From: an uncultured Burkholderiales bacterium
GTDB taxonomy: Bacteria > Pseudomonadota > Gammaproteobacteria > Burkholderiales > Burkholderiaceae_C
NCBI GenBank assembly: GCA_903886485.1
Contig: CAISMH010000017.1
Coordinates: 62,001-126,000 of the forward strand
Direction of reading: 5' to 3'
DNA: 64,000 bases
The notes under the pieces are model-generated. The model did no database searches, had not been told where the DNA came from, and was given only the letters and a program-made list of their open reading frames with translations. A program made the translations under genes and the position numbers. This document shows positions 1 to 64,000 of this stretch, piece after piece (the stretch's first letter is position 1; each line of letters starts with the position of its first letter).

Positions 1-1
1 G

Positions 2-73
2 GCCACCTTGGCGGCCTATCGCCACTTGGGGGTCACACCGCCCAAAGCGATTGACGATGTCGCCACGGACTAA
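2..73 (+). CDS. 3' end of an unidentified gene (partial)
   Basis: An open frame enters from the left edge and ends at a TAA, giving only 23 C-terminal residues (ending AIDDVATD). Codon use looks like that of the neighbouring real genes. It converges with the histidine phosphatase gene nine bases downstream. The fragment is too short to assign a family, and it could be chance. Confidence 0.4.
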   Translation, partial: ATLAAYRHLGVTPPKAIDDVATD

Positions 74-82
74 GCCGGCGTT

Positions 83-742
83 TTAAGTGGTGGTCTCGTC
101 GCGCGGTGCGCCGTCCGCTTCTTCCAAGTGCGACACATCGCCCCAGCCCACCAAGCTCAAGCCCTGAGGCGTCCACAGCAAGCGGTTGATGGCGGCATTG
201 CCCAAGTGCCATGTGCGCGGGGCATCGAGGCTTTGTTGGGTGGCCAAACGGTACAGCGCATCCATCACACCACCGTGCGCCACCAACACAATTTGCTCGC
301 CGAGGTGCTGACTCGCCAATGCGTCCACGCAAGTGGCAATGCGTTCGCGCAGCACAGTGAGTGATTCGCCTCCCACGGGTGACCAATGCGGATCACGTCC
401 ACGCCAGCGTTTGGCGTCATCAGGCCAACCGCTTTCTATGTCGGCCCACGTCTGGCCCTGTAAGTGGCCGAAGTGACGCTCACGCAAGCCGGTGTGCGCC
501 ACCACGCCAAGCTGCGCAGCGCGTGCATGGCTGTGTGCAATGGCCTGCGCGGTTTCAAAAGCACGGGCCAGATCACTGCTGTAGATGGCGTCAATCGGTT
601 CTTCGCGCAACGCGTGGCCCACGCGCTGGGCTTGCCATTTGCCCGTGTCATTGAGGTCAATGTCGATTTGGCCCTGAATGCGGGTGTCGACATTCCAAGG
701 GGTTTCCCCATGTCGTATGGCGAGGATTCGTGTGGCTTGCAT
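83..742 (-). CDS. Histidine phosphatase family protein (phosphoglycerate mutase-like)
   Basis: 219 residues. The N-terminus carries the RHGE signature (Arg10, His11), which provides the phospho-accepting histidine of the branch 1 histidine phosphatase fold. YSSDLARAFETA and a late VLVAHGG segment supply the second catalytic histidine. This is the GpmB/CobC type, usually a cytosolic broad-specificity phosphatase; true phosphoglycerate mutase activity is doubtful because this group lacks the longer dPGM core. I chose the ATG at 742; a GTG two codons upstream is possible. Neither has a clear Shine-Dalgarno sequence. It is divergent from the TetR gene, so the 62-base gap probably holds both promoters. 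The substrate is unknown. Confidence 0.85.
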   Translation of the reverse strand: MQATRILAIRHGETPWNVDTRIQGQIDIDLNDTGKWQAQRVGHALREEPIDAIYSSDLARAFETAQAIAHSHARAAQLGVVAHTGLRERHFGHLQGQTWADIESGWPDDAKRWRGRDPHWSPVGGESLTVLRERIATCVDALASQHLGEQIVLVAHGGVMDALYRLATQQSLDAPRTWHLGNAAINRLLWTPQGLSLVGWGDVSHLEEADGAPRDETTT

Positions 743-804
743 GGGCACAGTTTAAAGATGAAAAACCATGCAAAATAGCACGGTCGTTCTTTTTATGGAA
801 TCGC

Positions 805-1491
805 ATGACCGCTCCGCTTCAAACCTCAGCCACGGAACACAGAGCCTTGCAAAAAGGCCAGCAAACCAAGGCCGCCATTGTGGACGCCGCCTTGGGCTTG
901 GCCACGCAAATTGGCTTGGAAGGTTTGAGCATTGGCGCTCTGGCCGAGGTGGCGCGCATGAGCAAGTCGGGTGTGTTTGCCCACTTTGGCTCGCGCGAGG
1001 AGCTGCAAATCTCGGTGGTGCGCGAATACCACGCGCGCTTTGAGGCCGAAGTGTTTCTGCCCATCTTGCAGGTGCCGCGCGGCTTACCGCGCTTGCGCCA
1101 ACTCTTTGCCAACTGGACCCAACGCACGTCGGCAGAAATTGATTCGGGTTGTCTCTACATCAGCGGGGCCACTGAATTTGATGACCGCCCCGGCCCCGTG
1201 CGTGATGCGCTGGTCAGCTCCGTCAACACCTGGTTGGCTGCCGTCTACCGCACCGTGGTGCAAGCCCGTGAGGCAGGGCATTTGGCTGCCGACATGGATG
1301 CGCAGCAAATGGTGTTTGAGTTGCACGGCTTGATCTTGGCCCTGCAGTATGAGGCGCGTTTCTTGCGCTCATCTCACTCTTTGACGCGCACCGCGCAAGG
1401 CTTTGAAAATATCTTGCAACGCTACGGCGCACACAAGACGCCGCTGATTTCCAAACCCGCCGCCAAACGCGGCACAGCCACTCCAAAGTAA
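805..1491 (+). CDS. TetR/AcrR family transcriptional regulator
   Basis: 228 residues. After a short polar N-terminus comes a TetR-type DNA-binding domain (about residues 20-70): AAIVDAALGLATQIG, then a helix-turn-helix around LSIGALAEVARMSKSGVFAHF, ending in the usual FGSREEL. The C-terminal half is a helical ligand/dimer domain. The frame is open 25 codons further upstream, but those residues are unlike the family, so the ATG at 805 is preferred. The stop lies five bases before the acyl-CoA dehydrogenase start, so it is very likely co-transcribed with that gene and a local repressor of the acyl-CoA cluster, with an acyl-CoA or fatty acid as plausible ligand. That last point is inference. Confidence 0.9.
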   Translation: MTAPLQTSATEHRALQKGQQTKAAIVDAALGLATQIGLEGLSIGALAEVARMSKSGVFAHFGSREELQISVVREYHARFEAEVFLPILQVPRGLPRLRQLFANWTQRTSAEIDSGCLYISGATEFDDRPGPVRDALVSSVNTWLAAVYRTVVQAREAGHLAADMDAQQMVFELHGLILALQYEARFLRSSHSLTRTAQGFENILQRYGAHKTPLISKPAAKRGTATPK

Positions 1492-1496
1492 AAACC

Positions 1497-3293
1497 ATGC
1501 CCAGCTACACCCCACCCTTGCGCGATATGCAATTTGTGTTGCATGAAGTACTGAATGTCACGGACGATTTCAAGCAGATGCCCCACCACGCGGACATCGA
1601 CGCGGACACCATCGCAGCCGTGCTTGAAGAGGGCGGTAAATTCGCCTCGGAAGTGATTTTTCCGCTCAACCAAGTGGGTGACGCACAAGGCTGCACCTTG
1701 AACCGCGACACGCACAACGTCACCACGCCCGATGGCTTCAAGGCCGCCTATGCGCAGTACGTGCAAGGCGGCTGGCCGTCGCTGAGTGCTGACCCTGCCT
1801 ACGGCGGTCAGGGCTTGCCCGTGGTGGTGAACCAGTGTTTTTATGAAATGCTCAACAGCGCCAACCAAGCGTGGACCATGTACCCAGGTCTCACGCATGG
1901 CGCCTACGAAGCTTTGCATGCGCACGGCACGGAGGCCCAAAAAGCTTTGTACTTGCCCAAGCTCACCAGCGGGGAGTGGACGGGCACCATGTGTTTGACC
2001 GAGCCCCACTGCGGCACCGACTTGGGTCTCTTGCGCACCAAGGCCGAGCCACAAGCGGACGGCAGCTACCGCATCACGGGCAACAAGATTTTCATCAGTG
2101 CGGGTGAGCACGATTTGGTGGACAACATCGTTCACTTGGTGTTGGCGCGCTTGCCCGATGCGCCTGCGGGCAGCAAAGGCATCAGCTTGTTTGTGGTGCC
2201 TAAATTCCATGTCAACGCCGATGGCAGTTTGGGTGAACGCAATGGCATTTACTGCGGTGGCTTGGAGCACAAGATGGGCATTCACGGCAACGCCACGTGC
2301 CAAATGGTGCTCGACGGTGCCGTGGGCACGATGGTGGGTCAGCCCAACAAAGGTTTGGCCGCGATGTTTGTGATGATGAATGCCGCACGTATCGGCGTGG
2401 GCATGCAGTCGCTTGGCTTGACCGAGGTGGCGTATCAAAACGCCGTGGCCTATGCCAAAGACCGCATCCAGTCGCGCAGCCTCACAGGTGCCAAAGACCC
2501 CAGTCAACCTGCCGACAGCATCTTGGTGCATCCCGATGTGCGCAAGATGCTGCTCACCGCCCGTGCCTACGCTGAGGGCGGTCGCGCCTTGGCCCTGCAT
2601 TGCGCGCTGCTGATTGACCGCGAGTTGAACCACCCAGACGAGGCGGTGCGCGCCGAGTCAGCCGAGCAGGTGGCCTTGCTCACGCCGATTGTCAAAGCCT
2701 TCATCACCGACAACGCGTGGGCAGCGACCTCGTCATGCCTGCAAGTGTTTGGGGGCCACGGCTTTATCCGTGAATGGGGCATGGAGCAATATGTGCGCGA
2801 TGCCCGCATCAACATGATTTACGAAGGCACCAACACCATCCAAAGCTTGGACTTGTTGGGACGCAAGGTGCTGGGTGACCAAGGGGCAGCCTTGAAAAAA
2901 TTTGGCGCACTCATCAGCGCGCTGGTGCTGCCCGAGCAAGACAACGACGAGATGGCCGAGTTCGTCAAACCCCTCGCCAAGTTGGCCCAGCAGATGACGC
3001 AGTTCACGGGCGAAATTGGCTACAAAGCCATGCAAAACGCAGATGAGGTGGGCGCGGCTGCGGTGGACTATCTGCGAGTGGCAGGTCACTTGGTGTTGGG
3101 CTACTTCTGGGCGCGCATGGCGCAAGTGGCTTTGCAAAAAATCGCAGCGGGCAACCGTGATCCGTTCTACCAAGCCAAGTTACAAACCGCGCGGTTTTAC
3201 TTTGCCAAGCTGTTCCCAGAAACCGCATCGCTCATGCTGACAGCTCGTGCAGGTGCCGCTGTGCTGATGGAGACAGACGCGGTGTTCGTCTGA
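1497..3293 (+). CDS. Acyl-CoA dehydrogenase, DmdC-like long form
   Basis: 598 residues, the length of the long acyl-CoA dehydrogenase group that includes 3-methylmercaptopropionyl-CoA dehydrogenase DmdC, against about 380 for short-chain types. Domains in order: a helical N-terminal part, a central beta domain with the FAD-contact motif MCLTEPHCGTDLG, a C-terminal helical domain with QVFGGHGFIREWGMEQYVRDARI and the presumed catalytic base Glu443 in IYEGTN, and a C-terminal extension typical of this group. It would oxidise an acyl-CoA to the 2-enoyl-CoA and pass electrons to ETF. DmdA, DmdB or DmdD partners are not seen nearby, so DMSP metabolism cannot be claimed. A medium/long-chain or branched acyl-CoA substrate is equally likely. 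Confidence 0.9.
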   Translation: MPSYTPPLRDMQFVLHEVLNVTDDFKQMPHHADIDADTIAAVLEEGGKFASEVIFPLNQVGDAQGCTLNRDTHNVTTPDGFKAAYAQYVQGGWPSLSADPAYGGQGLPVVVNQCFYEMLNSANQAWTMYPGLTHGAYEALHAHGTEAQKALYLPKLTSGEWTGTMCLTEPHCGTDLGLLRTKAEPQADGSYRITGNKIFISAGEHDLVDNIVHLVLARLPDAPAGSKGISLFVVPKFHVNADGSLGERNGIYCGGLEHKMGIHGNATCQMVLDGAVGTMVGQPNKGLAAMFVMMNAARIGVGMQSLGLTEVAYQNAVAYAKDRIQSRSLTGAKDPSQPADSILVHPDVRKMLLTARAYAEGGRALALHCALLIDRELNHPDEAVRAESAEQVALLTPIVKAFITDNAWAATSSCLQVFGGHGFIREWGMEQYVRDARINMIYEGTNTIQSLDLLGRKVLGDQGAALKKFGALISALVLPEQDNDEMAEFVKPLAKLAQQMTQFTGEIGYKAMQNADEVGAAAVDYLRVAGHLVLGYFWARMAQVALQKIAAGNRDPFYQAKLQTARFYFAKLFPETASLMLTARAGAAVLMETDAVFV

Positions 3294-3328
3294 CCCGTGG
3301 CGCATTTGAATTCAGGTAAATTCAACGC

Positions 3329-3784
3329 ATGATGAAGACACGTCGTTTGAAAGCCATGGTGGGCGTGGCCCTGTGCGTGATGGCAGGCAGCAGCTGGGCA
3401 CAAATGACACCTGTGGGCATTTGGCACAGCCTTGACGACAAAACAGGTGAGCCCAGAGGCGAAATCCAAATTGTTGAAAAAGAAGGCGTGCTCACGGGCC
3501 GTGTGCTCAGGTCGTTGCGGCACGACCCGCATGCCAAAAAGACCTGCGAGGACTGCAAAGACGATCGCAAAGGCCAAGACATCATTGGCATGGAAATCAT
3601 CCGTGGGGTCAAGCCCGATGCGTCGGCAGACAACCTCTGGGCCAATGGCGGGAAAATCTTAGACCCTGAAAATGGCAAGGAATACACGGTCAAAATGACC
3701 CTGAAAGACGCAGGTCACAAGCTGCAAGTGCGTGGCTATCTCGGACCGTTCTATCGCACACAAATTTGGCTCCGTGCCCAGTAA
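3329..3784 (+). CDS. DUF2147 domain secreted protein
   Basis: 151 residues with a clear Sec signal peptide (basic MMKTRRLK start, hydrophobic run, cleavage expected after SSWA). The mature part fits the DUF2147 family: TPVGIWHSLDDKTGEPRGEIQIVEKEG at the start, a cysteine pair in KKTCEDCKDD, an internal GGKILDPENGKEY, and a C-terminal GYLGPFYRTQIW. The family is thought to form a small periplasmic beta-barrel, with no established function. It lies between the acyl-CoA dehydrogenase and the isomerase genes, 11 bases before the latter, so it belongs to the same run of genes. The start could be the second of two adjacent ATGs. Confidence 0.85.
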   Translation: MMKTRRLKAMVGVALCVMAGSSWAQMTPVGIWHSLDDKTGEPRGEIQIVEKEGVLTGRVLRSLRHDPHAKKTCEDCKDDRKGQDIIGMEIIRGVKPDASADNLWANGGKILDPENGKEYTVKMTLKDAGHKLQVRGYLGPFYRTQIWLRAQ

Positions 3785-3795
3785 AGAGGAAACCC

Positions 3796-4560
3796 ATGAC
3801 TGAAATTTTGAGCCACATGGACGGCGGCGTCCTGACCTTGACCTTCAACCGTGTTGACAAAAAGAACTCGCTCACCGAGGCGATGTACACCGCGCTGGCC
3901 GATGCGGTCGAGCAGGCCGAACGCGATACGACGGTGCGTGTCTTGGTGTTTCAAGGCCATGAAACGGTGTTCAGCGCGGGCAATGACATTGCCGACTTTT
4001 TGAACCATCCGCCTGAGACGCCAGATGCTCCCGTGTTTCGCTTGTTGCGCAACATCGCTGCATTTTCTAAACCCGTGCTGGCTGCCGTGGCTGGCCCTGC
4101 GGTCGGGATTGGCACCACCTTGCTGTTTCATTGCGACTTGGTGTATGCCGGTGACAACGCGGTGTTTGTCATGCCCTTTGTGAACTTGGGGGTGTGTCCT
4201 GAAGCCGCTTCCAGCTTGCTCGCGCCACAAATGATGGGTTACCACCGTGCGGCAGAGGCCTTGCTGTTGGGTGAGCCCTTCATGGCCGAGGCTGCGCTGG
4301 AGGTCGGTTTGGTCAACCGCGTGTTGCCACCCACCGAGGTCAACAGCTATGTGCAAGCGCAAGCCCGCAAGCTGGCCACCAAGCCCATGTCGTCGTTGCT
4401 CGAAACCAAACGCTTGATGAAGGCAGGTCAGGCCCAACGGGTGCAACAACAAATGAACGATGAGGCCGCTGCGTTTGGTCGCATGTTGAAAGAACCCGCC
4501 GCCAAGGAGGCATTTGGCGCATTCTTGGAAAAACGCAAGCCTGATTTCTCCAAGCTCTGA
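3796..4560 (+). CDS. Enoyl-CoA hydratase/isomerase family protein, ECI2-like
   Basis: 254 residues of the crotonase fold. The oxyanion-hole segment is VFSAGNDIADF and the second is GPAVGIGTTLLFHCDLVYA. Where true enoyl-CoA hydratases have a glutamate (GGGCE), this protein has GIGTT. It carries instead a glutamate in CPEAASSLLAP, the arrangement of peroxisomal delta3,delta2-enoyl-CoA isomerase (ECI2: SPEGCSS). I therefore expect double-bond isomerisation of unsaturated acyl-CoAs rather than hydration. The ATG at 3796 is preceded by AAAGAGGA at good spacing, which decides it over upstream codons. It is followed after 12 bases by a thioesterase gene, fitting an acyl-CoA degradation operon. Confidence 0.85.
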   Translation: MTEILSHMDGGVLTLTFNRVDKKNSLTEAMYTALADAVEQAERDTTVRVLVFQGHETVFSAGNDIADFLNHPPETPDAPVFRLLRNIAAFSKPVLAAVAGPAVGIGTTLLFHCDLVYAGDNAVFVMPFVNLGVCPEAASSLLAPQMMGYHRAAEALLLGEPFMAEAALEVGLVNRVLPPTEVNSYVQAQARKLATKPMSSLLETKRLMKAGQAQRVQQQMNDEAAAFGRMLKEPAAKEAFGAFLEKRKPDFSKL

Positions 4561-4572
4561 GAGGTCGATGGC

Positions 4573-5055
4573 ATGCCACAACACCCCACGAGCCCTGTCG
4601 TTTTTGAGCCAGAGTATCTGGAAGGCTTTCGCCAAATCTATGAAGAAAAAATCGTCTTCAACCACACGCTGGGTTTGAAACTCGTGAGCGTCACCCCCGA
4701 TGAAGTGGTGGCGCGCATTGACATGCGCCCAGAGCTGGTTGGTCACTACGCTTACAACCGCATCCATGGCGGCGTCATCAGTGCGGTGTTGGATGCGATT
4801 GGCAGTGCGGCGGTGATGGCTTGTTTGGCCGCCAAGCACATGAAAGAGTCACCCGAGGAGCGCTTGGAACGATTCGCCAAGTTAGGCACCATCGATTTGC
4901 GCGTGGACTACTTGCGTCCGGGCATTGGTGAGCACTTCACCATCCATGCCCATGCCTTGCGCGTGGGCACGCGTGTGGGCACGTCGCGCATGGAGTTTCG
5001 TGGGCCGGATGGCACGCTGATGTCCACGGGCACGGGCGCGTACATCGTGTCTTAA
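4573..5055 (+). CDS. PaaI-type hotdog-fold thioesterase
   Basis: 160 residues with the hotdog thioesterase core: NHTLGLKLVSVTPDEVVARI, then the long central helix beginning at HGGVISAVLDAIGSAAVMA, then strands DLRVDYLRPG and GTRVGTSRMEF. The HGG motif after a preceding asparagine is the usual PaaI/YiiD pattern and marks the acyl-CoA thioester site. It is the last gene of the cluster that starts with the TetR regulator. Probable role: hydrolysis of an acyl-CoA intermediate that would otherwise trap CoA. The exact substrate cannot be told from sequence. Confidence 0.85.
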   Translation: MPQHPTSPVVFEPEYLEGFRQIYEEKIVFNHTLGLKLVSVTPDEVVARIDMRPELVGHYAYNRIHGGVISAVLDAIGSAAVMACLAAKHMKESPEERLERFAKLGTIDLRVDYLRPGIGEHFTIHAHALRVGTRVGTSRMEFRGPDGTLMSTGTGAYIVS

Positions 5056-5091
5056 AGCGCGAACTTTGAACTGAGAGCTCCGTCTGAGGGC

Positions 5092-5502
5092 TCAGTCTTT
5101 GGGGATCACGCGGGGCTTGCCTTGGTCGTCAATGGCCACATAGGTGAGCGTGGCTTCGGTGACCTTGATGTACTCCCCTTGTGTGCTGAAGCGTTCGGCA
5201 AACACCTCGACCTTGACGCTGATGGAGGTGTTGCCCACGTGTTGCACACGCGAGAAAAAACTCAAGATGTCACCCACTTTGACAGGATGCTTGAAGATAA
5301 ATTCATTCACCGCAATCGTGGCCATGCGTCCTCGCACAATGCGCGCTGGCAGCACCGCACCGGCCAAGTCCACTTGTGCCATGACCCAGCCACCGAAAAT
5401 ATCGCCGTTCTGATTGCAATCAGCAGGCATGGGAATGACCTTCAATACCAACTCTTGGTCGGTGGGCAAAGGCACGGCGTGGGGGTTGGTCGAGACAGAC
5501 AT
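5092..5502 (-). CDS. Acyl-CoA thioesterase, YciA-like
   Basis: 136 residues of the YciA/acyl-CoA hydrolase hotdog family: ELVLKVIPMPADCNQNGDIFGGWVMAQVDLAGAV carries the conserved Asn-Gly-Asp-Ile-Phe-Gly-Gly core with the catalytic aspartate further on, then RMATIAVNEFIFKHPVKVGD. Cytosolic and normally hexameric, it hydrolyses a range of acyl-CoAs. The frame is open for 24 codons upstream, but the ATG at 5502 gives the family length and leaves room before the divergent ABC transporter gene at 5541. An ATG at 5532 is the alternative. It converges with the PaaI-type thioesterase 36 bases away, so two different thioesterase families meet tail to tail. Confidence 0.88.
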   Translation of the reverse strand: MSVSTNPHAVPLPTDQELVLKVIPMPADCNQNGDIFGGWVMAQVDLAGAVLPARIVRGRMATIAVNEFIFKHPVKVGDILSFFSRVQHVGNTSISVKVEVFAERFSTQGEYIKVTEATLTYVAIDDQGKPRVIPKD

Positions 5503-5540
5503 AGGCACAATCGAAGAATTACTTTTTAGCATTGTGCAAC

Positions 5541-7355
5541 ATGCGTCATCACGCCTCTTCGTCTGAGCCCACACCCCCTGGCCCCGCTGCGCAGCAGCGA
5601 CCCGACATCGAAACCCTCAAGCGCCTCTTTCCGTACTTGTGGCAATACAAGTGGCGGGTGTTGGCTGCCTTGGTCTTCATGGTGGGCGCCAAGCTCGCCA
5701 ACGTGGGTGTGCCTCTGTTGCTCAAAGAGTTGATTGATGCCATGTCTTTCAAACCCAACGACCCCACGGCCGTGTTGGTCGTGCCGGTGTCGCTCTTGAT
5801 GGTGTACGGCGTGCTGCGTTTGTCGGTGTCGGCGTTCACCGAATTGCGCGAGTTGGTATTTGCAAAAGCCACGCAAGGTGCCGCCCGTCAAATGGCCTTG
5901 GAAACATTCCAGCATTTGCACGGATTGAGTTTGCGTTTTCACTTGGAGCGTCAAACCGGTGGCATGACGCGTGACATTGAGCGGGGTGTGCGCGGCATTG
6001 AGTCGCTGATTTCGTATTCGCTCTACAGCGTGGTCCCCACGCTGATTGAAGTGGCCTTGGTGTTGAGCATCTTGGCCGTGAAGTTTGATGTGTGGTTTGC
6101 GGGCATCACGTTGATCGCGCTGGCGCTCTACATCGTGTTCACCATCAGCGTGACCGAGTGGCGCACCGAATACCGCCGCCAAGCCAACGCCTTTGATTCC
6201 GCAGCGCACACCAAGGCCGTGGACTCGTTGCTGAATTACGAAACGGTGAAGTACTTCAACAACGAAGCCTTTGAAGCCGCTCGCTATGACAAAAGCCTAG
6301 ATGCCCTGCGTCGCGCGCGCTTGAAAGCACAAACCTCTTTGTCGCTGCTCAACACGGGCCAGCAGCTCATCATCGCGGTGGCTTTGGTGGGCATGCTGTG
6401 GCGCGCCACGCAAGGGGTGGCCGAGGGGCGCATGACCTTGGGTGATTTGGTCATGATCAACGCCTTCATGATTCAGCTCTACATCCCGCTCAACTTCCTG
6501 GGCGTGCTGTACCGTGAAATCAAACAGAGTCTGACCGACTTGGACCGCATGTTCACGCTCTTGGAGAAAGAGCGCGAAGTCGCCGATGCGCCTGATGCCC
6601 CCCATTTGCAACTGAGCGGGCCACCGACAGTGAAGTTTGAGTCGGTGGTGTTTGCTTATGAAGCTGCTCGCCCCATCTTGCATGGCATCAGTTTTGAAAT
6701 TCCTGCGGGCAAGACCGTGGCGGTGGTCGGCCCCTCGGGGTCGGGTAAGTCCACGCTGGCGCGTTTGTTGTTTCGCTTTTATGACGTGAGTGCAGGGGCC
6801 ATCACCTTGGATGGGCAAGACATTCGCCATGTCACGCAAAGCAGCGTGCGTCACGCCATGGGCATCGTGCCGCAAGACACGGTGCTCTTTAACGACACCG
6901 TGCGCTACAACATTGCTTACGGCCGGACTGACGCCACAGAGGCTGAGGTGGAGCAAGCGGCCCGAGCCGCGCACATCCACGATTTCATCGCAGCCACACC
7001 CAAGGGCTACGACACCATGGTGGGCGAGCGCGGACTCAAGTTGTCAGGAGGGGAGAAGCAGCGCGTGGCCATTGCGCGTACCTTGCTCAAGAACCCGCCG
7101 ATGGTGATTTTTGACGAAGCCACCTCAGCCCTCGATAGCGCCAACGAGCGTGCCATTCAAGCCGAGTTGCAAAGCGCTGCGCAAAACAAAACTTCCTTGG
7201 TGATTGCACACCGACTCTCTACGGTGGTGGATGCGCATGAAATTTTGGTGATGGAAGCGGGTCGTATTGTCGAGCGTGGTGCACATGCGGCGTTGCTGGC
7301 CTTGAATGGGCGCTATGCGCAGATGTGGGCCTTGCAGCAACAGGCCAGCGTTTGA
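5541..7355 (+). CDS. Atm1/ABCB7-type ABC exporter
   Basis: 604 residues, a half-transporter with an N-terminal six-helix membrane domain (about residues 30-320) and a C-terminal ATPase. Walker A is GPSGSGKST, the signature LSGGEKQR and Walker B VIFDEATSALD, with the H-loop in AHRLST. The membrane domain has LLNYETVKYFNNE, a hallmark of the Atm1/HMT1 branch that exports glutathione-linked sulphur or metal conjugates across the inner membrane. Homologues confer heavy-metal tolerance or serve Fe-S metabolism. The ATG at 5541 is used; a TTG three codons earlier is open. It is divergent from the YciA-like gene and followed by a terminator-like hairpin. Confidence 0.9.
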   Translation: MRHHASSSEPTPPGPAAQQRPDIETLKRLFPYLWQYKWRVLAALVFMVGAKLANVGVPLLLKELIDAMSFKPNDPTAVLVVPVSLLMVYGVLRLSVSAFTELRELVFAKATQGAARQMALETFQHLHGLSLRFHLERQTGGMTRDIERGVRGIESLISYSLYSVVPTLIEVALVLSILAVKFDVWFAGITLIALALYIVFTISVTEWRTEYRRQANAFDSAAHTKAVDSLLNYETVKYFNNEAFEAARYDKSLDALRRARLKAQTSLSLLNTGQQLIIAVALVGMLWRATQGVAEGRMTLGDLVMINAFMIQLYIPLNFLGVLYREIKQSLTDLDRMFTLLEKEREVADAPDAPHLQLSGPPTVKFESVVFAYEAARPILHGISFEIPAGKTVAVVGPSGSGKSTLARLLFRFYDVSAGAITLDGQDIRHVTQSSVRHAMGIVPQDTVLFNDTVRYNIAYGRTDATEAEVEQAARAAHIHDFIAATPKGYDTMVGERGLKLSGGEKQRVAIARTLLKNPPMVIFDEATSALDSANERAIQAELQSAAQNKTSLVIAHRLSTVVDAHEILVMEAGRIVERGAHAALLALNGRYAQMWALQQQASV

Positions 7356-7479
7356 TGCGTTGGCAGGGAGGATGGGGTCTGCCGAGCAGAGGCCTTGGAC
7401 TCGCTTAAGTTTTTAGTTTTTTTACGCAAGCTTTACGCTGGCGCTGCACAATAAGCCCATCCCTCTCAAGCTTCAATAA

Positions 7480-7504
7480 GCCGCCTTCATGGCGGCCTTG
7501 TTTT
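7480..7504 (+). terminator. Terminator-like hairpin in front of the RND operon
   Basis: Six GC pairs, GCCGCC (7480-7485) with GGCGGC (7491-7496), loop TTCAT, followed by CTTGTTTT. It may end the ABC exporter transcript. It sits only 22 bases before the efflux adaptor start codon, too close for a promoter in between, so it may also act as an attenuator inside the efflux leader. Confidence 0.6.
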
Positions 7505-7526
7505 GACATTTGCCAAAGGCCTTCTC

Positions 7527-8726
7527 ATGCTTCCCTCGCGTCTTCATCACTTCGCTTTGTGTTCGCTGGCGCTAGCCAGTCTTGTGGCCTGCGGTCCCTC
7601 GTCGGACGGCAAGCCCGCAGCAGGCGCAGGCGGTCCACCACCTGCCGAGGTGAATGTGATGACGGTCGCCTCAGGCCCCGTGGACTTGACGACCGAGTTG
7701 GCTGGTCGTTTGCAAGCCGTGCGCACAGCGCAAGTGCGAGCCCGTGTAGAAGGCGTGGTCGACAAAATCTTGTTCAAAGAAGGTGCGGAGATCAAGGCGG
7801 GCACGCCTTTGTTTCAGATCGACCCACGTGCCTACCGTGCCAGCGCCGATGCGGCTCGTGCCGATGCGCAAGCTGCCGAGCAGTTGTTGCAACGCTACCA
7901 AGCTCTGTTGGAGGTGCGCGGTGTGAGTCAGCAAGAGTACGAAGCTGCCGTCACGCGTGCCAAGCAAGCCAAAGCTGCACAGGCCAAAGCCAACATCGAT
8001 TATGAAAACGCCATGGTGGCCTCGCCGATCAGCGGACGCGTGGGCCACGCTTTGGTGACGGAAGGGGCCTTGGTGGGGCGGGGTGACGCCACGCCCTTGG
8101 TCAATGTGGACCAGATGGATCCGATTTACGTCAACTTCAGCCAAAGCGAAAACGAGTTGTTCGCGCTGCGCCAAGCCATCAAGCAAGGCCGTGTGAAATC
8201 GGGGGACAGCCTGAAAGTGCAGTTGCTGTTGTCGGACGGTTCGGTCTATGGCCAATCGGGCAAGCTGCTGGTCTCAGAACAAACGGTGGATGTGAACACG
8301 GGCAATGTGTTTTTGCGTGCCGAGTTTGCCAACCCGCAACGCGAGTTGTTGCCCGGCAGCTTTGTGCGTGTGCGCATTTCGCAGGCCCGCATGGAGCAGG
8401 CCATTGTGGTGCCGCAGCGCGCCGTGCAAATGAATTCAAATGGCGCCTTCGTGCTGTCGGTCACGCCTGAAAACAAGGTCGCTCCTGTGCCGATACAAAT
8501 TGGTTCGATGAGCGGTGACAAGTGGGTGGTCACCGGCGGTTTGGCCGAGGGCACACGCATCGTGGTGGATGGGGTGCAAAAAGCCAAACCCGGCGCGACC
8601 GTCAAGCCGGTAGACCCAGCGAATCCCGCAGCACCTGCGGCCTCTGCCGCTTCTGCTCCTGCATCAGGCGCATCTGGCAACGCACCCGTGGCCTCGGCTT
8701 CCGCTGCTTTGCAGCAAGGACGCTAA
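7527..8726 (+). CDS. RND efflux periplasmic adaptor (MexA/AcrA family lipoprotein)
   Basis: 399 residues. A lipoprotein signal peptide ends in LASLVAC, so Cys is lipidated and the protein is anchored to the inner membrane. It then shows the membrane-fusion-protein pattern: a lipoyl half (VRARVEGVVDKILFKEGAEIKAGTPLF), a helical hairpin (about residues 100-160), the second lipoyl half (ASPISGRVGHALVTEGALV), a beta-barrel and a membrane-proximal domain, then an Ala/Pro/Ser-rich tail. The ATG at 7527 has AAAGG upstream. It is the first gene of a three-gene efflux operon, three bases before the pump gene. It couples the inner-membrane pump to the outer-membrane channel. No dedicated regulator lies next to it. 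Confidence 0.93.
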   Translation: MLPSRLHHFALCSLALASLVACGPSSDGKPAAGAGGPPPAEVNVMTVASGPVDLTTELAGRLQAVRTAQVRARVEGVVDKILFKEGAEIKAGTPLFQIDPRAYRASADAARADAQAAEQLLQRYQALLEVRGVSQQEYEAAVTRAKQAKAAQAKANIDYENAMVASPISGRVGHALVTEGALVGRGDATPLVNVDQMDPIYVNFSQSENELFALRQAIKQGRVKSGDSLKVQLLLSDGSVYGQSGKLLVSEQTVDVNTGNVFLRAEFANPQRELLPGSFVRVRISQARMEQAIVVPQRAVQMNSNGAFVLSVTPENKVAPVPIQIGSMSGDKWVVTGGLAEGTRIVVDGVQKAKPGATVKPVDPANPAAPAASAASAPASGASGNAPVASASAALQQGR

Positions 8727-8729
8727 GTC

Positions 8730-11700
8730 ATGTTTGCCAAGTTTTTCATTGACCGCCCTGTGTTTGCATGGGTGATTGCCATTGCCATCGTGATGGCCGG
8801 TGCGCTGTCCTTGCGCAAGATGCCTGTGTCGCAATACCCTCAGGTGGCACAGCCCTCGATTGCTTTCAACATCACCTATCCCGGTGCTTCGGCAGAGGTG
8901 GTGGAGCAAACCGTCACGGCCTTGATTGAGCAGGAGATGAACGGCATTGAGCACTTGCTCTACATGGAGTCGTCCTCTGAATTGGGCGTGGGTACGCTGA
9001 CACTCACCTTCGAGGCTGGCACCAACGTGGACATTGCCTCGGTGGAGGCGCAAAACCGCTACAAGCGTGTCGAGGCCCGTCTGCCCGATGATGTGCGCCG
9101 CCTTGGTGTGCCCGTCACCAAGCCGCAGCGCAACTACTTGTTGTTTGTGGTGCTGACTTCGCCCGACCAGAGCAAAGATGCCGTGGCCTTGGGCAGCTAC
9201 GCCGCCGCCAACGTGCTCGATCAAATTCGCCGTGTGCGTGGCGTCGGTGAAGCCACCTTGTTTGGCACGGAATACTCCATGCGCATTTGGCTCAACCCAG
9301 CCAAGTTGCATGCCTACGGCATTGCGCCCAGCGATATGTCAGCTGCTGTGCGCGCGCAGAACGTGCAACTGGCCACGGGTGAGATGGGGCAAAACCCCGC
9401 GCCCGAGGGGCAACAACTCAATGCGGTGGTGGTGGTGCAAAGCCGACTGAATCGCCCTGAAGAGTTTGGTGAAATCTTGGTCAAGACCCAGCCTGATGGG
9501 TCGGCTGTGCGTTTGAAGGATGTCGCGCGCGTTGAGCTCGGTGCGCAAAGTTACGATATCTTGGCGCGTACCGATGGCGCGCCCTCTGCCGCCATTGCGG
9601 TGCGTGTGGCCCCCGATGGCAATGCGCTGGAAGTGGCCCAAGCGGTGAAGCAACGCATGCAAGAGTTGGCGCGTTATTTCCCCCCAGGTGTGGGTTGGGA
9701 TGTGCCTTACGACACCTCGAAGTTTGTTGAAATTTCCATCTCTGAAGTGGTGCACACCTTGTTCGAAGCCATGGTGCTGGTGTTCTTGGTGATGTGGTTG
9801 TTTTTAGGAAATTTGCGCGCCACACTCATTCCCGCCGTGGTGGTGCCTGTGGCCTTGCTGGGCACCTTCACCGGCTTGTTCTTGTTGGGCTATTCGGTCA
9901 ACGTGCTCACTTTGTTTGCCATGGTGCTGGCCATCGGTATCGTGGTGGACGATGCAATCGTGGTGGTTGAAAACGTCGAGCGGATCATGAGCGACGAGGG
10001 CTTGTCGCCGCGCGACGCCACGCGCAAAGCGATGGACCAAATCATTGCCGCCATCATTGGCATCACCTTGGTGTTGTGCGCGGTGTTTGTGCCCATGGCC
10101 TTCTTTGGTGGTTCGGTGGGTGTGATTTATCGCCAGTTCTCCGTGACCTTGGTGTTGACCATGCTGCTGTCGGCGTTGATGGCCATCACGCTCACGCCCG
10201 CCATGTGCGCCACCTTGTTGCAGCCGATTGAAAAAGGCCATGCCCCAACTGAGACCGGTTTGTTGGGGTGGTTTAACCGTTACTTCACGCGCCTGAGCGG
10301 GCGCTACGCCGAGCGTGTGGAGAAGATCATCAAGCGCCCCATGCGTTGGCTGGCGGTGTTCTTGGCCATTTGTATTGCGACGGGTTGGTTGTTCACACGC
10401 TTGCCTGGCAGCTTCTTGCCGGACGAAGACCAAGGCTATTTCATCAGCATGGTGCAACTGCCTCCGGGGGCATCGACCGAACGCACCCGCGAAGTCGTGA
10501 GCACCGCCGAACAATACTTTTTGAAGCAACCCGAGGTGGACCATGTGATCGGTGTGTTGGGATACTCGTTCTTTGGCCGTGGCCAAAACGCCGCGCTGGT
10601 GTTTGTCAAACTCAAAGACTGGGATGTGCGTAAAACAGCAGATCAATCGGTGCAGGCGGTGATTCAACGCGCGAATATGTATTTGTTCTCCGTCAAGCAG
10701 GCATTTGCGTTGGCGGTCAACGTGCCACCTATTCCCGAGTTGGGTGCGGTTGGCGGTTTTGACTTCCGACTCCAAGACCGTGCTGGACAAGGGCGTGAAC
10801 GCTTGATGGATGCTCGCAACATGATGCTGGGCATGGCGGCCAGCCACCCCGCGTTGGTCGGTGTTCGACCTGAAGGGCAAGAACCCGCGCCACAAATTCT
10901 GTTGGACATCGACCGAGCCAAAGCGCGCGCCTTGTCGGTGGACCTCAGCAGTTTGAACGACACCTTGCAGTCCACTTTGGGCGTGTCTTATGTGAACGAC
11001 TTTGTGCGCGATGGACGCATCTTGCGCGTGCAGATGCAAGCTGAGGGTGACTTGCGCAGCAACCCAGAAACCATCCTGCGTTTGCCTGTGCGCAATACGC
11101 GCGGCGACATGGTGACTTTGGGTGAGTTTGCTAAAACGCGTTGGATGGTCGGCTTGCCGCGTGTGGACCGTTACAACGGTTTGCCCTCCATCAAGCTCTC
11201 CGGTGCCGCCGCACCCGGTCGCAGTTCGGGCGAGGCTATGCTGGCGATGGAGGCATTGGCGGCTAAGTTGCCACCCGGCTTTGGTTACGAATGGTCTTCC
11301 ACTTCGCTGGAAGAGCGTTTGTCTGGCAACCAAGCCCCAGCCCTGTTTGCGGTTTCCGTGGTGGTGGTCTTCTTGGCGCTGGCTGCTTTGTATGAGAGCT
11401 GGTCGATCCCGTTTGCCGTGATGTTGGTGGTGCCACTGGGTTTGTTTGGCGCGGTGTTGGCCGTGCTGCTGCGCGACTTGCCCAACGATGTGTTCTTCAA
11501 AGTGGGCATGATTGCCATCATCGGGTTGGCGTCGAAAAATGCGATTTTGATCATCGAGTTTGCACGCGAGTTGAACGACCGTGGGCACAGCGTGTTGGAC
11601 GCCACATTGGAGGCGTGTCGCCTGCGGTTCCGTCCGATTCTGATGACGTCCATTGCCTTCATCTTGGGTGTGATGCCCTTGGCGATTTCCAGCGGGGCAG

Positions 11701-11864
11701 GTGCCAAGAGCCGACAGGCCATCGGCACAGGTGTGGCGGGTGGCATGTTGGGTGCCACGATCTTGGCCGTGTTTTTGGTACCGGTATTTTTTGTGGTCGT
11801 GCGGCGTTATTTCCCGGGCAAACCCAAACACCACGACGCAGCGCAAGGAGCTCACCATGACTGA
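8730..11864 (+). CDS. RND multidrug efflux pump (AcrB/MexB family, HAE1)
   Basis: 1044 residues, full length for HAE1-type pumps. The start FFIDRPVFAWVIAIAIVMAG is typical of TM1. The proton-relay aspartate pair is in TM4 (GIVVDDAIVVVENVER), and the second half repeats the fold with GLASKNAILIIEFA and the conserved RFRPILMTS. Two large periplasmic loops form the porter and docking domains. It exports hydrophobic or amphiphilic drugs from the periplasm and outer leaflet, driven by protons. The specificity cannot be read from sequence. Its stop overlaps the outer-membrane channel start by eight bases, indicating translational coupling. A long open frame on the opposite strand is a codon-bias shadow. 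Confidence 0.96.
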   Translation: MFAKFFIDRPVFAWVIAIAIVMAGALSLRKMPVSQYPQVAQPSIAFNITYPGASAEVVEQTVTALIEQEMNGIEHLLYMESSSELGVGTLTLTFEAGTNVDIASVEAQNRYKRVEARLPDDVRRLGVPVTKPQRNYLLFVVLTSPDQSKDAVALGSYAAANVLDQIRRVRGVGEATLFGTEYSMRIWLNPAKLHAYGIAPSDMSAAVRAQNVQLATGEMGQNPAPEGQQLNAVVVVQSRLNRPEEFGEILVKTQPDGSAVRLKDVARVELGAQSYDILARTDGAPSAAIAVRVAPDGNALEVAQAVKQRMQELARYFPPGVGWDVPYDTSKFVEISISEVVHTLFEAMVLVFLVMWLFLGNLRATLIPAVVVPVALLGTFTGLFLLGYSVNVLTLFAMVLAIGIVVDDAIVVVENVERIMSDEGLSPRDATRKAMDQIIAAIIGITLVLCAVFVPMAFFGGSVGVIYRQFSVTLVLTMLLSALMAITLTPAMCATLLQPIEKGHAPTETGLLGWFNRYFTRLSGRYAERVEKIIKRPMRWLAVFLAICIATGWLFTRLPGSFLPDEDQGYFISMVQLPPGASTERTREVVSTAEQYFLKQPEVDHVIGVLGYSFFGRGQNAALVFVKLKDWDVRKTADQSVQAVIQRANMYLFSVKQAFALAVNVPPIPELGAVGGFDFRLQDRAGQGRERLMDARNMMLGMAASHPALVGVRPEGQEPAPQILLDIDRAKARALSVDLSSLNDTLQSTLGVSYVNDFVRDGRILRVQMQAEGDLRSNPETILRLPVRNTRGDMVTLGEFAKTRWMVGLPRVDRYNGLPSIKLSGAAAPGRSSGEAMLAMEALAAKLPPGFGYEWSSTSLEERLSGNQAPALFAVSVVVVFLALAALYESWSIPFAVMLVVPLGLFGAVLAVLLRDLPNDVFFKVGMIAIIGLASKNAILIIEFARELNDRGHSVLDATLEACRLRFRPILMTSIAFILGVMPLAISSGAGAKSRQAIGTGVAGGMLGATILAVFLVPVFFVVVRRYFPGKPKHHDAAQGAHHD

Positions 11865-13263
11865 TCGCCTCCGTTTCACAGCGGTTGCCTTGGCCGCAGT
11901 CTGTGCCTTGAGTGCGTGCAGCTTGGCCCCGACCTACAAACGGCCTGAAGCAGACCTCGCCAAGAGCTGGTCGACGCAAGCAGGGGCAGCGGACACCTCG
12001 CAGCTGCAAGACATTCCTTGGGAGTCGCTCTACACCGATACACATTTGCGTGGTCTGATTCGCACGGCGCTCGAGCGCAACCACGATTTGCGCATCGCCG
12101 TGGCGCGCATGGAAGAGGCCCGTGCCCTGTGGGGTGTGCAAGGTGCTGACCAATTGCCGAGCGCCACCATGTCGCTGGGCCGCACCGCATCGCTCACGCC
12201 CGCAGGCATCGTGAACAACAGTGCCACACCCGTGCGACTCAACCGCTATGACGCCGGTGTGAACTTGGTGTCATTTGAGGTGGACTTTTGGGGGCGTGTG
12301 GCCGATCTGACGAAGGCCGCCAAGTCCAGCTACCAAGCCAGTGCCGAAGACCAACGTGTGGTGCGCTTAAGTCTCATCAGCGATGTCGCCAATGGCTACT
12401 ACTTGGTCCAAGACTTGGAATTGCGCAGCCAGTGGACGGTGCAGACTGCACAGGGCCGCCAACAAGCCTTTGATTTGACGTTGCGCAAGCAAGCACTCGG
12501 TGCTGCCAGTGATGTGGATGTGGCCACTGCGCAAGCCGCCTTGTCAGCGGCACAGGGCGACCAACTCAGCACCGAGCGTGCTTTGCAGCAAGCCCGCAAC
12601 GCGCTGGCCTTGTTGGTGGGTGGACGTTTGTCGGCAGACCTGCCTGAACCAGCCCCCTTGGATGCGCAAAACTTGACCTTGGCTTGGGGCGCGAATTTGT
12701 CTTCTGACGTGTTGTTGCGCCGCCCCGATGTGCGTGCCGCTGAACAGCGTTTGGTCGCGGCCAATGCCAACATTGGCGTCGCGCGCGCCGCCTTTTTGCC
12801 GCGCTTGCAGCTCACTGGTGCCTCAGGCTCGGCCAGTACCAGCTTGAACGGCCTGTTTGACTCGGGTTCGCGCAGCTGGAGTTTTGTGCCCACCTTGCAA
12901 ATGCCCTTGTTTGACTGGGGCCGCACCACCGGCAATTTGGACGTGGCCCAAGCCCGCAAAGTGCAAGCGGTCGCCACCTATGAAAAAACCTTGCAACAAG
13001 CCTTCCGCGAAGTGGCGGACTTGCTGGTAGCACGTGACACCTTGCAGCAGCAACTGGCATCGCAAACCAGTTGGGTAGAAAGCCAGCAACAACGCTTGCG
13101 TGTGATGGAGGTACGTTACCAACAGGGTGCAGCCAATCAGTTTGACTTGCTCGATGTGCAACGTGATGTGTGGAGTGCCCAGCAGTCACGTGTGCAGGTG
13201 CTGCGGCAGTTGCTGGGCACCACGGCGCAGTTGTACAAGGCGCTCGGGGGTGGGGAAGCCTAA
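11857..13263 (+). CDS. RND efflux outer membrane factor (OprM/NodT family lipoprotein)
   Basis: 468 residues. Signal peptide with lipobox ending LSACS, followed by LAPTYKRPEADLAKSW, the standard start of the NodT/OprM family. Two homologous outer-membrane-efflux repeats follow, each with long helices rich in Ala, Gln and Arg and the beta-strand segments of the 12-stranded trimeric barrel (SFEVDFWGRV in the first, PLFDWGRTTGN in the second). The ATG at 11857 is preceded by AAGGAG and lies inside the end of the pump gene; the frame stays open 52 codons upstream but that part overlaps the pump. It closes the tripartite system. Confidence 0.93.
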   Translation: MTDRLRFTAVALAAVCALSACSLAPTYKRPEADLAKSWSTQAGAADTSQLQDIPWESLYTDTHLRGLIRTALERNHDLRIAVARMEEARALWGVQGADQLPSATMSLGRTASLTPAGIVNNSATPVRLNRYDAGVNLVSFEVDFWGRVADLTKAAKSSYQASAEDQRVVRLSLISDVANGYYLVQDLELRSQWTVQTAQGRQQAFDLTLRKQALGAASDVDVATAQAALSAAQGDQLSTERALQQARNALALLVGGRLSADLPEPAPLDAQNLTLAWGANLSSDVLLRRPDVRAAEQRLVAANANIGVARAAFLPRLQLTGASGSASTSLNGLFDSGSRSWSFVPTLQMPLFDWGRTTGNLDVAQARKVQAVATYEKTLQQAFREVADLLVARDTLQQQLASQTSWVESQQQRLRVMEVRYQQGAANQFDLLDVQRDVWSAQQSRVQVLRQLLGTTAQLYKALGGGEA

Positions 13264-13275
13264 GTTCTTCTCTAT

Positions 13276-13295
13276 TGGGCGAAGCCGATCGCCCA
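13276..13295. terminator. Possible shared hairpin between convergent genes
   Basis: A perfect seven-base inverted repeat, TGGGCGA (13276-13282) and TCGCCCA (13289-13295), with a six-base loop lies in the 50-base gap between the efflux channel gene and metK, which converge. There is no T-run on either side, so it is at best a weak or factor-assisted terminator. Confidence 0.35.
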
Positions 13296-13313
13296 TCCCC
13301 ACCCGCTTGGGTC

Positions 13314-14495
13314 TTACAGACCCGCAGCAGCTTTCAAAGCGGCTGCTTTGTCAGTCCTCTCCCAAGTGAACTCGGGCTCTTCACGACCGAAGTGGCCATA
13401 AGCCGCGGTCTTGCTGTAGATGGGGCGCAGCAAGTCGAGCATTTGAATGATGCCTTTGGGGCGCAGGTCAAAGTGCTCGGCCACCAGTGCTGACAACTTG
13501 TCGTCAGAAATCACGCCGGTGCCTGCGGTGTTGACGGTGATGTTCATGGGGCGTGCCACGCCAATGGCGTAAGCCACTTGCACTTGGCATTGCGTGGCCA
13601 AGCCAGCCGCCACGATGTTCTTCGCCACGTAGCGGGCGGCGTAAGCGGCAGAGCGGTCCACCTTGGAAGGGTCTTTGCCGGAGAACGCGCCACCGCCATG
13701 GGGGCATGCGCCGCCGTAGGTGTCCACAATGATCTTGCGGCCCGTCAAGCCGCAATCGCCTTGTGGGCCGCCGATGACGAAACGGCCTGTGGGGTTGATC
13801 AAATACTTGGTGTCTTGCAACCACTCTTTGGGCAACACGGGCTTGATGATTTCTTCAATGATGGCTTCATTGAAGCTGGCCTTCATCTTGGTGGCGGACT
13901 CGCTTTGGTCAGGGCTGTGCTGGGTCGACAACACCACGGTGTCAATGCTGTGGGGCTTGCCGTCCACGTAGCGCATGGTCACTTGGCTTTTCGCGTCGGG
14001 GCGCAAGAAGGGCAGACGACCGTCTTTACGCAACTGGGCTTGGCGCTCGACCAAACGGTGGGCGTAATAGATGGGGGCGGGCATCAGCTCAGGGGTTTCA
14101 GAGCAGGCGTAGCCAAACATCAGGCCTTGGTCGCCCGCGCCGATGTTGAGGTGGTCGTCCGACGCGTGGTCCACGCCTTGGGCGATGTCGTTGGATTGCT
14201 TGTCGTAGCACACCATCACCGCGCAGCCTTTGTAGTCGATGCCGTAATCGGTGTTGTCGTAGCCGATGCGCTTGATGGTGTCGCGCGCAACTTGGATGTA
14301 GTCCACATGCGCGTTGGTGGTGATCTCACCCGCCAACACGACCAAACCTGTGTTGGTCAATGTTTCTGCCGCGACGCGGCTGCGTGGGTCTTGTTCGAAG
14401 ATGGCATCCAAAATCGCGTCAGAGATTTGGTCTGCCACTTTATCTGGGTGACCTTCTGACACAGATTCAGAGGTGAAGAGGAAATTGTTAGACAT
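13314..14495 (-). CDS. metK: S-adenosylmethionine synthetase
   Basis: 393 residues, the usual bacterial length. It makes SAM from methionine and ATP in the cytosol. Conserved segments are present: [20 protein letters not shown] at the start (ATP-contact His in GHPDK), the flexible loop region [23 protein letters not shown], the P-loop-like [22 protein letters not shown] and C-terminal [14 protein letters not shown]. The ATG at 14495 is preceded by AAGGAGC nine bases upstream, unmistakably the ribosome site. That site lies at the base of a strong leader hairpin (see the leader entry), so translation is probably regulated. The gene stands alone, convergent with the efflux operon and divergent from the lipid A acyltransferase. 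Confidence 0.97.
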
Positions 14496-14650
14496 GAAAA
14501 AAGCTCCTTGTTTTCAATGGGTTGTTCGGCGTTGCCGACCCTGAAAACTTGGAGCCCAGCGAACGCTTTAGCAGATTGCCAGGGCTTCAAGCCCTTGCTG
14601 TCACACCGAGGTGTGCGGTCGCTCTGCAAGTAGTTCTTTAACTCAGCGAC
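14496..14650 (-). promoter_or_regulatory. Structured metK leader, candidate riboswitch or translational switch
   Basis: Read on the minus strand. A likely -10 hexamer TAGAAT is at 14663-14658, which would give a leader of about 150 bases. Helices that can form in order: GTCGCT/AGCGAC (14650-14645 with 14623-14618), CACAC/GTGTG (14615-14611 with 14606-14602), AGGGC/GCCCT (14595-14591 with 14585-14581), and a long interrupted hairpin from 14555 to 14503. The last pairs GCTCC with the GGAGC of the ribosome site, then GTTTTCA with TGAAAAC, GGG with CCC and TCGGC with GCCGA. AGCCC of the third hairpin could instead pair with GGGCT next to the anti-Shine-Dalgarno arm, giving an alternative fold. 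Structures were worked out by eye. The ligand, if any, is inferred to be SAM or a relative from the gene controlled. Confidence 0.65.
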
Positions 14651-14692
14651 AATCGAAATTCTAATGGATACATCCAAGTCACCTTAAAGTTC

Positions 14693-15559
14693 ATGTTTTC
14701 AGTCACCCGTCTTTTTCACTTTCTTGCGCGCCTGCCTTTGCCGTTCATGCAACGCTTGGGTCGCGCATTGGGTTGGGTGGTGTGGGCCTTGTCGCCGACG
14801 TACCGACGTCATTTCAAAGCGAATGTGCAGGTTGCGGGCGTGGCGTGGCGCGACGCGCGTCCGGCCATCGCCGCGATCGGGGCGATGGTGGCTGAGTTGC
14901 CTTGGGTGTGGATGCGCCCACATTCGGCGGTGCTCGATGGCTTGGTGCAGTGGGACGGCGCCGAGCACTTTGAAGCTGCCATGCAGGCAGGCAAGGGCGT
15001 CATCATCATGTCGCCTCATTTGGGGTCTTGGGAGATTGGCGCGCAAGCGATTGCCGAAAAGTTTGGCCCCCGTCATGGGCCGATGGTGGTGTTGTTTCGC
15101 CCCGCACGCAAAGCATGGTTGGAGCCCTTGGTGGCGAATGCACGCACGCGCCCTTATTTAGATTCCGCCCCAACCTCGTTGGCAGGCGTGCGAGCCCTCA
15201 TTCGTACGCTGCGCCAAGGCGGCTACACCGCCATCTTGCCCGACCAAGTGCCGCCACAAGGCCAAGGCGTGTGGGCCCCGTTTTTTGGCCGCGATGTGTA
15301 CACCATGACCTTGCTTCCTAAGCTCGCGCAGCAAACGGGTGCACAAGTCATCATGACGTGGTGCGAGCGGCTGCCCGCAGGCCAAGGTTTTTGCATGCAC
15401 ATGCGCCCGTTTGAGGCGCCTGAAATGCGCGATGCCAGCGTGTCGCCCGAGATCGCTGCCGCGGCGATGAACCGTGGTGTCGAGGCGATGGTACGCCATG
15501 CGCCGGGCCAGTACCTGTGGGGCTACGCCCGCAGCAAACAACCGCGCGCAGAAAGCTGA
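14693..15559 (+). CDS. Lipid A biosynthesis lauroyl/acyltransferase, LpxL/HtrB family (first copy)
   Basis: 288 residues. An N-terminal hydrophobic segment anchors it to the inner membrane. The family's catalytic HX4E motif is HLGSWE (within MSPHLGSWEIGAQAI), followed by FRPARKAWLEPL, an LPDQVPPQGQGVWAPFFGR block and a C-terminal QYLWGYARSK, as in HtrB/LpxL. It transfers a secondary acyl chain from acyl-ACP to Kdo2-lipid IVA or the equivalent precursor at the cytoplasmic face. It is directly followed, three bases later, by a second member of the family. Which of the two adds which acyl chain cannot be told from sequence. Confidence 0.9.
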   Translation: MFSVTRLFHFLARLPLPFMQRLGRALGWVVWALSPTYRRHFKANVQVAGVAWRDARPAIAAIGAMVAELPWVWMRPHSAVLDGLVQWDGAEHFEAAMQAGKGVIIMSPHLGSWEIGAQAIAEKFGPRHGPMVVLFRPARKAWLEPLVANARTRPYLDSAPTSLAGVRALIRTLRQGGYTAILPDQVPPQGQGVWAPFFGRDVYTMTLLPKLAQQTGAQVIMTWCERLPAGQGFCMHMRPFEAPEMRDASVSPEIAAAAMNRGVEAMVRHAPGQYLWGYARSKQPRAES

Positions 15560-15562
15560 GCC

Positions 15563-16429
15563 ATGTTCAGCAAGATCGGGCTTTTGGTGCTGCGCAGTTT
15601 GGGCTATTTGCCTTTGTCTTGGTTGCGTGCGTTGGGGGCCGCTTTAGGCGCCTTGCTGTGGGTGGCGATTCCTTCACGCCGTCGTGTGGTGCAAACCAAT
15701 TTACGGATGTGCTTTGCGCACTTGAGCAAGGCCGAGCGTGATGCGCTGGCGCGGCAAACCTTTGTGCACTTCGCGCAGGCTTGGTTGGATCGCAGCTGGC
15801 TCTGGCATCGCAGTGCGGCGTGTATTCAGTCGCGCGTCAAGCTATCGGGTGAGGTGGCTGCTTTGTCTGAGGCCACACCGACGGTTTTGTTTGCCCCGCA
15901 CTTCGTGGGCTTGGATGTGGGGTGGACGGCGCTCACGTTGAATTTACCTTTGCGCTGGACCACCATCTTCACGCCGCAGTCCAACGCGGCGGTGGATGCA
16001 TGGGTGTCACTAGGACGTCAGCGGTTTGGGGCGGTGCGTTTGTTTCGTCGTGAAGATGGCGTCAAACCCATCGTCACTGCCTTGCGCCAGCATGAGCTCT
16101 TGTATTTGTTGCCCGATATGAACTTTGGTCCGAGCGAGTCTATCTTTGTGCCGTTTTACGGTCAGCCAGCCGCCACCGTGCCTTCGCTGTCACGCTTTGC
16201 CAAACTGGGCCGTGCGCGTGTTGTGCCCGTTGTCACCCGCATGACGCCCACAGGCTATGAGGTGGTGGTGCATCCCGCGTGGCAAGATTTCCCCACCGAC
16301 GATGCCGAGGCAGACACTGCCTTGATGAACCAGCGGTTGGAGGCCTTCATCAACACCATGCCCGCGCAGTATTTTTGGGTGCACAAGCGGTTCAAGACGC
16401 GCCCGCCGGGTGCGCCAGAGCTGTACTGA
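15563..16429 (+). CDS. Lipid A biosynthesis acyltransferase, LpxL/HtrB family (second copy)
   Basis: 288 residues, the same length as its upstream neighbour but clearly diverged from it. The catalytic motif is HFVGLD (HX4D form) in LFAPHFVGLDVGWTAL. Other family blocks are RRRVVQTNLRMCF near the N-terminus, LLYLLPDMNFGPSESIFVPFYG, and QYFWVHKRFKTRPPG at the end; this KRFKTRP ending is common to LpxL-type enzymes. Tandem acyltransferases of this kind usually divide the two secondary acylations of lipid A. It converges with engB after a 13-base gap with no visible terminator. Confidence 0.9.
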   Translation: MFSKIGLLVLRSLGYLPLSWLRALGAALGALLWVAIPSRRRVVQTNLRMCFAHLSKAERDALARQTFVHFAQAWLDRSWLWHRSAACIQSRVKLSGEVAALSEATPTVLFAPHFVGLDVGWTALTLNLPLRWTTIFTPQSNAAVDAWVSLGRQRFGAVRLFRREDGVKPIVTALRQHELLYLLPDMNFGPSESIFVPFYGQPAATVPSLSRFAKLGRARVVPVVTRMTPTGYEVVVHPAWQDFPTDDAEADTALMNQRLEAFINTMPAQYFWVHKRFKTRPPGAPELY

Positions 16430-16442
16430 AAAACCAAACGGA

Positions 16443-17210
16443 TTAAGGATGCATCCACTGGTACAAGGTGGTGGCCACTTCATCCACGCCTTGCTTTTTC
16501 AGGGCAGAGAACAACCGTACTTCACCGCCGCCTGCTTGTAGCTTGGCAATTTGCAGGGCTTTTGCGCCTTCGGTCTTGTTGAGTTTGTCGGCCTTGGTGA
16601 GCAACACCAAAAACTTCAAGCCCTCTTCCACGCGTGGACGAATCACGTCGAGCAAGATGTCGTCGAGTTCGGTCAAACCGTGGCGCGGGTCGCACATCAG
16701 CACCACTGCCCGCAAGTTGGGACGGGTGAGCAAGTAATTGGCCATCACTTGCTGCCAACGAATCTTGTCTTGCTTGGGGACTGCGGCGTAGCCGTAGCCG
16801 GGCAAGTCGGCCAGCACTGCATCTGTTTTGCCTTGACGGCCCATGGCAAACAAGTTGATGTGTTGGGTGCGTCCAGGCGTTTTAGAGGCGTAGGCCAAGC
16901 GTTTTTGCTGGGTCAACACGTTGATGCAAGTGGACTTGCCCGCATTGGAACGCCCGACAAAAGCGATTTCTGGTAAGTCGTAAGCGGGCAGGTGGTGCAG
17001 CTGGGCGGCGGTGGTCAAAAACCGTGCGGTGTGCAACCAGCCCATGGCGTATTTGGCTTGATCGGCGGGGCTTAAAAGCTCAAAAGCTGCTTTGGCGGCA
17101 GCCAGGTCGGCCTCGCGTTGTGCGGCTAACTCAGCGTTCAACACCGTGATTTCTGGCACCTCAGGCGTGTCATTTGGGGCGGGGGTGTCGTGTGGGTCTT
17201 GCTGGTTCAT
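16443..17210 (-). CDS. engB: Ribosome biogenesis GTP-binding protein YihA/EngB
   Basis: 255 residues. GTPase motifs in order: G1 GRSNAGKST, G2/switch I with SKTPGRTQHINLF, G3 DLPGYGY, G4 TKADK and G5 in FSALKKQG. EngB is an essential GTPase in assembly of the large ribosomal subunit. The ATG at 17210 gives an N-terminal extension of about 60 residues, rich in Ala and acidic residues, before the family's usual start region (MGWLHTARFLTTAAQLHHLP). An internal ATG at 17045 would give the standard length of about 200 residues. The longer form is kept because its codon use looks genuine. It is divergent from the cytochrome c gene. Confidence 0.9.
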   Translation of the reverse strand: MNQQDPHDTPAPNDTPEVPEITVLNAELAAQREADLAAAKAAFELLSPADQAKYAMGWLHTARFLTTAAQLHHLPAYDLPEIAFVGRSNAGKSTCINVLTQQKRLAYASKTPGRTQHINLFAMGRQGKTDAVLADLPGYGYAAVPKQDKIRWQQVMANYLLTRPNLRAVVLMCDPRHGLTELDDILLDVIRPRVEEGLKFLVLLTKADKLNKTEGAKALQIAKLQAGGGEVRLFSALKKQGVDEVATTLYQWMHP

Positions 17211-17272
17211 GCAGCATTGTAGAATCACGCGAGTTTTCGACGTCTTTGAGACCCACTAACCAAAGCACACCT

Positions 17273-17899
17273 ATGAAGCTGATTGCCTCCATGTTGATTG
17301 CTGCCGCCTTGGTAGCCCCCGTCCTTTCTCATGCCAACGAGCCAGCAGCGCCCGTTGTCAAGGCCGACTTGGCCAAAGGTGAAGCCACTTACACCGCCGT
17401 GTGTTCATCGTGCCACGGTGCCGATGGCAACTCAGGCTCGCCTGCCTATCCAAAACTGGCCCAGCAGCACCCAGACTATCTGGTCAAGCAGCTGCAAGAG
17501 TTCAAATCTGGCAAGCGTGCCAACGCCATCATGAGTGGCATGGCGGCTGGCTTGTCTGACGACGACATGAAAAACATCGCCGCTTGGCTCGGTTCTAAAG
17601 AATCGAAACCCAACTTCGCCAAAGAAAAAGAATTGGTGGTTTTGGGTGAGCGCATTTACCGCGGTGGCATTGCCGACCGTCAGATTGCTGCTTGCGCAGG
17701 CTGCCACACACCCACAGGTGCTGGCATTCCCTCACAGTACCCACGTTTGTCAGGCCAACATGCCGATTACGCTGTGACGCAGCTGGTGTCTTTCCGCGAC
17801 GGTATTCGCAAGAACAGCGTGCAAATGATGGGCGTCGCCGCCAAGTTGAATGACCGCGAGATCAAAGCCGTGGCCGACTACATCGCAGGTCTGCGTTGA
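17273..17899 (+). CDS. Diheme cytochrome c4-type protein
   Basis: 208 residues. A Sec signal peptide (MKLIASMLIAAALVAPVLSHA) directs it to the periplasm. Two class I cytochrome c domains each have one heme site: CSSCH (about residue 44) and CAGCH (about residue 142), each followed by a distal methionine (MSGMAAGL, VQMMGVA) suited to axial ligation. This two-domain layout is cytochrome c4, an electron carrier to terminal oxidases. The frame is open 33 codons upstream, but the signal peptide fixes the ATG at 17273. A strong terminator follows, so it appears to be a single-gene transcript. Confidence 0.9.
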   Translation: MKLIASMLIAAALVAPVLSHANEPAAPVVKADLAKGEATYTAVCSSCHGADGNSGSPAYPKLAQQHPDYLVKQLQEFKSGKRANAIMSGMAAGLSDDDMKNIAAWLGSKESKPNFAKEKELVVLGERIYRGGIADRQIAACAGCHTPTGAGIPSQYPRLSGQHADYAVTQLVSFRDGIRKNSVQMMGVAAKLNDREIKAVADYIAGLR

Positions 17900-17920
17900 T
17901 CTGAGCGCAAATGCCTCTCC

Positions 17921-17950
17921 AAAAAGCTGGCCTTGTGCCAGCTTTTTTTT
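17921..17950 (+). terminator. Rho-independent terminator of the cytochrome c4 gene
   Basis: A ten-base perfect stem (AAAAAGCTGG at 17921-17930 with CCAGCTTTTT at 17938-17947), loop CCTTGTG, continuing into an unbroken T-run to 17950. Textbook form, placed 22 bases after the cytochrome stop. The A-run on its left makes it usable in reverse as well. Confidence 0.92.
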
Positions 17951-18004
17951 GTGTGTCTGAATTACATTCACAATGCACCATCGCATCTTGAAAGGATGAT
18001 TCCT

Positions 18005-19027
18005 ATGACGCACCCCCTATTCAGCCGCGCCAGTGACTCTGGGTTCACCCATTCAGTCAGCCATGAAATCACGCCTCAAGCTGTGTACAACGAGCGTCGC
18101 ACATGGCTCAAGCACATGGCCGCAGGGGCCGCTGGTTTGTCCATGGCCGCTTGGGCCTCGCGCGATGCGTTGGCGCAAGCCAGCAGCTCTGCGCTGGTGC
18201 GCTCAGGCAAGTTGGACCCGCTCACGGGGGCCGTCAGCCGCGTGAGTGGTGCTAACACGATGGAGAAAATCACCACCTACACCGACGCCAGCAGTTACAA
18301 CAACTTCTACGAATTTGGCACCGACAAATCAGACCCCGCCAAATACGCCCACACCTTGCAGACCAAACCATGGTCCGTTGAAATTGAAGGGCTGGTCAAA
18401 AAACCCAGCCGCATCGACTTGGAAGACTTGCTCAAACTCAGCCCCATGCAAGAGCGCATTTACCGACTGCGCTGCGTGGAAGGCTGGTCCATGGTGATTC
18501 CTTGGGTGGGCTACTCGCTGGCTGAACTCATCAAGCGCGTCGAGCCCTTGGGCAACGCCAAGTATGTGGAATTCATCACCCAAGCCGATCCCAAGACCAT
18601 GCCCGGTGTGCGCTCACGCGTGCTGGACTGGCCGTATGTGGAGGGGCTGCGCATGGACGAAGCCATGCACCCGCTCACGCTGCTCGCCTTTGGCATGTAC
18701 GGCGAAGTGCTGCCCAACCAAAATGGTGCCCCCGTGCGTTTGGTGGTGCCATGGAAATACGGTTTTAAGAGCGCTAAGAGCTTGGTCAAGATTCGGTTTG
18801 TAGAGAAGCAACCCATCAACTCATGGGGCCGCTCGGCGCCGCAAGAGTACGGTTTTTATTCCAACGTGAACCCCCATGTGGATCACCCGCGTTGGAGTCA
18901 AGCCACTGAGCGCCGCATTGGCGAGGACGGCTTGTTTGCCAAGAAGCGCAAAACCCTCATGTTCAACGGCTACGAGGCGCAAGTGGGCCAGCTCTATGCG
19001 GGCATGGACTTGACCAAGCTGTATTGA
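18005..19027 (+). CDS. msrP: Protein-methionine-sulfoxide reductase catalytic subunit MsrP
   Basis: 340 residues. A twin-arginine signal ([23 protein letters not shown]) exports the folded molybdoenzyme to the periplasm. The molybdopterin domain has the Mo-binding cysteine in [18 protein letters not shown] and the family blocks [32 protein letters not shown] and [18 protein letters not shown]. It repairs oxidised methionine in periplasmic proteins using electrons from MsrQ. The ATG at 18005 is chosen because GAAAGGA lies nine bases upstream; an ATG at 17996 would abut that site. msrQ starts two bases after its stop, so they are translationally coupled. Confidence 0.95.
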
Positions 19028-19028
19028 A

Positions 19029-19643
19029 GTGAAAGCTGCCATTCGCCAAGCGCTGAAACACCGCAGCAGCGCTCCTGCGCTGTGGTTGTTGTGTCTGATG
19101 CCCTTCGCATGGCTAGCTTGGGGCGCCGCCCATGATGCGCTGGGGGCCAATCCTGCCGAATACTTGATTCGTGCCACGGGGGACTGGACGCTGCGCGGCT
19201 TGTGCCTCACGCTTGCCGTGACACCTCTGCGCGTGTTGGCGGGTCTGCCCGAGTTGGCCAAGTTTCGCCGTGCTTTGGGGCTGTACACCTACTTTTATGG
19301 GGTGCTGCATTTGCTCTGCTACAGCTGGCTTGACATGGGGTTTGAATGGGCCGACATCGCCCATGACATTGCCAAGCGTCCTTTCATCTTGGTGGGCTTC
19401 AGCGCCTTTGTTGTGTTGACGCCGCTGGCCTTGACCTCGTTCAATCGGGCGATTCGATGGTTAGGGGCCAAGCGTTGGCAGTGGCTTCACCGCAGCGTCT
19501 ACGTGGCGGCGGTGTTCGCGGTGCTGCATTTCTTTTGGATGCGAGCGAGCAAGCACAACTTGGTGGAGGTGTTTGTCTATGCCTCGGTGCTGGCGTTGCT
19601 GTTGTTGTTTCGGCTGAGAAGAATTTTGGGTTCGCGGATTTGA
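19029..19643 (+). CDS. msrQ: Heme-binding membrane subunit MsrQ
   Basis: 204 residues, about six transmembrane segments of the ferric-reductase-like (YedZ) family. Conserved histidines sit in membrane helices (YFYGVLHLLCYSWLD, WLHRSVYVAAVFAVLHFFWM) and bind b-type heme. The block ITR-like RATGDWTLRGLCLTLAVTPLR and FRRALGLYTYFY are typical. It passes electrons from the quinone pool or a cytosolic flavin reductase to MsrP. The start is a GTG at 19029. The downstream gap to lysA has only a six-pair hairpin (19681-19698) without a T-run. Confidence 0.93.
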   Translation: MKAAIRQALKHRSSAPALWLLCLMPFAWLAWGAAHDALGANPAEYLIRATGDWTLRGLCLTLAVTPLRVLAGLPELAKFRRALGLYTYFYGVLHLLCYSWLDMGFEWADIAHDIAKRPFILVGFSAFVVLTPLALTSFNRAIRWLGAKRWQWLHRSVYVAAVFAVLHFFWMRASKHNLVEVFVYASVLALLLLFRLRRILGSRI

Positions 19644-19709
19644 GTTTGCAGGCCGCTTGCACGATCCATACAGCACAACAGCCACATCAAGGTGTGGCAG
19701 AACATGGAC

Positions 19710-20987
19710 TCAACGAACCAAGGACTCGCCAGCCATCTGATCCGCCACCGTCTCACGACGACGAATCAGATGCGCCTTGTCGCCGTCCACCAACACCTCT
19801 GGCGCCCGTCCGCGTGTGTTGTAGTTGCTGGCCATGGCCATGCAGTACGCGCCTGTGGAGAGCACGGCCAGTAGGTCGCCCGACTGCACCGTCAGTGGAC
19901 GCTCGCGCCCCAACCAGTCTCCACTCTCACACACCGGGCCGACCACGTCATAGGTGATGGTCTCACCTGTGCGCGCAGACACGGGCACGATTTGGTGGAA
20001 GGCTTCGTACATGGCAGGACGCGGCAAGTCGTTCATCGCGGCGTCGACGATACAAAAGTTTTTTTGTTCGCCGGGTTTGAGGTAGAGCACTTCGGTCAGA
20101 CACACGCCGGCGTTGCCCACCAGCGAGCGACCGGGCTCGATCATCAGCTGACGCTGGCCGTAGCCGCGTGCGTCCAGCTTGGCCAAGAGTTGCGCCCACA
20201 GTGCATCCGCCGCAGGAGGCGTGTCGCCGTTGTAGTTGATGCCCAAGCCGCCGCCAAAGTCGATGTGATGAATCGCAATTCCTGCCGCCTCAATGGCTTG
20301 CACCAAATCGAGAACGCGGTCCATGGCATCCAAGTAAGGTGTGGACTCGGTGATTTGCGAGCCAATGTGGCAGTCGATCCCTGTCACGTGCAAGCCGGGC
20401 AGGCTGGCGGCGCGCTGGTAAGTGGCGAGGGCGCGTTCATGGGCCACGCCGAATTTGTTGCCTTTGAGTCCGGTTGAAATATAGGGATGGGTTTTGGCAT
20501 CCACGTTGGGGTTGACGCGAATGCTGATGGGCGCGCGTTGGCCCATGCTTTGCGCGACTTCGTTCAGCACGTCGAGCTCGGCTTCGCTCTCGACGTTGAA
20601 GCAGGCGATGCCCGCTGCCAAGGCCTTGCGCATTTCTGCGCGTGTTTTGCCAACCCCTGAGAAGATGACTTTGGCAGGGTCGCCACCTGCGGCGATCACG
20701 CGGTCGAGTTCGCCTCCCGACACGATGTCAAAGCCGCAGCCCGCTTGTGCAAACACTTGCAACACCGCCAAGGAGGCGTTGGCTTTCATGGCGTAGCAAA
20801 TGCGGGCTTTACGTCCCGCGAAGCCACGTTGGTAGGCGGCCAGCGCACTCAGCATGGCGGCTTTGGAATACACAAACAAGGGGGTGCCATGTTCTTTGGC
20901 GAGGTCAGCGAGTTGGACGCCTTCCAAATACAAGTCGTGGTTGTGTGTGGCCACAAAAGGCGCACCGGCAAGCAGAGGTTGTGTCAT
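19710..20987 (-). CDS. lysA: Diaminopimelate decarboxylase
   Basis: 425 residues, group IV PLP decarboxylase. It converts meso-diaminopimelate to lysine, the last step of lysine synthesis. The PLP lysine is in CYAMKANAS; other marks are HIGSQI, FGGGLGINY, the phosphate-binding MIEPGRSLVGNAG and the substrate-side CESGDWLGRER. The ATG at 20987 follows the lptM stop by 17 bases, the arrangement seen in many proteobacteria (lptM-lysA opposite cyaY). An open frame on the other strand at its 3' end is a shadow. Confidence 0.96.
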   Translation of the reverse strand: MTQPLLAGAPFVATHNHDLYLEGVQLADLAKEHGTPLFVYSKAAMLSALAAYQRGFAGRKARICYAMKANASLAVLQVFAQAGCGFDIVSGGELDRVIAAGGDPAKVIFSGVGKTRAEMRKALAAGIACFNVESEAELDVLNEVAQSMGQRAPISIRVNPNVDAKTHPYISTGLKGNKFGVAHERALATYQRAASLPGLHVTGIDCHIGSQITESTPYLDAMDRVLDLVQAIEAAGIAIHHIDFGGGLGINYNGDTPPAADALWAQLLAKLDARGYGQRQLMIEPGRSLVGNAGVCLTEVLYLKPGEQKNFCIVDAAMNDLPRPAMYEAFHQIVPVSARTGETITYDVVGPVCESGDWLGRERPLTVQSGDLLAVLSTGAYCMAMASNYNTRGRAPEVLVDGDKAHLIRRRETVADQMAGESLVR

Positions 20988-21004
20988 CGACGGTTCTTGA
21001 AAAA

Positions 21005-21247
21005 TTAGCGGCCAGTGGCCGCTGAGGCCGCGCTGGCAGCGGGTGTTGCGGGTGTTGCAGAGGCGCCTGGAATTTGACGACGCACAATATCGGGCAGCTT
21101 GGCACGTTGTTGGAACTCAGGGTCGTTGGGCATGTACAGATTGCCCTTTTGTCCGCAAGCCGCAAGCAGGCAGCCCACGCACAACGCAGAGGCCACAGCA
21201 TGACGCAGGCTTTTGCCCCTGACTAGAATCTTTTGTTCAATACCCAT
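21005..21247 (-). CDS. lptM: Small lipoprotein LptM (YifL)
   Basis: 80 residues. It has a short basic start, a hydrophobic signal and a lipobox [14 protein letters not shown]; the CGQKGPLY-like sequence right after the lipidated cysteine is the signature of LptM/YifL. The rest is a low-complexity Ala/Pro/Thr tail. LptM associates with LptD and helps mature its disulphides, placing it in lipopolysaccharide transport at the outer membrane. The frame is open 58 codons further, but only the ATG at 21247 yields the signal peptide. It is divergent from cyaY with just 13 bases between the starts, so the promoters overlap the coding starts. Confidence 0.9.
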
Positions 21248-21260
21248 GGCGCAAATTGTA

Positions 21261-21590
21261 ATGACCGATCTCGAATTCTTAGACCGCGCAGAACTTCTGC
21301 TCAAAGCCGTTGAATTGGCCTGTGACCGCATCAACGACGACGGTGAGGCCGACATCGACAACCAGCGCGTGGGCGGCATGATCACGCTGACGTTTGAGAA
21401 CCGCAGCCAAATCATCATCAACTTGCAAAAGCCCTTGCATGAGGTGTGGTTGGCCGCGCGTTCAGGCGGCTATCACTTCAAGTTTGATGGTCAGCAATGG
21501 TCGGACACCAAAGGCCAAGGCGAGTTCTTTGACCGCTTGAGCCAAGACGCCAGCACCCAAACGGGGCTGGCGCTTCATTTCACTGCTTGA
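21261..21590 (+). CDS. cyaY: Iron donor protein CyaY (frataxin)
   Basis: 109 residues, standard bacterial frataxin length. An acidic N-terminal helix ([30 protein letters not shown]) is followed by the beta sheet with [34 protein letters not shown] and the C-terminal helix. It binds iron and tunes Fe-S cluster assembly by IscS. The ATG at 21261 fits the family start; an in-frame ATG at 21246 would add five residues. Its 3' end overlaps the PBP1A gene, which runs the other way, by 11 bases. Confidence 0.94.
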
Positions 21591-23958
21591 ACAAATCGAG
21601 AATCTTTTTCTTCTCGTCATTAACTGGCAGTGGTTCGCTGCTGTTGTTGGCGGGGCGGCTCTCCATGCCTAAGCTGCTCACGCCGGCGCCTTTGCTGAAC
21701 TCGACGTAGGCCCAATCGCCGCCTTCGTGGCTCAGGCCAGCGGGGGGCACGGGTTCGGCAATCGGAACGTTTTGCAGGGCGTGCTGCATGTAGCTGATCC
21801 ACACAGGCAAGCTCAAACCACCGCCGGTTTCTCGATCCCCTAATTTACGCGGTGTGTCATAACCAATCCAAGTCACGGCGGTGAGTGTGGGCTGGAAGCC
21901 TGCAAACCAAGCGTCCATCGAGTCGTTGGTCGTACCTGTTTTGCCATAGATGTCGGGTCGTTTGAGGGTGGCTTGCGCGCGCGCGGCGGTGCCGGAGCGA
22001 GTCACTTCTTGCAACAGGCTGGTCATCACAAACGCATTGCGTGCGTCAATGGCACGCGCAGACTCATCCAAGGGCGGCGGTGTGAACTCGGACAAGGTTT
22101 TGCCCATTTGGTCCGTCACCTTGGTGATGAGGAAGGGGTTCACACGGTAGCCACCGTTGGCGAACACCGAATAACCTGCCGCCATTTGCATGGGCGTGAC
22201 CGATCCAGCGCCCAAAGCCATGGTCAGGTAAGGCGGGTGCTTTTCAGCATCAAAGCCAAACTGGGCAATCCAGTCTTGTGCGTTTTGTGCGCCCACAGCT
22301 TGCAACACGCGAATCGAAATCATGTTTTTCGATTTGGCCAAACCTTTGCGCAAAGTCATGGGGCCTTCAAAGCCACCGTCGTAGTTTTTGGGCTCCCAAG
22401 GCTGACCACCGGTGACGCTGGCGTCAAAGAACAGGGGGGCATCGTTGACCACGGTCATGGGCGTGAAGCCTTTTTCCAGCGCGGCTGAATAGATGAAAGG
22501 CTTGAAGCTCGAGCCGGGTTGACGCCATGCTTGGGTCACATGGTTGAACTTGTTTTTGTTGAAGTCAAAGCCCCCAACCAAAGCGTGAATCGCACCGTCG
22601 CGTGGGTCGATGGACACAAACGCGCCTTCGACTTCTGGCAGTTGGGTGATCTCCCAAGCGCCTTTGGCATTCGTGGTGACACGAATCAAAGCGCCGGGGC
22701 GCAGCTTGATGTTGGGTGCGGCTTTGTCTGACAAGCCCGATTGCACGGGTTGCAGACCCTCGCCTGTGATCTCCAGCACCTCGCTGTTTTGGCGCATGGC
22801 GCGCACTTTTTTAGGCGTTGCCTCCAGCACCACGGCGGCCAGCAAATCACCTTTGTCGCCTTGCTCGATCAAGGCGTCGTCGATCGCGTCTTCGAGTTCA
22901 GAAGGCTTCGTGGGCAGATTGATGAAACGCTCTGGTCCACGGTAGTGTTGGCGACGCTCATAGTCCATGATGCCGCGACGCAGCGCAAAGTAGGCGGCTT
23001 GTTGGTCGCTGGCGCGAACGGTGGTGTAGACGTTCAGGCCACGCGTGTAAATCTCGGCGCCGTATTGCGCAAACATCAGCTGACGGGCCATCTCAGCCAC
23101 ATAGTCCGCATGCGTGTTGAGGCTGCTCATGGCGGTGCGAATCTTCAACTCTTCTTGCTTGGCGGCGGCGGCTTGTTCTTTGGTGATGAAGCCGTTTTCT
23201 TCCATGCGCTCAATGATGTAGAGCTGGCGCGCGCGGGCTCGCTTGGGGTTGGCAATCGGGTTGTAGGCCGAGGGGGCTTTGGGTAAACCAGCCAACATCG
23301 CCGCTTCGGCAATGCTGATGTTTTTCAGCGGCTTGCCAAAGTAGGCCTCAGAAGCAGCGGCAAATCCGTAAGCGCGATTGCCCAAATAAATTTGGTTCAG
23401 ATAGATTTCAAAAATCTGGTCTTTGCTGAGCATGTGCTCGAGCTTGCTGGTCAGCAAGATTTCGTAAATCTTGCGGGTGAAGGTTTTTTCAGACGACAGG
23501 TACACATTGCGTGCCACCTGCATGGTGATGGTGGACGCGCCTTGGCTCTTGGCGCGGCCCAAGTTGGCCAAGCTGGCACGCAACAAGCCGATGTAGTCAA
23601 CGCCGCCGTGTTGGTAAAAGCGTGCGTCTTCAATGGCCAGCACCGCGTCCTTCATCACTTTGGGAATGTCTTTGAAGGGCGTGAGGTTGCGGCGCTCTTC
23701 GCCGAACTCGCCAATTTGTGTGCCTTCAGCCGAGTACACCCGCATCGAGAGCTTGGGGCGGTAGTCGGCGAGGTCCGAAATGTCTGGCAACTGCGGGTAA
23801 GCCATGGCCAACGCCACGGCGACCAAGAGGCCCAAGATGAGCATGCCAGTTGCAGCAAGCCCAAAGGCCCACAACAAAAGCTTTCCCGCCATGGAGCGTG
23901 GGGCTGTCGAGGCAGCAGCGTGTTCTTTCGAACCTTCGGGGGTGGGGTTGGTCGCCAT
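21580..23958 (-). CDS. mrcA: Penicillin-binding protein 1A (bifunctional transglycosylase/transpeptidase)
   Basis: 792 residues. A cytoplasmic tail and one transmembrane helix ([27 protein letters not shown]) precede the glycosyltransferase domain with catalytic Glu in [14 protein letters not shown] and [12 protein letters not shown]. Next come an OB-like insert and the transpeptidase domain with SSFK (serine nucleophile), SKN and KTGTT motifs. It polymerises and cross-links peptidoglycan in the periplasm. The frame stays open 42 codons upstream; the ATG at 23958 fits family length. It is divergent from the pil operon, the same neighbour pair found in Pseudomonas and Neisseria, which helps identify the next three genes. 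Confidence 0.96.
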
Positions 23959-24082
23959 AAGTGTGCAGATTATAAAAACTGCGCTGTCGTTACAAAAGTC
24001 GCGAGTCAAACACTTACGCAGCGACTTGTCAACGCGTTGAAATGGCAAGCATTTTTTTTCAGCTCCTGAAAGGACGTGCCTC

Positions 24083-25279
24083 ATGCCTTGGAGATCCCGC
24101 TTGTCGCGTGCGCAGCCGCTTCAACTCAGTGTGGTGGGCTTGGACTTGAGCCCACCAGCTTGCTGCTTGGTGGTGCTGTCGGGCTCCCACACGCAAGCGC
24201 AGCGTGTGTATTGCGAGGAGAACTTGCGTGTGCCAGCGGGTTGGGTGGCACAGGGCAACGTGCTGCAGCCAGAGGCCTTGGGTGAATGGCTCGGTGCTTG
24301 TGTGAAAGCGGCGGGTCATGCCGCCACGGCTGTGTACATGGGACTAGACGACGCATGTGTCTCGACTCACCGCATCACTTTGGCGGCTGGCTTATCGCCA
24401 GAAGATGTGGCGTTTCAATTGCATGCCGAGATGGCGGCCATGCAGCCGCAAGACGCGGAGGTCTGTATCGACTACTGCTTGGATGCCGCGCTTGCACCGG
24501 AAGGTGAGCAAGGTTATCTGGTGCAAGTGGCCCCCCGTGCGCGTGTGGATGCCTTGCAGCGCGTGGCCCAGGCCGCGGGGTGGCGTGCAGGTTCGGTGGA
24601 GCCTCGTGCGGAGGCGCTCCCGCGCGCGCAGCTGGGCCACGTTTTGGTGAACGTGTCGCCATCAGGGGTAAGCGACACAGGGCGGTGTGATGCGGCCTTG
24701 GGCTTGGCCCTGTGTGCGTGGCATGGGCACGGGGTGAACTTCTTGCCCTACCGCGACGAGGCACAGCAAGTGCTGCGTCGTGCTTGTTTCGTCAGGTGTG
24801 CACGATTTGCGTGGGGTGGTGTCATGGCCGCGGCCTGCTTGGCACTGACCCTGTCATGGCTGGCGCAACGCCAAACCCAACAGTTGGGGGACATGGCCGC
24901 ACTCACGGATGCCGCTGCACAAGCGCAAAAAGAACATGCCCATGCACAGGCCATGCAGCAGCGCCACGCCGCGCAAACGCAATGGCTCAAAACACGTCAA
25001 ACCGTGCAAGCGCAAACTTTGCAGTGGAGTGATGTTCTCAGCCATGCCGCACACGGCGTGTGGGTGGCCCATGTGACGCAGCAAGGCGCGCATTGGTCGG
25101 TGCAGGGTGAGGCCTTGTCCTCCGCCCATGTGCAGCAATTGGTGCAACAACTCAAGTCCCTTGATATTTGGGCGCAAGCCCCCGCGTTGCCGCAGCTTCA
25201 ACGCTTGCCCGCTGTGTCCAGCACAGGCTTGCCCGTTTGGCAATTTCGCATAGACGCTGATTTGACGCAGGCCCCCTGA
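24083..25279 (+). CDS. PilM-PilN fusion protein of a type IV pilus/competence assembly complex
   Basis: 398 residues in one frame. Residues about 15-212 resemble the N-terminal half of PilM: an actin-like start (VVGLDLSPPACCLVVLS), AAGLSPEDVAFQLHAEMA and VDALQRVAQAAGWRAGSVEPRAEAL. It then jumps to a short ALGLAL segment like the PilM C-terminus, so the middle ATP-binding half is missing. At residue 218 a PilN begins: VNFLPYRDEAQQ (the INLLPYRE peptide of PilN), one transmembrane helix (about 241-258), a coiled coil (260-300) and the periplasmic ferredoxin-like domain. Canonical PilM and PilN are separate genes of about 355 and 200 residues. Start ATG at 24083 has GAAAGGA upstream. An internal GTG at 24734 is exactly where a free PilN would start. 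Family assignment is from motifs and synteny. Confidence 0.82.
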   Translation: MPWRSRLSRAQPLQLSVVGLDLSPPACCLVVLSGSHTQAQRVYCEENLRVPAGWVAQGNVLQPEALGEWLGACVKAAGHAATAVYMGLDDACVSTHRITLAAGLSPEDVAFQLHAEMAAMQPQDAEVCIDYCLDAALAPEGEQGYLVQVAPRARVDALQRVAQAAGWRAGSVEPRAEALPRAQLGHVLVNVSPSGVSDTGRCDAALGLALCAWHGHGVNFLPYRDEAQQVLRRACFVRCARFAWGGVMAAACLALTLSWLAQRQTQQLGDMAALTDAAAQAQKEHAHAQAMQQRHAAQTQWLKTRQTVQAQTLQWSDVLSHAAHGVWVAHVTQQGAHWSVQGEALSSAHVQQLVQQLKSLDIWAQAPALPQLQRLPAVSSTGLPVWQFRIDADLTQAP

Positions 25280-26235
25280 TGAATTGGCGTCAACCTTGGA
25301 CTTGGCCTAGCGCCTACCAACACGCCCTCCATGCGAGTGCGGCCCTTGTGGGCGTGTGCTTGTTAAGCCCTTGGTGGCTCTCGCGCTGGCAAGCGTGGGA
25401 CATGGCCAACACCGCACACGACGAGCAGCTTGCATTGCAACAAACCACGCAAGCGTTGCGCGCGCAAACCGCACACTGGATGAAGCAGTCGCCTGAAGCA
25501 CTGCCCCTGTTTGCCGATGTTGCAGCGCTCACCACACGGGCGCACCAGCAAGGTTTGCAGCTGTCCCACTGGGAGGTCGAGTCCGTGCCCAACCCCGCAT
25601 GGCAAGCCCTGCAGCTGCAACAACTGTCCGTGCATGTGAAAGCGCAGGGCTCTTGGGATACGTGGCGTCATTGGTTGGCGCAGTGGCCCACTTCAGCGCC
25701 CGGTGTGACACTGTCATCCCTCACGCTCAAAGCTGACCCGCATGCTGGCGTCGCAGCCGATTTGGTGGTCACCGCCCCTCAAGTCATGGCGACCGACCCT
25801 TTGCATGCGCTGGCGCGTGCGGGCTTCAATGACCTCGCCCCCGCCGATCCCTTCAACGCCCAAAGTTGGACCCGTACCCAACACGCCCATGCCGCGCAAC
25901 ACCCCAGCTATGCACGATGGGTGGCGCCAGAGCTCGCGCGGCCACGCGAGCCCCTCGAGGGCTTTGCGCGCGAGCGTTTGCAATACGTGGGTCACATGGA
26001 GGCGGGCGCCGAGAGGGAAGCTTTGGTCCAGGTGTTGCCTGCAGCAGGGGCGAAAAAAGACGAGTCGATGATGCGTGTGTACCGCCTGCGCGTGAACGGC
26101 TATTTGGGCCACAACTTTGGCCGACTGCTGGCCATTGCCCCTGACCACTTGCGGGTGCAAGAGTTGGTGTGGATGCCCACCGGCGAGTGGCAACCCCGCG
26201 AGCTGCGTTTGCCTTTGCAGGAGACATCGCCATGA
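25279..26235 (+). CDS. PilO-PilP fusion protein of a type IV pilus/competence assembly complex
   Basis: 318 residues. Residues 14-36 form one transmembrane helix, followed by a coiled-coil and a PilO-like periplasmic domain to about 170, then a linker. Residues about 217-314 are a clear PilP: PELARPREPLEGFARERLQ, then VYRLRVNGYLGHNFGRLLAI and a final GEWQPRELRLPLQE. In most bacteria PilP is a separate inner-membrane lipoprotein that links PilNO to the PilQ secretin. Here the lipobox is absent and the PilO helix replaces the lipid anchor. Start and the preceding stop overlap as TGATG, so translation is coupled to the PilMN fusion. The PilO part is assigned mostly by position and layout. Confidence 0.82.
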   Translation: MNWRQPWTWPSAYQHALHASAALVGVCLLSPWWLSRWQAWDMANTAHDEQLALQQTTQALRAQTAHWMKQSPEALPLFADVAALTTRAHQQGLQLSHWEVESVPNPAWQALQLQQLSVHVKAQGSWDTWRHWLAQWPTSAPGVTLSSLTLKADPHAGVAADLVVTAPQVMATDPLHALARAGFNDLAPADPFNAQSWTRTQHAHAAQHPSYARWVAPELARPREPLEGFARERLQYVGHMEAGAEREALVQVLPAAGAKKDESMMRVYRLRVNGYLGHNFGRLLAIAPDHLRVQELVWMPTGEWQPRELRLPLQETSP

Positions 26236-27713
26236 TGCGTCGCGTGTCTATCAAACCGCGCTTGCGGTGCTGGGCTTGGCTGGTGGTTTGCCATAGCGTG
26301 TGTGCATTGCCGCTTCACAGCCAAGAGCTCAAGCCTGTGTACACCGGAGCGCCCATGTCGTTGAGCTTTCAGCACATCGAGGTGCGTACCGCCCTACAAA
26401 TCATCGCGGACTTCACGGGCTTGAACCTCATCGCCTCAGACAGCGTGACCGGCTCGCTCACCCTCAAACTGCACAAAGTGCCGTGGGACCAAGTGCTGGA
26501 CATCATGGCGCAGTCCAAGGGCTTGAGTGTTCGCAAGCAAGGCAACGTCGTGTGGGTGGCTCCGCGTGCCGAAGTCGCGGCACGAGAAAAACTTGAATAC
26601 GAAAGCACGTTGGCGGCACAGAATTTAGAGCCCATGCAAACCCGCAGCTTTGTCCTCAACTACGCCAAAGCGCAAGAGGTGGTCGCACACATCCAAGGTG
26701 GCGCGGTGATGTCGGCCCCGCCGCCCCTGTCTGGTTGGGGAGGCTACGGCAGCGGGTGGAGCGGTATGGGCTTGCCTGCGGGTGGCACGCGCGTCCTCAG
26801 CCCACGCGGCAGTGCCATGGCCGAGCCGCGTACCAATCAGATTTTTGTCACGGACATTGCCGAGCGCCTCACGCAAGTGACGCAGATGATTGCCAAGATC
26901 GACATTCCGTTGCGTCAAGTGATGATTGAGGCGCGCATCGTGCAAGCCAGTGACACCTTTGGCCAAACGCTGGGTGTGCGCTTGGGTGGCTTGGGGCAGG
27001 GCGGTGCGCAAACCGTGTGGGGGCCGACCAATGCCAACGTCATCGCCAATGCCAACCCAACGGCGCAGCAAGGCACTAGCTTCAACACGGCCAACAAAGC
27101 GCTCGACACCTCGGGCAGCTTCGTCAATCTGCCCGCTGCCAGTCTGAACGGGTTTGCCTCGGCCAGCTTTGCGGTGTCCATCTTCAACTCGGCCAAGAAC
27201 CAATTTCTCAACTTGGAGCTGTCGGCCTTAGAAGCCGATGGTCAAGGCAAAGTGGTGTCCAGCCCGCGCGTGGTGACCGCAGACCAGGGCAAGGCCGTCA
27301 TTGAGCAGGGCACCGAACTGCCTTACCAAGTCGCCGCGGCCAGCGGGGCGACGAGCTTGGCCTTTCGCAAAGCCAACCTCAAGCTGGAGGTCACACCGCA
27401 AATCACGCCCGAGGGCGCCATCGTGTTGGATTTGGATATCTCCAAGGACAGCGTGGGCCAAACCACACCGGCAGGTTTTGCCATCGACACCAAGCACATC
27501 AAGACGCAAGTGCTGGTGGAAAACGGTGGCACGGTGATGATTGGCGGCATTTACGAAAGCACGGAGCAAGCGGATGACTACAAAGTGCCGCTCTTGGGGG
27601 ACATCCCCGTGCTTGGTTATTTGTTCAAAAACCATCGCCGAGCACAAGCCAAGCAAGAGCTGCTGGTGTTCATAACCCCTAAAATGCTCGATCACAGTGC
27701 CCCTGCACGTTAA
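26232..27713 (+). CDS. PilQ/HofQ-like secretin without AMIN domains
   Basis: 493 residues. A signal peptide (about residues 1-30) leads to a secretin/TonB short N-terminal domain (MSLSFQHIEVRTALQIIADFTGLNLIAS, KVPWDQVLDIMAQSKGLSVR), a secretin N1 domain with a Gly/Ser-rich loop, and the secretin core with RQVMIEARIVQAS, VVSSPRVVTADQGKAVIEQGTELPY, VTPQITPEGAIVLDLDISKDS and VPLLGDIPVLGYLFK. It would form the outer-membrane gate of a type IV pilus or DNA-uptake pilus. Usual PilQ proteins have about 700 residues with one or two AMIN domains that bind peptidoglycan; these are missing, as in HofQ/ComE. ATG at 26232 overlaps the previous stop. Confidence 0.9.
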   Translation: MMRRVSIKPRLRCWAWLVVCHSVCALPLHSQELKPVYTGAPMSLSFQHIEVRTALQIIADFTGLNLIASDSVTGSLTLKLHKVPWDQVLDIMAQSKGLSVRKQGNVVWVAPRAEVAAREKLEYESTLAAQNLEPMQTRSFVLNYAKAQEVVAHIQGGAVMSAPPPLSGWGGYGSGWSGMGLPAGGTRVLSPRGSAMAEPRTNQIFVTDIAERLTQVTQMIAKIDIPLRQVMIEARIVQASDTFGQTLGVRLGGLGQGGAQTVWGPTNANVIANANPTAQQGTSFNTANKALDTSGSFVNLPAASLNGFASASFAVSIFNSAKNQFLNLELSALEADGQGKVVSSPRVVTADQGKAVIEQGTELPYQVAAASGATSLAFRKANLKLEVTPQITPEGAIVLDLDISKDSVGQTTPAGFAIDTKHIKTQVLVENGGTVMIGGIYESTEQADDYKVPLLGDIPVLGYLFKNHRRAQAKQELLVFITPKMLDHSAPAR

Positions 27714-27721
27714 GAAAGCAT

Positions 27722-28297
27722 ATGTTGTTGGTTTTGGTGGGTCTGCCGGGTTCCGGCAAAACAACCGTTGGGCGTCAACTCGCTCGGCGTCTTCACCTCC
27801 CCTTTGTGGATTCGGATCACGCGATTGAAAACCGCCTAGGTTGTTCGGTGCGCGAGTATTTCGAACGCGAAGGGGAAGACCGCTTTCGCGATCTCGAATC
27901 TGATGTGCTGGCCGATCTGTGTCAAAACCACCAAGGCGTGTTGTCTACCGGTGGCGGCTCGGTGTTGCGTCCGATCAACCGCGAACGTTTGCATCGACAC
28001 GGCCATGTGTTTTACCTGCGCTCGAGCCCTGAAGAAGTGTTTCGCCGTTTGCGAAACGATCAAAACCGGCCCTTGTTGCAAGTGTCTGATCCGCAAGCGC
28101 GTTTGCGCGAATTGATGGACAAGCGTGACCCGCTCTACCGCGAGACCGCGCATTACGTGATTGAGACGGGACGCCCCAACGTGGCAGGCTTGGTCAACAT
28201 GATCGTGGCGCAGCTCGAACTCGCAGGCCACATCCAACCCGTTCAGCCTGCATCGCCCACGGACCGCCCTCGCGTCTCGCCCCCACACAGAAACTGA
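27722..28297 (+). CDS. aroK: Shikimate kinase
   Basis: 191 residues. The P-loop is GLPGSGKTTVGRQLA near the N-terminus. The shikimate-binding aspartate is in VDSDHAIENRLG, with GGGSVLRPINRERL as the central conserved block and the lid arginine in DQNRPLL. It phosphorylates shikimate in the aromatic amino acid pathway. It starts eight bases after the secretin stop and is followed by aroB after three bases; the pilQ-aroK-aroB order is widely conserved in beta- and gammaproteobacteria. The C-terminus has a short Pro-rich tail. Confidence 0.95.
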   Translation: MLLVLVGLPGSGKTTVGRQLARRLHLPFVDSDHAIENRLGCSVREYFEREGEDRFRDLESDVLADLCQNHQGVLSTGGGSVLRPINRERLHRHGHVFYLRSSPEEVFRRLRNDQNRPLLQVSDPQARLRELMDKRDPLYRETAHYVIETGRPNVAGLVNMIVAQLELAGHIQPVQPASPTDRPRVSPPHRN

Positions 28298-28300
28298 TTC

Positions 28301-29401
28301 ATGTCGAACACCCCACACCTCGAACGCGTCGCCATTGATTTGGGCGAGCGCAGCTACCCCATCTTGATTGGCGAGCAGTTGCTCAACGCTCCCAGCACGT
28401 GGGCCGATTTGCCCAAAGCCACGGCCGCCCTCATCGTCACCAATGACACCGTGGGCCCCATTTATGCCGCGCGTTTGCAAGCGGCGCTCGCACCGATTTA
28501 CAAGCAGGTGCATACCGTGGCCTTGCCCGATGGCGAGAGCCACAAAGATTGGCAAACGCTGAACCTGATTTTTGACACCCTGCTGGGCCAAGGCGCTGAC
28601 CGCAAAACCGTCCTGTTCGCCTTGGGCGGCGGCGTGGTGGGCGATATGACGGGCTTTGCCGCCGCGTGCTACATGCGCGGTGTGCCGTTTGTGCAAGTGC
28701 CCACCACCTTGCTGGCGCAAGTCGATTCATCCGTGGGTGGCAAAACCGCCATCAACCACCCCATCGGCAAAAACATGATCGGCGCGTTCTACCAGCCCCA
28801 ACGCGTGGTGTGCGACCTCGACACCCTGCAAACCTTGCCCCAACGCGAGATGAGCGCGGGCTTGGCCGAAGTCATCAAATACGGCCCCATCGCCGACATG
28901 CAGTTTTTGGATTGGATTGACACCCACCTCGACGCGCTGTTGGCGCGTGACGCAGCCGCTTTGGCGCATGCGGTGAAACGCAGTTGCGAAATCAAAGCTT
29001 GGGTGGTGGGCCAAGACGAGCGCGAAGGCGGCATCCGCGCCATCCTCAACTTTGGCCACACCTTTGGTCACGCCATCGAAGCCGGCTTGGGCTTTGGCGA
29101 ATGGCTGCACGGCGAAGCCGTGGGGTGTGGCATGGTCATGGCCGCGCACCTATCGCAGCGTTTGGGGCTGGTGGACGAGGCCTTTGTCTCGCGCTTCACG
29201 GCCCTCATCGAACGCGCAGGCCTGCCCATCGTAGGCCCCAAACTCGGCGCAGACGTGTACCTGCACCACATGCGCGTGGACAAAAAAGCCGAAGCTGGCG
29301 ACATCAAATTTGTGCTCATCGACAAGCCGGGCACCGCCATCGTGCGTGGGGCGCCTGACGCCTTGGTCGCGCAAGTCATCGACGACTGTTGTGAAGCATA
29401 A
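28301..29401 (+). CDS. aroB: 3-dehydroquinate synthase
   Basis: 366 residues. It turns DAHP into 3-dehydroquinate using NAD and a divalent metal. Present are the NAD-binding [58 protein letters not shown] region and the metal ligands Glu in [11 protein letters not shown] and the histidines of [10 protein letters not shown] and LHGEAV. It is co-transcribed with aroK. It is followed by a 164-base gap with a large inverted repeat before dgt. Confidence 0.97.
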
Positions 29402-29466
29402 ATGCGCCAAGATGCGTCATCAGATGCGCAATCAACGGGGCAAGTGCAACCAAGCCCCGACGCAGT

Positions 29467-29536
29467 CTGTCGGTATGGGGTCTGTGCCGCTGATGATTTC
29501 TAGTATGAAGAAGTGGCACAGACCCCATGCCGACAG
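29467..29536. repeat. Large inverted repeat between aroB and dgt (REP/MITE-like)
   Basis: Two 22-base arms (29467-29488 and 29515-29536) are inverted copies with a single difference that still allows a G-U pair; the 26-base loop contains GATGATTTCTAG. Each arm holds the core ATGGGGTCTGTGCC. The GGGGTC core resembles the repeats around the transposase gene at 34.4 kb, but the rest differs. It may be a REP-type palindrome, or may terminate aroB transcription despite lacking a T-run. Confidence 0.75.
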
Positions 29537-29565
29537 CGCGCACAGCCAATAAAAGCGCACACACC

Positions 29566-30699
29566 ATGCCCCAACTCGCCCCCTACGCCTGCCAGCCCGA
29601 CCAAAACCGTGGTCGCAGACACCCAGAGCCCGAAGCCCCCGCACACGCCCCTAGCTTTCGCAACCCGCATCAACGCGACCGCGACCGCATCGTTCATTCC
29701 ACCGCCTTCAGGCGCTTGGTCTACAAAACCCAAGTCTTTTTGAACCACGAAGGCGATTTGTTTCGCACCCGCATGACTCACTCGTTGGAGGTGGCGCAAC
29801 TGGGCCGCTCCATTGCCCGCGCCTTGGGGCTGAACGAAGACTTGGTGGAAGCCATTGCCTTAGCCCATGACTTGGGCCACACCCCGTTTGGTCACGCCGG
29901 TCAAGACGCACTCAACGAATGCATGTCTCCTTACGGCGGCTTCGAGCACAACCTGCAAAGCCTGCGTGTGGTGGACGAGCTAGAAGAACGCTACCCCGCC
30001 TTCAACGGCCTCAACCTGAGCTTTGAAACCCGCGAAGGCATCTTGAAGCACTGCGCGCGTCGCAACGCCGAACTCATCAACGCACAAGAGCCCGCGGGTG
30101 TGGCCGCCCGTTTCTTGAACGGCACCCAACCCAGTCTCGAAGCCCAGCTGTGCAACTTGGCCGATGCCATTGCCTACAACGCCCACGACATTGACGACGG
30201 TGTGCGCTCTGGCTTACTCACCATCGAGCAACTGCAAGAGGTGTCGCTGTTTGCCCGCTACCACGCGCAAACCTTGGCCGAATACCCGCAGCTTCAAGGC
30301 CGCCGCGTGTTGTATGAAACCATCCGCCGCATGTTGAGTGAGCAGGTGTATGACGTGATCAACGCCACCCGCACAGCCCTGCAACAACACGCACCCACCA
30401 GCGCCGATGAAGCGCGGCAGTGCCCAGCGCTGGTGCAGTTCAGCGCAGCGATGTTTGAGGAGTCGAAAGCCTTGAAGTCGTTTTTGTTCCGCAATTTGTA
30501 CCGCCACCCGCAGGTCATGCACACCACCGATGGTGCGCGTGCCATGGTGCAAGAACTCTTTGCCGTGTATTTGGCCAAGCCGCATGAAATGCCCACGGCC
30601 TATGCCCAGCGCAGCGACGTGCCTCGCGCCGTGGCCGATTACTTGTCGGGCATGACCGACCGTTTCGCCACGCGTGAACACGCACGATTCACGGTTTGA
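29566..30699 (+). CDS. dGTP triphosphohydrolase-like protein (HD superfamily)
   Basis: 377 residues. The N-terminal region has RDRDRIVHSTAFRRLVYKTQVF, and the HD metal site is built from the His of RTRMTHSLEVAQ, HDLGHTPFGHAG and a later Asp in LADAIAYNAHDIDDG, as in Dgt and its deoxyguanosinetriphosphate triphosphohydrolase-like group. It hydrolyses dNTPs to nucleosides and triphosphate and probably trims the dNTP pool. The frame is open to an ATG at 29527, but that codon lies inside the inverted repeat; the ATG at 29566 is preferred. The location after aroB is common in betaproteobacteria. Confidence 0.92.
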   Translation: MPQLAPYACQPDQNRGRRHPEPEAPAHAPSFRNPHQRDRDRIVHSTAFRRLVYKTQVFLNHEGDLFRTRMTHSLEVAQLGRSIARALGLNEDLVEAIALAHDLGHTPFGHAGQDALNECMSPYGGFEHNLQSLRVVDELEERYPAFNGLNLSFETREGILKHCARRNAELINAQEPAGVAARFLNGTQPSLEAQLCNLADAIAYNAHDIDDGVRSGLLTIEQLQEVSLFARYHAQTLAEYPQLQGRRVLYETIRRMLSEQVYDVINATRTALQQHAPTSADEARQCPALVQFSAAMFEESKALKSFLFRNLYRHPQVMHTTDGARAMVQELFAVYLAKPHEMPTAYAQRSDVPRAVADYLSGMTDRFATREHARFTV

Positions 30700-30721
30700 T
30701 TTCAACCGTTTGTCCTTGCAC

Positions 30722-31954
30722 ATGACCCAACACCGTTTTGGCCTCCACCCCTCGTGGGTCATCGTGTTTGCAGGCGTGTGCGCTGCGCTCCATGTGGGCA
30801 AGTTGCCGCCCGCTTTGCCCGTGTTGCAAGACGTGTTGGGCATCACCTTGGTGAAAGCGGGTTTTTTGTTGTCTGCGGTGCAAGTGGCCAGCATGACGCT
30901 CGGCCTTGCGGTGGGTTTGAGTGCCGATAGCCTAGGGCTGCGCCGCAGCATGTTGCTGGGTTTGGCGCTGTTGTCGTTTGCCAGCATCAGCGGCGGATTT
31001 GTGGATGACGCACAAAGCTTGCTGTTCTTGCGGGCGCTCGAAGGCTTGGGGTTTTTGCTGGTCGTCATGCCTGCGCCCGCGCTCATTCGCCGCACGGTGG
31101 ATGCGTCGCAGCTCAGTGGTCGCATGGGCTGGTGGGGCACCTACATGCCCACGGGCAGCGCCTTGGCCTTGTTGCTCGGGCCGTGGGTGATTGCCGGCGT
31201 GCACTGGTCGGCGTGGTGGTGGCTGCTGGGCGCCGTCGCCGCCTTGGCTTGGGTGGCTGTGTGGCTGTGTGTGCCCGATGTGCAAGCCCCTGCACCTGTT
31301 CATGGCAACACGCCCATGCCTGCGCGTGTTGATGCGCAGTCTTGGCCCCAGCGTTTGGCCCTGACCTTGAAAAGCCCCGGCCCTTGGCTGGTCGCGCTCA
31401 CCTTTGCGGTGTATTCCTCCCAGTGGTTGGCCGTGGTGGGCTTCTTGCCCACGGTCTATGCGCAACTCGGTTTGACGGCGGGCATGGCGGGTGTGTTGTC
31501 GGCGTGTGTGGCTTTGGCCAACGTGAGTGGCAACATCCTCTCGGGTCGCTTGCTGCAACGCGGCTGGCCCGCACAGCGTTTGCTCTCGATCGGCTTTGCA
31601 TGCATGACCTTGGGGGCCGTTGGTGCCTACGCTGTGTGGCAAGGACAGGGCTTGCCCACCCCACTGCGTTTTGTTTGCGTGGTGATGTTCTCGGCGGTGG
31701 GGGGCTTGATACCCGGCACCTTGTTTTCAAGCGCCTTGCGGTTGGCCCCTAGCGAAGGCACGGTGTCCACCACCGTGGGCTATATGCAGCAGCTCTCGGC
31801 GCTGGGCCAATTCGCTGGACCGCCCTTGGTGGCTTGGGTGGCTGCCCGCGCGGGCGGCTGGCAATGGACCTGGGCAGTGACCGCCACACTCAGCTTGGCC
31901 GGCGTGGTGTTGGCACACTTCATTGGCCGTGCTTTGCACACAACACATGACTAA
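30722..31954 (+). CDS. MFS transporter, CynX/NimT-like
   Basis: 410 residues with about 12 hydrophobic segments. The loop between TM2 and TM3 has GLSADSLGLRRSML, the major facilitator motif A (G-x-x-x-D-x-x-G-R-R). TM4-5 carry RALEGLGFLLVVMPAPALIRR and GWWGTYMPTGSALALLLGPW, like the cyanate/nitroimidazole (CynX/NimT) branch. It should be an inner-membrane secondary transporter; the substrate is unknown. The ATG at 30722 avoids overlap with dgt; an upstream in-frame start at 30674 would overlap it. It is followed immediately by the DUF1415 gene. Confidence 0.85.
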   Translation: MTQHRFGLHPSWVIVFAGVCAALHVGKLPPALPVLQDVLGITLVKAGFLLSAVQVASMTLGLAVGLSADSLGLRRSMLLGLALLSFASISGGFVDDAQSLLFLRALEGLGFLLVVMPAPALIRRTVDASQLSGRMGWWGTYMPTGSALALLLGPWVIAGVHWSAWWWLLGAVAALAWVAVWLCVPDVQAPAPVHGNTPMPARVDAQSWPQRLALTLKSPGPWLVALTFAVYSSQWLAVVGFLPTVYAQLGLTAGMAGVLSACVALANVSGNILSGRLLQRGWPAQRLLSIGFACMTLGAVGAYAVWQGQGLPTPLRFVCVVMFSAVGGLIPGTLFSSALRLAPSEGTVSTTVGYMQQLSALGQFAGPPLVAWVAARAGGWQWTWAVTATLSLAGVVLAHFIGRALHTTHD

Positions 31955-31961
31955 GGCAGAA

Positions 31962-32531
31962 ATGAGCTTCACCTCAGACCTAGCGCGCACCGCCATCGAA
32001 GACACCCAAAAATGGTTGCTCGACGCCGTGGTGGGCCTCAACCTATGCCCCTTCGCCAAAGCCGTGGTTGTTAAAGACATGGTGCGCTATCGCGTGTGCG
32101 CATCCGCCGAGCCTGCCGAGTTGTTGGTCATGCTCCGAGAAGAGTTGCAGCACTTGGCCGAGGCCGACCCAAACCACCTCGACACCACGCTACTCATCGC
32201 GCCCAATGCCTTGCCCGATTTTTTAGACTTCAACGACTTTCTTCAAGACTGCGACAACGTGCTGGTGGACCTAGAACTCGATGGTGTGCTGCAAGTCGCG
32301 GACTTTCACCCGCGCTACCAATTTGGGGGCACGGAGGTGGACGATATTGAGAACTTCACCAACCGCACGCCTTACCCCACGCTGCATTTGCTGCGCGAAG
32401 CCAGCATTGACAAAGCGGTGGAGGCCTATCCCGATGCGTCGCTCATCTTCGAGCGCAACATAGAGGTGTTGAATAAGTTGGGCCATGCAGGATGGCAAGG
32501 ATTGAACATTCAGGCGAGGGTGAACCCATGA
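31962..32531 (+). CDS. DUF1415 family protein
   Basis: 189 residues. Conserved DUF1415 features are WLLDAVVGLNLCPFAKAV near the N-terminus, a central TTLLIAPNALPDFLDFNDFL and the strongly conserved ADFHPRYQFGGTEVDDIENFTNRTPYPTLHLLRE block. It is a soluble cytosolic protein of unknown function. An in-frame ATG at 31947 overlaps the MFS stop, but AAGG sits before the ATG at 31962, which gives the family's usual length. Confidence 0.88.
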   Translation: MSFTSDLARTAIEDTQKWLLDAVVGLNLCPFAKAVVVKDMVRYRVCASAEPAELLVMLREELQHLAEADPNHLDTTLLIAPNALPDFLDFNDFLQDCDNVLVDLELDGVLQVADFHPRYQFGGTEVDDIENFTNRTPYPTLHLLREASIDKAVEAYPDASLIFERNIEVLNKLGHAGWQGLNIQARVNP

Positions 32532-32652
32532 GGCATGTCATGCAGCTTGGTGTTTCCGCGGCTGATTCAGTTGTATTGCGTGTCTGACTTTGACCCGCTG
32601 GATGTTGAAAGTTTGCTTCGCTCTGTCAAGTGACTCTAGGCACAATGGGCCC

Positions 32653-33525
32653 ATGTCTAAACACAAATCCGCGGTCACGCCCAAGTCCCAAGACCCCAGC
32701 GCGCAGCTCGACCTGCGCCCCGGCCAGTCGATCGAGCTGCTCAAAGCGCTGCACATCCTCACGCGCGACGGCAAACTGAACCAAGATTCACGCCGCAAAC
32801 TCAAACAGGTCTATCACCTGTTTCAGTTCATCGAGAAGTTGCTGAAAGAGCTGCCCGCCAGCGCGCAAGGCCCCACCTTGGCCGACCACGGCGCGGGCAA
32901 ATCGTATTTGGGTTTCATCATTTACGACTTGTTTTTCAAAGCACTCGGCACAGGCCATATTTATGGCATTGAGACACGCAGCGAATTGGTGGCGTCGTCA
33001 CAAGCCTTGGCGCAACGCTTGGGCTTCGCGCGCATGCAGTTTCTCAACCTCAGCGTGGCCGAGTCCGCGCACAGTACTGCTTTGCCCGAACTGATGGACG
33101 TGGTCACTGCGCTGCACGCATGCGATACCGCCACCGACGACGCGATCGCGTTTGGCCTGCAAAAGAAGGCCAAGTTCATGGTGCTCGTGCCCTGTTGCCA
33201 AGCCGAGCTCGCGCGCGCACTCAACCAACACAAAGCCCTCAACTTGCAACGCACGCCGCTGGCCGAGTTGTGGCGTCACCCGCTGCACACGCGCGAGATG
33301 GGCAGCCAACTCACCAATGTGCTGCGCTGTTTGTACTTAGAAGCCATGGGTTATCAAGTGACCGTGACCGAGCTGGTCGGCTGGGAGCACAGCATGAAAA
33401 ACGAGCTCATCTTGGCCAAATACACCGGGCAGAAAAAGCGCAGCGCGGCCGAACGCCTACAGGCCTTGCTGCATGAGTTTGGCATTGAAGATTCGCTCGG
33501 GCAGCGTTACCCGTTAGGCGTTTAA
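32653..33525 (+). CDS. SAM-dependent methyltransferase (methyltransferase domain 32 type)
   Basis: 290 residues. After a Lys/Arg-rich start comes a class I methyltransferase core. The SAM loop is LADHGAGKSYLGFIIYDLF, then the acidic end of the second strand in YGIETRSELV, MDVVTALHACDTATDDAI and VLVPCCQAELARAL. This HACD...PCCQ pattern occurs in a family with eukaryotic relatives (GSTCD/METTL25-like), often predicted to act on RNA or protein; the substrate is unknown. The ATG at 32653 is taken because the residues upstream do not look like coding sequence. The 121 bases before it hold nothing I recognise. Confidence 0.8.
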   Translation: MSKHKSAVTPKSQDPSAQLDLRPGQSIELLKALHILTRDGKLNQDSRRKLKQVYHLFQFIEKLLKELPASAQGPTLADHGAGKSYLGFIIYDLFFKALGTGHIYGIETRSELVASSQALAQRLGFARMQFLNLSVAESAHSTALPELMDVVTALHACDTATDDAIAFGLQKKAKFMVLVPCCQAELARALNQHKALNLQRTPLAELWRHPLHTREMGSQLTNVLRCLYLEAMGYQVTVTELVGWEHSMKNELILAKYTGQKKRSAAERLQALLHEFGIEDSLGQRYPLGV

Positions 33526-33531
33526 ACCCTC

Positions 33532-33879
33532 TTAGGCAAGGATTCGAAATTCGGTCGCCTTGGCCACTGGACGCAGAAACTTGTTGTCGCGCTTCATCTC
33601 TACAAAGCCGTAATTCGACATGGTTTTGAGCGTGCGTGACAAGTTGCCAGGCTGGCGTCCCGTCATGTTGGCGAGTGAGCTGATGGATTCAGGCTTGCTC
33701 TCGCGAATGATTTTTAAAAGCGCGCGGTTTTCATCACTCAGCACTTCAGCCAGTGAACGCATAGAAGTGAACCAAATTTTGGGTTCAGAGGGTTTGGGTT
33801 TGTACGTGCCTTGAGCGATGGCCAACGCACGCTCGCGCATGCGCTCTTGCGACATGATTCCGACGACGATGGTTTTCAT
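33532..33879 (-). CDS. TumA-type antitoxin with winged helix-turn-helix (HVO_A0114 family)
   Basis: 115 residues. The middle and C-terminal part is a winged helix: ENRALLKIIRESKPESISSLANMTGRQPGNLSRTLKTMSNYGFVEMKR. This is the MarR-like DNA-binding domain of the HVO_A0114 group, which pairs with TumE toxins. Its ATG overlaps the last four bases of the toxin gene, so it is the second gene of a toxin-antitoxin operon. It would bind the toxin and autorepress the operon. Base composition is lower in GC than the surroundings, which suggests acquisition. It converges with the methyltransferase gene six bases away. Confidence 0.8.
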   Translation of the reverse strand: MKTIVVGIMSQERMRERALAIAQGTYKPKPSEPKIWFTSMRSLAEVLSDENRALLKIIRESKPESISSLANMTGRQPGNLSRTLKTMSNYGFVEMKRDNKFLRPVAKATEFRILA

Positions 33880-34253
33880 GGTGTTTTGATTTCCTTCAAT
33901 ACGCGGTCGACTTCTTGGAAAAAATCGGTCAGCAACTGAAATGCATTTTGAAATTCATAAGGCACGCCTTTGTCGCTGATATGCCTATGCTTGTGGTCAT
34001 AGGCATGTCGATGTCCTGCCAACTTGAAACGCTTTGGCGGTTTGACCGCGTGGGCGTTGCCATAACCCAAAATTCGTTTTCCATATGGCTCGTGAAGCGT
34101 CAGTGTGTAGCGCACACCATGTGGAATATGTGCGCTGACATCGACACGCCAAGCTTCCATCTTGACCCAATAGCCATTGCCTTGGTCTAAGACTTGGCCA
34201 TGCAAATCAAGCAAGGTTGAAATGCCTGGGTCAGGGGGGTGAGCGGGTTTCAT
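33876..34253 (-). CDS. TumE-type toxin (DUF6516 family)
   Basis: 125 residues. The family core is here: GYWVKMEAWRV near the start, a RYTLTLHEPYGKRILGYGNAH middle, then HRHAYDHKHRHISDKGVPYEFQNAFQLLTDFFQEVDRVLKE. The basic DHKHRH(I) motif and following YEF...LL.DFF.EV pattern are typical of TumE, the toxin of the tumE-tumA type II module. It is upstream of and overlaps its antitoxin, the usual order. The molecular target of TumE is not settled as far as I know. No other mobile genes lie between it and the transposase at 34.4 kb. Confidence 0.78.
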   Translation of the reverse strand: MKPAHPPDPGISTLLDLHGQVLDQGNGYWVKMEAWRVDVSAHIPHGVRYTLTLHEPYGKRILGYGNAHAVKPPKRFKLAGHRHAYDHKHRHISDKGVPYEFQNAFQLLTDFFQEVDRVLKEIKTP

Positions 34254-34344
34254 TGTATCAACGGTTGATATTTTTGACGTGCAAGCCTAAGTCGTTCAAG
34301 GCGAGCTCTGGGCGAGAACAAATTACCAAACACAAGCCTCGTAC

Positions 34345-34370
34345 TTTTAATTGGGGTCAGAACCTAATTA
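34345..34370 (+). repeat. REP-like imperfect palindrome, left of the transposase
   Basis: TTTTAATTGGGGTCAGAACC followed by TAATTA. TAATT...AATTA arms flank a GGGGTCAGAACC core, with one mismatch in the stem. The same core occurs inverted on the other side of the transposase gene, so this is the left member of its repeat pair. It ends ten bases before the transposase ATG. Confidence 0.75.
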
Positions 34371-34380
34371 CCATTCATGC

Positions 34381-35088
34381 ATGGCCCGCCTCCCTCGTCT
34401 CACCATCACCGGCTACCCGCATCACGTCATTCTGCGGGGCAATAACCGACAAGACATTTTTCGCACGACTGCGGATTACCAGCGCATGCTCGATTTGTTG
34501 TTCGAGCAAAGCCGTGCGCACGAGGTTGATGTGCATGCCTATGTGCTCATGGGCAACCACTTGCATTTGCTACTCACGCCGCAACAAGATCAGGCGCTGC
34601 CCAAAATGATGCAAGCGCTGGGTCGCAGCTATGTGCAAGTGTTCAACAAAGTGCACGCACGCACGGGCACTTTGTGGGAAGGACGCTATCGCTCCACGCT
34701 GATTCAAACCGACCGCTATCTCTTGGCGTGCATGGTCTACATCGACCTCAACCCCGTGCGTGCCCAGATGGTGAGTCAACCTGAAGACTACACATGGTCT
34801 AGCTATGGGCATTACGCGGGGCATCGAACTGACCGGCTCATCACGCCGCATGCCCTGTATTGGACCTTGGGCAATACACCGTTCGCGCGTGAGGCGGCAT
34901 ACGCCGATTTGGTGCATGCGGGCATCAGTGCGGACCAGCAGGGTGCATTGACCGACGCCACGCTCAGTGGTTGGGCGCTGGGCGACGACGGCTTCATGGC
35001 CGATTTGCAGACGCAAACCCAGAGACGGCTCGTCAAAACCAAGGCGGGACGCCCATTCAGCAAGGCGGATAAACCTGTCCCCAATTAA
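34381..35088 (+). CDS. REP-associated tyrosine transposase (RAYT, IS200-like Y1 family)
   Basis: 235 residues. Start MARLPRLTITGYPHHVILRGNNRQDIF is the standard RAYT opening. The HUH metal motif is HLHLLL in YVLMGNHLHLLLTP, and the catalytic tyrosine region is LLACMVYIDLNPVRAQMV, followed by WSSYGHYAG. These single-copy, domesticated transposases mobilise or maintain REP palindromes. The final codons (KPVPN, stop) are written in a repeat copy, CCTGTCCCCAATTAA, the same core as the flanking palindromes. It appears intact. The frame is open upstream to 34351 but that part is inside the left repeat. Confidence 0.92.
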   Translation: MARLPRLTITGYPHHVILRGNNRQDIFRTTADYQRMLDLLFEQSRAHEVDVHAYVLMGNHLHLLLTPQQDQALPKMMQALGRSYVQVFNKVHARTGTLWEGRYRSTLIQTDRYLLACMVYIDLNPVRAQMVSQPEDYTWSSYGHYAGHRTDRLITPHALYWTLGNTPFAREAAYADLVHAGISADQQGALTDATLSGWALGDDGFMADLQTQTQRRLVKTKAGRPFSKADKPVPN

Positions 35089-35139
35089 ATAATGACCAAA
35101 ATGAGAGTTTAATTAATTGGGATCTGACCCCAATTAATT
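35074..35139 (-). repeat. REP-like palindromes right of the transposase
   Basis: Two inverted copies of the left repeat. The first (35074-35090) overlaps the transposase stop and reads TTTAATTGGGGACAGG on the minus strand. The second is a perfect palindrome with 11-base arms (35111-35121 and 35129-35139, AATTAATTGGG/CCCAATTAATT) and a 7-base loop; on the minus strand it reads TTAATTGGGGTCAGATCCC, matching the left copy's core. It lies 64 bases before gltB. Confidence 0.8.
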
Positions 35140-35203
35140 TTCTTGGCATGGATGCTGCAATGCAGTATTCTTCTCGTCCCGCTGAATTTTTGAGGAATGC
35201 GCC

Positions 35204-38200
35204 ATGTCCACGGCTGCCGATAAAGCACAACTGCAATCTCAGGGTTTGTACGACCCATCCAATGAACATGACGCTTGTGGCGTGGGCTTTGTGGCCCACA
35301 TCAAGGGTCACAAGAGCCACGCCATCGTGGGTCAAGCGCTCAAAATTTTGGAAAACCTCGACCACCGGGGTGCCGTGGGTGCGGACGCGCTCATGGGTGA
35401 TGGCGCGGGTATCTTGATTCAACTGCCCGATGCCTTGTACCGCGAAGAGATGGCCAAGCAAGGCGTCGCCCTGCCACCGCTCGGCGAATACGGCGTGGGC
35501 ATGGTGTTTTTGCCCAAAGAAAGTGCGTCACGTTTGGCGTGCGAGCAAGAGCTCAACCGTGCGGTGCTGGCCGAGGGCCAAGTGTTGTTGGGCTGGCGCG
35601 ATGTGCCAGTCAACCTCGACATGCCCATGTCGCCACGTGTGCGCGAAAAAGAGCCCGTGATCCGTCAAATCTTCATTGGCCGTGGCAACGACGTGATCGT
35701 GCAAGACGCCTTGGAGCGCAAGCTGTACGTCATCCGCAAAACCGCGAGTGCGGCGATTCAGCATTTGAACTTGAAGCACGGCAAAGAGTATTACGTGCCG
35801 AGCATGTCTAGCCGCACCATCATTTACAAAGGCTTGTTGCTGGCCGACCAAGTCGGCACTTATTACCGCGATTTGCAAGACGAGCGTTGCGTGTCTGCCC
35901 TTGGCTTGGTGCATCAGCGTTTCTCAACCAACACCTTCCCCGAGTGGCCATTGGCCCACCCTTACCGTTATGTGGCGCACAACGGTGAGATCAACACGGT
36001 CAAAGGCAACTACAACTGGATGAAGGCCCGCGAAGGCGTGATGTCTTCGCCTGTGTTGGGCGACGATTTGAAAAAGCTCTATCCCATCAGCTTCCCAGAC
36101 CAGTCTGACACGGCCACCTTTGACAATTGCCTTGAGTTGATGACGATGGCGGGCTACCCCATCAGCCAAGCCGTGATGATGATGATCCCAGAGCCTTGGG
36201 AAAACCACACCACCATGGACGAGCGCCGCAAGGCCTTCTACGAATACCACGCCGCGATGTTGGAGCCATGGGACGGCCCAGCTTCTATCGTGTTCACCGA
36301 CGGTCGCCAAATCGGCGCCACGCTGGACCGCAACGGCTTGCGTCCTTCTCGCTACTGCATCACCGACGATGACATGGTCATCATGGGCTCAGAGTCGGGC
36401 GTGCTGCCTGTGCCTGAAAGCAAAATTGTGCGCAAGTGGCGTTTGCAGCCCGGCAAGATGTTCTTGATTGACCTCGAACAAGGTCGCATGATCGACGACG
36501 AAGAACTCAAAGCCGGCCTGACCAACACCAAGCCTTACAAGCAGTGGATTGAAAACGTCCGCATCAAGCTCGACGATGTCAAAGGACACGAAGGTGAAGT
36601 CGCTCAAGCGAGCCATGTGTCCTTGCTCGACCGTCAACAAGCTTTTGGCTACAGCCAAGAAGACATCAAATTTTTGATGGCACCGATGGCCATCAACGGC
36701 GAAGAAGGCATTGGCTCCATGGGCAACGACAGCCCCTTGGCGGTCTTGTCCAGCAAAAACAAACCGCTTTACAACTACTTCAAGCAGTTGTTCGCGCAGG
36801 TGACCAACCCACCGATCGACCCGATCCGCGAAGCCATCGTCATGTCGTTGGTGTCGTTTGTGGGCCCCAAGCCCAACTTGCTCGACATCAACCAAGTCAA
36901 CCCACCCATGCGTTTGGAGGTCAGCCAGCCTGTGCTGAACTTCGCCGACATGGCCAAGTTGCGTGACATCGAAACCCACACCCACGGCAAGTTCAAGAGT
37001 GCCACGCTCGACATGACCTACCCCTTGGCGTGGGGCCACGACGGTGTGGAAGCCAAGTTGGCTTCGCTGTGCGCCGAAGCGGTGGACGCGATCAAAGGCG
37101 GTCACAACATCCTCATCATCAGCGACCGCGCAGTCAGCCCCACGCAAGTGGCGATTCCAGCGGTGTTGGCCTTGTCGGCCATCCACCAGCATTTAGTGCG
37201 CGAAGGTTTGCGCACTACCGCCGGTTTGGTGGTGGAGACCGGCAGCGCGCGCGAAGTGCATCACTTTGCGGTGTTGGCAGGCTACGGCGCAGAAGCCGTG
37301 CACCCCTACCTCGCGCTCGAAACATTGGCGAATCTGCACAAAGATTTGCCGGCTGATTTGTCCACCGACAAAGCCATCTACAACTACATCAAAGCCATTG
37401 GCAAAGGCTTGTCAAAGATCATGTCCAAGATGGGCGTGTCGACTTACATGTCTTACTGCGGGGCGCAGTTGTTTGAAGCCATCGGCATCAACAGCGAAAC
37501 CGTACAAAAGTATTTCACGGGCACACCCAGCCGCGTGGAAGGCATTGGCATTTTCGAAATGGCCGAAGAGGGCATTCGCATGCACAAGGCCGCCTTCGGC
37601 GAAGACCCTGTGCTGGCCAACATGCTCGACGCGGGCGGTGAGTACGCATGGCGCGCCCGTGGCGAAGAGCACATGTGGACGCCGGATGCGATTGCCAAGT
37701 TGCAACACAGCACACGCTCGAACAACTTCAGCACTTACAAAGAGTACGCACAAATCGTCAACGACCAAAACAAGCGTCACCTGACCTTGCGCGGTTTGTT
37801 TGATTTCAAGATTGACCCTGCCAAAGCCATTTCGGTCGACGAGGTGGAGCCCGCCAGCGAAATCGTCAAACGTTTCGCCACGGGCGCGATGTCACTCGGC
37901 TCAATCTCCACCGAAGCCCACGCCACCTTGGCGGTGGCGATGAACCGTATTGGCGGCAAGTCCAACACGGGTGAGGGCGGGGAAGACCCCGCGCGTTACC
38001 GCAACGAGCTCAAAGGCATCCCGATCAAGCAAGGCGATAGCCTCAAATCCATCATTGGCAACGATGTGGTCGAGGTGGACATGCCTTTGAATGCAGGCGA
38101 CAGCTTGCGTTCACGCATCAAGCAAGTGGCCTCGGGCCGCTTCGGTGTGACGGCGGAATACCTGTCGTCGTCTGACCAAATTCAGATCAAGATGGCCCAA

Positions 38201-39913
38201 GGCGCCAAGCCCGGTGAAGGTGGTCAGTTGCCCGGCTCCAAAGTGTCGGAGTACATCGGCAAGCTGCGTTACAGCGTGCCCGGTGTGGGCTTGATTTCGC
38301 CCCCACCCCACCATGACATTTATTCCATTGAAGACTTGGCCCAGCTGATCCACGACTTGAAGAACGTCGCCCCTCACGCGGACATCAGCGTGAAGCTGGT
38401 GGCTGAAATCGGCGTGGGCACGATTGCCGCAGGCGTGGCCAAGTGCAAGGCCGACCATGTGGTGATCGCTGGTCATGACGGCGGCACCGGCGCTTCGCCT
38501 TGGTCGTCCATCAAGCATTGCGGTTCGCCTTGGGAAATCGGTCTGGCAGAAACCCAGCAAACTTTGGTGTTGAACGGCTTGCGTGGCCGTGTGCGCGTGC
38601 AAGCCGACGGTCAAATGAAAACCGGCCGCGACGTCGCCATTGGCGCATTGCTGGGGGCTGACGAGTTTGGCTTTGCCACCGCACCGCTGGTGGTGGAAGG
38701 CTGCATCATGATGCGCAAGTGCCACCTGAACACCTGCCCCGTGGGCGTGGCCACGCAAGACCCAGAGTTGCGCAAGAAGTTCACAGGCAAGCCTGAGCAT
38801 GTCGTCAACTACTTCTTCTTCATCGCTGAAGAAGTGCGCCAAATCATGGCGCAGTTGGGCGTCAAGAAATTTGACGACCTGATTGGCCGTGCCGACTTGC
38901 TCGACATGCGCGCTGGCATTGAGCACTGGAAAGCCTCTGGCCTTGACTTCACGCGCTTGCTGGCTGTGCCTCAAGTGGGCCCAGAAATTCCTCGCTACCA
39001 CGTGGACAAGCAAGACCACGGTTTGGAAAAAGCCCTGGACCAAAAACTCATCGAGAAATCCAAGCCCGCCATCGAGCGTGGCGAGAAGGTGCAGTTCATG
39101 GAAGTGGCCCGCAACGTCAACCGCTCGGTCGGTGCGATGTTGTCAGGCGCGGTGACCAAGGTGCACCCAGAAGGCTTGCCCGACGACAGCATCCGCATCC
39201 AACTCGAAGGCACAGGCGGTCAATCGTTTGGCGCGTTCTTGTGCAACGGCATCACGCTGTACCTCATTGGCGACGCCAACGACTACACCGGCAAAGGCCT
39301 CTCGGGCGGCCGCGTGGTGGTGCGCCCCAGCATTGATTTCCGTGGTGACGCGGTCAACAACATCATTGTGGGCAACACCGTGATGATTGGTGCGACACGC
39401 GGTGAAGCCTTCTTCTCTGGCGTGGCGGGCGAGCGTTTCGCCGTGCGTTTGTCTGGCGCGACCGCTGTGGTCGAAGGCACAGGCGACCACGGTTGCGAAT
39501 ACATGACCGGCGGCACGGTCGCGGTGTTGGGCAAAACCGGCCGCAACTTCGCCGCAGGCATGAGCGGCGGTGTGGCGTATGTGTATGACGAAGACGGTCA
39601 GTTCGACAAGAAGTGCAACACCGCCATGGTCTCCATGGAAAAAGTGTTGAGCGCTGCCGAACAAGAGGCCTCGTTGCCACGCGCCATTTGGCACCGTGAC
39701 CAAACCGACGAAGCGCAACTCAAGAAGCTGCTCGAAGACCACCACCGTTGGACGGGCTCCAAGCGCGCCCGCGATTTGCTGGACAACTGGGACACCGCAC
39801 GTGCCAAGTTTGTCAAAGTGTTCCCCAACGAATACAAGCGCGCCTTGGGCGAGTTGAACGCAGCCAAGACGGCCAAAGCCCCAGCGGCGAAAAAAGCCGT
39901 GGCCGCCAAGTAA
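35204..39913 (+). CDS. gltB: Glutamate synthase (NADPH) large subunit
   Basis: 1569 residues, the full alpha-subunit. A 24-residue propeptide precedes the nucleophile Cys25 (HDACGVGFV) of the class II glutaminase domain; [17 protein letters not shown] and [16 protein letters not shown] follow. The central domain is followed by the FMN synthase domain ([53 protein letters not shown]) with the 3Fe-4S cysteines in [15 protein letters not shown], and the C-terminal beta-helix with repeated Gly-rich motifs ([29 protein letters not shown]). It makes glutamate from glutamine and 2-oxoglutarate, with electrons from GltD. TGAGGAA precedes the ATG. Confidence 0.98.
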
Positions 39914-39942
39914 CGCGAAGCACCAGTTAAAGGATTTGAATC

Positions 39943-41424
39943 ATGGGAAAAGTCACTGGCTTTATGGAAATTGAGCGCATCGAAGAGGGCTACAAGCCCG
40001 TCAAAGAGCGCCTGAAAAACTACAACGAATTTGTGATCGGTTTGGACGAAGGCCAAGCCCACAAGCAAGCCGCACGCTGCATGGACTGCGGCACACCGTT
40101 TTGTAACAACGGCTGCCCTGTCAACAACATCATTCCGGACTTCAACGACTTGGTGTACCAAGGCGATTGGAAAAACGCGATTGACGTGCTGCACAGCACC
40201 AACAACTTCCCCGAGTTCACCGGCCGCATCTGCCCCGCGCCTTGCGAAGCAGCTTGTGTGGTGAACGTCAATGGCGACGCGGTGGGCATCAAGTCCATCG
40301 AGCACGCCATCATTGACAAAGCGTGGTCTGAAGGCTGGGTCGTGCCCAAGCCCGCCCAACACAAAACAGGCAAGAAAGTCGCCGTGGTGGGCTCAGGCCC
40401 TGCGGGCATGGCCGCTGCTCAGCAATTGGCACGCGTGGGTCACGACGTGACCTTGTTTGAAAAGAACGACCGCATTGGTGGTTTGTTGCGCTATGGCATT
40501 CCAGACTTCAAGATGGAAAAGTCGCACATCGACCGCCGTGTCAAACAGCTCGAAGCCGAAGGCGTGACCATCCGCACCAACGTGATGGTGGGTGAGTTGC
40601 CCAAAGGCTCCAAGGTCACCAACTGGGCCGTCGAGACCATCAGCCCTGCACAACTGCAAAAAGAGTTTGACGCGGTGTTGTTGACCGGTGGCTCCGAGCA
40701 GTCACGCGACTTGCCTGCCCCTGGCCGTGACTTGGCGGGCATCCATTTCGCGATGGAGTTCTTGCCCCAACAAAACAAGGTCAATGGTGGCGACAAGGTC
40801 AAAGACCAGTTGCGTGCCGACGGCAAACACGTGGTGGTCATTGGTGGTGGCGACACCGGCTCGGATTGCGTGGGCACCAGCACACGCCACGGGGCCGCTG
40901 CGGTGGTGCAGTTCGAAGTCATGCCCATGCCACCCGAGCACGAGAACAAGCCTTTGGTGTGGCCGTATTGGCCGCTCAAGTTGCGCACCAGCTCCAGCCA
41001 CGACGAGAGCGCTGAAAAAGGTTTGCTCAAGCGCGAATTCGCCATCTCGACCAAAGAGTTTGTCGGCAAAGACGGCAAAGTCACGGGCGTCAAAACTGTG
41101 CGCGTCGAATGGAAAGACGGCAAGATGGTCGAAGTCGCGGGCAGTGAAGAAATCATCAAAGCCGACCTCGTGTTGCTCGCCATGGGTTTCATCAACCCCG
41201 TGGCCACCATCTTGGAAGGTTTTGGCGTAGAGAAAGACGCACGCGGCAACGCCAAGGCGACCACCGACTTCACTGGCGGCTATGCCACCAACGTCCCCAA
41301 AGTGTTTGCCGCAGGCGACATTCGCCGTGGCCAATCCTTGGTGGTGTGGGCCATCCGCGAAGGCCGCCAGGCGGCACGCGCTGTGGATGAGTTCTTGATG
41401 GGTGCAAGCGATTTGCCCCGTTGA
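39943..41424 (+). CDS. gltD: Glutamate synthase (NADPH) small subunit
   Basis: 493 residues. The N-terminal domain has the 4Fe-4S cysteine clusters [14 protein letters not shown] and CPAPCEAAC. Next are the FAD-binding [16 protein letters not shown] and the NADPH-binding [16 protein letters not shown], ending with [25 protein letters not shown]. It oxidises NADPH and sends electrons to GltB. It follows gltB by 29 bases with an AAGGA site. Downstream are two hairpins, the second terminator-like. Confidence 0.97.
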
Positions 41425-41470
41425 TCGCAGCTTTACAAGCCGTTAAAGGCTTGCAATTAAAATAACAAGG

Positions 41471-41506
41471 GCTGGCCTGTTCTCATCAATAGGCCGGCTT
41501 TTGTTT
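41471..41506 (+). terminator. Terminator-like hairpin between gltD and mlaF
   Basis: Eight paired bases, GCTGGCCT (41471-41478) with AGGCCGGC (41491-41498), one G-U pair, 12-base loop, then TTTTGTTT. A smaller hairpin, CAAGCC/GGCTTG (41436-41453), lies just before it. The T-run ends two bases before the mlaF ATG, leaving no space for a promoter or Shine-Dalgarno site. Confidence 0.7.
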
Positions 41507-41508
41507 CT

Positions 41509-42342
41509 ATGAACACCACACCCCCCCCCCATACAAGCCCTGACGCCTTGGTCGAGCTGCGCGATATTCGCTTTGGCTACGGCGAACGCCTCATCTTGGA
41601 CGGCATTTCGCTCACGATTCCCCGTGGCAAAGTGACGGCGCTCATGGGTGCCTCCGGCGGTGGCAAGACCACGGTGTTGCGTTTGATTGGCGGTCAGTAC
41701 CGCGCCCAGTCCGGCAGCCTCACCTTTGATGGGCAAGAAGTGGGCGCCTTAGACCCCGCCGGCTTGTACGCCGTGCGTCGGCGCATGGGTATGTTGTTTC
41801 AGTTTGGCGCGTTGTTCACCGACTTGAGTGTGTTTGACAACGTGGCTTTCCCACTGCGCGAGCACACCGACTTGCGTGAATCCATGATTCGCGACATTGT
41901 GTTGATGAAGCTCGAAGCCGTGGGCTTGCGTGGCGCACGTGATTTGATGCCCAGCGAAGTCTCAGGCGGCATGGCCCGCCGCGTGGCCTTGGCGCGTGCC
42001 ATGGCCCTTGACCCAGAACTCATCATGTACGACGAGCCCTTCGCGGGCTTGGACCCTATTTCGCTGGGCACGGCGGCGCGTTTGATTCGCCAGCTCAACG
42101 ACACCTTGGGCCTCACCAGCGTCATCGTTTCGCATGATTTGGACGAAACATTCCACATCGCCGATCAGGTGATCGTGTTGGCCAACGGCAAGATTGCCGC
42201 GCAAGGCACGCCCGACGAGGTGCGCCACAGCAACGACCCCTTGGTCAAGCAGTTTGTCACCGCTGCACCCGATGGCCCTGTGCGTTTTCACTACCCGGGC
42301 CCCAGCGTGGCGCAAGATTTTGGTGTGGAGGGCGAGGCATGA
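41509..42342 (+). CDS. mlaF: Phospholipid ABC transporter ATP-binding protein MlaF
   Basis: 277 residues. ATPase motifs: Walker A GASGGGKTT, signature VSGGMARR, Walker B LIMYDEPFAGLD, H-loop VSHDLDE. The LRDIRFGYGERLILDGISLTIPRGKVTALMGASGGGKTT stretch is typical MlaF. It powers the MlaFEDB complex, which moves phospholipids between the inner membrane and MlaC to keep the outer membrane asymmetric. The ATG at 41509 has no ribosome site and is followed by a run of ten C. An in-frame TTG at 41548 would give a protein of normal family length, so the true start is uncertain. It overlaps mlaE by four bases. Confidence 0.92.
   Translation: MNTTPPPHTSPDALVELRDIRFGYGERLILDGISLTIPRGKVTALMGASGGGKTTVLRLIGGQYRAQSGSLTFDGQEVGALDPAGLYAVRRRMGMLFQFGALFTDLSVFDNVAFPLREHTDLRESMIRDIVLMKLEAVGLRGARDLMPSEVSGGMARRVALARAMALDPELIMYDEPFAGLDPISLGTAARLIRQLNDTLGLTSVIVSHDLDETFHIADQVIVLANGKIAAQGTPDEVRHSNDPLVKQFVTAAPDGPVRFHYPGPSVAQDFGVEGEA
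41521..41530 (+). repeat. Homopolymer of ten C at the 5' end of mlaF
   Basis: Ten consecutive C bases cover codons 5-8 of mlaF as annotated (Pro-Pro-Pro and the first base of His). I noticed no comparable run elsewhere in the window. Tracts of this length can slip during replication; a change by one base would shift the frame if translation starts at 41509. Confidence 0.95.
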
Positions 42343-43115
42343 GATTCATCGCCAACATTGGCTATGCCGTGCGCAGTTACTTGGCTGGGCTGGGGCTGGG
42401 CGCGCGCTTGTTTGTGCGGCTGGTGGCTGAGTTTGGCAGCAATATGCGCCGCTTTGGTTTGGTGCGCGACCAAGTGCATTTCTTGGGCAACTACTCGCTG
42501 GCCATCATTGCGGTGTCCGGCCTGTTCGTCGGTTTTGTGTTGAGCTTGCAGGGCTACTACACCTTGCAGCGTTATGGCTCGTCGGAGGCCTTGGGTTTGT
42601 TGGTGGCGTTGAGTTTGGTGCGCGAACTCGGGCCTGTGGTCAGCGCCTTGTTGTTTGCTGGGCGTGCGGGCACATCGCTCACCGCTGAAATTGGTTTGAT
42701 GAAAGCCGGCGAGCAACTCAGCGCCATGGACATGATGGCGGTCGACCCTGTGCGCCGTATCTTGGGTCCGCGCTTTTGGGGCGGCATCATCGCTTTGCCT
42801 TTGCTCTCGGCCGTGTTCAGTGCGGTGGGCATCTTGGGCGGCTGGATGGTCGGTGTGTTGATGATTGGTGTGGACGCCGGCTCGTTCTGGAGCCAGATGC
42901 AAGGCGGTGTGGATGTGTGGAAAGACGTGGGCAATGGCGTGGTCAAGAGCATCGTGTTCGGTGTGACCGTCACGTTTGTGGCGCTGTTGCAAGGCTATGA
43001 AGCACAGCCCACGCCCGAGGGTGTTTCGCGTGCCACCACCAAAACGGTGGTGGTCGCTTCGTTGGCGGTGCTGGGGTTGGACTTCATCCTCACCGCCATG
43101 ATGTTCAGTATTTGA
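42339..43115 (+). CDS. mlaE: Phospholipid ABC transporter permease MlaE
   Basis: 258 residues, about five or six hydrophobic helices of the MlaE/TRIC-type permease family. Typical blocks are FVGFVLSLQGYYTLQRYGSSEALGLLVALSLVRELGPVVSALLFAGRAGTSLTAEIGLMKAGEQLSAMDMMAVDP, containing the coupling-helix EIG.M...EQ..A pattern. It forms the inner-membrane channel dimer with MlaF and MlaD. The start overlaps the mlaF stop as ATGA. Confidence 0.95.
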   Translation: MRFIANIGYAVRSYLAGLGLGARLFVRLVAEFGSNMRRFGLVRDQVHFLGNYSLAIIAVSGLFVGFVLSLQGYYTLQRYGSSEALGLLVALSLVRELGPVVSALLFAGRAGTSLTAEIGLMKAGEQLSAMDMMAVDPVRRILGPRFWGGIIALPLLSAVFSAVGILGGWMVGVLMIGVDAGSFWSQMQGGVDVWKDVGNGVVKSIVFGVTVTFVALLQGYEAQPTPEGVSRATTKTVVVASLAVLGLDFILTAMMFSI

Positions 43116-43130
43116 TGAATCGAGGAAGCT

Positions 43131-43610
43131 ATGCAACGCTCCAAAATTGATGTGTGGGTGGGTTTGTTTGTGCTCTTGGGCGCTGCTGCTGTTTTGTTTT
43201 TGGCCTTGAAGTCAGCGAATTTATTGAGCTTGAGTTTTCAGTCCAACTACACCGTGAGTGGTCGCTTTGACAACATCGGCGGCTTGAAGCGTCAAGCCGC
43301 CGTCAAAAGTGCGGGCGTGGTCGTGGGCCGCGTGGAGAACGTCACGTTTGATGACAAAACCTTCCAAGCCACGGTGACCATGAGCATTGAGAGCCGTTAC
43401 CAATTTCCCAAAGACAGCTCTTTGAAAATTCTCACCAGCGGTTTGTTGGGCGAGCAATACATTGGCATTGAAGCGGGATCTGAAGCTGAGAACTTGGCCA
43501 ATGGCGACCGTATTCAATCTACTCAGTCGGCTGTGGTGCTGGAAAACTTGATCAGCCAGTTCCTCTACAACAAGGCGGCTGAACCTGCGCCTGAAAAAGG
43601 CGCCAAGTGA
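43131..43610 (+). CDS. mlaD: Phospholipid-binding MCE domain protein MlaD
   Basis: 159 residues. One N-terminal transmembrane helix (DVWVGLFVLLGAAAVLFLALKSA) is followed by a single MCE domain (YTVSGRFDNIGGLKRQAAVKSAGVVVGRVENVTFD) and a C-terminal helix region (LLGEQYIGIEAGSEAENLANGDRIQSTQSAVVLENLISQFLYNK). It forms the hexameric periplasmic ring on MlaE that receives lipid from MlaC. Length is close to other beta- and gammaproteobacterial MlaD proteins. Confidence 0.95.
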   Translation: MQRSKIDVWVGLFVLLGAAAVLFLALKSANLLSLSFQSNYTVSGRFDNIGGLKRQAAVKSAGVVVGRVENVTFDDKTFQATVTMSIESRYQFPKDSSLKILTSGLLGEQYIGIEAGSEAENLANGDRIQSTQSAVVLENLISQFLYNKAAEPAPEKGAK

Positions 43611-44365
43611 TGCCTGCTTCTTTGAATCGCTGGGGTGTGAGCGCTGCGTTGGTGGCGTTGACGCTGCTGAGTTCAGGCTGTGCCACAGGCCCGAATGCCA
43701 ATCCGAACGACCCACTGGAGCCGATCAACCGCAAGGTGGCGCGCTTCAACGATGCGGTGGATGACAACGTGTTGCGTCCGGTGGCCACAGGCTACCGCGA
43801 TTACACGCCGCAGTCAGTGCAAACGGGTGTCAATAATTTCTTTCGCAACTTGTCCGATGTTTGGTCGACGGCCAACAACGGTTTACAGCTCAAGGGGCGC
43901 GAAACCGCCGAGTCGTTCATGCGCGTCGTCGTCAACACCGTCTTCGGTATTTACGGCGTGTTCGATCCAGCGACGCAAATTGGCTTACAACGCCACCCAG
44001 AAGACTTTGGACAAACCTTGGGTTACTGGGGCGTTCCCAGCGGTCCTTACGTCGTGCTGCCCGTGTTGGGGCCATCGACGGTGCGTGACACCTCTGTGTT
44101 GCCCTTGGAGTTTTCGACTGATTTCGTCATGAAGCATGATGTCGTGGGCCAGCGTAATGTGGCAATGGCTGCGCGCTTGGTAGACAAACGCGCGAGCCTG
44201 TTGCAAACCTCCGACTTGTTGACCGACGCTGCGATTGATAGATACAGTTTCACCCGTGACTCGTACCTGCAATACCGCCGAAATCAAGTCTATGACGGTA
44301 ACCCACCAGATGAAGACAACTTGGTCGACCCCAGCGCTGAACCCTCAGCGCCGTCAGCCAAGTGA
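43610..44365 (+). CDS. mlaA: Outer membrane lipoprotein MlaA (VacJ)
   Basis: 251 residues. The signal ends in a lipobox (LLSSGCATG). The mature protein has the MlaA core: DPLEPINRKVARFNDAVDDNVLRPVATGYRDYTPQSVQTGVNNFFRNLSD, ETAESFMRVVVNTVFGIYGVFDPA and the QTLGYWGVPSGPYVVLPVLGPSTVRD block. It forms a doughnut in the outer membrane that removes phospholipid from the outer leaflet. In E. coli mlaA is elsewhere; here it sits inside the mla operon, as in many betaproteobacteria. The start ATG overlaps the mlaD stop (TGATG); a GTG one codon before is possible. The C-terminal tail is acidic and Pro/Ser-rich. Confidence 0.94.
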   Translation: MPASLNRWGVSAALVALTLLSSGCATGPNANPNDPLEPINRKVARFNDAVDDNVLRPVATGYRDYTPQSVQTGVNNFFRNLSDVWSTANNGLQLKGRETAESFMRVVVNTVFGIYGVFDPATQIGLQRHPEDFGQTLGYWGVPSGPYVVLPVLGPSTVRDTSVLPLEFSTDFVMKHDVVGQRNVAMAARLVDKRASLLQTSDLLTDAAIDRYSFTRDSYLQYRRNQVYDGNPPDEDNLVDPSAEPSAPSAK

Positions 44366-44412
44366 GTCGAAGCCCTGTTCAAAATAAACATGACTCATTG
44401 GAGTTTGAAGCC

Positions 44413-45054
44413 ATGAAGCAATTTTTGTCACGCCGCGATGCATTGGCTTGGGTGTTTGGTTTTGCCTGCGCGTTCGGCATGGTCGGCGCCGTGCATGCGG
44501 CCGAGGAGTCGGCGGACATGTTTGTGAAGCGCGTTTCGGGCGATATCTTGGATGCCATCAAAGCAGACAAGTCCATCCACAACGGTGATGTGAACAAAAT
44601 CGTGGTGCTGGTGGACCAGCGCGTGATGCCCAACGTCAACTTCTTGCGCATGACAGCCTCTGCTGTGGGGCCCGGCTGGCGTCAGGCCACGCCTGAGCAG
44701 CAAAAGCGCCTGCAAGACGAGTTCAAAACACTGCTGGTTCGCACCTATGCAGGTGCTTTGGGCCAAGTCAATGACCAAACCATTGTGGTCAAGCCCTTGC
44801 GTGCGGCAGCCGATGACAAAGAAGTGTTGGTTCGCACCGAAGTGCGCGGCAAGGGCGACCCCGTTCAGTTGGACTACCGAGTCGAAAAAACCACCGATGG
44901 CTCCTGGAAGGTCTACAACATGAACGTCATGGGCATTTGGTTGGTGGAGAACTACAAAACGCAGTTCGCCCAAGAAATCAATGCCAAAGGCGTGGATGGT
45001 TTGATCGCCAGCTTGGTCGATCGCAATAAAACCAACGCGCGCGCAGCCAAATAA
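44413..45054 (+). CDS. mlaC: Periplasmic phospholipid carrier MlaC
   Basis: 213 residues with a signal peptide (MKQFLSRRDALAWVFGFACAFGMVGAVHA). The mature part has the Tol-Tol/MlaC pattern: VLVDQRVMPNVNFLRMTASAVGPGWRQATPEQQKRLQDEFKTLLVRTYAGAL, then DYRVEKTTDGSWKVYNMNVMGIWLVENYKTQFAQEINAKGVDGLI. It shuttles phospholipid across the periplasm between MlaA and MlaD. The upstream in-frame region overlapping mlaA is not signal-like, so the ATG at 44413 is used. Confidence 0.95.
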   Translation: MKQFLSRRDALAWVFGFACAFGMVGAVHAAEESADMFVKRVSGDILDAIKADKSIHNGDVNKIVVLVDQRVMPNVNFLRMTASAVGPGWRQATPEQQKRLQDEFKTLLVRTYAGALGQVNDQTIVVKPLRAAADDKEVLVRTEVRGKGDPVQLDYRVEKTTDGSWKVYNMNVMGIWLVENYKTQFAQEINAKGVDGLIASLVDRNKTNARAAK

Positions 45055-45057
45055 ACC

Positions 45058-45345
45058 ATGACTGCCCAACACACTTCCGTCGTCTTGCCTGCCGTGTTGA
45101 TGCAGGCCCAAGCGCAGGCGGTGACCAACGAGTTGGCGCCCTTGTTGAGTGCGTGTGTCTCTGAGGGCGAAGAGGCCGTGCTCGATGCGTCGGCATTGAG
45201 CCAGTTTGACTCTTCGGCCTTGGCAGTCATTTTGGCGTGTCGCCGTGCGGTGTTGGCTCGGGGCGCACACTTGCGTGTCACGGGCCTTCCTGCGCGCGCT
45301 CAAGCTTTGGCCAAGGTCTATGGCCTGAGTGCCTTGATCCCTTAA
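45058..45345 (+). CDS. mlaB: MlaB-type STAS domain protein
   Basis: 95 residues forming a single STAS domain: AVTNELAPLLSACVSEGEEAVLDASALSQFDSSALAVILACRRAVLARGAHLRVTGLPARAQALAKVYGLSALIP. The DSSALAVIL stretch is the family hallmark. MlaB is the small cytosolic subunit that stabilises MlaF. It starts three bases after mlaC and is the last mla gene; 85 bases separate it from the next ABC transporter. Confidence 0.93.
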   Translation: MTAQHTSVVLPAVLMQAQAQAVTNELAPLLSACVSEGEEAVLDASALSQFDSSALAVILACRRAVLARGAHLRVTGLPARAQALAKVYGLSALIP

Positions 45346-45430
45346 AACTTCTTTTCTTCGCGCTGCCCGGGCGTTGCAAGTCAGGGCCACATCGAGGCTA
45401 TTCGTAAAGCCTTAAAATCCAAGGCTACTC

Positions 45431-46348
45431 ATGCCCGCTATCTCTTTCCAATCCGTCTCCAAAACTTTTTCCACTGCCCGAGGTCCGTTTCAGGCGCTCG
45501 ATGGCGTGCGTTTTGATGTCCAAAAAGGCGAGTTCTTCGGACTCCTCGGCCCCAACGGTGCGGGCAAGACCACCCTCATCAGCATTTTGGCTGGTCTGGC
45601 CCAAGCCACTTCAGGCGCCGTGCTGGTGCATGGTGTGGATGTCGCCACCCAATCGGCCCAAGCCCGTCGCCTGTTGGGTGTGGTGCCGCAAGAGTTGGTG
45701 TTTGACCCATTTTTCAATGTGCGCGAGGCGTTGAAGTTTCAGTCGGGCTACTTTGGCGTCAAGCACAACGACGATTGGATTGACGAGCTGTTGCACAGCC
45801 TCGGCCTGGCCGACAAAGCCAATCACAACATGCGTCAGCTCTCGGGCGGCATGAAGCGCCGCATGTTGGTGGTGCAAGCCTTGGTGCACAAACCCCCCGT
45901 CATCGTGTTAGACGAGCCCACCGCCGGTGTGGACGTGGAGTTGCGTCAAACCTTGTGGCAGTTCATTGCCAAACTCAACCGCGAGGGCAGCACCGTGCTG
46001 CTGACCACGCATTACCTCGAAGAGGCCGAGGCCTTGTGCAGCCGCATTGCTATGTTGAAAAACGGCAAAGTGGTGGCGCTCGACACCACCACCGAGTTGC
46101 TCAAAGCGGCGTCCAGCAATGTGCTGCGCTTCAAACTCGACGCCGAGTTGCCTGCCGCACTCGCTGCCAAGGCGCGTGTGACAGGTCGCATCGTGCAGTT
46201 CCCTGCCAATGATGCTTTGGAGATTGAGCGCTACCTCGCCGCTGTGCGAGAAGCCGGTTTGCAGGCGCAAGACGTGGAAATTCGCAAGGCCGATTTGGAA
46301 GATGTGTTCCTTGATGTGATGCATAGCAGTGATGAGGTGGCACTATGA
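45431..46348 (+). CDS. ABC-2 type exporter ATP-binding protein (YadG-like)
   Basis: 305 residues. Walker A GPNGAGKTT, signature LSGGMKRR, Walker B VIVLDEPTAGVD, H-loop TTHYLEEAE, then a C-terminal extension (about 80 residues) usual for the DrrA/YadG group. It pairs with the ABC-2 permease downstream. The E. coli counterparts yadGH have no settled substrate; relatives export drugs, polysaccharides or lipids. The location between the mla genes and murA hints at an envelope role, by inference only. Confidence 0.9.
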   Translation: MPAISFQSVSKTFSTARGPFQALDGVRFDVQKGEFFGLLGPNGAGKTTLISILAGLAQATSGAVLVHGVDVATQSAQARRLLGVVPQELVFDPFFNVREALKFQSGYFGVKHNDDWIDELLHSLGLADKANHNMRQLSGGMKRRMLVVQALVHKPPVIVLDEPTAGVDVELRQTLWQFIAKLNREGSTVLLTTHYLEEAEALCSRIAMLKNGKVVALDTTTELLKAASSNVLRFKLDAELPAALAAKARVTGRIVQFPANDALEIERYLAAVREAGLQAQDVEIRKADLEDVFLDVMHSSDEVAL

Positions 46349-46379
46349 GCCCCCACATTCGTCACTGCGTGTTCTCACT

Positions 46380-46420
46380 GCCCCCCGAGGGGGCGTTGCC
46401 CTCCTTGGGGCGGCCCTGCG
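46380..46420. repeat. GC-rich palindromic repeat inside the ABC-2 operon
   Basis: A GCCCCC/GGGGGC hairpin with a 3-base loop (46380-46394) is followed by GCCCTCCTTGGGGCGGCC. Elements of the form GCCCCCTCGAGGGGGC with TTGGGGCGGCCC nearby are common dispersed palindromes in Comamonadaceae genomes, to my recollection. It fills the 82-base gap between the ATPase and permease genes and does not encode protein. Confidence 0.65.
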
Positions 46421-46430
46421 GAGGTCAACC

Positions 46431-47213
46431 ATGATGACCGGCTGGACCATGCTGTTTTACAAAGAGGTGCTGCGCTTTTGGAAAGTCGGTTTCCAAACGG
46501 TAGCGGCCCCCGTACTCACCGCGGTGATGTACCTGATGATTTTTGGCCACGTGCTAGAAGCCCATGTGCAGGTGTACGACGGCGTGAGCTACACCGCGTT
46601 TTTGATTCCTGGCCTCGTGATGATGAGCGTGTTGCAAAACGCGTTTGCCAACAGTTCGTCCTCCATGGTGCAAAGCAAGATCATGGGCAATTTGGTGTTC
46701 TTGCTGCTCACGCCGCTGTCGCACTGGAGCTGGTTTTTTGCGTACGCGCTGTCGGCCATGGTGCGTGGTTTGCTCGTCGGTGCAGGCGTGTTGCTGGCGG
46801 GCGTGCTGTTTGTGTGGCAATCGTCGGTGCTGAACTTTTCCCTCCTGCCCGCGCAACCGGTGTGGGTCATCACCTTTGCCGTGTTGGGGGCGCTGATGCT
46901 TGGGGGCTTGGGCTTGATCGCGGGCTTGTGGGCGGACAAGTTTGACCAAATGGCGGCTTTTCAAAACTTCATCATCATGCCGATGACGTTTTTGAGTGGT
47001 GTGTTTTATTCCATCCACTCATTGCCGAGCTTTTGGCAAAGCGTGAGCCACCTCAACCCCTTCTTCTACATGATTGACGGTTTTCGCTTTGGCTTCTTTG
47101 GTCAGAGCGATGTGTCGCCTTGGTTGAGCTTGGGCGTGGTGGGCGTGTGTTTGACGCTGGTGTCTGGCACCGCGCTGCACTTGCTGCGCACGGGCTACAA
47201 AATTCGGGGCTAA
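46431..47213 (+). CDS. ABC-2 type exporter permease (YadH-like)
   Basis: 260 residues with six hydrophobic segments. It fits the ABC-2 membrane family: FYKEVLRFWKVGFQTVAAPVLTAVMYLMIFG at the start, FLIPGLVMMSVLQNAFANSSSSM, and the conserved C-terminal FQNFIIMPMTFLSGVFYSIHSLP....HLNPFFYMIDGFRFGFFG. The frame is open 34 codons upstream, but that reads through the palindromic repeat; the ATG at 46431 has GGAGG seven bases before it. It forms the channel for the preceding ATPase. Confidence 0.92.
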   Translation: MMTGWTMLFYKEVLRFWKVGFQTVAAPVLTAVMYLMIFGHVLEAHVQVYDGVSYTAFLIPGLVMMSVLQNAFANSSSSMVQSKIMGNLVFLLLTPLSHWSWFFAYALSAMVRGLLVGAGVLLAGVLFVWQSSVLNFSLLPAQPVWVITFAVLGALMLGGLGLIAGLWADKFDQMAAFQNFIIMPMTFLSGVFYSIHSLPSFWQSVSHLNPFFYMIDGFRFGFFGQSDVSPWLSLGVVGVCLTLVSGTALHLLRTGYKIRG

Positions 47214-47223
47214 AAGGTATTCC

Positions 47224-47469
47224 ATGACAGCACAAGAATTACAAGCGTTGATTGCCGCAGGCCTGCCCTGCGAGCACTTGCACGTCGAAGGCGATGGTCG
47301 TCATTGGTATGCCACCTTGGTGTCTGCCGAGTTTGAAGGCAAGCGCTTGATTCAACGTCACCAAAAGGTGTACGCCACGTTGGGCGAAAAAATCAAAACC
47401 GACGAGGTGCACGCCTTGTCCATGAAAACCTACACGCCTGCCGAGTGGCAAGCGGCGCCAAAAGTTTAA
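47224..47469 (+). CDS. ibaG: BolA/IbaG family protein
   Basis: 81 residues, a single BolA domain: [70 protein letters not shown]. The LIQRHQ.VY..LGEKI block with the invariant histidine, and position directly before murA, match IbaG (YrbA). BolA-type proteins bind monothiol glutaredoxins with a shared 2Fe-2S cluster and affect envelope and acid stress. Confidence 0.93.
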
Positions 47470-47477
47470 GAAACCCT

Positions 47478-48758
47478 ATGGATAAATTACTCGTTCGCGG
47501 CGGCCGCACACTCAATGGCGAAGTGCTGATTTCTGGCGCTAAAAACGCGGCCTTGCCCGAGCTGTGCGCAGCCTTGTTGACCGATCAGCCTGTCACGTTG
47601 CACAACGTGCCGCAGTTGCAAGACGTGGCCACCATGCTCAAACTCATCCGCAACATGGGTGTAACGGCCGAGCGCGCAGACGACGGCACAGTCAGCTTGG
47701 ATGCGGGTGGTTTGAACAACCCAGAAGCCCCTTACGAGTTGGTGAAAACCATGCGCGCTTCGGTGCTCGCACTTGGCCCTTTGCTGGCCCGCTTTGGCCA
47801 TGCCAAAGTGTCCTTGCCCGGTGGCTGCGCCATTGGCTCGCGCCCCGTCGACCAGCACTTGAAAGGCTTGCAAGCCATGGGTGCTGAGATTGAGGTGGAG
47901 CACGGCTACATGGTGGCCAAATTGGGCGGCGGTCGCACACGCCTCAAAGGCGCCCGCATTGCCACCGACATGGTGACGGTGACCGGCACCGAAAACTTCC
48001 TGATGGCGGCGGCCTTGGCTGACGGCGAGACGGTGTTGGAAAACGCCGCGCAAGAACCCGAGATTCCAGACTTGGCCGAAATGCTCATTGCCATGGGCGC
48101 CAAGATTGAAGGCCACGGCACCAGCCGCATTCACATCCAAGGCGTGGAACGCTTGCACGGCTGCACCCACAAAGTGGTGGCGGACCGTATCGAGGCAGGC
48201 ACCTTCTTGTGCGCGGTAGCCGCCACGGGCGGCGATGTGTTTTTGCGCCATGCCCGCGCCGACCATTTGGACGCCGTCATCGACAAGTTGCGCGATGCAG
48301 GCGCCACCGTGACGGCCCACGAAGACGGCATTCGCATCCAAGGCACGGCCCCTGCGTATGAACACCTCAAAGCGCAAAACTTCCGCACCACCGAATACCC
48401 AGGCTTTCCCACCGACATGCAAGCGCAGTTCATGGTGTTGAACGCGATTGCCAAGGGCGCTTCAAAAGTGACCGAGACGATTTTTGAAAACCGCTTCATG
48501 CACGTCAACGAGTTGGTGCGCTTGGGCGCACACATCCAAATCGACGGCAAGGTGGCGGTGCTCGAAGGTGTGAAGCAACTCTCGGGGGCCACCGTGATGG
48601 CCACCGACTTGCGCGCTTCGGCCTCGCTGGTGATTGCGGGCTTGGTGGCCGATGGTGAAACCTTGGTGGACCGCATCTACCACTTGGACCGCGGCTACGA
48701 CAAGATGGAAGCCAAGCTGCGCGCGATTGGGGCGGACATTGAAAGAGTCAAATCATGA
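47478..48758 (+). CDS. murA: UDP-N-acetylglucosamine 1-carboxyvinyltransferase
   Basis: 426 residues of the EPSP synthase fold. The phosphoenolpyruvate-binding cysteine is Cys117 in [13 protein letters not shown], so it should be fosfomycin-sensitive. Substrate-binding Lys22-Asn23 lie in [12 protein letters not shown], and the late block [15 protein letters not shown] is conserved. It commits UDP-GlcNAc to peptidoglycan synthesis. Its stop overlaps the hisG start by four bases, so the cell-wall gene and the histidine operon are translationally linked. Confidence 0.97.
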
Positions 48759-49423
48759 TCACACTCGCGCTCTCCAAAGGCCGCATCTTTGATGAAACCA
48801 TGCCGCTGCTCCAAGCCGCAGGCATTGAGGTGCTGGAAGACCCAGAAAAATCGCGCAAGCTCATCTTGCCCACCAACCACGCCAACGTGCGCGTGGTGCT
48901 GGTGCGTGCGTCGGATGTGCCCACGTATGTGCAATACGGCGGCGCTGATTTGGGTGTGACGGGTCTGGACACCCTCATCGAACACGGCGGTGGTGTGGCA
49001 GGTGGCGTGGCCACCACGGGCTTATACCAACCCCTCGATTTGCAAATCGCCAAATGCCGCATGAGCGTGGCTGTGCGTTCTGACTTCGACTACGCTGGGA
49101 TGGTCAAGCAAGGCGCACGTTTGAAAGTGGCCACCAAGTACACCACCATTGCACGTGACTTCTTCGCCAGCAAAGGCGTGCACGTGGATTTGGTCAAGCT
49201 CTATGGCTCCATGGAATTGGCCCCGCTCACTGGCTTGGCCGATGCCATCGTGGACTTGGTGTCCACCGGCAACACGCTCAAAGCCAACCACTTGGTAGAA
49301 GTCGAGCGCATCATGGACATCAGCTCGCGCTTGGTGGTCAACCAAGCGGCGCTCAAGATGAAGCAGGCCGACATTCGCCGCATCATCGACGCCTTTGCGG
49401 CCGCTTTGCCAGCAGCCAAATAA
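48755..49423 (+). CDS. hisG: ATP phosphoribosyltransferase, short form
   Basis: 222 residues, the short HisG form that lacks the C-terminal regulatory domain and normally needs HisZ as partner; hisZ is not in this window. Conserved: [80 protein letters not shown]. It catalyses the first step of histidine synthesis. It begins inside the murA stop region; no separate promoter or leader peptide is visible. Confidence 0.96.
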
Positions 49424-49448
49424 ACCTTTCACCACACACGTACACAAG

Positions 49449-50762
49449 ATGGCCAAACCGCTTCGTCTCTCGACCACCAGCCCCAGCTTTGAAGCCGATT
49501 TCAAAGCGCGGCTGCATTGGTCTGCCGACACCGACGCGGCCATCGAGCAACGCGTGGCCGACATCTTGGCCGACGTGCAACTGCGCGGCGACGCCGCCGT
49601 GCTGGAATACACCGAGCGCTTTGATGGCCTGAAGGCCGACAGCATGGCCGCGTTGGAGTTGACGCAAAAGGAACTCAAAGCCGCCTTCGACGCTTTGCCC
49701 GCCGAACAACGCGAGGCCTTGCAAGCCGCCGCTGCCCGCGTGCGCAGCTACCACGAGGCGCAAAAGAAAGCCAGCGGTGAAAGCTGGACCTACCGCGATG
49801 CCGATGGCACCTTGCTGGGCCAAAAAGTGACACCGCTCGACCGCGTGGGCATCTACGTGCCCGGTGGCAAAGCCGCGTATCCCTCCAGCGTGTTGATGAA
49901 CGCCATTCCTGCGCACGTCGCGGGCGTGGAAGAAATCATCATGGTCGTGCCTACGCCTAAGGGCGAAAAGAACCCGCTCGTGTTGGCCGCCGCCTATGTG
50001 GCTGGCGTGAGCCGCGCCTTCACCATCGGTGGCGCACAAGCCGTGGCTGCCTTGGCCTATGGCACTGCCACGGTGCCAGCGGTGGACAAAATCACTGGCC
50101 CTGGCAACGCCTATGTGGCTGCTGCCAAGCGCCGTGTGTTTGGCACGGTGGGCATTGACATGATTGCAGGCCCCAGCGAAATTTTGGTGCTGGCCGATGG
50201 CTCTACCCCCGCCGATTGGGTGGCCATGGATTTGTTCAGCCAAGCTGAACACGACGAATTGGCGCAAAGCGTGTTGCTCTGCCCAGACGCTGCGTACATC
50301 GACCGCGTGCAAGCCGAGATCGAACGTTTGCTGCCGCACATGCCGCGCAAAGACATCATCGAAAAATCGCTCAATGGCCGTGGTGTGCTCATCCACACCC
50401 GCAGCATGGAAGAAGCCTGCGCCATCAGCAACCGCATTGCGCCCGAACACTTGGAGGTGTCTAGCCATGAGCCGCACAAGTGGGAGCCGCTGCTCAAGCA
50501 CGCAGGTGCCATCTTCTTGGGCGCGTACACGAGTGAGAGCTTGGGCGACTACTGCGCTGGCCCTAACCACGTGTTGCCCACCAGCGGCACGGCGCGTTTC
50601 AGCTCGCCCTTGGGCGTCTACGACTTTCAAAAGCGCAGCAGCTTGATCGAGGTGAGTGAGCAGGGTGCGCAAACGCTGGGCAAAATTGCCGCCGTGTTGG
50701 CCTATGGCGAAGGCTTGCAAGCGCATGCGATGGCCGCTGAGTTCCGTTTGAAGAAAGACTGA
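49449..50762 (+). CDS. hisD: Histidinol dehydrogenase
   Basis: 437 residues. It oxidises histidinol to histidine in two NAD-dependent steps. Present: [53 protein letters not shown], the zinc ligands in [12 protein letters not shown] and the late [23 protein letters not shown]. The frame is open 18 codons before the ATG at 49449, overlapping hisG, but those residues are not conserved. Confidence 0.97.
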
Positions 50763-50768
50763 TCAGAT

Positions 50769-51896
50769 ATGACGACTCAAACGAACAAGGCGCTGCGTTT
50801 CATTCGTCCCGACGTCCAAGCCATGCACGCATATGCCGTGCAGCACTCGGTGGGCATGGTCAAGCTTGACGCCATGGAAAACCCGTTCACCCTCTCGCCT
50901 GAATTGCAAGCCGAGTTGGGCAAGCGTTTGGGTGCGGTGGAAGTCAACCGCTACCCCGGCGCACGCATCGACGACCTCAAAACCGCGTTGGCGAAATACG
51001 TTGATTTGCCCGCGGGTTTGGGCTTGATGCTGGGCAATGGCTCGGACGAACTCATCTCGTTGCTGTCCATGGCGTGTGCGGTGCCAAACGCCAAAGTCGT
51101 GGCCCCAGAGCCCGGCTTTGTCATGTACGGCATGAGCGCCAAGCTGCAAGGTTTGCAGTACATCGGTGTGCCCTTGAAGGCCGACTTTGCGTTGGACGAA
51201 GCGGCCATGTCTGCCGCCATCGCGCAGCACGAGCCCGCCATTGTGTACATCGCGTACCCCAACAACCCCACCGCCAATTTGTGGGACGCCGACACCATTC
51301 GCCGTCTCATCACGCAGGTCAGTGCCTATGGTGGCTTGGTGGTGATGGACGAGGCCTATCAGCCGTTCTCCAGCAAAAGCTGGCTCGACGAAATTCGCCA
51401 ACACCCTGAGGCCAACGCCCATGTGCTGCTGATGCGCACCTTGTCTAAGTTTGGCTTGGCCGGCATTCGCTTGGGCTACATGATTGCGCCCACCGCGCTG
51501 ATCAACGAGATCGACAAACTGCGTCCGCCCTACAACGTGAGTGTGCTCAATGCCGAATGCGCTTTGTTTGCGCTTGAGCACAGCGAGGTGTTTGCACTGC
51601 AAGCGACGGTCATTCGGGCCGAGCGCGAGGCTTTGTTCAACGCCTTGCAGCAGATGGCGGGCGTGACGCCCTATGCCAGCGAAGCCAACATGATGGTGCT
51701 GCGCTTTGACGGCGATGCCCATGCAGCCAGCCGCGCTTTTGAGGTACTCAAGACGCACCACGTGTTGGTGAAGAACGTTTCTAAAATGCACCCCTTGCTG
51801 GCCAACTGCTTGCGCTTGACCATTGGCACGCCCGACGAGAACCGACAACTTTTGGCTGCTCTGCAAGCCGCCCTCTTAATCGAAAGTCACACATGA
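50769..51896 (+). CDS. hisC: Histidinol-phosphate aminotransferase
   Basis: 375 residues, fold type I PLP enzyme. The PLP lysine is in [16 protein letters not shown]; substrate and cofactor contacts include [17 protein letters not shown] and DEAYQPFS. It transaminates imidazole-acetol phosphate. It follows hisD by six bases and overlaps hisB by four. Confidence 0.96.
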
Positions 51897-52486
51897 CCGC
51901 TCGCACCGCTGAAGTTAGCCGCAACACGGCTGAGACCCAAATCACCGTCAAGATCAACCTCGACGGCACGGGTCAATCCAAGCTCTCGACGGGCATTGGT
52001 TTTTTTGACCACATGCTCGACCAAATCGCGCGTCATGGACTGATTGACCTCGACATCCAAGCCAAGGGCGACTTGCACATTGACGGCCACCACACGGTGG
52101 AAGACGTGGGCATCACCTTGGGCCAAGCCTTTGCCAAGGCCGTGGGCGACAAAAAAGGCATTCGCCGCTATGGCCACGCCTATGTGCCGCTGGACGAAGC
52201 CCTCAGCCGCGTGGTGGTGGACTTCTCGGGCCGTCCCGGCCTCATCATGCACGTGCCGTTCAAGAGCGGCATGATTGGCGGGTTCGACAGCCAATTGGCG
52301 TTTGAGTTTTTCCAAGGCTTTGTGAACCACGCCTTCGTGACCTTGCACATTGACAACCTGCGCGGCGAAAACGCGCACCACCAAGCCGAGACTGTGTTCA
52401 AAGCGTTTGCTCGCGCCTTGCGTGCCGCACTGGAGCTGGACCCACGCTCTGCGGGCGTGATTCCCTCGACCAAAGGCAGTTTGTGA
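51893..52486 (+). CDS. hisB: Imidazoleglycerol-phosphate dehydratase
   Basis: 197 residues, the monofunctional dehydratase without the N-terminal histidinol phosphatase found in enterobacterial HisB. Metal-binding segments: [32 protein letters not shown], and [15 protein letters not shown] with [21 protein letters not shown] separate histidinol-phosphatase must be encoded elsewhere. ATG overlaps the hisC stop. Confidence 0.97.
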
Positions 52487-52498
52487 CCGCCCACGCGT

Positions 52499-53149
52499 AT
52501 GCATAACAAAGTCGCGGTCGTTGATTACGGCATGGGCAACCTGCGCTCGGTGGCGCAGGCGGTCATGCATGCGGCCTCGGCGGTGGACCATGCCGAGGTG
52601 GTCGTCACCTCTGACCCGCAAGTGGTGCATGACGCGCACCGTGTGGTCTTGCCCGGCCAAGGCGCCATGCCCGACTGCATGCGCGAGTTGCGCGAGTCCG
52701 GCTTGCTGGATGCGGTGATGGACGCCGCCCACAAAAAGCCCTTGTTCGGCGTGTGCGTGGGCATGCAAATGCTGCTCGACCACAGTGCCGAGGGCAACAC
52801 GCCCAGCCTAGGTTTGATTCCAGGCGAAGTGGTGCAGTTTGATTTGGCAGGTCGCACCCAAGCCGACGGCAGTCGCTTCAAAGTGCCGCAAATGGGCTGG
52901 AACCAAGTGCAGCCCACCCGCCCACACTTCATGTGGACCGATGTACCCGACGGCAGCTACTTCTATTTCGTGCACAGTTTCTACGCCCGCCCTGCCAATT
53001 CAGCCCACAGCGCGGCCCAAACGGACTACGGTGGCCTTTTTACCTGCGCCGTGGCCCGCGATAACATTTTTGCGACACAATTTCACCCGGAAAAAAGCGC
53101 GGCGCATGGTTTGGCCTTGTACCGCAATTTTCTGCACTGGAACCCTTGA
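52499..53149 (+). CDS. hisH: Imidazole glycerol phosphate synthase, glutaminase subunit
   Basis: 216 residues, class I glutamine amidotransferase. [15 protein letters not shown] at the start, the nucleophile cysteine in [13 protein letters not shown], and the His/Glu pair in [13 protein letters not shown]. It supplies ammonia to HisF through a tunnel. HisH and HisF are separated here by hisA and the mutarotase gene. Confidence 0.96.
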
Positions 53150-53164
53150 ACTTTTAACGCCATC

Positions 53165-53908
53165 ATGTATTTAATTCCCGCCATCGACCTCAAAGACGGA
53201 CATTGCGTGCGTCTCAAACAAGGTGACATGGAGCAATCCACCACCTTCGGTGAAGACCCTGCGCAAATGGCGCTCAATTGGGTGGCCAAAGGCGCACGGC
53301 GTTTGCACTTGGTGGACTTGAATGGTGCTTTTGCAGGCACGCCTCAGAACAAAGTGGCCATCAAAGCCATTTTGAAAGCGGTGGGTCATGACATTCCAGT
53401 GCAGTTGGGTGGCGGTATTCGCGACCTCGACACGATTGAAAAATACATCGATGCGGGCTTGCGCTACGTCATCATCGGCACCGCCGCCGTGAAGAACCCT
53501 GGCTTTTTGCGCGATGCGTGCAGCGCTTTTGGCGGTCACATCATCGTCGGCCTTGACGCCAAAGACGGCAAAGTGGCTACCGATGGTTGGAGCAAACTCA
53601 CCGGTCACGAGGTGGCTGACCTTGGCAAAAAGTTTGAAGACTACGGCGTCGAGTCCATCATCTACACCGACATTGGTCGTGATGGCATGCTCAGCGGCAT
53701 CAACATTGACGCCACCGTCAAGCTGGCCCAAGCCGTTTCCATTCCCATCATCGCGTCTGGCGGTTTGTCCAACATGGCCGACATCGAACAGCTGTGCGCC
53801 GTGGAAGGCGAAGGCGTGGAAGGCGTGATTTGCGGTCGCGCCATTTACAGCGGCGACTTGGACTTTGAAAAAGCCCAGGCCCGCGCTGACGAACTCAATG
53901 GCTCATGA
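53165..53908 (+). CDS. hisA: Phosphoribosylformimino-5-aminoimidazole carboxamide ribotide isomerase
   Basis: 247 residues, TIM barrel. It has the catalytic aspartate in [18 protein letters not shown], the phosphate-binding [28 protein letters not shown], the second catalytic Asp in [14 protein letters not shown], and a final [14 protein letters not shown] / [11 protein letters not shown] phosphate site. Its end overlaps the mutarotase gene by 11 bases. Confidence 0.97.
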
Positions 53909-54749
53909 AACTCACCAAGGTCTCGCCTGCCAGCGTTTGACCTTGCCTTGTGGCGACACCGTGCTGGTGGCCTTGCAAGGTGCGCATGTGTTGTCATGGG
54001 TGAGCCAAGGCCGCGAGCGTTTGTATTTAAGCCCCGCCAATGCGTGGGACGGCACATCGGCCATCCGAGGCGGTGTGCCCGTGTGCTACCCCCAATTCAA
54101 CCAACGCGGCACCTTGCCCAAGCATGGCTTTGCCCGCAACATGGCTTGGAAAGTTGACGATGCTGAGCAGGTGGGCGAAGCAGTGGCCAGCAATGACACC
54201 GCCCACCTTGACTTCAGCCTTAGCTCCAATGCCGACACCTTGGCCATTTGGCCACAAGCCTTTGTGGCCGTGCTGCGTGTGGCACTGGCCCCGGGCCAGC
54301 TGACCCTCACGCTCACCGTCCACAACACCGAAGCACACAATGAATTGCACTTCACCGGCGCACTGCACACTTACCTAGCGGTGGACGACATTGATCTCTC
54401 CGAGTTGCGCGGCTTAGGCGGCCGCCCCGAGTGGGACGCTGTGGCTGATGTGCATGGCTTGGCTGACGAGGCGCTGTACTTGGATGGCGAGTTTGACCGC
54501 GTGTATGACGCTTCAGCAAACCCACTGCATTTGCAAGACGGCTCGACCAAACTGCACATTGAACAAAGCCCTTCATGGGCCAACACCGTGGTGTGGAACC
54601 CGGGTGAGAGCAAGTGCGCCGCACTGACCGACATGCCCGCCCACGGCTTTGCGCGCATGTTGTGCGTGGAAGCCGCGCAGGTGGTTGAACCGATCTCGAT
54701 TCCCGCTGGTGGCCAATGGGTGGGTTGGCAGCGTTTGACCGTTTCTTGA
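53898..54749 (+). CDS. D-hexose-6-phosphate mutarotase (aldose 1-epimerase-like, YeaD family)
   Basis: 283 residues of the galactose mutarotase-like fold. Family blocks are [56 protein letters not shown] (catalytic His), [26 protein letters not shown] and [17 protein letters not shown] with a C-terminal LCVEAAQV. It interconverts the anomers of glucose 6-phosphate in the cytosol. Enclosed between hisA and hisF, it has no known link to histidine synthesis. The ATG at 53898 lies within the hisA end; an ATG at 53905 is out of frame. Confidence 0.9.
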
Positions 54750-54767
54750 CGAACTTTTTGGACCTCT

Positions 54768-55568
54768 ATGCTTGCTAAGCGCATCATTCCTTGCCTCGAC
54801 GTGACCGGCGGTCGCGTGGTCAAAGGCGTCAACTTCGTGGAACTACGCGATGCGGGCGACCCGGTGGAAATCGCGGCACGCTACAACGACCAAGGCGCGG
54901 ACGAGCTCACTTTCTTGGACATCACCGCCACCAGCGATGCGCGTGACGTCATCTTGCACATCATCGAAGCCGTGGCCAGCCAAGTGTTCATCCCGCTCAC
55001 CGTGGGCGGGGGGGTGCGCACCGTGGACGACGTGCGCCGCCTGCTCAATGCGGGCGCAGACAAGGTGAGTTTTAACTCTGCGGCCATTGCCAACCCCCAA
55101 GTGATTCGTGATGCCTCAGCCAAATACGGCGCGCAATGCATCGTGGTGGCCATTGATGCCAAACGCCGCACCCCAGAAGACGAACAACGCGTGGGTGCCA
55201 ACGGTTTACCCGTGGGGCCCGGCTGGGATGTTTTCAGCCACGGTGGCCGCAAAAACGTGGGGCTGGATGCGGTGGCGTGGGCCAAGCAAATGGCCGACTA
55301 CGGCGCAGGCGAAATCTTGCTCACCAGTATGGACCGCGATGGCACCAAAAGCGGCTTTGATTTGCAGCTCACCCGCGCGGTGTCTGACCTCGTGCCCGTG
55401 CCTGTCATTGCCTCAGGCGGCGTGGGCAATCTCGACCACTTGGCCGACGGCGTGCAACAAGGCGGCGCCGATGCAGTGCTGGCGGCGAGCATCTTTCACT
55501 ACGGCGAATACACCGTGCAACAAGCCAAAGAGCGCATGCGGGAGCGTGGGATTCCAGTGCGTCTTTGA
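54768..55568 (+). CDS. hisF: Imidazole glycerol phosphate synthase, cyclase subunit
   Basis: 266 residues, TIM barrel like HisA. Catalytic aspartates are in [17 protein letters not shown] and [14 protein letters not shown]; phosphate sites are [27 protein letters not shown] and [13 protein letters not shown] / [12 protein letters not shown]. With HisH it makes imidazole glycerol phosphate and AICAR. In many related genomes hisI follows directly; here about 970 bases with three small genes intervene. Confidence 0.97.
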
Positions 55569-55624
55569 TGCGCAGCTAAAGCACATTTAAAGAATTTTTA
55601 ATTAAAACTATTGGGTTATTCTTT

Positions 55625-55645
55625 GTTCCTTTTTAAGAAAGGAAC
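55625..55645 (+). promoter_or_regulatory. Hairpin masking the ribosome site of the monooxygenase gene
   Basis: A perfect eight-base stem, GTTCCTTT (55625-55632) with AAAGGAAC (55638-55645), loop TTAAG. The right arm contains the AAAGGA Shine-Dalgarno sequence, with the ATG at 55651. Mostly A-U pairs, so it would be weak enough to open, for example with temperature. Confidence 0.6.
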
Positions 55646-55650
55646 CCACG

Positions 55651-55944
55651 ATGTCAGCCGTTAATCTTCTTGTCCTAATTGAGGTTCAACCCAGTAAGCG
55701 ACAACAGCAAATACAAGCTTATGAAAAACTCAAGCCGCTGGTATTGGCTGAGTCAGGTTGCTTGCAATACGACTTGTTTGCCGATGCAAGCGATGAGAAC
55801 AAGTTTGTGTTGGTTGAGCATTGGGCCTCGCAGGATGCACTGGATGCGCATGAACAAGCTCCCCATATGCGAGAGGCTGACCGGTTGAACCCAAGTTTTC
55901 GAGCTAAACCCTCTGTGGTCATCAAGATGAGCAGGGTGGATTGA
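55651..55944 (+). CDS. Antibiotic biosynthesis monooxygenase (ABM) domain protein
   Basis: 97 residues of the dimeric ferredoxin-like ABM/quinol monooxygenase (YgiN-like) family. The pattern is LLVLIEVQPSKRQQQIQAYEKLKPLVLAESGCLQYDLFADASDENKFVLVEHWASQDALDAHEQAPHMREA. Proteins of this kind oxidise quinols or aromatic compounds or act as small stress proteins; the substrate is unknown. It is inserted after hisF in a stretch of lower GC than the his genes. Its ribosome site sits in a hairpin. Confidence 0.85.
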   Translation: MSAVNLLVLIEVQPSKRQQQIQAYEKLKPLVLAESGCLQYDLFADASDENKFVLVEHWASQDALDAHEQAPHMREADRLNPSFRAKPSVVIKMSRVD

Positions 55945-55980
55945 GGATGAATCGTGTGCTTCACACGGTACTTGAGCTGC

Positions 55981-56005
55981 TATAGTTGTACCATTAATTG
56001 TACAA
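55981..56005 (+). promoter_or_regulatory. yefM promoter -10 and YefM/YoeB-type double operator
   Basis: A TATAGT hexamer (55981-55986) is followed by TGTACC (55987-55992) and TGTACA (55999-56004). The two hexamers are centred 12 bases apart, and the outer bases make an inverted repeat TTGTAC...GTACAA (55986-55991, 56000-56005). YefM operators in E. coli are two palindromes with TGTACA cores at this spacing, to my knowledge. No convincing -35 (best TTCACA at 55960, spacing 15). Confidence 0.65.
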
Positions 56006-56015
56006 AGAGGTCGAA

Positions 56016-56267
56016 ATGGATGCCATGACTTACAGCACAGCGCGTGCCAATTTGGCTGGCGTGATGAACCGAGTTTGCGAAGATCACGAGCCTTTGATCA
56101 TCACGCGCAATGGTGATCAATCGGTGGTGATGCTCTCGCTTGACGATTACAAAGCTTTAGAAGAAACCGCCTATTTGCTGCGCACACCCGCTAACGCTCG
56201 ACGCTTGCTGACGTCTCTTGCTCAGCTCAATGCGGGGCAGTCGGTTGAGCGCAAGTTGATCAAGTGA
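56016..56267 (+). CDS. yefM: Antitoxin YefM (Phd/YefM family)
   Basis: 83 residues. N-terminal Phd/YefM fold: MTYSTARANLAGVMNRVCEDHEPLIITRNGDQSVVMLSLDDYKALEETAYLLRTPANARRL, with a C-terminal tail that wraps the toxin. It binds operator DNA and neutralises YoeB. The ATG at 56016 follows AAAGAGGT at good spacing; in-frame codons before it are not conserved. The stop overlaps the yoeB start. Confidence 0.93.
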   Translation: MDAMTYSTARANLAGVMNRVCEDHEPLIITRNGDQSVVMLSLDDYKALEETAYLLRTPANARRLLTSLAQLNAGQSVERKLIK

Positions 56268-56518
56268 AGCTGATTTTTTCTGAGTTGGCTTGGGAGGATT
56301 ACCTCTACTGGCAAAAGCAAGACCGCAAATTGGTCGAGCGCATCAACAAGCTGATTGAGGCTACTTTGCGTGAGCCCTTCACAGGCATAGGCAAGCCCGA
56401 GCCTTTGAAGCATGTGTTCGCAGGCTTTTGGTCCCGCCGAATCAATGACGAGCACCGCATGGTCTACCGCGTGGAAGGTGAAGCGCTGCAAATTGCCCAA
56501 TTGAGGTTTCACTACTGA
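56264..56518 (+). CDS. yoeB: Toxin YoeB (ribosome-dependent mRNA endonuclease)
   Basis: 84 residues, the exact family length. Catalytic residues of E. coli YoeB fall at the same numbers: Glu46 (GKPEPLK), Arg65 (NDEHRMVY) and His83, with the C-terminal Tyr84 (RFHY). LKHVFAGFWSRRINDEHRMVYRV is characteristic. The module appears intact. It starts with GTG, overlapping the yefM stop by four bases, so expression depends on antitoxin translation. It ends 16 bases before hisI. Confidence 0.95.
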   Translation: MKLIFSELAWEDYLYWQKQDRKLVERINKLIEATLREPFTGIGKPEPLKHVFAGFWSRRINDEHRMVYRVEGEALQIAQLRFHY

Positions 56519-56534
56519 GTAAGATCATCCCCCT

Positions 56535-56936
56535 ATGAATTGGCTAGACAACATCAAATGGGACGACAAGGGACTGGTGCCCGTGATCGCCCAAGAAAAG
56601 GACAGCGGCGACGTGCTGATGTTTGCGTGGATGAACCGCGAGGCACTGCAAAAAACGGTTGAATTGAAGCGTGCTGTGTATTTCAGCCGCTCACGCCACA
56701 AACTTTGGTTCAAGGGCGAAGAGTCGGGCCATGTGCAGACCGTGCACGACATTCGCATCGACTGCGACAACGACGTGGTGTTGCTCAAGGTGACGCAAGA
56801 GGGGCATACGCCCGGCATCGCTTGTCATACTGGCCGACACAGTTGCTTTTACCAGCGCTTAGAACCAAGCGAAGAAGGCCCAGCTTGGCACGCTTGCGAG
56901 CCAGTGCTGAAAGATCCTGAATCTATTTACAAGTGA
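56535..56936 (+). CDS. hisI: Phosphoribosyl-AMP cyclohydrolase
   Basis: 133 residues, separate from HisE as usual in betaproteobacteria. Conserved: [41 protein letters not shown], the metal-binding [11 protein letters not shown] and [11 protein letters not shown]. It opens the adenine ring of PR-AMP. If the toxin-antitoxin module had its own terminator hisI would be cut off from the his promoter; none is visible. Confidence 0.96.
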
Positions 56937-56941
56937 GCACC

Positions 56942-57325
56942 ATGAGTTCGACACACATCAACCATCAAGACACATTGCAACGCTTGGCCGATGTGATTGA
57001 AAGCCGCAAACCCGCCAATGGCGGGGACCCCGAGAAGAGCTACGTCTCGCGCCTGCTGCACAAAGGCCCCGACGCTTTTTTGAAGAAGATTGGCGAAGAA
57101 GCCACCGAAACCGTGATGGCCGCCAAAGATGTGGACCACGGGGGGGATGCATCCAAGCTGGTGTACGAAGTGGCCGATTTGTGGTTCCATAGCATGATTG
57201 CTTTGGCGCACTATGGACTCAAGCCCTCAGACGTGATTGATGAGCTGGCACGCCGAGAAGGCTTGAGCGGTTTAGAAGAGAAAGCCTTACGCAAGGCGCA
57301 GCATCGTGAGATGACAGGTGAATAA
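56942..57325 (+). CDS. hisE: Phosphoribosyl-ATP pyrophosphohydrolase
   Basis: 127 residues, all-alpha NTP pyrophosphohydrolase fold: [52 protein letters not shown], with the metal-binding GEEATE and [13 protein letters not shown]. It hydrolyses PR-ATP in histidine synthesis. A GTG at 56933, overlapping hisI, is an alternative start. It overlaps the next membrane protein gene by eight bases. Confidence 0.95.
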
Positions 57326-57704
57326 GCCTGAATTTTCGGACGTATCGTCACAGCAAGAGGATGCGACACACACCGTCAGTCTGATCAGTTACGTGTTGCA
57401 TTTGATCGTGGCTGTCAGCGCCATCATTCCTGGAGCGCAGGTCGGACCTGTGTTGTTGGTGGTGGCCTTGATGCTTGACTTGATCAAAAAAAGCGATGCG
57501 GGCGACGGCTGGGAAGCTTCTCATTTCAGCTACCGCATTCGCACGGTGATCTGGGCGGCTGTGCTGTATCTGATCACCTTTCCGCTGTGGTTCTTTTTCA
57601 TTTTCCCCGGCTGGTTGGCTTGGGCCGTGATTTCGGTTTGGTTCCTCTATCGCATCGTGTTGGGATTGGTTCGACTGAACAAGCAGCAGCCGATGACGGT
57701 TTGA
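57318..57704 (+). CDS. Small membrane protein, DUF4870-like
   Basis: 128 residues. After a polar N-terminus come three hydrophobic segments: [38 protein letters not shown], then [48 protein letters not shown]. The layout, with a helix pair and a conserved HFSYRIRT-type segment, resembles the DUF4870/TIC20-like group. Function is unknown. It starts with a GTG inside hisE and precedes the HIT gene, so it is probably co-transcribed. Confidence 0.75.
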
Positions 57705-57722
57705 TTTTTGGATGGGTTCACG

Positions 57723-58082
57723 ATGACGACAGATTTAAATTGCATTTTTTGCAAAATCATTGCGGGCAAGATTCCCTCGCGCAAGGTGTACGAGGACAGC
57801 GAAATTTTTGCGTTTCACGACATCAACCCTTGGGCACCCGTGCACTTTTTGATCATTCCTAAGTTGCACATTCCATCAGTGGCGCATGCCACGACAGCGC
57901 ATGAAGGTTTGCTGGGGCGCATGATGTTGTTGGCGCCTAAGCTGGCATTGCAAGAGGGTGCAAGACCTTACCCAGAAGGGGGCTTTCGCATCGTGACCAA
58001 TACTGGCGCTGAAGGTGGGCAAGAAGTCCATCATTTGCACTGGCATGTCATGGGTGGGGCACGCCCTTGGCTGCGTGGCTGA
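57723..58082 (+). CDS. Histidine triad (HIT) nucleotide-binding protein, HinT-like
   Basis: 119 residues. CIFCKIIAGKIPSRKVYEDSEIFAFHDINPWAPVHFLIIPKLHIPS at the start, with the C-x-x-C of the HinT zinc/fold region, and the active-site triad HLHWHV in QEVHHLHWHVMGG. It hydrolyses AMP-lysine-type phosphoramidates and acyl-adenylates. Gene order his-HIT-tatABC is common in betaproteobacteria. Confidence 0.93.
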   Translation: MTTDLNCIFCKIIAGKIPSRKVYEDSEIFAFHDINPWAPVHFLIIPKLHIPSVAHATTAHEGLLGRMMLLAPKLALQEGARPYPEGGFRIVTNTGAEGGQEVHHLHWHVMGGARPWLRG

Positions 58083-58115
58083 TTAGAATTGACTGAATTA
58101 ATTTAGGAGTTCCAC

Positions 58116-58346
58116 ATGGGTTCGTTTTCTATTTGGCATTGGCTGATCGTGTTGCTGATCGTCATCATGGTGTTTGGGACCAAGAAGCTCAAGAACTTAG
58201 GTTCTGATTTGGGGGGTGCCGTGAAAGGCTTCAAAGACGGCATGAGAGACGGCGGCGCGGCCACGGAAGACAAGCCAGTGGCCCCTGCGGCGGCTGTGTC
58301 AGCTGACAAAAACACCATTGACGTTGAAGTCAAGAACAAGTCTTAA
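58116..58346 (+). CDS. tatA: Sec-independent translocase subunit TatA
   Basis: 76 residues. Start [43 protein letters not shown] contains the single transmembrane helix, FGTKKL hinge and amphipathic helix, followed by an Ala-rich acidic tail. It oligomerises to form the twin-arginine translocation pore. TAGGAG precedes the ATG. One likely client, MsrP, is encoded in this window. Confidence 0.96.
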
Positions 58347-58365
58347 TTGCTGTTGATCGCTTGCT

Positions 58366-58839
58366 TTGTTTGATCTCGATTTTTCCAAAATTGCGGTAGT
58401 GAGTGCGGTGGCACTGGTCGTCATTGGGCCGGAGCGCTTGCCCAGCGTGGCCCGTACCTTGGGGACGATGATTGGCAAAGCCAAGCGCTACGTTGCGGAT
58501 GTGAAGGCGGAAGTCAACCGCACGATGGAGCTCGAAGAGCTCAAAAAAATGAAGGAAACGATGGAGACGGCGGCGCGCGATGTGGAGCAATCGGTCCATA
58601 CCGCCGCCAGTGATTTCGAAAAAGACTGGGCCGATACGACGGCCGGTTTGTCATCGGAGCATTACGAGTCGTTGGCACCTCTGCCGCCCACCTATCAAAA
58701 CCCGGGTAAGAAGTGGCGTCTCAAACGCGGTGCCACACCGCATTGGTACAAAGCCCGTCAAGGTGTTCGCACCAAGGCGCAATCGAGCGCCGCACGTGTG
58801 GCGCGTTTTCGCCCTGTGAAGCGTTCTGAACATGTCTGA
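58366..58839 (+). CDS. tatB: Sec-independent translocase subunit TatB
   Basis: 157 residues. [49 protein letters not shown] holds the membrane helix, GPERLP hinge and amphipathic helix; a coiled-coil and Lys/Arg-rich C-terminus follow. TatB and TatC form the signal-peptide receptor. The reading frame can only start at a TTG (58366), as the family start MFD requires, and no good Shine-Dalgarno sequence is visible upstream. It overlaps tatC by eight bases. Confidence 0.92.
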
Positions 58840-59602
58840 TACCCCTTCGAATGACGAGTTGGCTGGCACCGAGCAGCCCTTTGTGCAGCACTTGATTGAG
58901 TTGCGCGATCGCTTGGTGAAGGCCTGCATGGCGGTGCTGGTGGCGGGCGCGGTCTTGGCGATTTATCCAGGGCCTGCGGACTTGTACGACTTGCTGGCCG
59001 CGCCATTGGTGGCGCAGCTGCCAGAAGGCGCGCACCTGATTGCCACTTCTGTGATCTCACCCTTTTTGGTGCCGCTCAAGATTTTGCTCATGACTGCCTT
59101 CTTGGCAGCCCTGCCCGTGGTGCTTTACCAAGTGTGGGCGTTTGTCGCGCCGGGTTTGTATTCGCATGAAAAGAAATTGGTGCTGCCCTTGGTGGTATCG
59201 AGCACGATTTTGTTCATGATTGGCGTGGCGTTTTGTTACTTCTTTGTGTTCGGTCAAGTGTTCAAGTTCATCCAGAGCTTTGCACCCAAGAGCATCACGG
59301 CGGCGCCAGACATTGAAGCCTATTTGAGTTTTGTGCTGACCATGTTTGTGGCTTTTGGTTTGGCGTTTGAGGTGCCGATTGTGGTGGTTGTGTTGGCACG
59401 CTTGAACGTGGTGTCGATCCAAAAGCTCAAAGATTTCCGTTCTTATTTCATTGTGTTGGCCTTCATCATTGCGGCCATCGTGACGCCGCCTGATGTGGTG
59501 TCTCAGCTGGCGCTGGCGATCCCGATGTGCGTGTTGTATGAACTCGGTATTTGGGCCGCGCAGTTGTTCATTCAACACACACAAGCGCCGGACGCCGAAT
59601 AA
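58832..59602 (+). CDS. tatC: Sec-independent translocase subunit TatC
   Basis: 256 residues with six transmembrane helices. Signature segments: [25 protein letters not shown], the periplasmic [39 protein letters not shown], the [16 protein letters not shown] region with conserved Glu, and [26 protein letters not shown]. It recognises twin-arginine signals. ATG at 58832. Confidence 0.97.
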
Positions 59603-59621
59603 GCGCCGCGTCTCGCAACCC

Positions 59622-60764
59622 ATGAAACGTCACTGGTTGTTGTTCTCACAAGTCGTCACGGTGCTGGTGGCGATTTGGTTTGTCTTGGTGACCTTGAAGC
59701 CAGAATGGGTCAACCGTCCCGCATCGTTGTCCGGTTTGACGTTGCTCGAGGCAGCGCCCAGCGCCACAGGCGTCGCCATGCCCGGCAGCCTGAGTTCTGC
59801 CGCACGTTTGGCTTCGCCTGCGGTGGTGAGTATTGCGACGATGCAAGCCAAGGCTGCCAAGCCTGATCTTCAAAATGACCCTTGGTTTCGTTTTTTCTAC
59901 GGCGATCGAGAGGATGATTCGCCGCAGCAAGGTTTGGGCAGTGGCGTGATCGTGAGCCCCGAGGGCTACATCTTGACCAACAACCATGTGATTGATGGTA
60001 CGCAAGAGATTGAAGTCACGCTGAGTGACAGCCGTCATGCGACAGCACAAGTGGTCGGTGCTGACCCCGACACCGATTTGGCTGTCTTGCGCATCAACTT
60101 AGACCGCTTGCCTGTGATTACTTTGGGTAACTCCGACACCGCCCAGGTCGGGGACCGCGTGCTCGCCATTGGTAACCCCTTTGGTGTGGGGCAAACGGTG
60201 ACGGGTGGCATCGTGTCCGCTTTGGGTCGAAACCAGTTGGGGATCAACACCTTTGAGAATTTCATCCAAACCGATGCAGCCATCAACCCCGGCAATTCGG
60301 GTGGCGCGTTGGTCGATGTGAATGGCAGCTTGCTGGGCATCAACACGGCCATCTATTCCCGCTCGGGCGGCAACATGGGAATCGGGTTTGCCATTCCCGT
60401 GTCGACCGCACGCCAAGTTTTAGAGGGGCTGGTGCGCGATGGTCAAGTCACCCGCGGCTGGGTGGGCGTGGAGCCGAGCGAGCTGACGCCTGAGTTGGCC
60501 GAGACATTTGGATTGAAGCAGACCGAAGGTGTGGTGATCACGGGTGTGCTGCAACACGGGCCAGCTGCCAATGCAGGGTTGCGTCCCGGTGATTTGTTGG
60601 TCAGCGTTGCAGGGCGGCCTGTGAAAAATGTCGGTGAATTGCTGACGCGAATTGCAGCCCTGCCGCCTGGCGAGCGCGTGAAGGTGGATGTGATTCGGCG
60701 CAATCAGTCCCTGAGTTTGGAGGTCACGCCAGCGCAGCGCCCCAAAACCAAGGGGCCACGATGA
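59622..60764 (+). CDS. Membrane-anchored trypsin-like protease, DegS/HhoB type
   Basis: 380 residues. An N-terminal uncleaved helix (WLLFSQVVTVLVAIWFVLVTL) anchors it to the inner membrane, with a periplasmic protease domain carrying the catalytic triad His122 (TNNHVIDG), Asp152 (DTDLAVLR) and Ser226 (GNSGGAL), then one PDZ domain (GVVITGVLQHGPAANAGLRPGDLLVSVAG). One PDZ plus an anchor is the DegS layout, which senses misfolded outer-membrane proteins and starts the sigma-E response; rseA-like genes are not nearby. The ATG at 59622 gives the anchor; the frame upstream overlaps tatC. Confidence 0.92.
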   Translation: MKRHWLLFSQVVTVLVAIWFVLVTLKPEWVNRPASLSGLTLLEAAPSATGVAMPGSLSSAARLASPAVVSIATMQAKAAKPDLQNDPWFRFFYGDREDDSPQQGLGSGVIVSPEGYILTNNHVIDGTQEIEVTLSDSRHATAQVVGADPDTDLAVLRINLDRLPVITLGNSDTAQVGDRVLAIGNPFGVGQTVTGGIVSALGRNQLGINTFENFIQTDAAINPGNSGGALVDVNGSLLGINTAIYSRSGGNMGIGFAIPVSTARQVLEGLVRDGQVTRGWVGVEPSELTPELAETFGLKQTEGVVITGVLQHGPAANAGLRPGDLLVSVAGRPVKNVGELLTRIAALPPGERVKVDVIRRNQSLSLEVTPAQRPKTKGPR

Positions 60765-61528
60765 GTCAAGTTGTCACGCGCCAAGCGCTGCTGAGTGCTT
60801 TTGACGAGTTGCTGCAGCCTGCGCGTTTCAAAGATTACGGCCCCAATGGTTTGCAAGTCGAGGGGGCGGCATCTGTGCGCCACATCGTTTCTGGTGTGAC
60901 AGCCAGTCGTGCGTTGATTGAGGCTGCGATTGAGGCCAAGGCCGATGCGATCTTTGTTCACCACGGCCTGTTCTGGCGCGGTCAAGACGGCACGGTGACG
61001 GGCTGGATGAAGCAACGTTTGCAATTGCTGCTGGCACACAACATCAATTTGCTGGCCTATCACTTGCCCTTGGATGCGCACCCTGTGGTGGGGAACAACG
61101 CACAGTTGGCCCAGCGAATGAGTCTGCAAGTGCAGGGCGTGTTTGGTGAGCAAGACTTGGGCTTGTGGGGCGAGCGTGCCGATGGGCAAACCTTTGCCAA
61201 TGCGCAAGCCTTGGCCGCAGCCGTGTCGCACGCCTTGGGTCGTGTGCCTGTGGTGGTGCAAACGCCTGAGCGTGAAATTCGAAAAGTGGCTTGGTGCACG
61301 GGCGGTGCGCAAAGTTATTTTGAAGCGGCGATTGCAGCCGGTGTGGATGCCTTCATGACGGGTGAGATTTCTGAGCCTCAAGCGCACTTGGCACGTGAGA
61401 CGGGTGTGGCCTTTTTGGCTTGTGGTCATCACGCCACCGAGCGCTATGGCGCGCCCGCAGCATCAGCTCATGTGGCGAAGAAGTTGGGCCTGACCCACCA
61501 GTTCATCGAGATTGACAACCCCGCATGA
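60761..61528 (+). CDS. Nif3-like dinuclear metal centre protein
   Basis: 255 residues. Metal-binding residues appear in the family segments FKDYGPNGLQVEG, DAIFVHHGLFWRGQD, YHLPLDAHPVVGNNAQLAQ and the C-terminal GHHATERYGAPA. The NIF3/YbgI family is nearly universal and forms a hexameric toroid; its enzymatic role is not settled (a GTP cyclohydrolase-like activity has been suggested). It overlaps the protease gene and pdxA by four bases each, so the three are translationally coupled. Confidence 0.92.
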   Translation: MSQVVTRQALLSAFDELLQPARFKDYGPNGLQVEGAASVRHIVSGVTASRALIEAAIEAKADAIFVHHGLFWRGQDGTVTGWMKQRLQLLLAHNINLLAYHLPLDAHPVVGNNAQLAQRMSLQVQGVFGEQDLGLWGERADGQTFANAQALAAAVSHALGRVPVVVQTPEREIRKVAWCTGGAQSYFEAAIAAGVDAFMTGEISEPQAHLARETGVAFLACGHHATERYGAPAASAHVAKKLGLTHQFIEIDNPA

Positions 61529-62622
61529 GCATGACTGAACACGCCAAGCCCATGCTCATCACGCAGGGCGATGCTGCGGGGATCGGGCCAGAAATCATCG
61601 TCAAGGCTTTTCGCGATGCACCTGAGCAAATGCAAGGTTGCGTGGTGGTGGGCGACATGGCTGTGATGCAGCGTGCGGCATTGCTCGTGGCCCAGTGTGA
61701 CTATCACGCACCTCAAATGCAGGTGCATCAGGTGAGTGGTTTACAAGAAGCTGCACAACTACAACTCAGGGCGCCTTTCATCATTCCCGTATGGCAAGTG
61801 ACACCGCCCCTAGCGGCTGAAGAATTGCCCGTATGGGGGCGCATCAGCGCTAAGTCAGGCCGCCTCGCGGCCGACTGCGTGCTGTGGGCTGCGCATGCTG
61901 CTTTGCGCGGCGAGGTATCGGCGATGGTGACCGCACCGGTGCACAAAGAGGCTTTGTATGCAGCAGGCGTGCCGTTTCCGGGGCACACCGAAATGCTGCA
62001 AGCGTGTGCTGCTGCGCATGCGGGGGTCGCGGTTGAGGACATGCCTGTGCGCATGATGTTGGCCAATCCTGAACTCAAGACAGTGTTGGTGAGCATTCAT
62101 GTGTCGCTGCGCAAGGCGATTGAGGCGGTGACCATCGAAAACATTTTGCAAACGCTGCACATCACCCATGCCGCAGAGCTGGCCGCGACTGGCCGCGCGC
62201 CGCATATGGCTGTGGCGGGGCTGAACCCACATGCAGGCGAGGGCGGTCTCATGGGCCGAGAAGAGCTCGACATCATCATTCCCGCGCTACAACAAGCGCG
62301 TGCTCAAGGTTTGCAGGTCAGCGGACCGTTTGCACCTGACACCGTGTTCATGCGCGCACGCTCAAAGTACGGGCAGCCTGGAGAGTTCGATGTGGTGATT
62401 GCCATGTACCACGATCAAGGCTTGATCCCTGTGAAGTATTTGGGTGTCGAGCAGGGGGTCAATGTCACACTGGGCTTGCCACTGGTGCGCACCAGCCCCG
62501 ACCATGGCACTGCGTTTGACGTGGCTGGGACAGCCAAGGCCGATGCGTCAAGTTTGTTGGCTGCTGTCGCAATGGCGCAATACCGGCTAGCGCTGACTTC
62601 ATCGCGTGCAACGTCAAGCTAG
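61525..62622 (+). CDS. pdxA: 4-hydroxythreonine-4-phosphate dehydrogenase
   Basis: 365 residues. Conserved: ITQGDAAGIGPEIIVKAF, VTAPVHKEALYAAGVPFPGHTEML, the zinc-binding histidines, NPHAGEGGLMGREE and MYHDQGLIPVKYLGVEQGVNVTLGLPLVRTSPDHGTAFD. It works in the DXP-dependent pathway to vitamin B6. A PdxA2-type paralogue specificity cannot be excluded from sequence, but the motifs fit the standard enzyme. Confidence 0.93.
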   Translation: MSMTEHAKPMLITQGDAAGIGPEIIVKAFRDAPEQMQGCVVVGDMAVMQRAALLVAQCDYHAPQMQVHQVSGLQEAAQLQLRAPFIIPVWQVTPPLAAEELPVWGRISAKSGRLAADCVLWAAHAALRGEVSAMVTAPVHKEALYAAGVPFPGHTEMLQACAAAHAGVAVEDMPVRMMLANPELKTVLVSIHVSLRKAIEAVTIENILQTLHITHAAELAATGRAPHMAVAGLNPHAGEGGLMGREELDIIIPALQQARAQGLQVSGPFAPDTVFMRARSKYGQPGEFDVVIAMYHDQGLIPVKYLGVEQGVNVTLGLPLVRTSPDHGTAFDVAGTAKADASSLLAAVAMAQYRLALTSSRATSS

Positions 62623-62744
62623 AGCCACTTCAGCCTCGCCGAGCGAACCTTTTTATTGATTTAAACGACGTCAAATCGCCCCAGCCTAGCCGTGGGCTTT
62701 CCATGAGGCGGCTGCCGAACAAAAGGACATGTGTGGCGGTCAGC

Positions 62745-62750
62745 TACAAT
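62745..62750 (+). promoter_or_regulatory. Likely -10 element of the petABC promoter
   Basis: TACAAT lies 42 bases before the Rieske gene start, in a 169-base gap that otherwise holds no gene. No clear -35 at standard distance, so the assignment is tentative. Confidence 0.4.
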
Positions 62751-62791
62751 CAAGTGTTAACCCAACCAGTGATTATTGTTTGAGGAATTCC

Positions 62792-63391
62792 ATGAGTGAC
62801 ACCCCAGTAGACACCAATAAACGCACGTGGCTAATTGCCTCGACTTGCGCAGGTGCGGTCGGTGGCGTAGCAGTAGCTGTGCCCTTCGTCAGCACGTTCC
62901 AGCCCTCCGAAAAGGCGAAAGCTGCCGGCGCTGCTGTTGAGGTCGATATCTCGGCCCTCAAGCCAGGCGAAAAAATGACAGTTGAATGGCGCGGCAAACC
63001 CGTGTGGATCGTCAAGCGCACGCCTGAGCAAGTCGAGTCTTTGAACAAAACTGAGCCTCAGTTGGCTGATCCCAAATCAGAGCGCAAACCCGGTGAGTTG
63101 ACGCCGGCTTACGCGCGCAATCAAGCACGCTCCATCAAGCCTGAAATTTTTGTCGCTGTGGGTATTTGTACGCACTTGGGTTGCTCTCCCTCCGACAAGT
63201 TTCAAGCAGGCGCACAGCCTTCGTTGCCCGATGATTGGCAAGGTGGCTTTTTGTGTCCTTGCCATGGTTCGACGTTCGATATTGCCGGCCGCGTCTTCAA
63301 AAACAAGCCTGCACCGGATAACCTCGAAATCCCGCCACACATGTACCTGTCTGACACCAAGTTGCTCATTGGTGAAGACAAGAAAGCCTGA
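62792..63391 (+). CDS. petA: Ubiquinol-cytochrome c reductase iron-sulfur subunit (Rieske protein)
   Basis: 199 residues. One N-terminal membrane anchor (WLIASTCAGAVGGVAVAVPFVSTF), probably Tat-dependent, leads to the Rieske domain with cluster motifs CTHLGC and CPCHGS and the flexible PPHMYLSD end. It takes electrons from ubiquinol and moves them to cytochrome c1. TGAGGAA precedes the ATG. It starts the petABC operon, whose second gene begins 12 bases later. Confidence 0.96.
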   Translation: MSDTPVDTNKRTWLIASTCAGAVGGVAVAVPFVSTFQPSEKAKAAGAAVEVDISALKPGEKMTVEWRGKPVWIVKRTPEQVESLNKTEPQLADPKSERKPGELTPAYARNQARSIKPEIFVAVGICTHLGCSPSDKFQAGAQPSLPDDWQGGFLCPCHGSTFDIAGRVFKNKPAPDNLEIPPHMYLSDTKLLIGEDKKA

Positions 63392-63402
63392 TAGGACACA
63401 CC

Positions 63403-64000
63403 ATGGCTGAATTTAAAGAAATCTCTCCTAACGCCAGCGCTGGCGAAAAATTGTTGAACTGGGTGGATAACCGCTTCCCAGCTTCCAAGATGTACAAAGA
63501 GCATCTCTCTGAGTACTACGCGCCCAAGAACTTCAACTTCTTTTATTTCTTTGGCTCCTTGGCGCTGCTGGTGTTGGTGATCCAAATCGTGACCGGTATT
63601 TTCTTGGTCATGCATTACAAGCCTGATGCCAGTTTGGCCTTCGGTTCTGTTGAATACATCATGCGCGACGTGCCATGGGGTTGGCTGATTCGCTATATGC
63701 ACTCGACGGGCGCTTCTGCGTTCTTCATCGTGGTTTACATGCACATGTACCGTGGTTTGATCTACGGTTCCTATCGCAAGCCGCGTGAGTTGGTTTGGGT
63801 TTTCGGTTGTGCAATTTTCTTGTGTTTGATGGCCGAAGCTTTCATGGGCTACTTGTTGCCTTGGGGCCAAATGTCCTACTGGGGCGCGCAAGTGATCGTG
63901 AACTTGTTCGCTGCTGTGCCTTTCGTCGGCCCTGACTTAGCTTTGCTGATTCGTGGTGACTACGTGGTCGGTGATGCCACCTTGAACCGCTTCTTCAGCT
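63403..64000 (+). CDS. petB: Cytochrome b of the bc1 complex (partial, cut by window edge)
   Basis: 199 residues are visible. The first membrane helices of cytochrome b are clear: FNFFYFFGSLALLVLVIQIVTGIFLVMHYKP, then WLIRYMHSTGASAFFIVVYMHMYRGLIYGSYRKPRELVWVFGC with heme-ligand histidines, and AEAFMGYLLPWGQMSYWGAQVI, part of the quinol site. The window ends near the loop after the fourth helix. GGA in ATAGGACACACC serves as a weak ribosome site. petC should follow outside the window. Confidence 0.96.
   Translation, partial: MAEFKEISPNASAGEKLLNWVDNRFPASKMYKEHLSEYYAPKNFNFFYFFGSLALLVLVIQIVTGIFLVMHYKPDASLAFGSVEYIMRDVPWGWLIRYMHSTGASAFFIVVYMHMYRGLIYGSYRKPRELVWVFGCAIFLCLMAEAFMGYLLPWGQMSYWGAQVIVNLFAAVPFVGPDLALLIRGDYVVGDATLNRFFS

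Follow-up and report, generated by a model that had tools for sequence, protein, structure and literature searches.

Among the known systems closest to the protein reported here are PulL/GspL, which unites PilM and PilN in one chain (PMC10191384; a 'natural genetic fusion' in PMC6325625), and BfpC of the bundle-forming pilus, in which a fold like that of PilM and GspL makes up the N-terminal part of a single membrane protein (PMC4471445). In the canonical type IVa machine a dodecameric PilM-PilN ring has been described (cited in PMC8389850), and the N-terminal domain of PilB is expected to contact PilM (PMC8389850, PMC11656802). A literature search that covered few subscription journals returned no report of a PilM-PilN fusion in a type IVa system.

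We analyzed a 64,000-nucleotide stretch (the window) from an uncultured Burkholderiales bacterium of the freshwater genus Limnohabitans (contig CAISMH010000017.1, positions 62,001 to 126,000), for which an original prediction had proposed an in-frame fusion of a truncated PilM to PilN. Since PilM+PilN fusion is already known from GspL/PulL, the fusion as such is not new; it is a convergent new variant of this known kind, in a type IVa system, and rather than an isolated oddity it is one step of a genus-wide reduction. The changed stoichiometry that had been expected is not implied either, because canonical PilM and PilN are modelled as equimolar.

The fused gene and the reduced pilus machine

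The gene order in the window is ponA (reverse strand), pilM-N, pilO-P, pilQ, aroK and aroB. The relevant features, in window coordinates unless a separate locus is named, are as follows.

21580..23958 (-): ponA/mrcA, conserved flank and species-tree gene
24083..25279 (+): pilMN, PilM lacking domain 2 joined to PilN, 398 aa (open frame, Pfam, profile comparison)
24122..24616 (+): retained PilM lobe, residues 14-178, subdomains 1A/1C (Pfam PilM_2 1-152/340; AlphaFold2 model aligns to 5EOU and 2YCH)
24617..24679 (+): internal deletion site, residues 179-199, replacing about 150 residues of the ATP-binding PilM domain 2
24680..24724 (+): retained last PilM helix, residues 200-214, ..LGLALCAW (aligned to the PilM end in 5EOU)
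24734..24754 (+): PilN docking peptide VNFLPYR, residues 218-224; V218 is the GTG proposed as an internal start
24806..24865 (+): PilN transmembrane segment, about residues 242-261 (from the sequence; a long helix of low confidence in the model)
25055..25267 (+): PilN periplasmic ferredoxin-like domain, about residues 325-395 (Pfam PilN)
25279..26235 (+): pilOP, PilO fused to PilP, 318 aa (Pfam, profile, structure)
26235..27713 (+): pilQ, secretin without AMIN (TIGR02515, E 3e-144)
27722..28297 (+): aroK, conserved flank
L098 10475-11707 (-), genome contig C17: pilB, N-terminal ND0/ND1 domain wholly missing
L172 5172-8004: minor-pilin cluster fimT-pilV-W-X-E

Both halves of the fusion match their families, as the original prediction had it. 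Pfam PilM_2 aligns to residues 19-169 (profile positions 1-152 of 340, E 9e-10) and Pfam PilN to residues 325-393 (E 2e-5), both above the cut-off; in profile-profile comparisons the fusion family matched full-length PilM of five other genera over residues 16-195 (6.6e-12) and PilN of the bacterial family from residue 218 onwards (1.6e-11). The NCBIfam PilM model gave only 35.6 bits against a cut-off of 133, and annotation pipelines would thus not name the fusion PilM. It is nevertheless the sole clear PilM of its genome (2.49 Mb, 100% complete), the remaining matches being weaker and confined to the part of the profile common to actin-fold proteins. Of the hallmarks of PilM it has the actin-like 1A/1C fold and the pilM-N-O-P-Q order beside ponA and aroK, and it lacks domain 2 (2A/2B), the nucleotide site with its lysine and the status of a separate cytoplasmic protein. 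The PilN hallmarks are all present, namely the (I/V)N(L/F)LPxR cytoplasmic peptide, the single membrane helix and the ferredoxin-like periplasmic domain. A promoter scan upstream of pilMN found none.

When the fusion is aligned with full-length PilM from five other genera, the missing block of domain 2 falls inside the protein, with the last helix (..GLAL..W) kept, and the short unfused PilM proteins of sister species keep this helix too. The original prediction was hence right that the N-terminal lobe of PilM is retained and the ATPase-like part lost; the C-terminal truncation it described is instead an internal deletion. PilM domain 2 is absent from the fusion and the nucleotide site with it; the ATP-contacting lysine, too, is replaced in all 20 of the 20 fusions compared, by C, S, H, R, W or D. 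Such a loss is tolerable, because the K26A PilM of Thermus, in which ATP binding is abolished, still binds and stimulates PilF (PMC6325625).

Just downstream of the helix, after a linker of 4-5 residues, comes the NFLPYR motif, so that the docking peptide and its dock lie in one chain as had been proposed, the docking itself being predicted. The chain goes on through the PilN membrane helix and a coiled coil to the ferredoxin-like domain. Positions A205, G207, L208, A209, L210 and W213 of the helix are invariant among the fusions, and N219, P222 and R224 of the docking peptide are invariant or nearly so. Mean identity is 0.90 in the helix and 0.89 over N219-R224, against 0.50 in the intervening linker, 0.54 at the deletion site (residues 179-204) and 0.65 overall; helix and docking peptide are thus the best-conserved stretch of the protein, beside a freely drifting linker. 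By contrast, most other fusions have ACT, ATC, GTC, GCC or TTT at the codon of the GTG at 24734, from which free PilN had been suggested to be released. A PilN start within the frame is therefore not conserved, and to judge from these codons free PilN from this site is unlikely.

The predicted structure, which the original prediction had suggested as a check, has a PilM fold. The AlphaFold2 model of the fusion (mean pLDDT 75.8) has its top structural match in 5EOU (Z 20.1; 206 residues at 3.4 A, model residues 15-223 on 5EOU_B 10-366), followed by 2YCH PilM (Z 15.6), FtsA (13.7) and the cytoplasmic part of EpsL, 1yf5 (12.1); the PilN periplasmic domain weakly matches the PulL-PulM domain 8ab1_B in Foldseek (E 0.023). 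The match to 5EOU extends over the position of the docking peptide, which makes in-chain docking geometrically plausible. Because the training set of AlphaFold2 contained PilM structures, 5EOU and 2YCH among them, the model is support for in-chain docking rather than proof, and a single-chain model cannot separate it from a swap between neighbours. 5EOU is itself an engineered Pseudomonas aeruginosa PilM:PilN(1-12) chain joined at the same place as the natural fusion (..GLALRSFDSSG-MARINLLPWREE in 5EOU, ..GLALCAWHGHG-VNFLPYRDE in the fusion). It differs in being man-made, in comprising a full PilM with domain 2 and bound ATP, and in lacking the PilN membrane helix and periplasmic domain, both of which the fusion has.

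Reduction extends to the other components. In the pilOP product, PilP is matched by Pfam (E 3e-17) and PilO by profile comparison (1.7e-6), and its model aligns to PilO 2rjz (Z 11.8, residues 78-170) and PilP 2y4x (Z 13.8, residues 213-313). As one chain with PilO, PilP is tethered by the PilO membrane helix and is not a lipoprotein. This chain receives no NCBIfam name, and together with the low NCBIfam score of the fusion it illustrates that standard annotation can miss such genes. For AMIN, Pfam gave no match in the window's PilQ, while the canonical PilQ of genome G435, used as a control, matched at 5e-38. PilB, whose gene shares the contig of pilMN and belongs to a pilB-C-D-coaE cluster, has 410 aa and is matched by TIGR02538 only at positions 175-563; in eight other Comamonadaceae genera the match is near-complete (from 1-4 to 563-564). 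As PilB frames measure 380-430 aa throughout the genus, the loss of the N-terminal domain is common to fused and unfused species. Reduced PilM and reduced PilB thus go together in Limnohabitans, the link between the two losses being a correlation. PilC, PilD and PilT are present in the genome of the window, and there is no space there for a PilY1 gene between pilX and pilE.

Distribution and evolution within Limnohabitans

A complete fused frame occurs in 22 of the 84 Limnohabitans species, two more being interrupted by contig ends; carriers include the isolates Limnohabitans sp. Jir61, B9-3 and JirII-31, which were recovered with an alignment as query and gave no match with a single protein. 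The other fusions are 30-56% identical to that of the window. Outside the genus there is no fusion among the matches listed for 400 genomes of the family, nor among those listed for 369 genomes of the class, where only the halves served as queries; fast-diverged fusions could escape the cut-offs of these searches. Two long PilM frames (549 aa in G380 and 496 aa in G362), considered as additional fusions, were rejected: each is an ordinary PilM whose frame also runs open further upstream, and pilN is a gene of its own there. Three strongly diverged PilM-PilN fusions, probably independent, were also observed (L077 4050-5018, L081 1171-2694 and L080 3983-5443), with a docking motif that is degenerate or missing (PNLLRRQR, PDLLRDQR). 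G382 has a second PilM-like protein, whose neighbours are a PilB-like ATPase of full length (582 aa) and one more ATPase (C1:295000-312000, L106), in a locus resembling an MSHA-type system.

The sharing of the fused frame by 22 species, isolates included, excludes chance or sequencing error. The original prediction, which proposed a survey of one-gene and two-gene forms, had named a sequencing error as a way in which it could fail; a related reading is a two-gene pilM/pilN with a frameshift that annotation had bridged. Two-gene relatives with overlapping genes do exist within the genus and speak for such a misreading, which has a negligible probability: the genomes sharing the fused frame are independent, their DNA has no stop-start overlap, and on the tree of a flanking gene the fused species group together with support. 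Neither of the outcomes that would have overturned the original prediction was seen. Pairwise dN/dS values of 0.10-0.36 indicate that the fusion is under purifying selection. The protein evolves fast, PilMN being 53-56% identical where PonA is 91-94% identical.

Trait changes were counted on an IQ-TREE phylogeny built from PonA, whose gene flanks the locus; Limnohabitans is one clade on this tree (support 100/100). The loss of domain 2 maps as one change at the base of the genus, and fusion as three changes, that is, 2-3 origins, after the loss. In two-gene relatives pilM and pilN overlap as ATGA/TGA at the very position of the join, so a small change suffices for fusion, which probably arose via loss of this stop-start overlap when domain 2 was already gone. 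Nested in the fused group, a clade of six (100/99) has gone further, to a single-chain PilM-PilN-PilP form of about 303 aa, composed of a PilM 1C remnant, a CFYPTR motif, a membrane helix and PilP, and matching the fusion in profile comparison at 2.4e-10. It is exemplified by

L070 2926-3837 (-): single-chain form, found also in L071, L073 and L074 (genomes G410, G402, G418 and G456)

and between ponA and pilQ these loci contain no gene for PilO or for the PilN periplasmic domain.

Elsewhere the locus has disappeared. The pilMNOPQ genes are cleanly absent, with ponA abutting aroK, in at least 14 genomes (L176, L183-L189, L191-L196), which have lost ComEC as well, and the locus is visibly broken in G408, G442, G406 and G440. 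Remnants consisting of a short PilM-like frame joined to PilQ scraps, with stops, are seen in L096 (1386-1892), L082, L083 and L068. Such broken or degenerate loci in several genomes imply that the system is dying in some sections of the genus. In G435, a genome that is placed in Limnohabitans, a 5-kb contig (contig 157, L064) carries a canonical five-gene pilMNOPQ with an AMIN-bearing PilQ; it may be contamination or an early branch, and because of the former it was kept out of the evidence. Taken together, the genus could tentatively be read, with somewhat less than even confidence, as a natural deletion series, which would lead from the full five-protein base seen in other genera through a domain-2-less PilM with a short PilB to PilMN plus PilOP and finally to the 303-aa chain.

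Function of the single chain

We consider it rather probable that a GspL-like single chain does the work of both PilM and PilN in a reduced type IVa pilus for DNA uptake. The NFLPYR peptide would bend back to lie in the 1A/1C groove of the same chain, and the PilM lobe would therefore be anchored under the membrane permanently and independently of nucleotide. As PilB lacks ND0/ND1, the PilM-PilB contact is presumably gone; PilC would in that case be the main point of action of the motor, and PilMN and PilOP would form a static scaffold leading to PilQ. Selection would keep DNA uptake by a retractable pilus, PilT and ComEC both being present, rather than twitching. Among genomes at least 90% complete, ComEC, which forms the channel for DNA uptake, is present in 28 of the 31 that have the locus and in none of the 13 that lack it (Fisher 1e-8). 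In G442 and G406, two genomes with a broken pil locus, its frame is likewise interrupted by stops; G449, G461 and G435 have the locus and no ComEC. That ComEC tracks the locus suggests a DNA-uptake pilus, and because the locus was lost only 2-3 times independently, the association is to be read as suggestive, with weak phylogeny-aware support. The literature search found no paper on transformation in Limnohabitans. In Thermus, PilF without GSPIIC yields cells without pili or twitching that are hypertransformable (PMC6325625). Removal of the GSPII domains abolishes pili and twitching as well, and the PilF so reduced still binds PilM, which counts against the proposed mechanism (PMC6325625).

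The presence of PilT together with PilB, and the activity of the Thermus K26A protein on PilF (PMC6325625), would suit a pilus that still works in twitching or adhesion, like that of other Comamonadaceae, and that could simply do without domain 2 and ATP binding. We regard this as unlikely, since there is no room for PilY1 between pilX and pilE, PilB lacks its N-terminal domain, pili and twitching in Thermus are abolished when the GSPII domains are removed (PMC6325625), and genomes that have lost the locus have lost ComEC too. The clean loss of the locus between ponA and aroK in many relatives, its breakage in four genomes, the rapid divergence of PilMN relative to PonA and the loss of several domains across the machine could alternatively indicate a system drifting towards loss, with the fusion a by-product of decay that has no working role. 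This is quite improbable in the face of frames kept open under purifying selection in 22 species, of a motif and helix conserved while the linker between them drifts, and of PilB, PilC, PilD, PilT, minor pilins and ComEC that are all intact in the same genome. The reading of the fusion as a working part of a DNA-uptake pilus is the one that we favor.

These observations bear on the purpose of ATP binding by PilM and on how the PilB N-terminal domain is coupled to PilM. The genus dropped the nucleotide site along with the PilB N-domain, and later joined PilM and PilN into one chain in which the docking peptide stayed conserved; as this reduction is found in cultured isolates, the need for a nucleotide switch and the minimal composition of the alignment complex become testable questions. 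If DNA uptake persists in the single-chain end points, a working pilus base could dispense with the nucleotide site of PilM, and neither the contact between PilM and the PilB N-domain nor the periplasmic domains of PilN and PilO would be needed.

Comparison with known systems

In the order of its parts, an actin-like cytoplasmic region, a single membrane helix and a ferredoxin-like periplasmic domain, pilMN resembles GspL. Unlike GspL, it lies within pilMNOPQ, it matches the PilM and PilN families beside a match to PilQ, and in its sister lineages pilM and pilN are still separate; its origin is independent of GspL, and the GspL arrangement has thus evolved convergently in a type IVa pilus. The GspL family has no match on pilMN in Pfam or NCBIfam, and GspD and GspE of the window's genome lie on another contig (C19), with pilMN outside the gsp operon. 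What further sets pilMN apart from GspL is that the docking motif of PilN is retained and domain 2 is entirely absent. GspE keeps an N-terminal domain, unlike the PilB of Limnohabitans. BfpC belongs to a type IVb system and pilMN to a type IVa one.

The Hof system of Escherichia coli, which serves DNA utilization, has the same gene position (mrcA-hofMNOPQ-aroK-aroB) and pairs a reduced HofM, a short PilM homologue of 259 aa, with a reduced HofB, which is matched by PilB only from position 160 with most of the N-terminal domain missing, just as Limnohabitans pairs its reduced PilM and PilB; HofQ is likewise a short secretin (412 aa). Hof differs in having five separate genes and in that HofM keeps part of the region deleted in the fusion. 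Two-gene and full-length relatives within the family link the Limnohabitans genes to the PilM and PilN of Comamonadaceae, and the likeness to Hof is for this reason probably a case of convergence rather than of descent.
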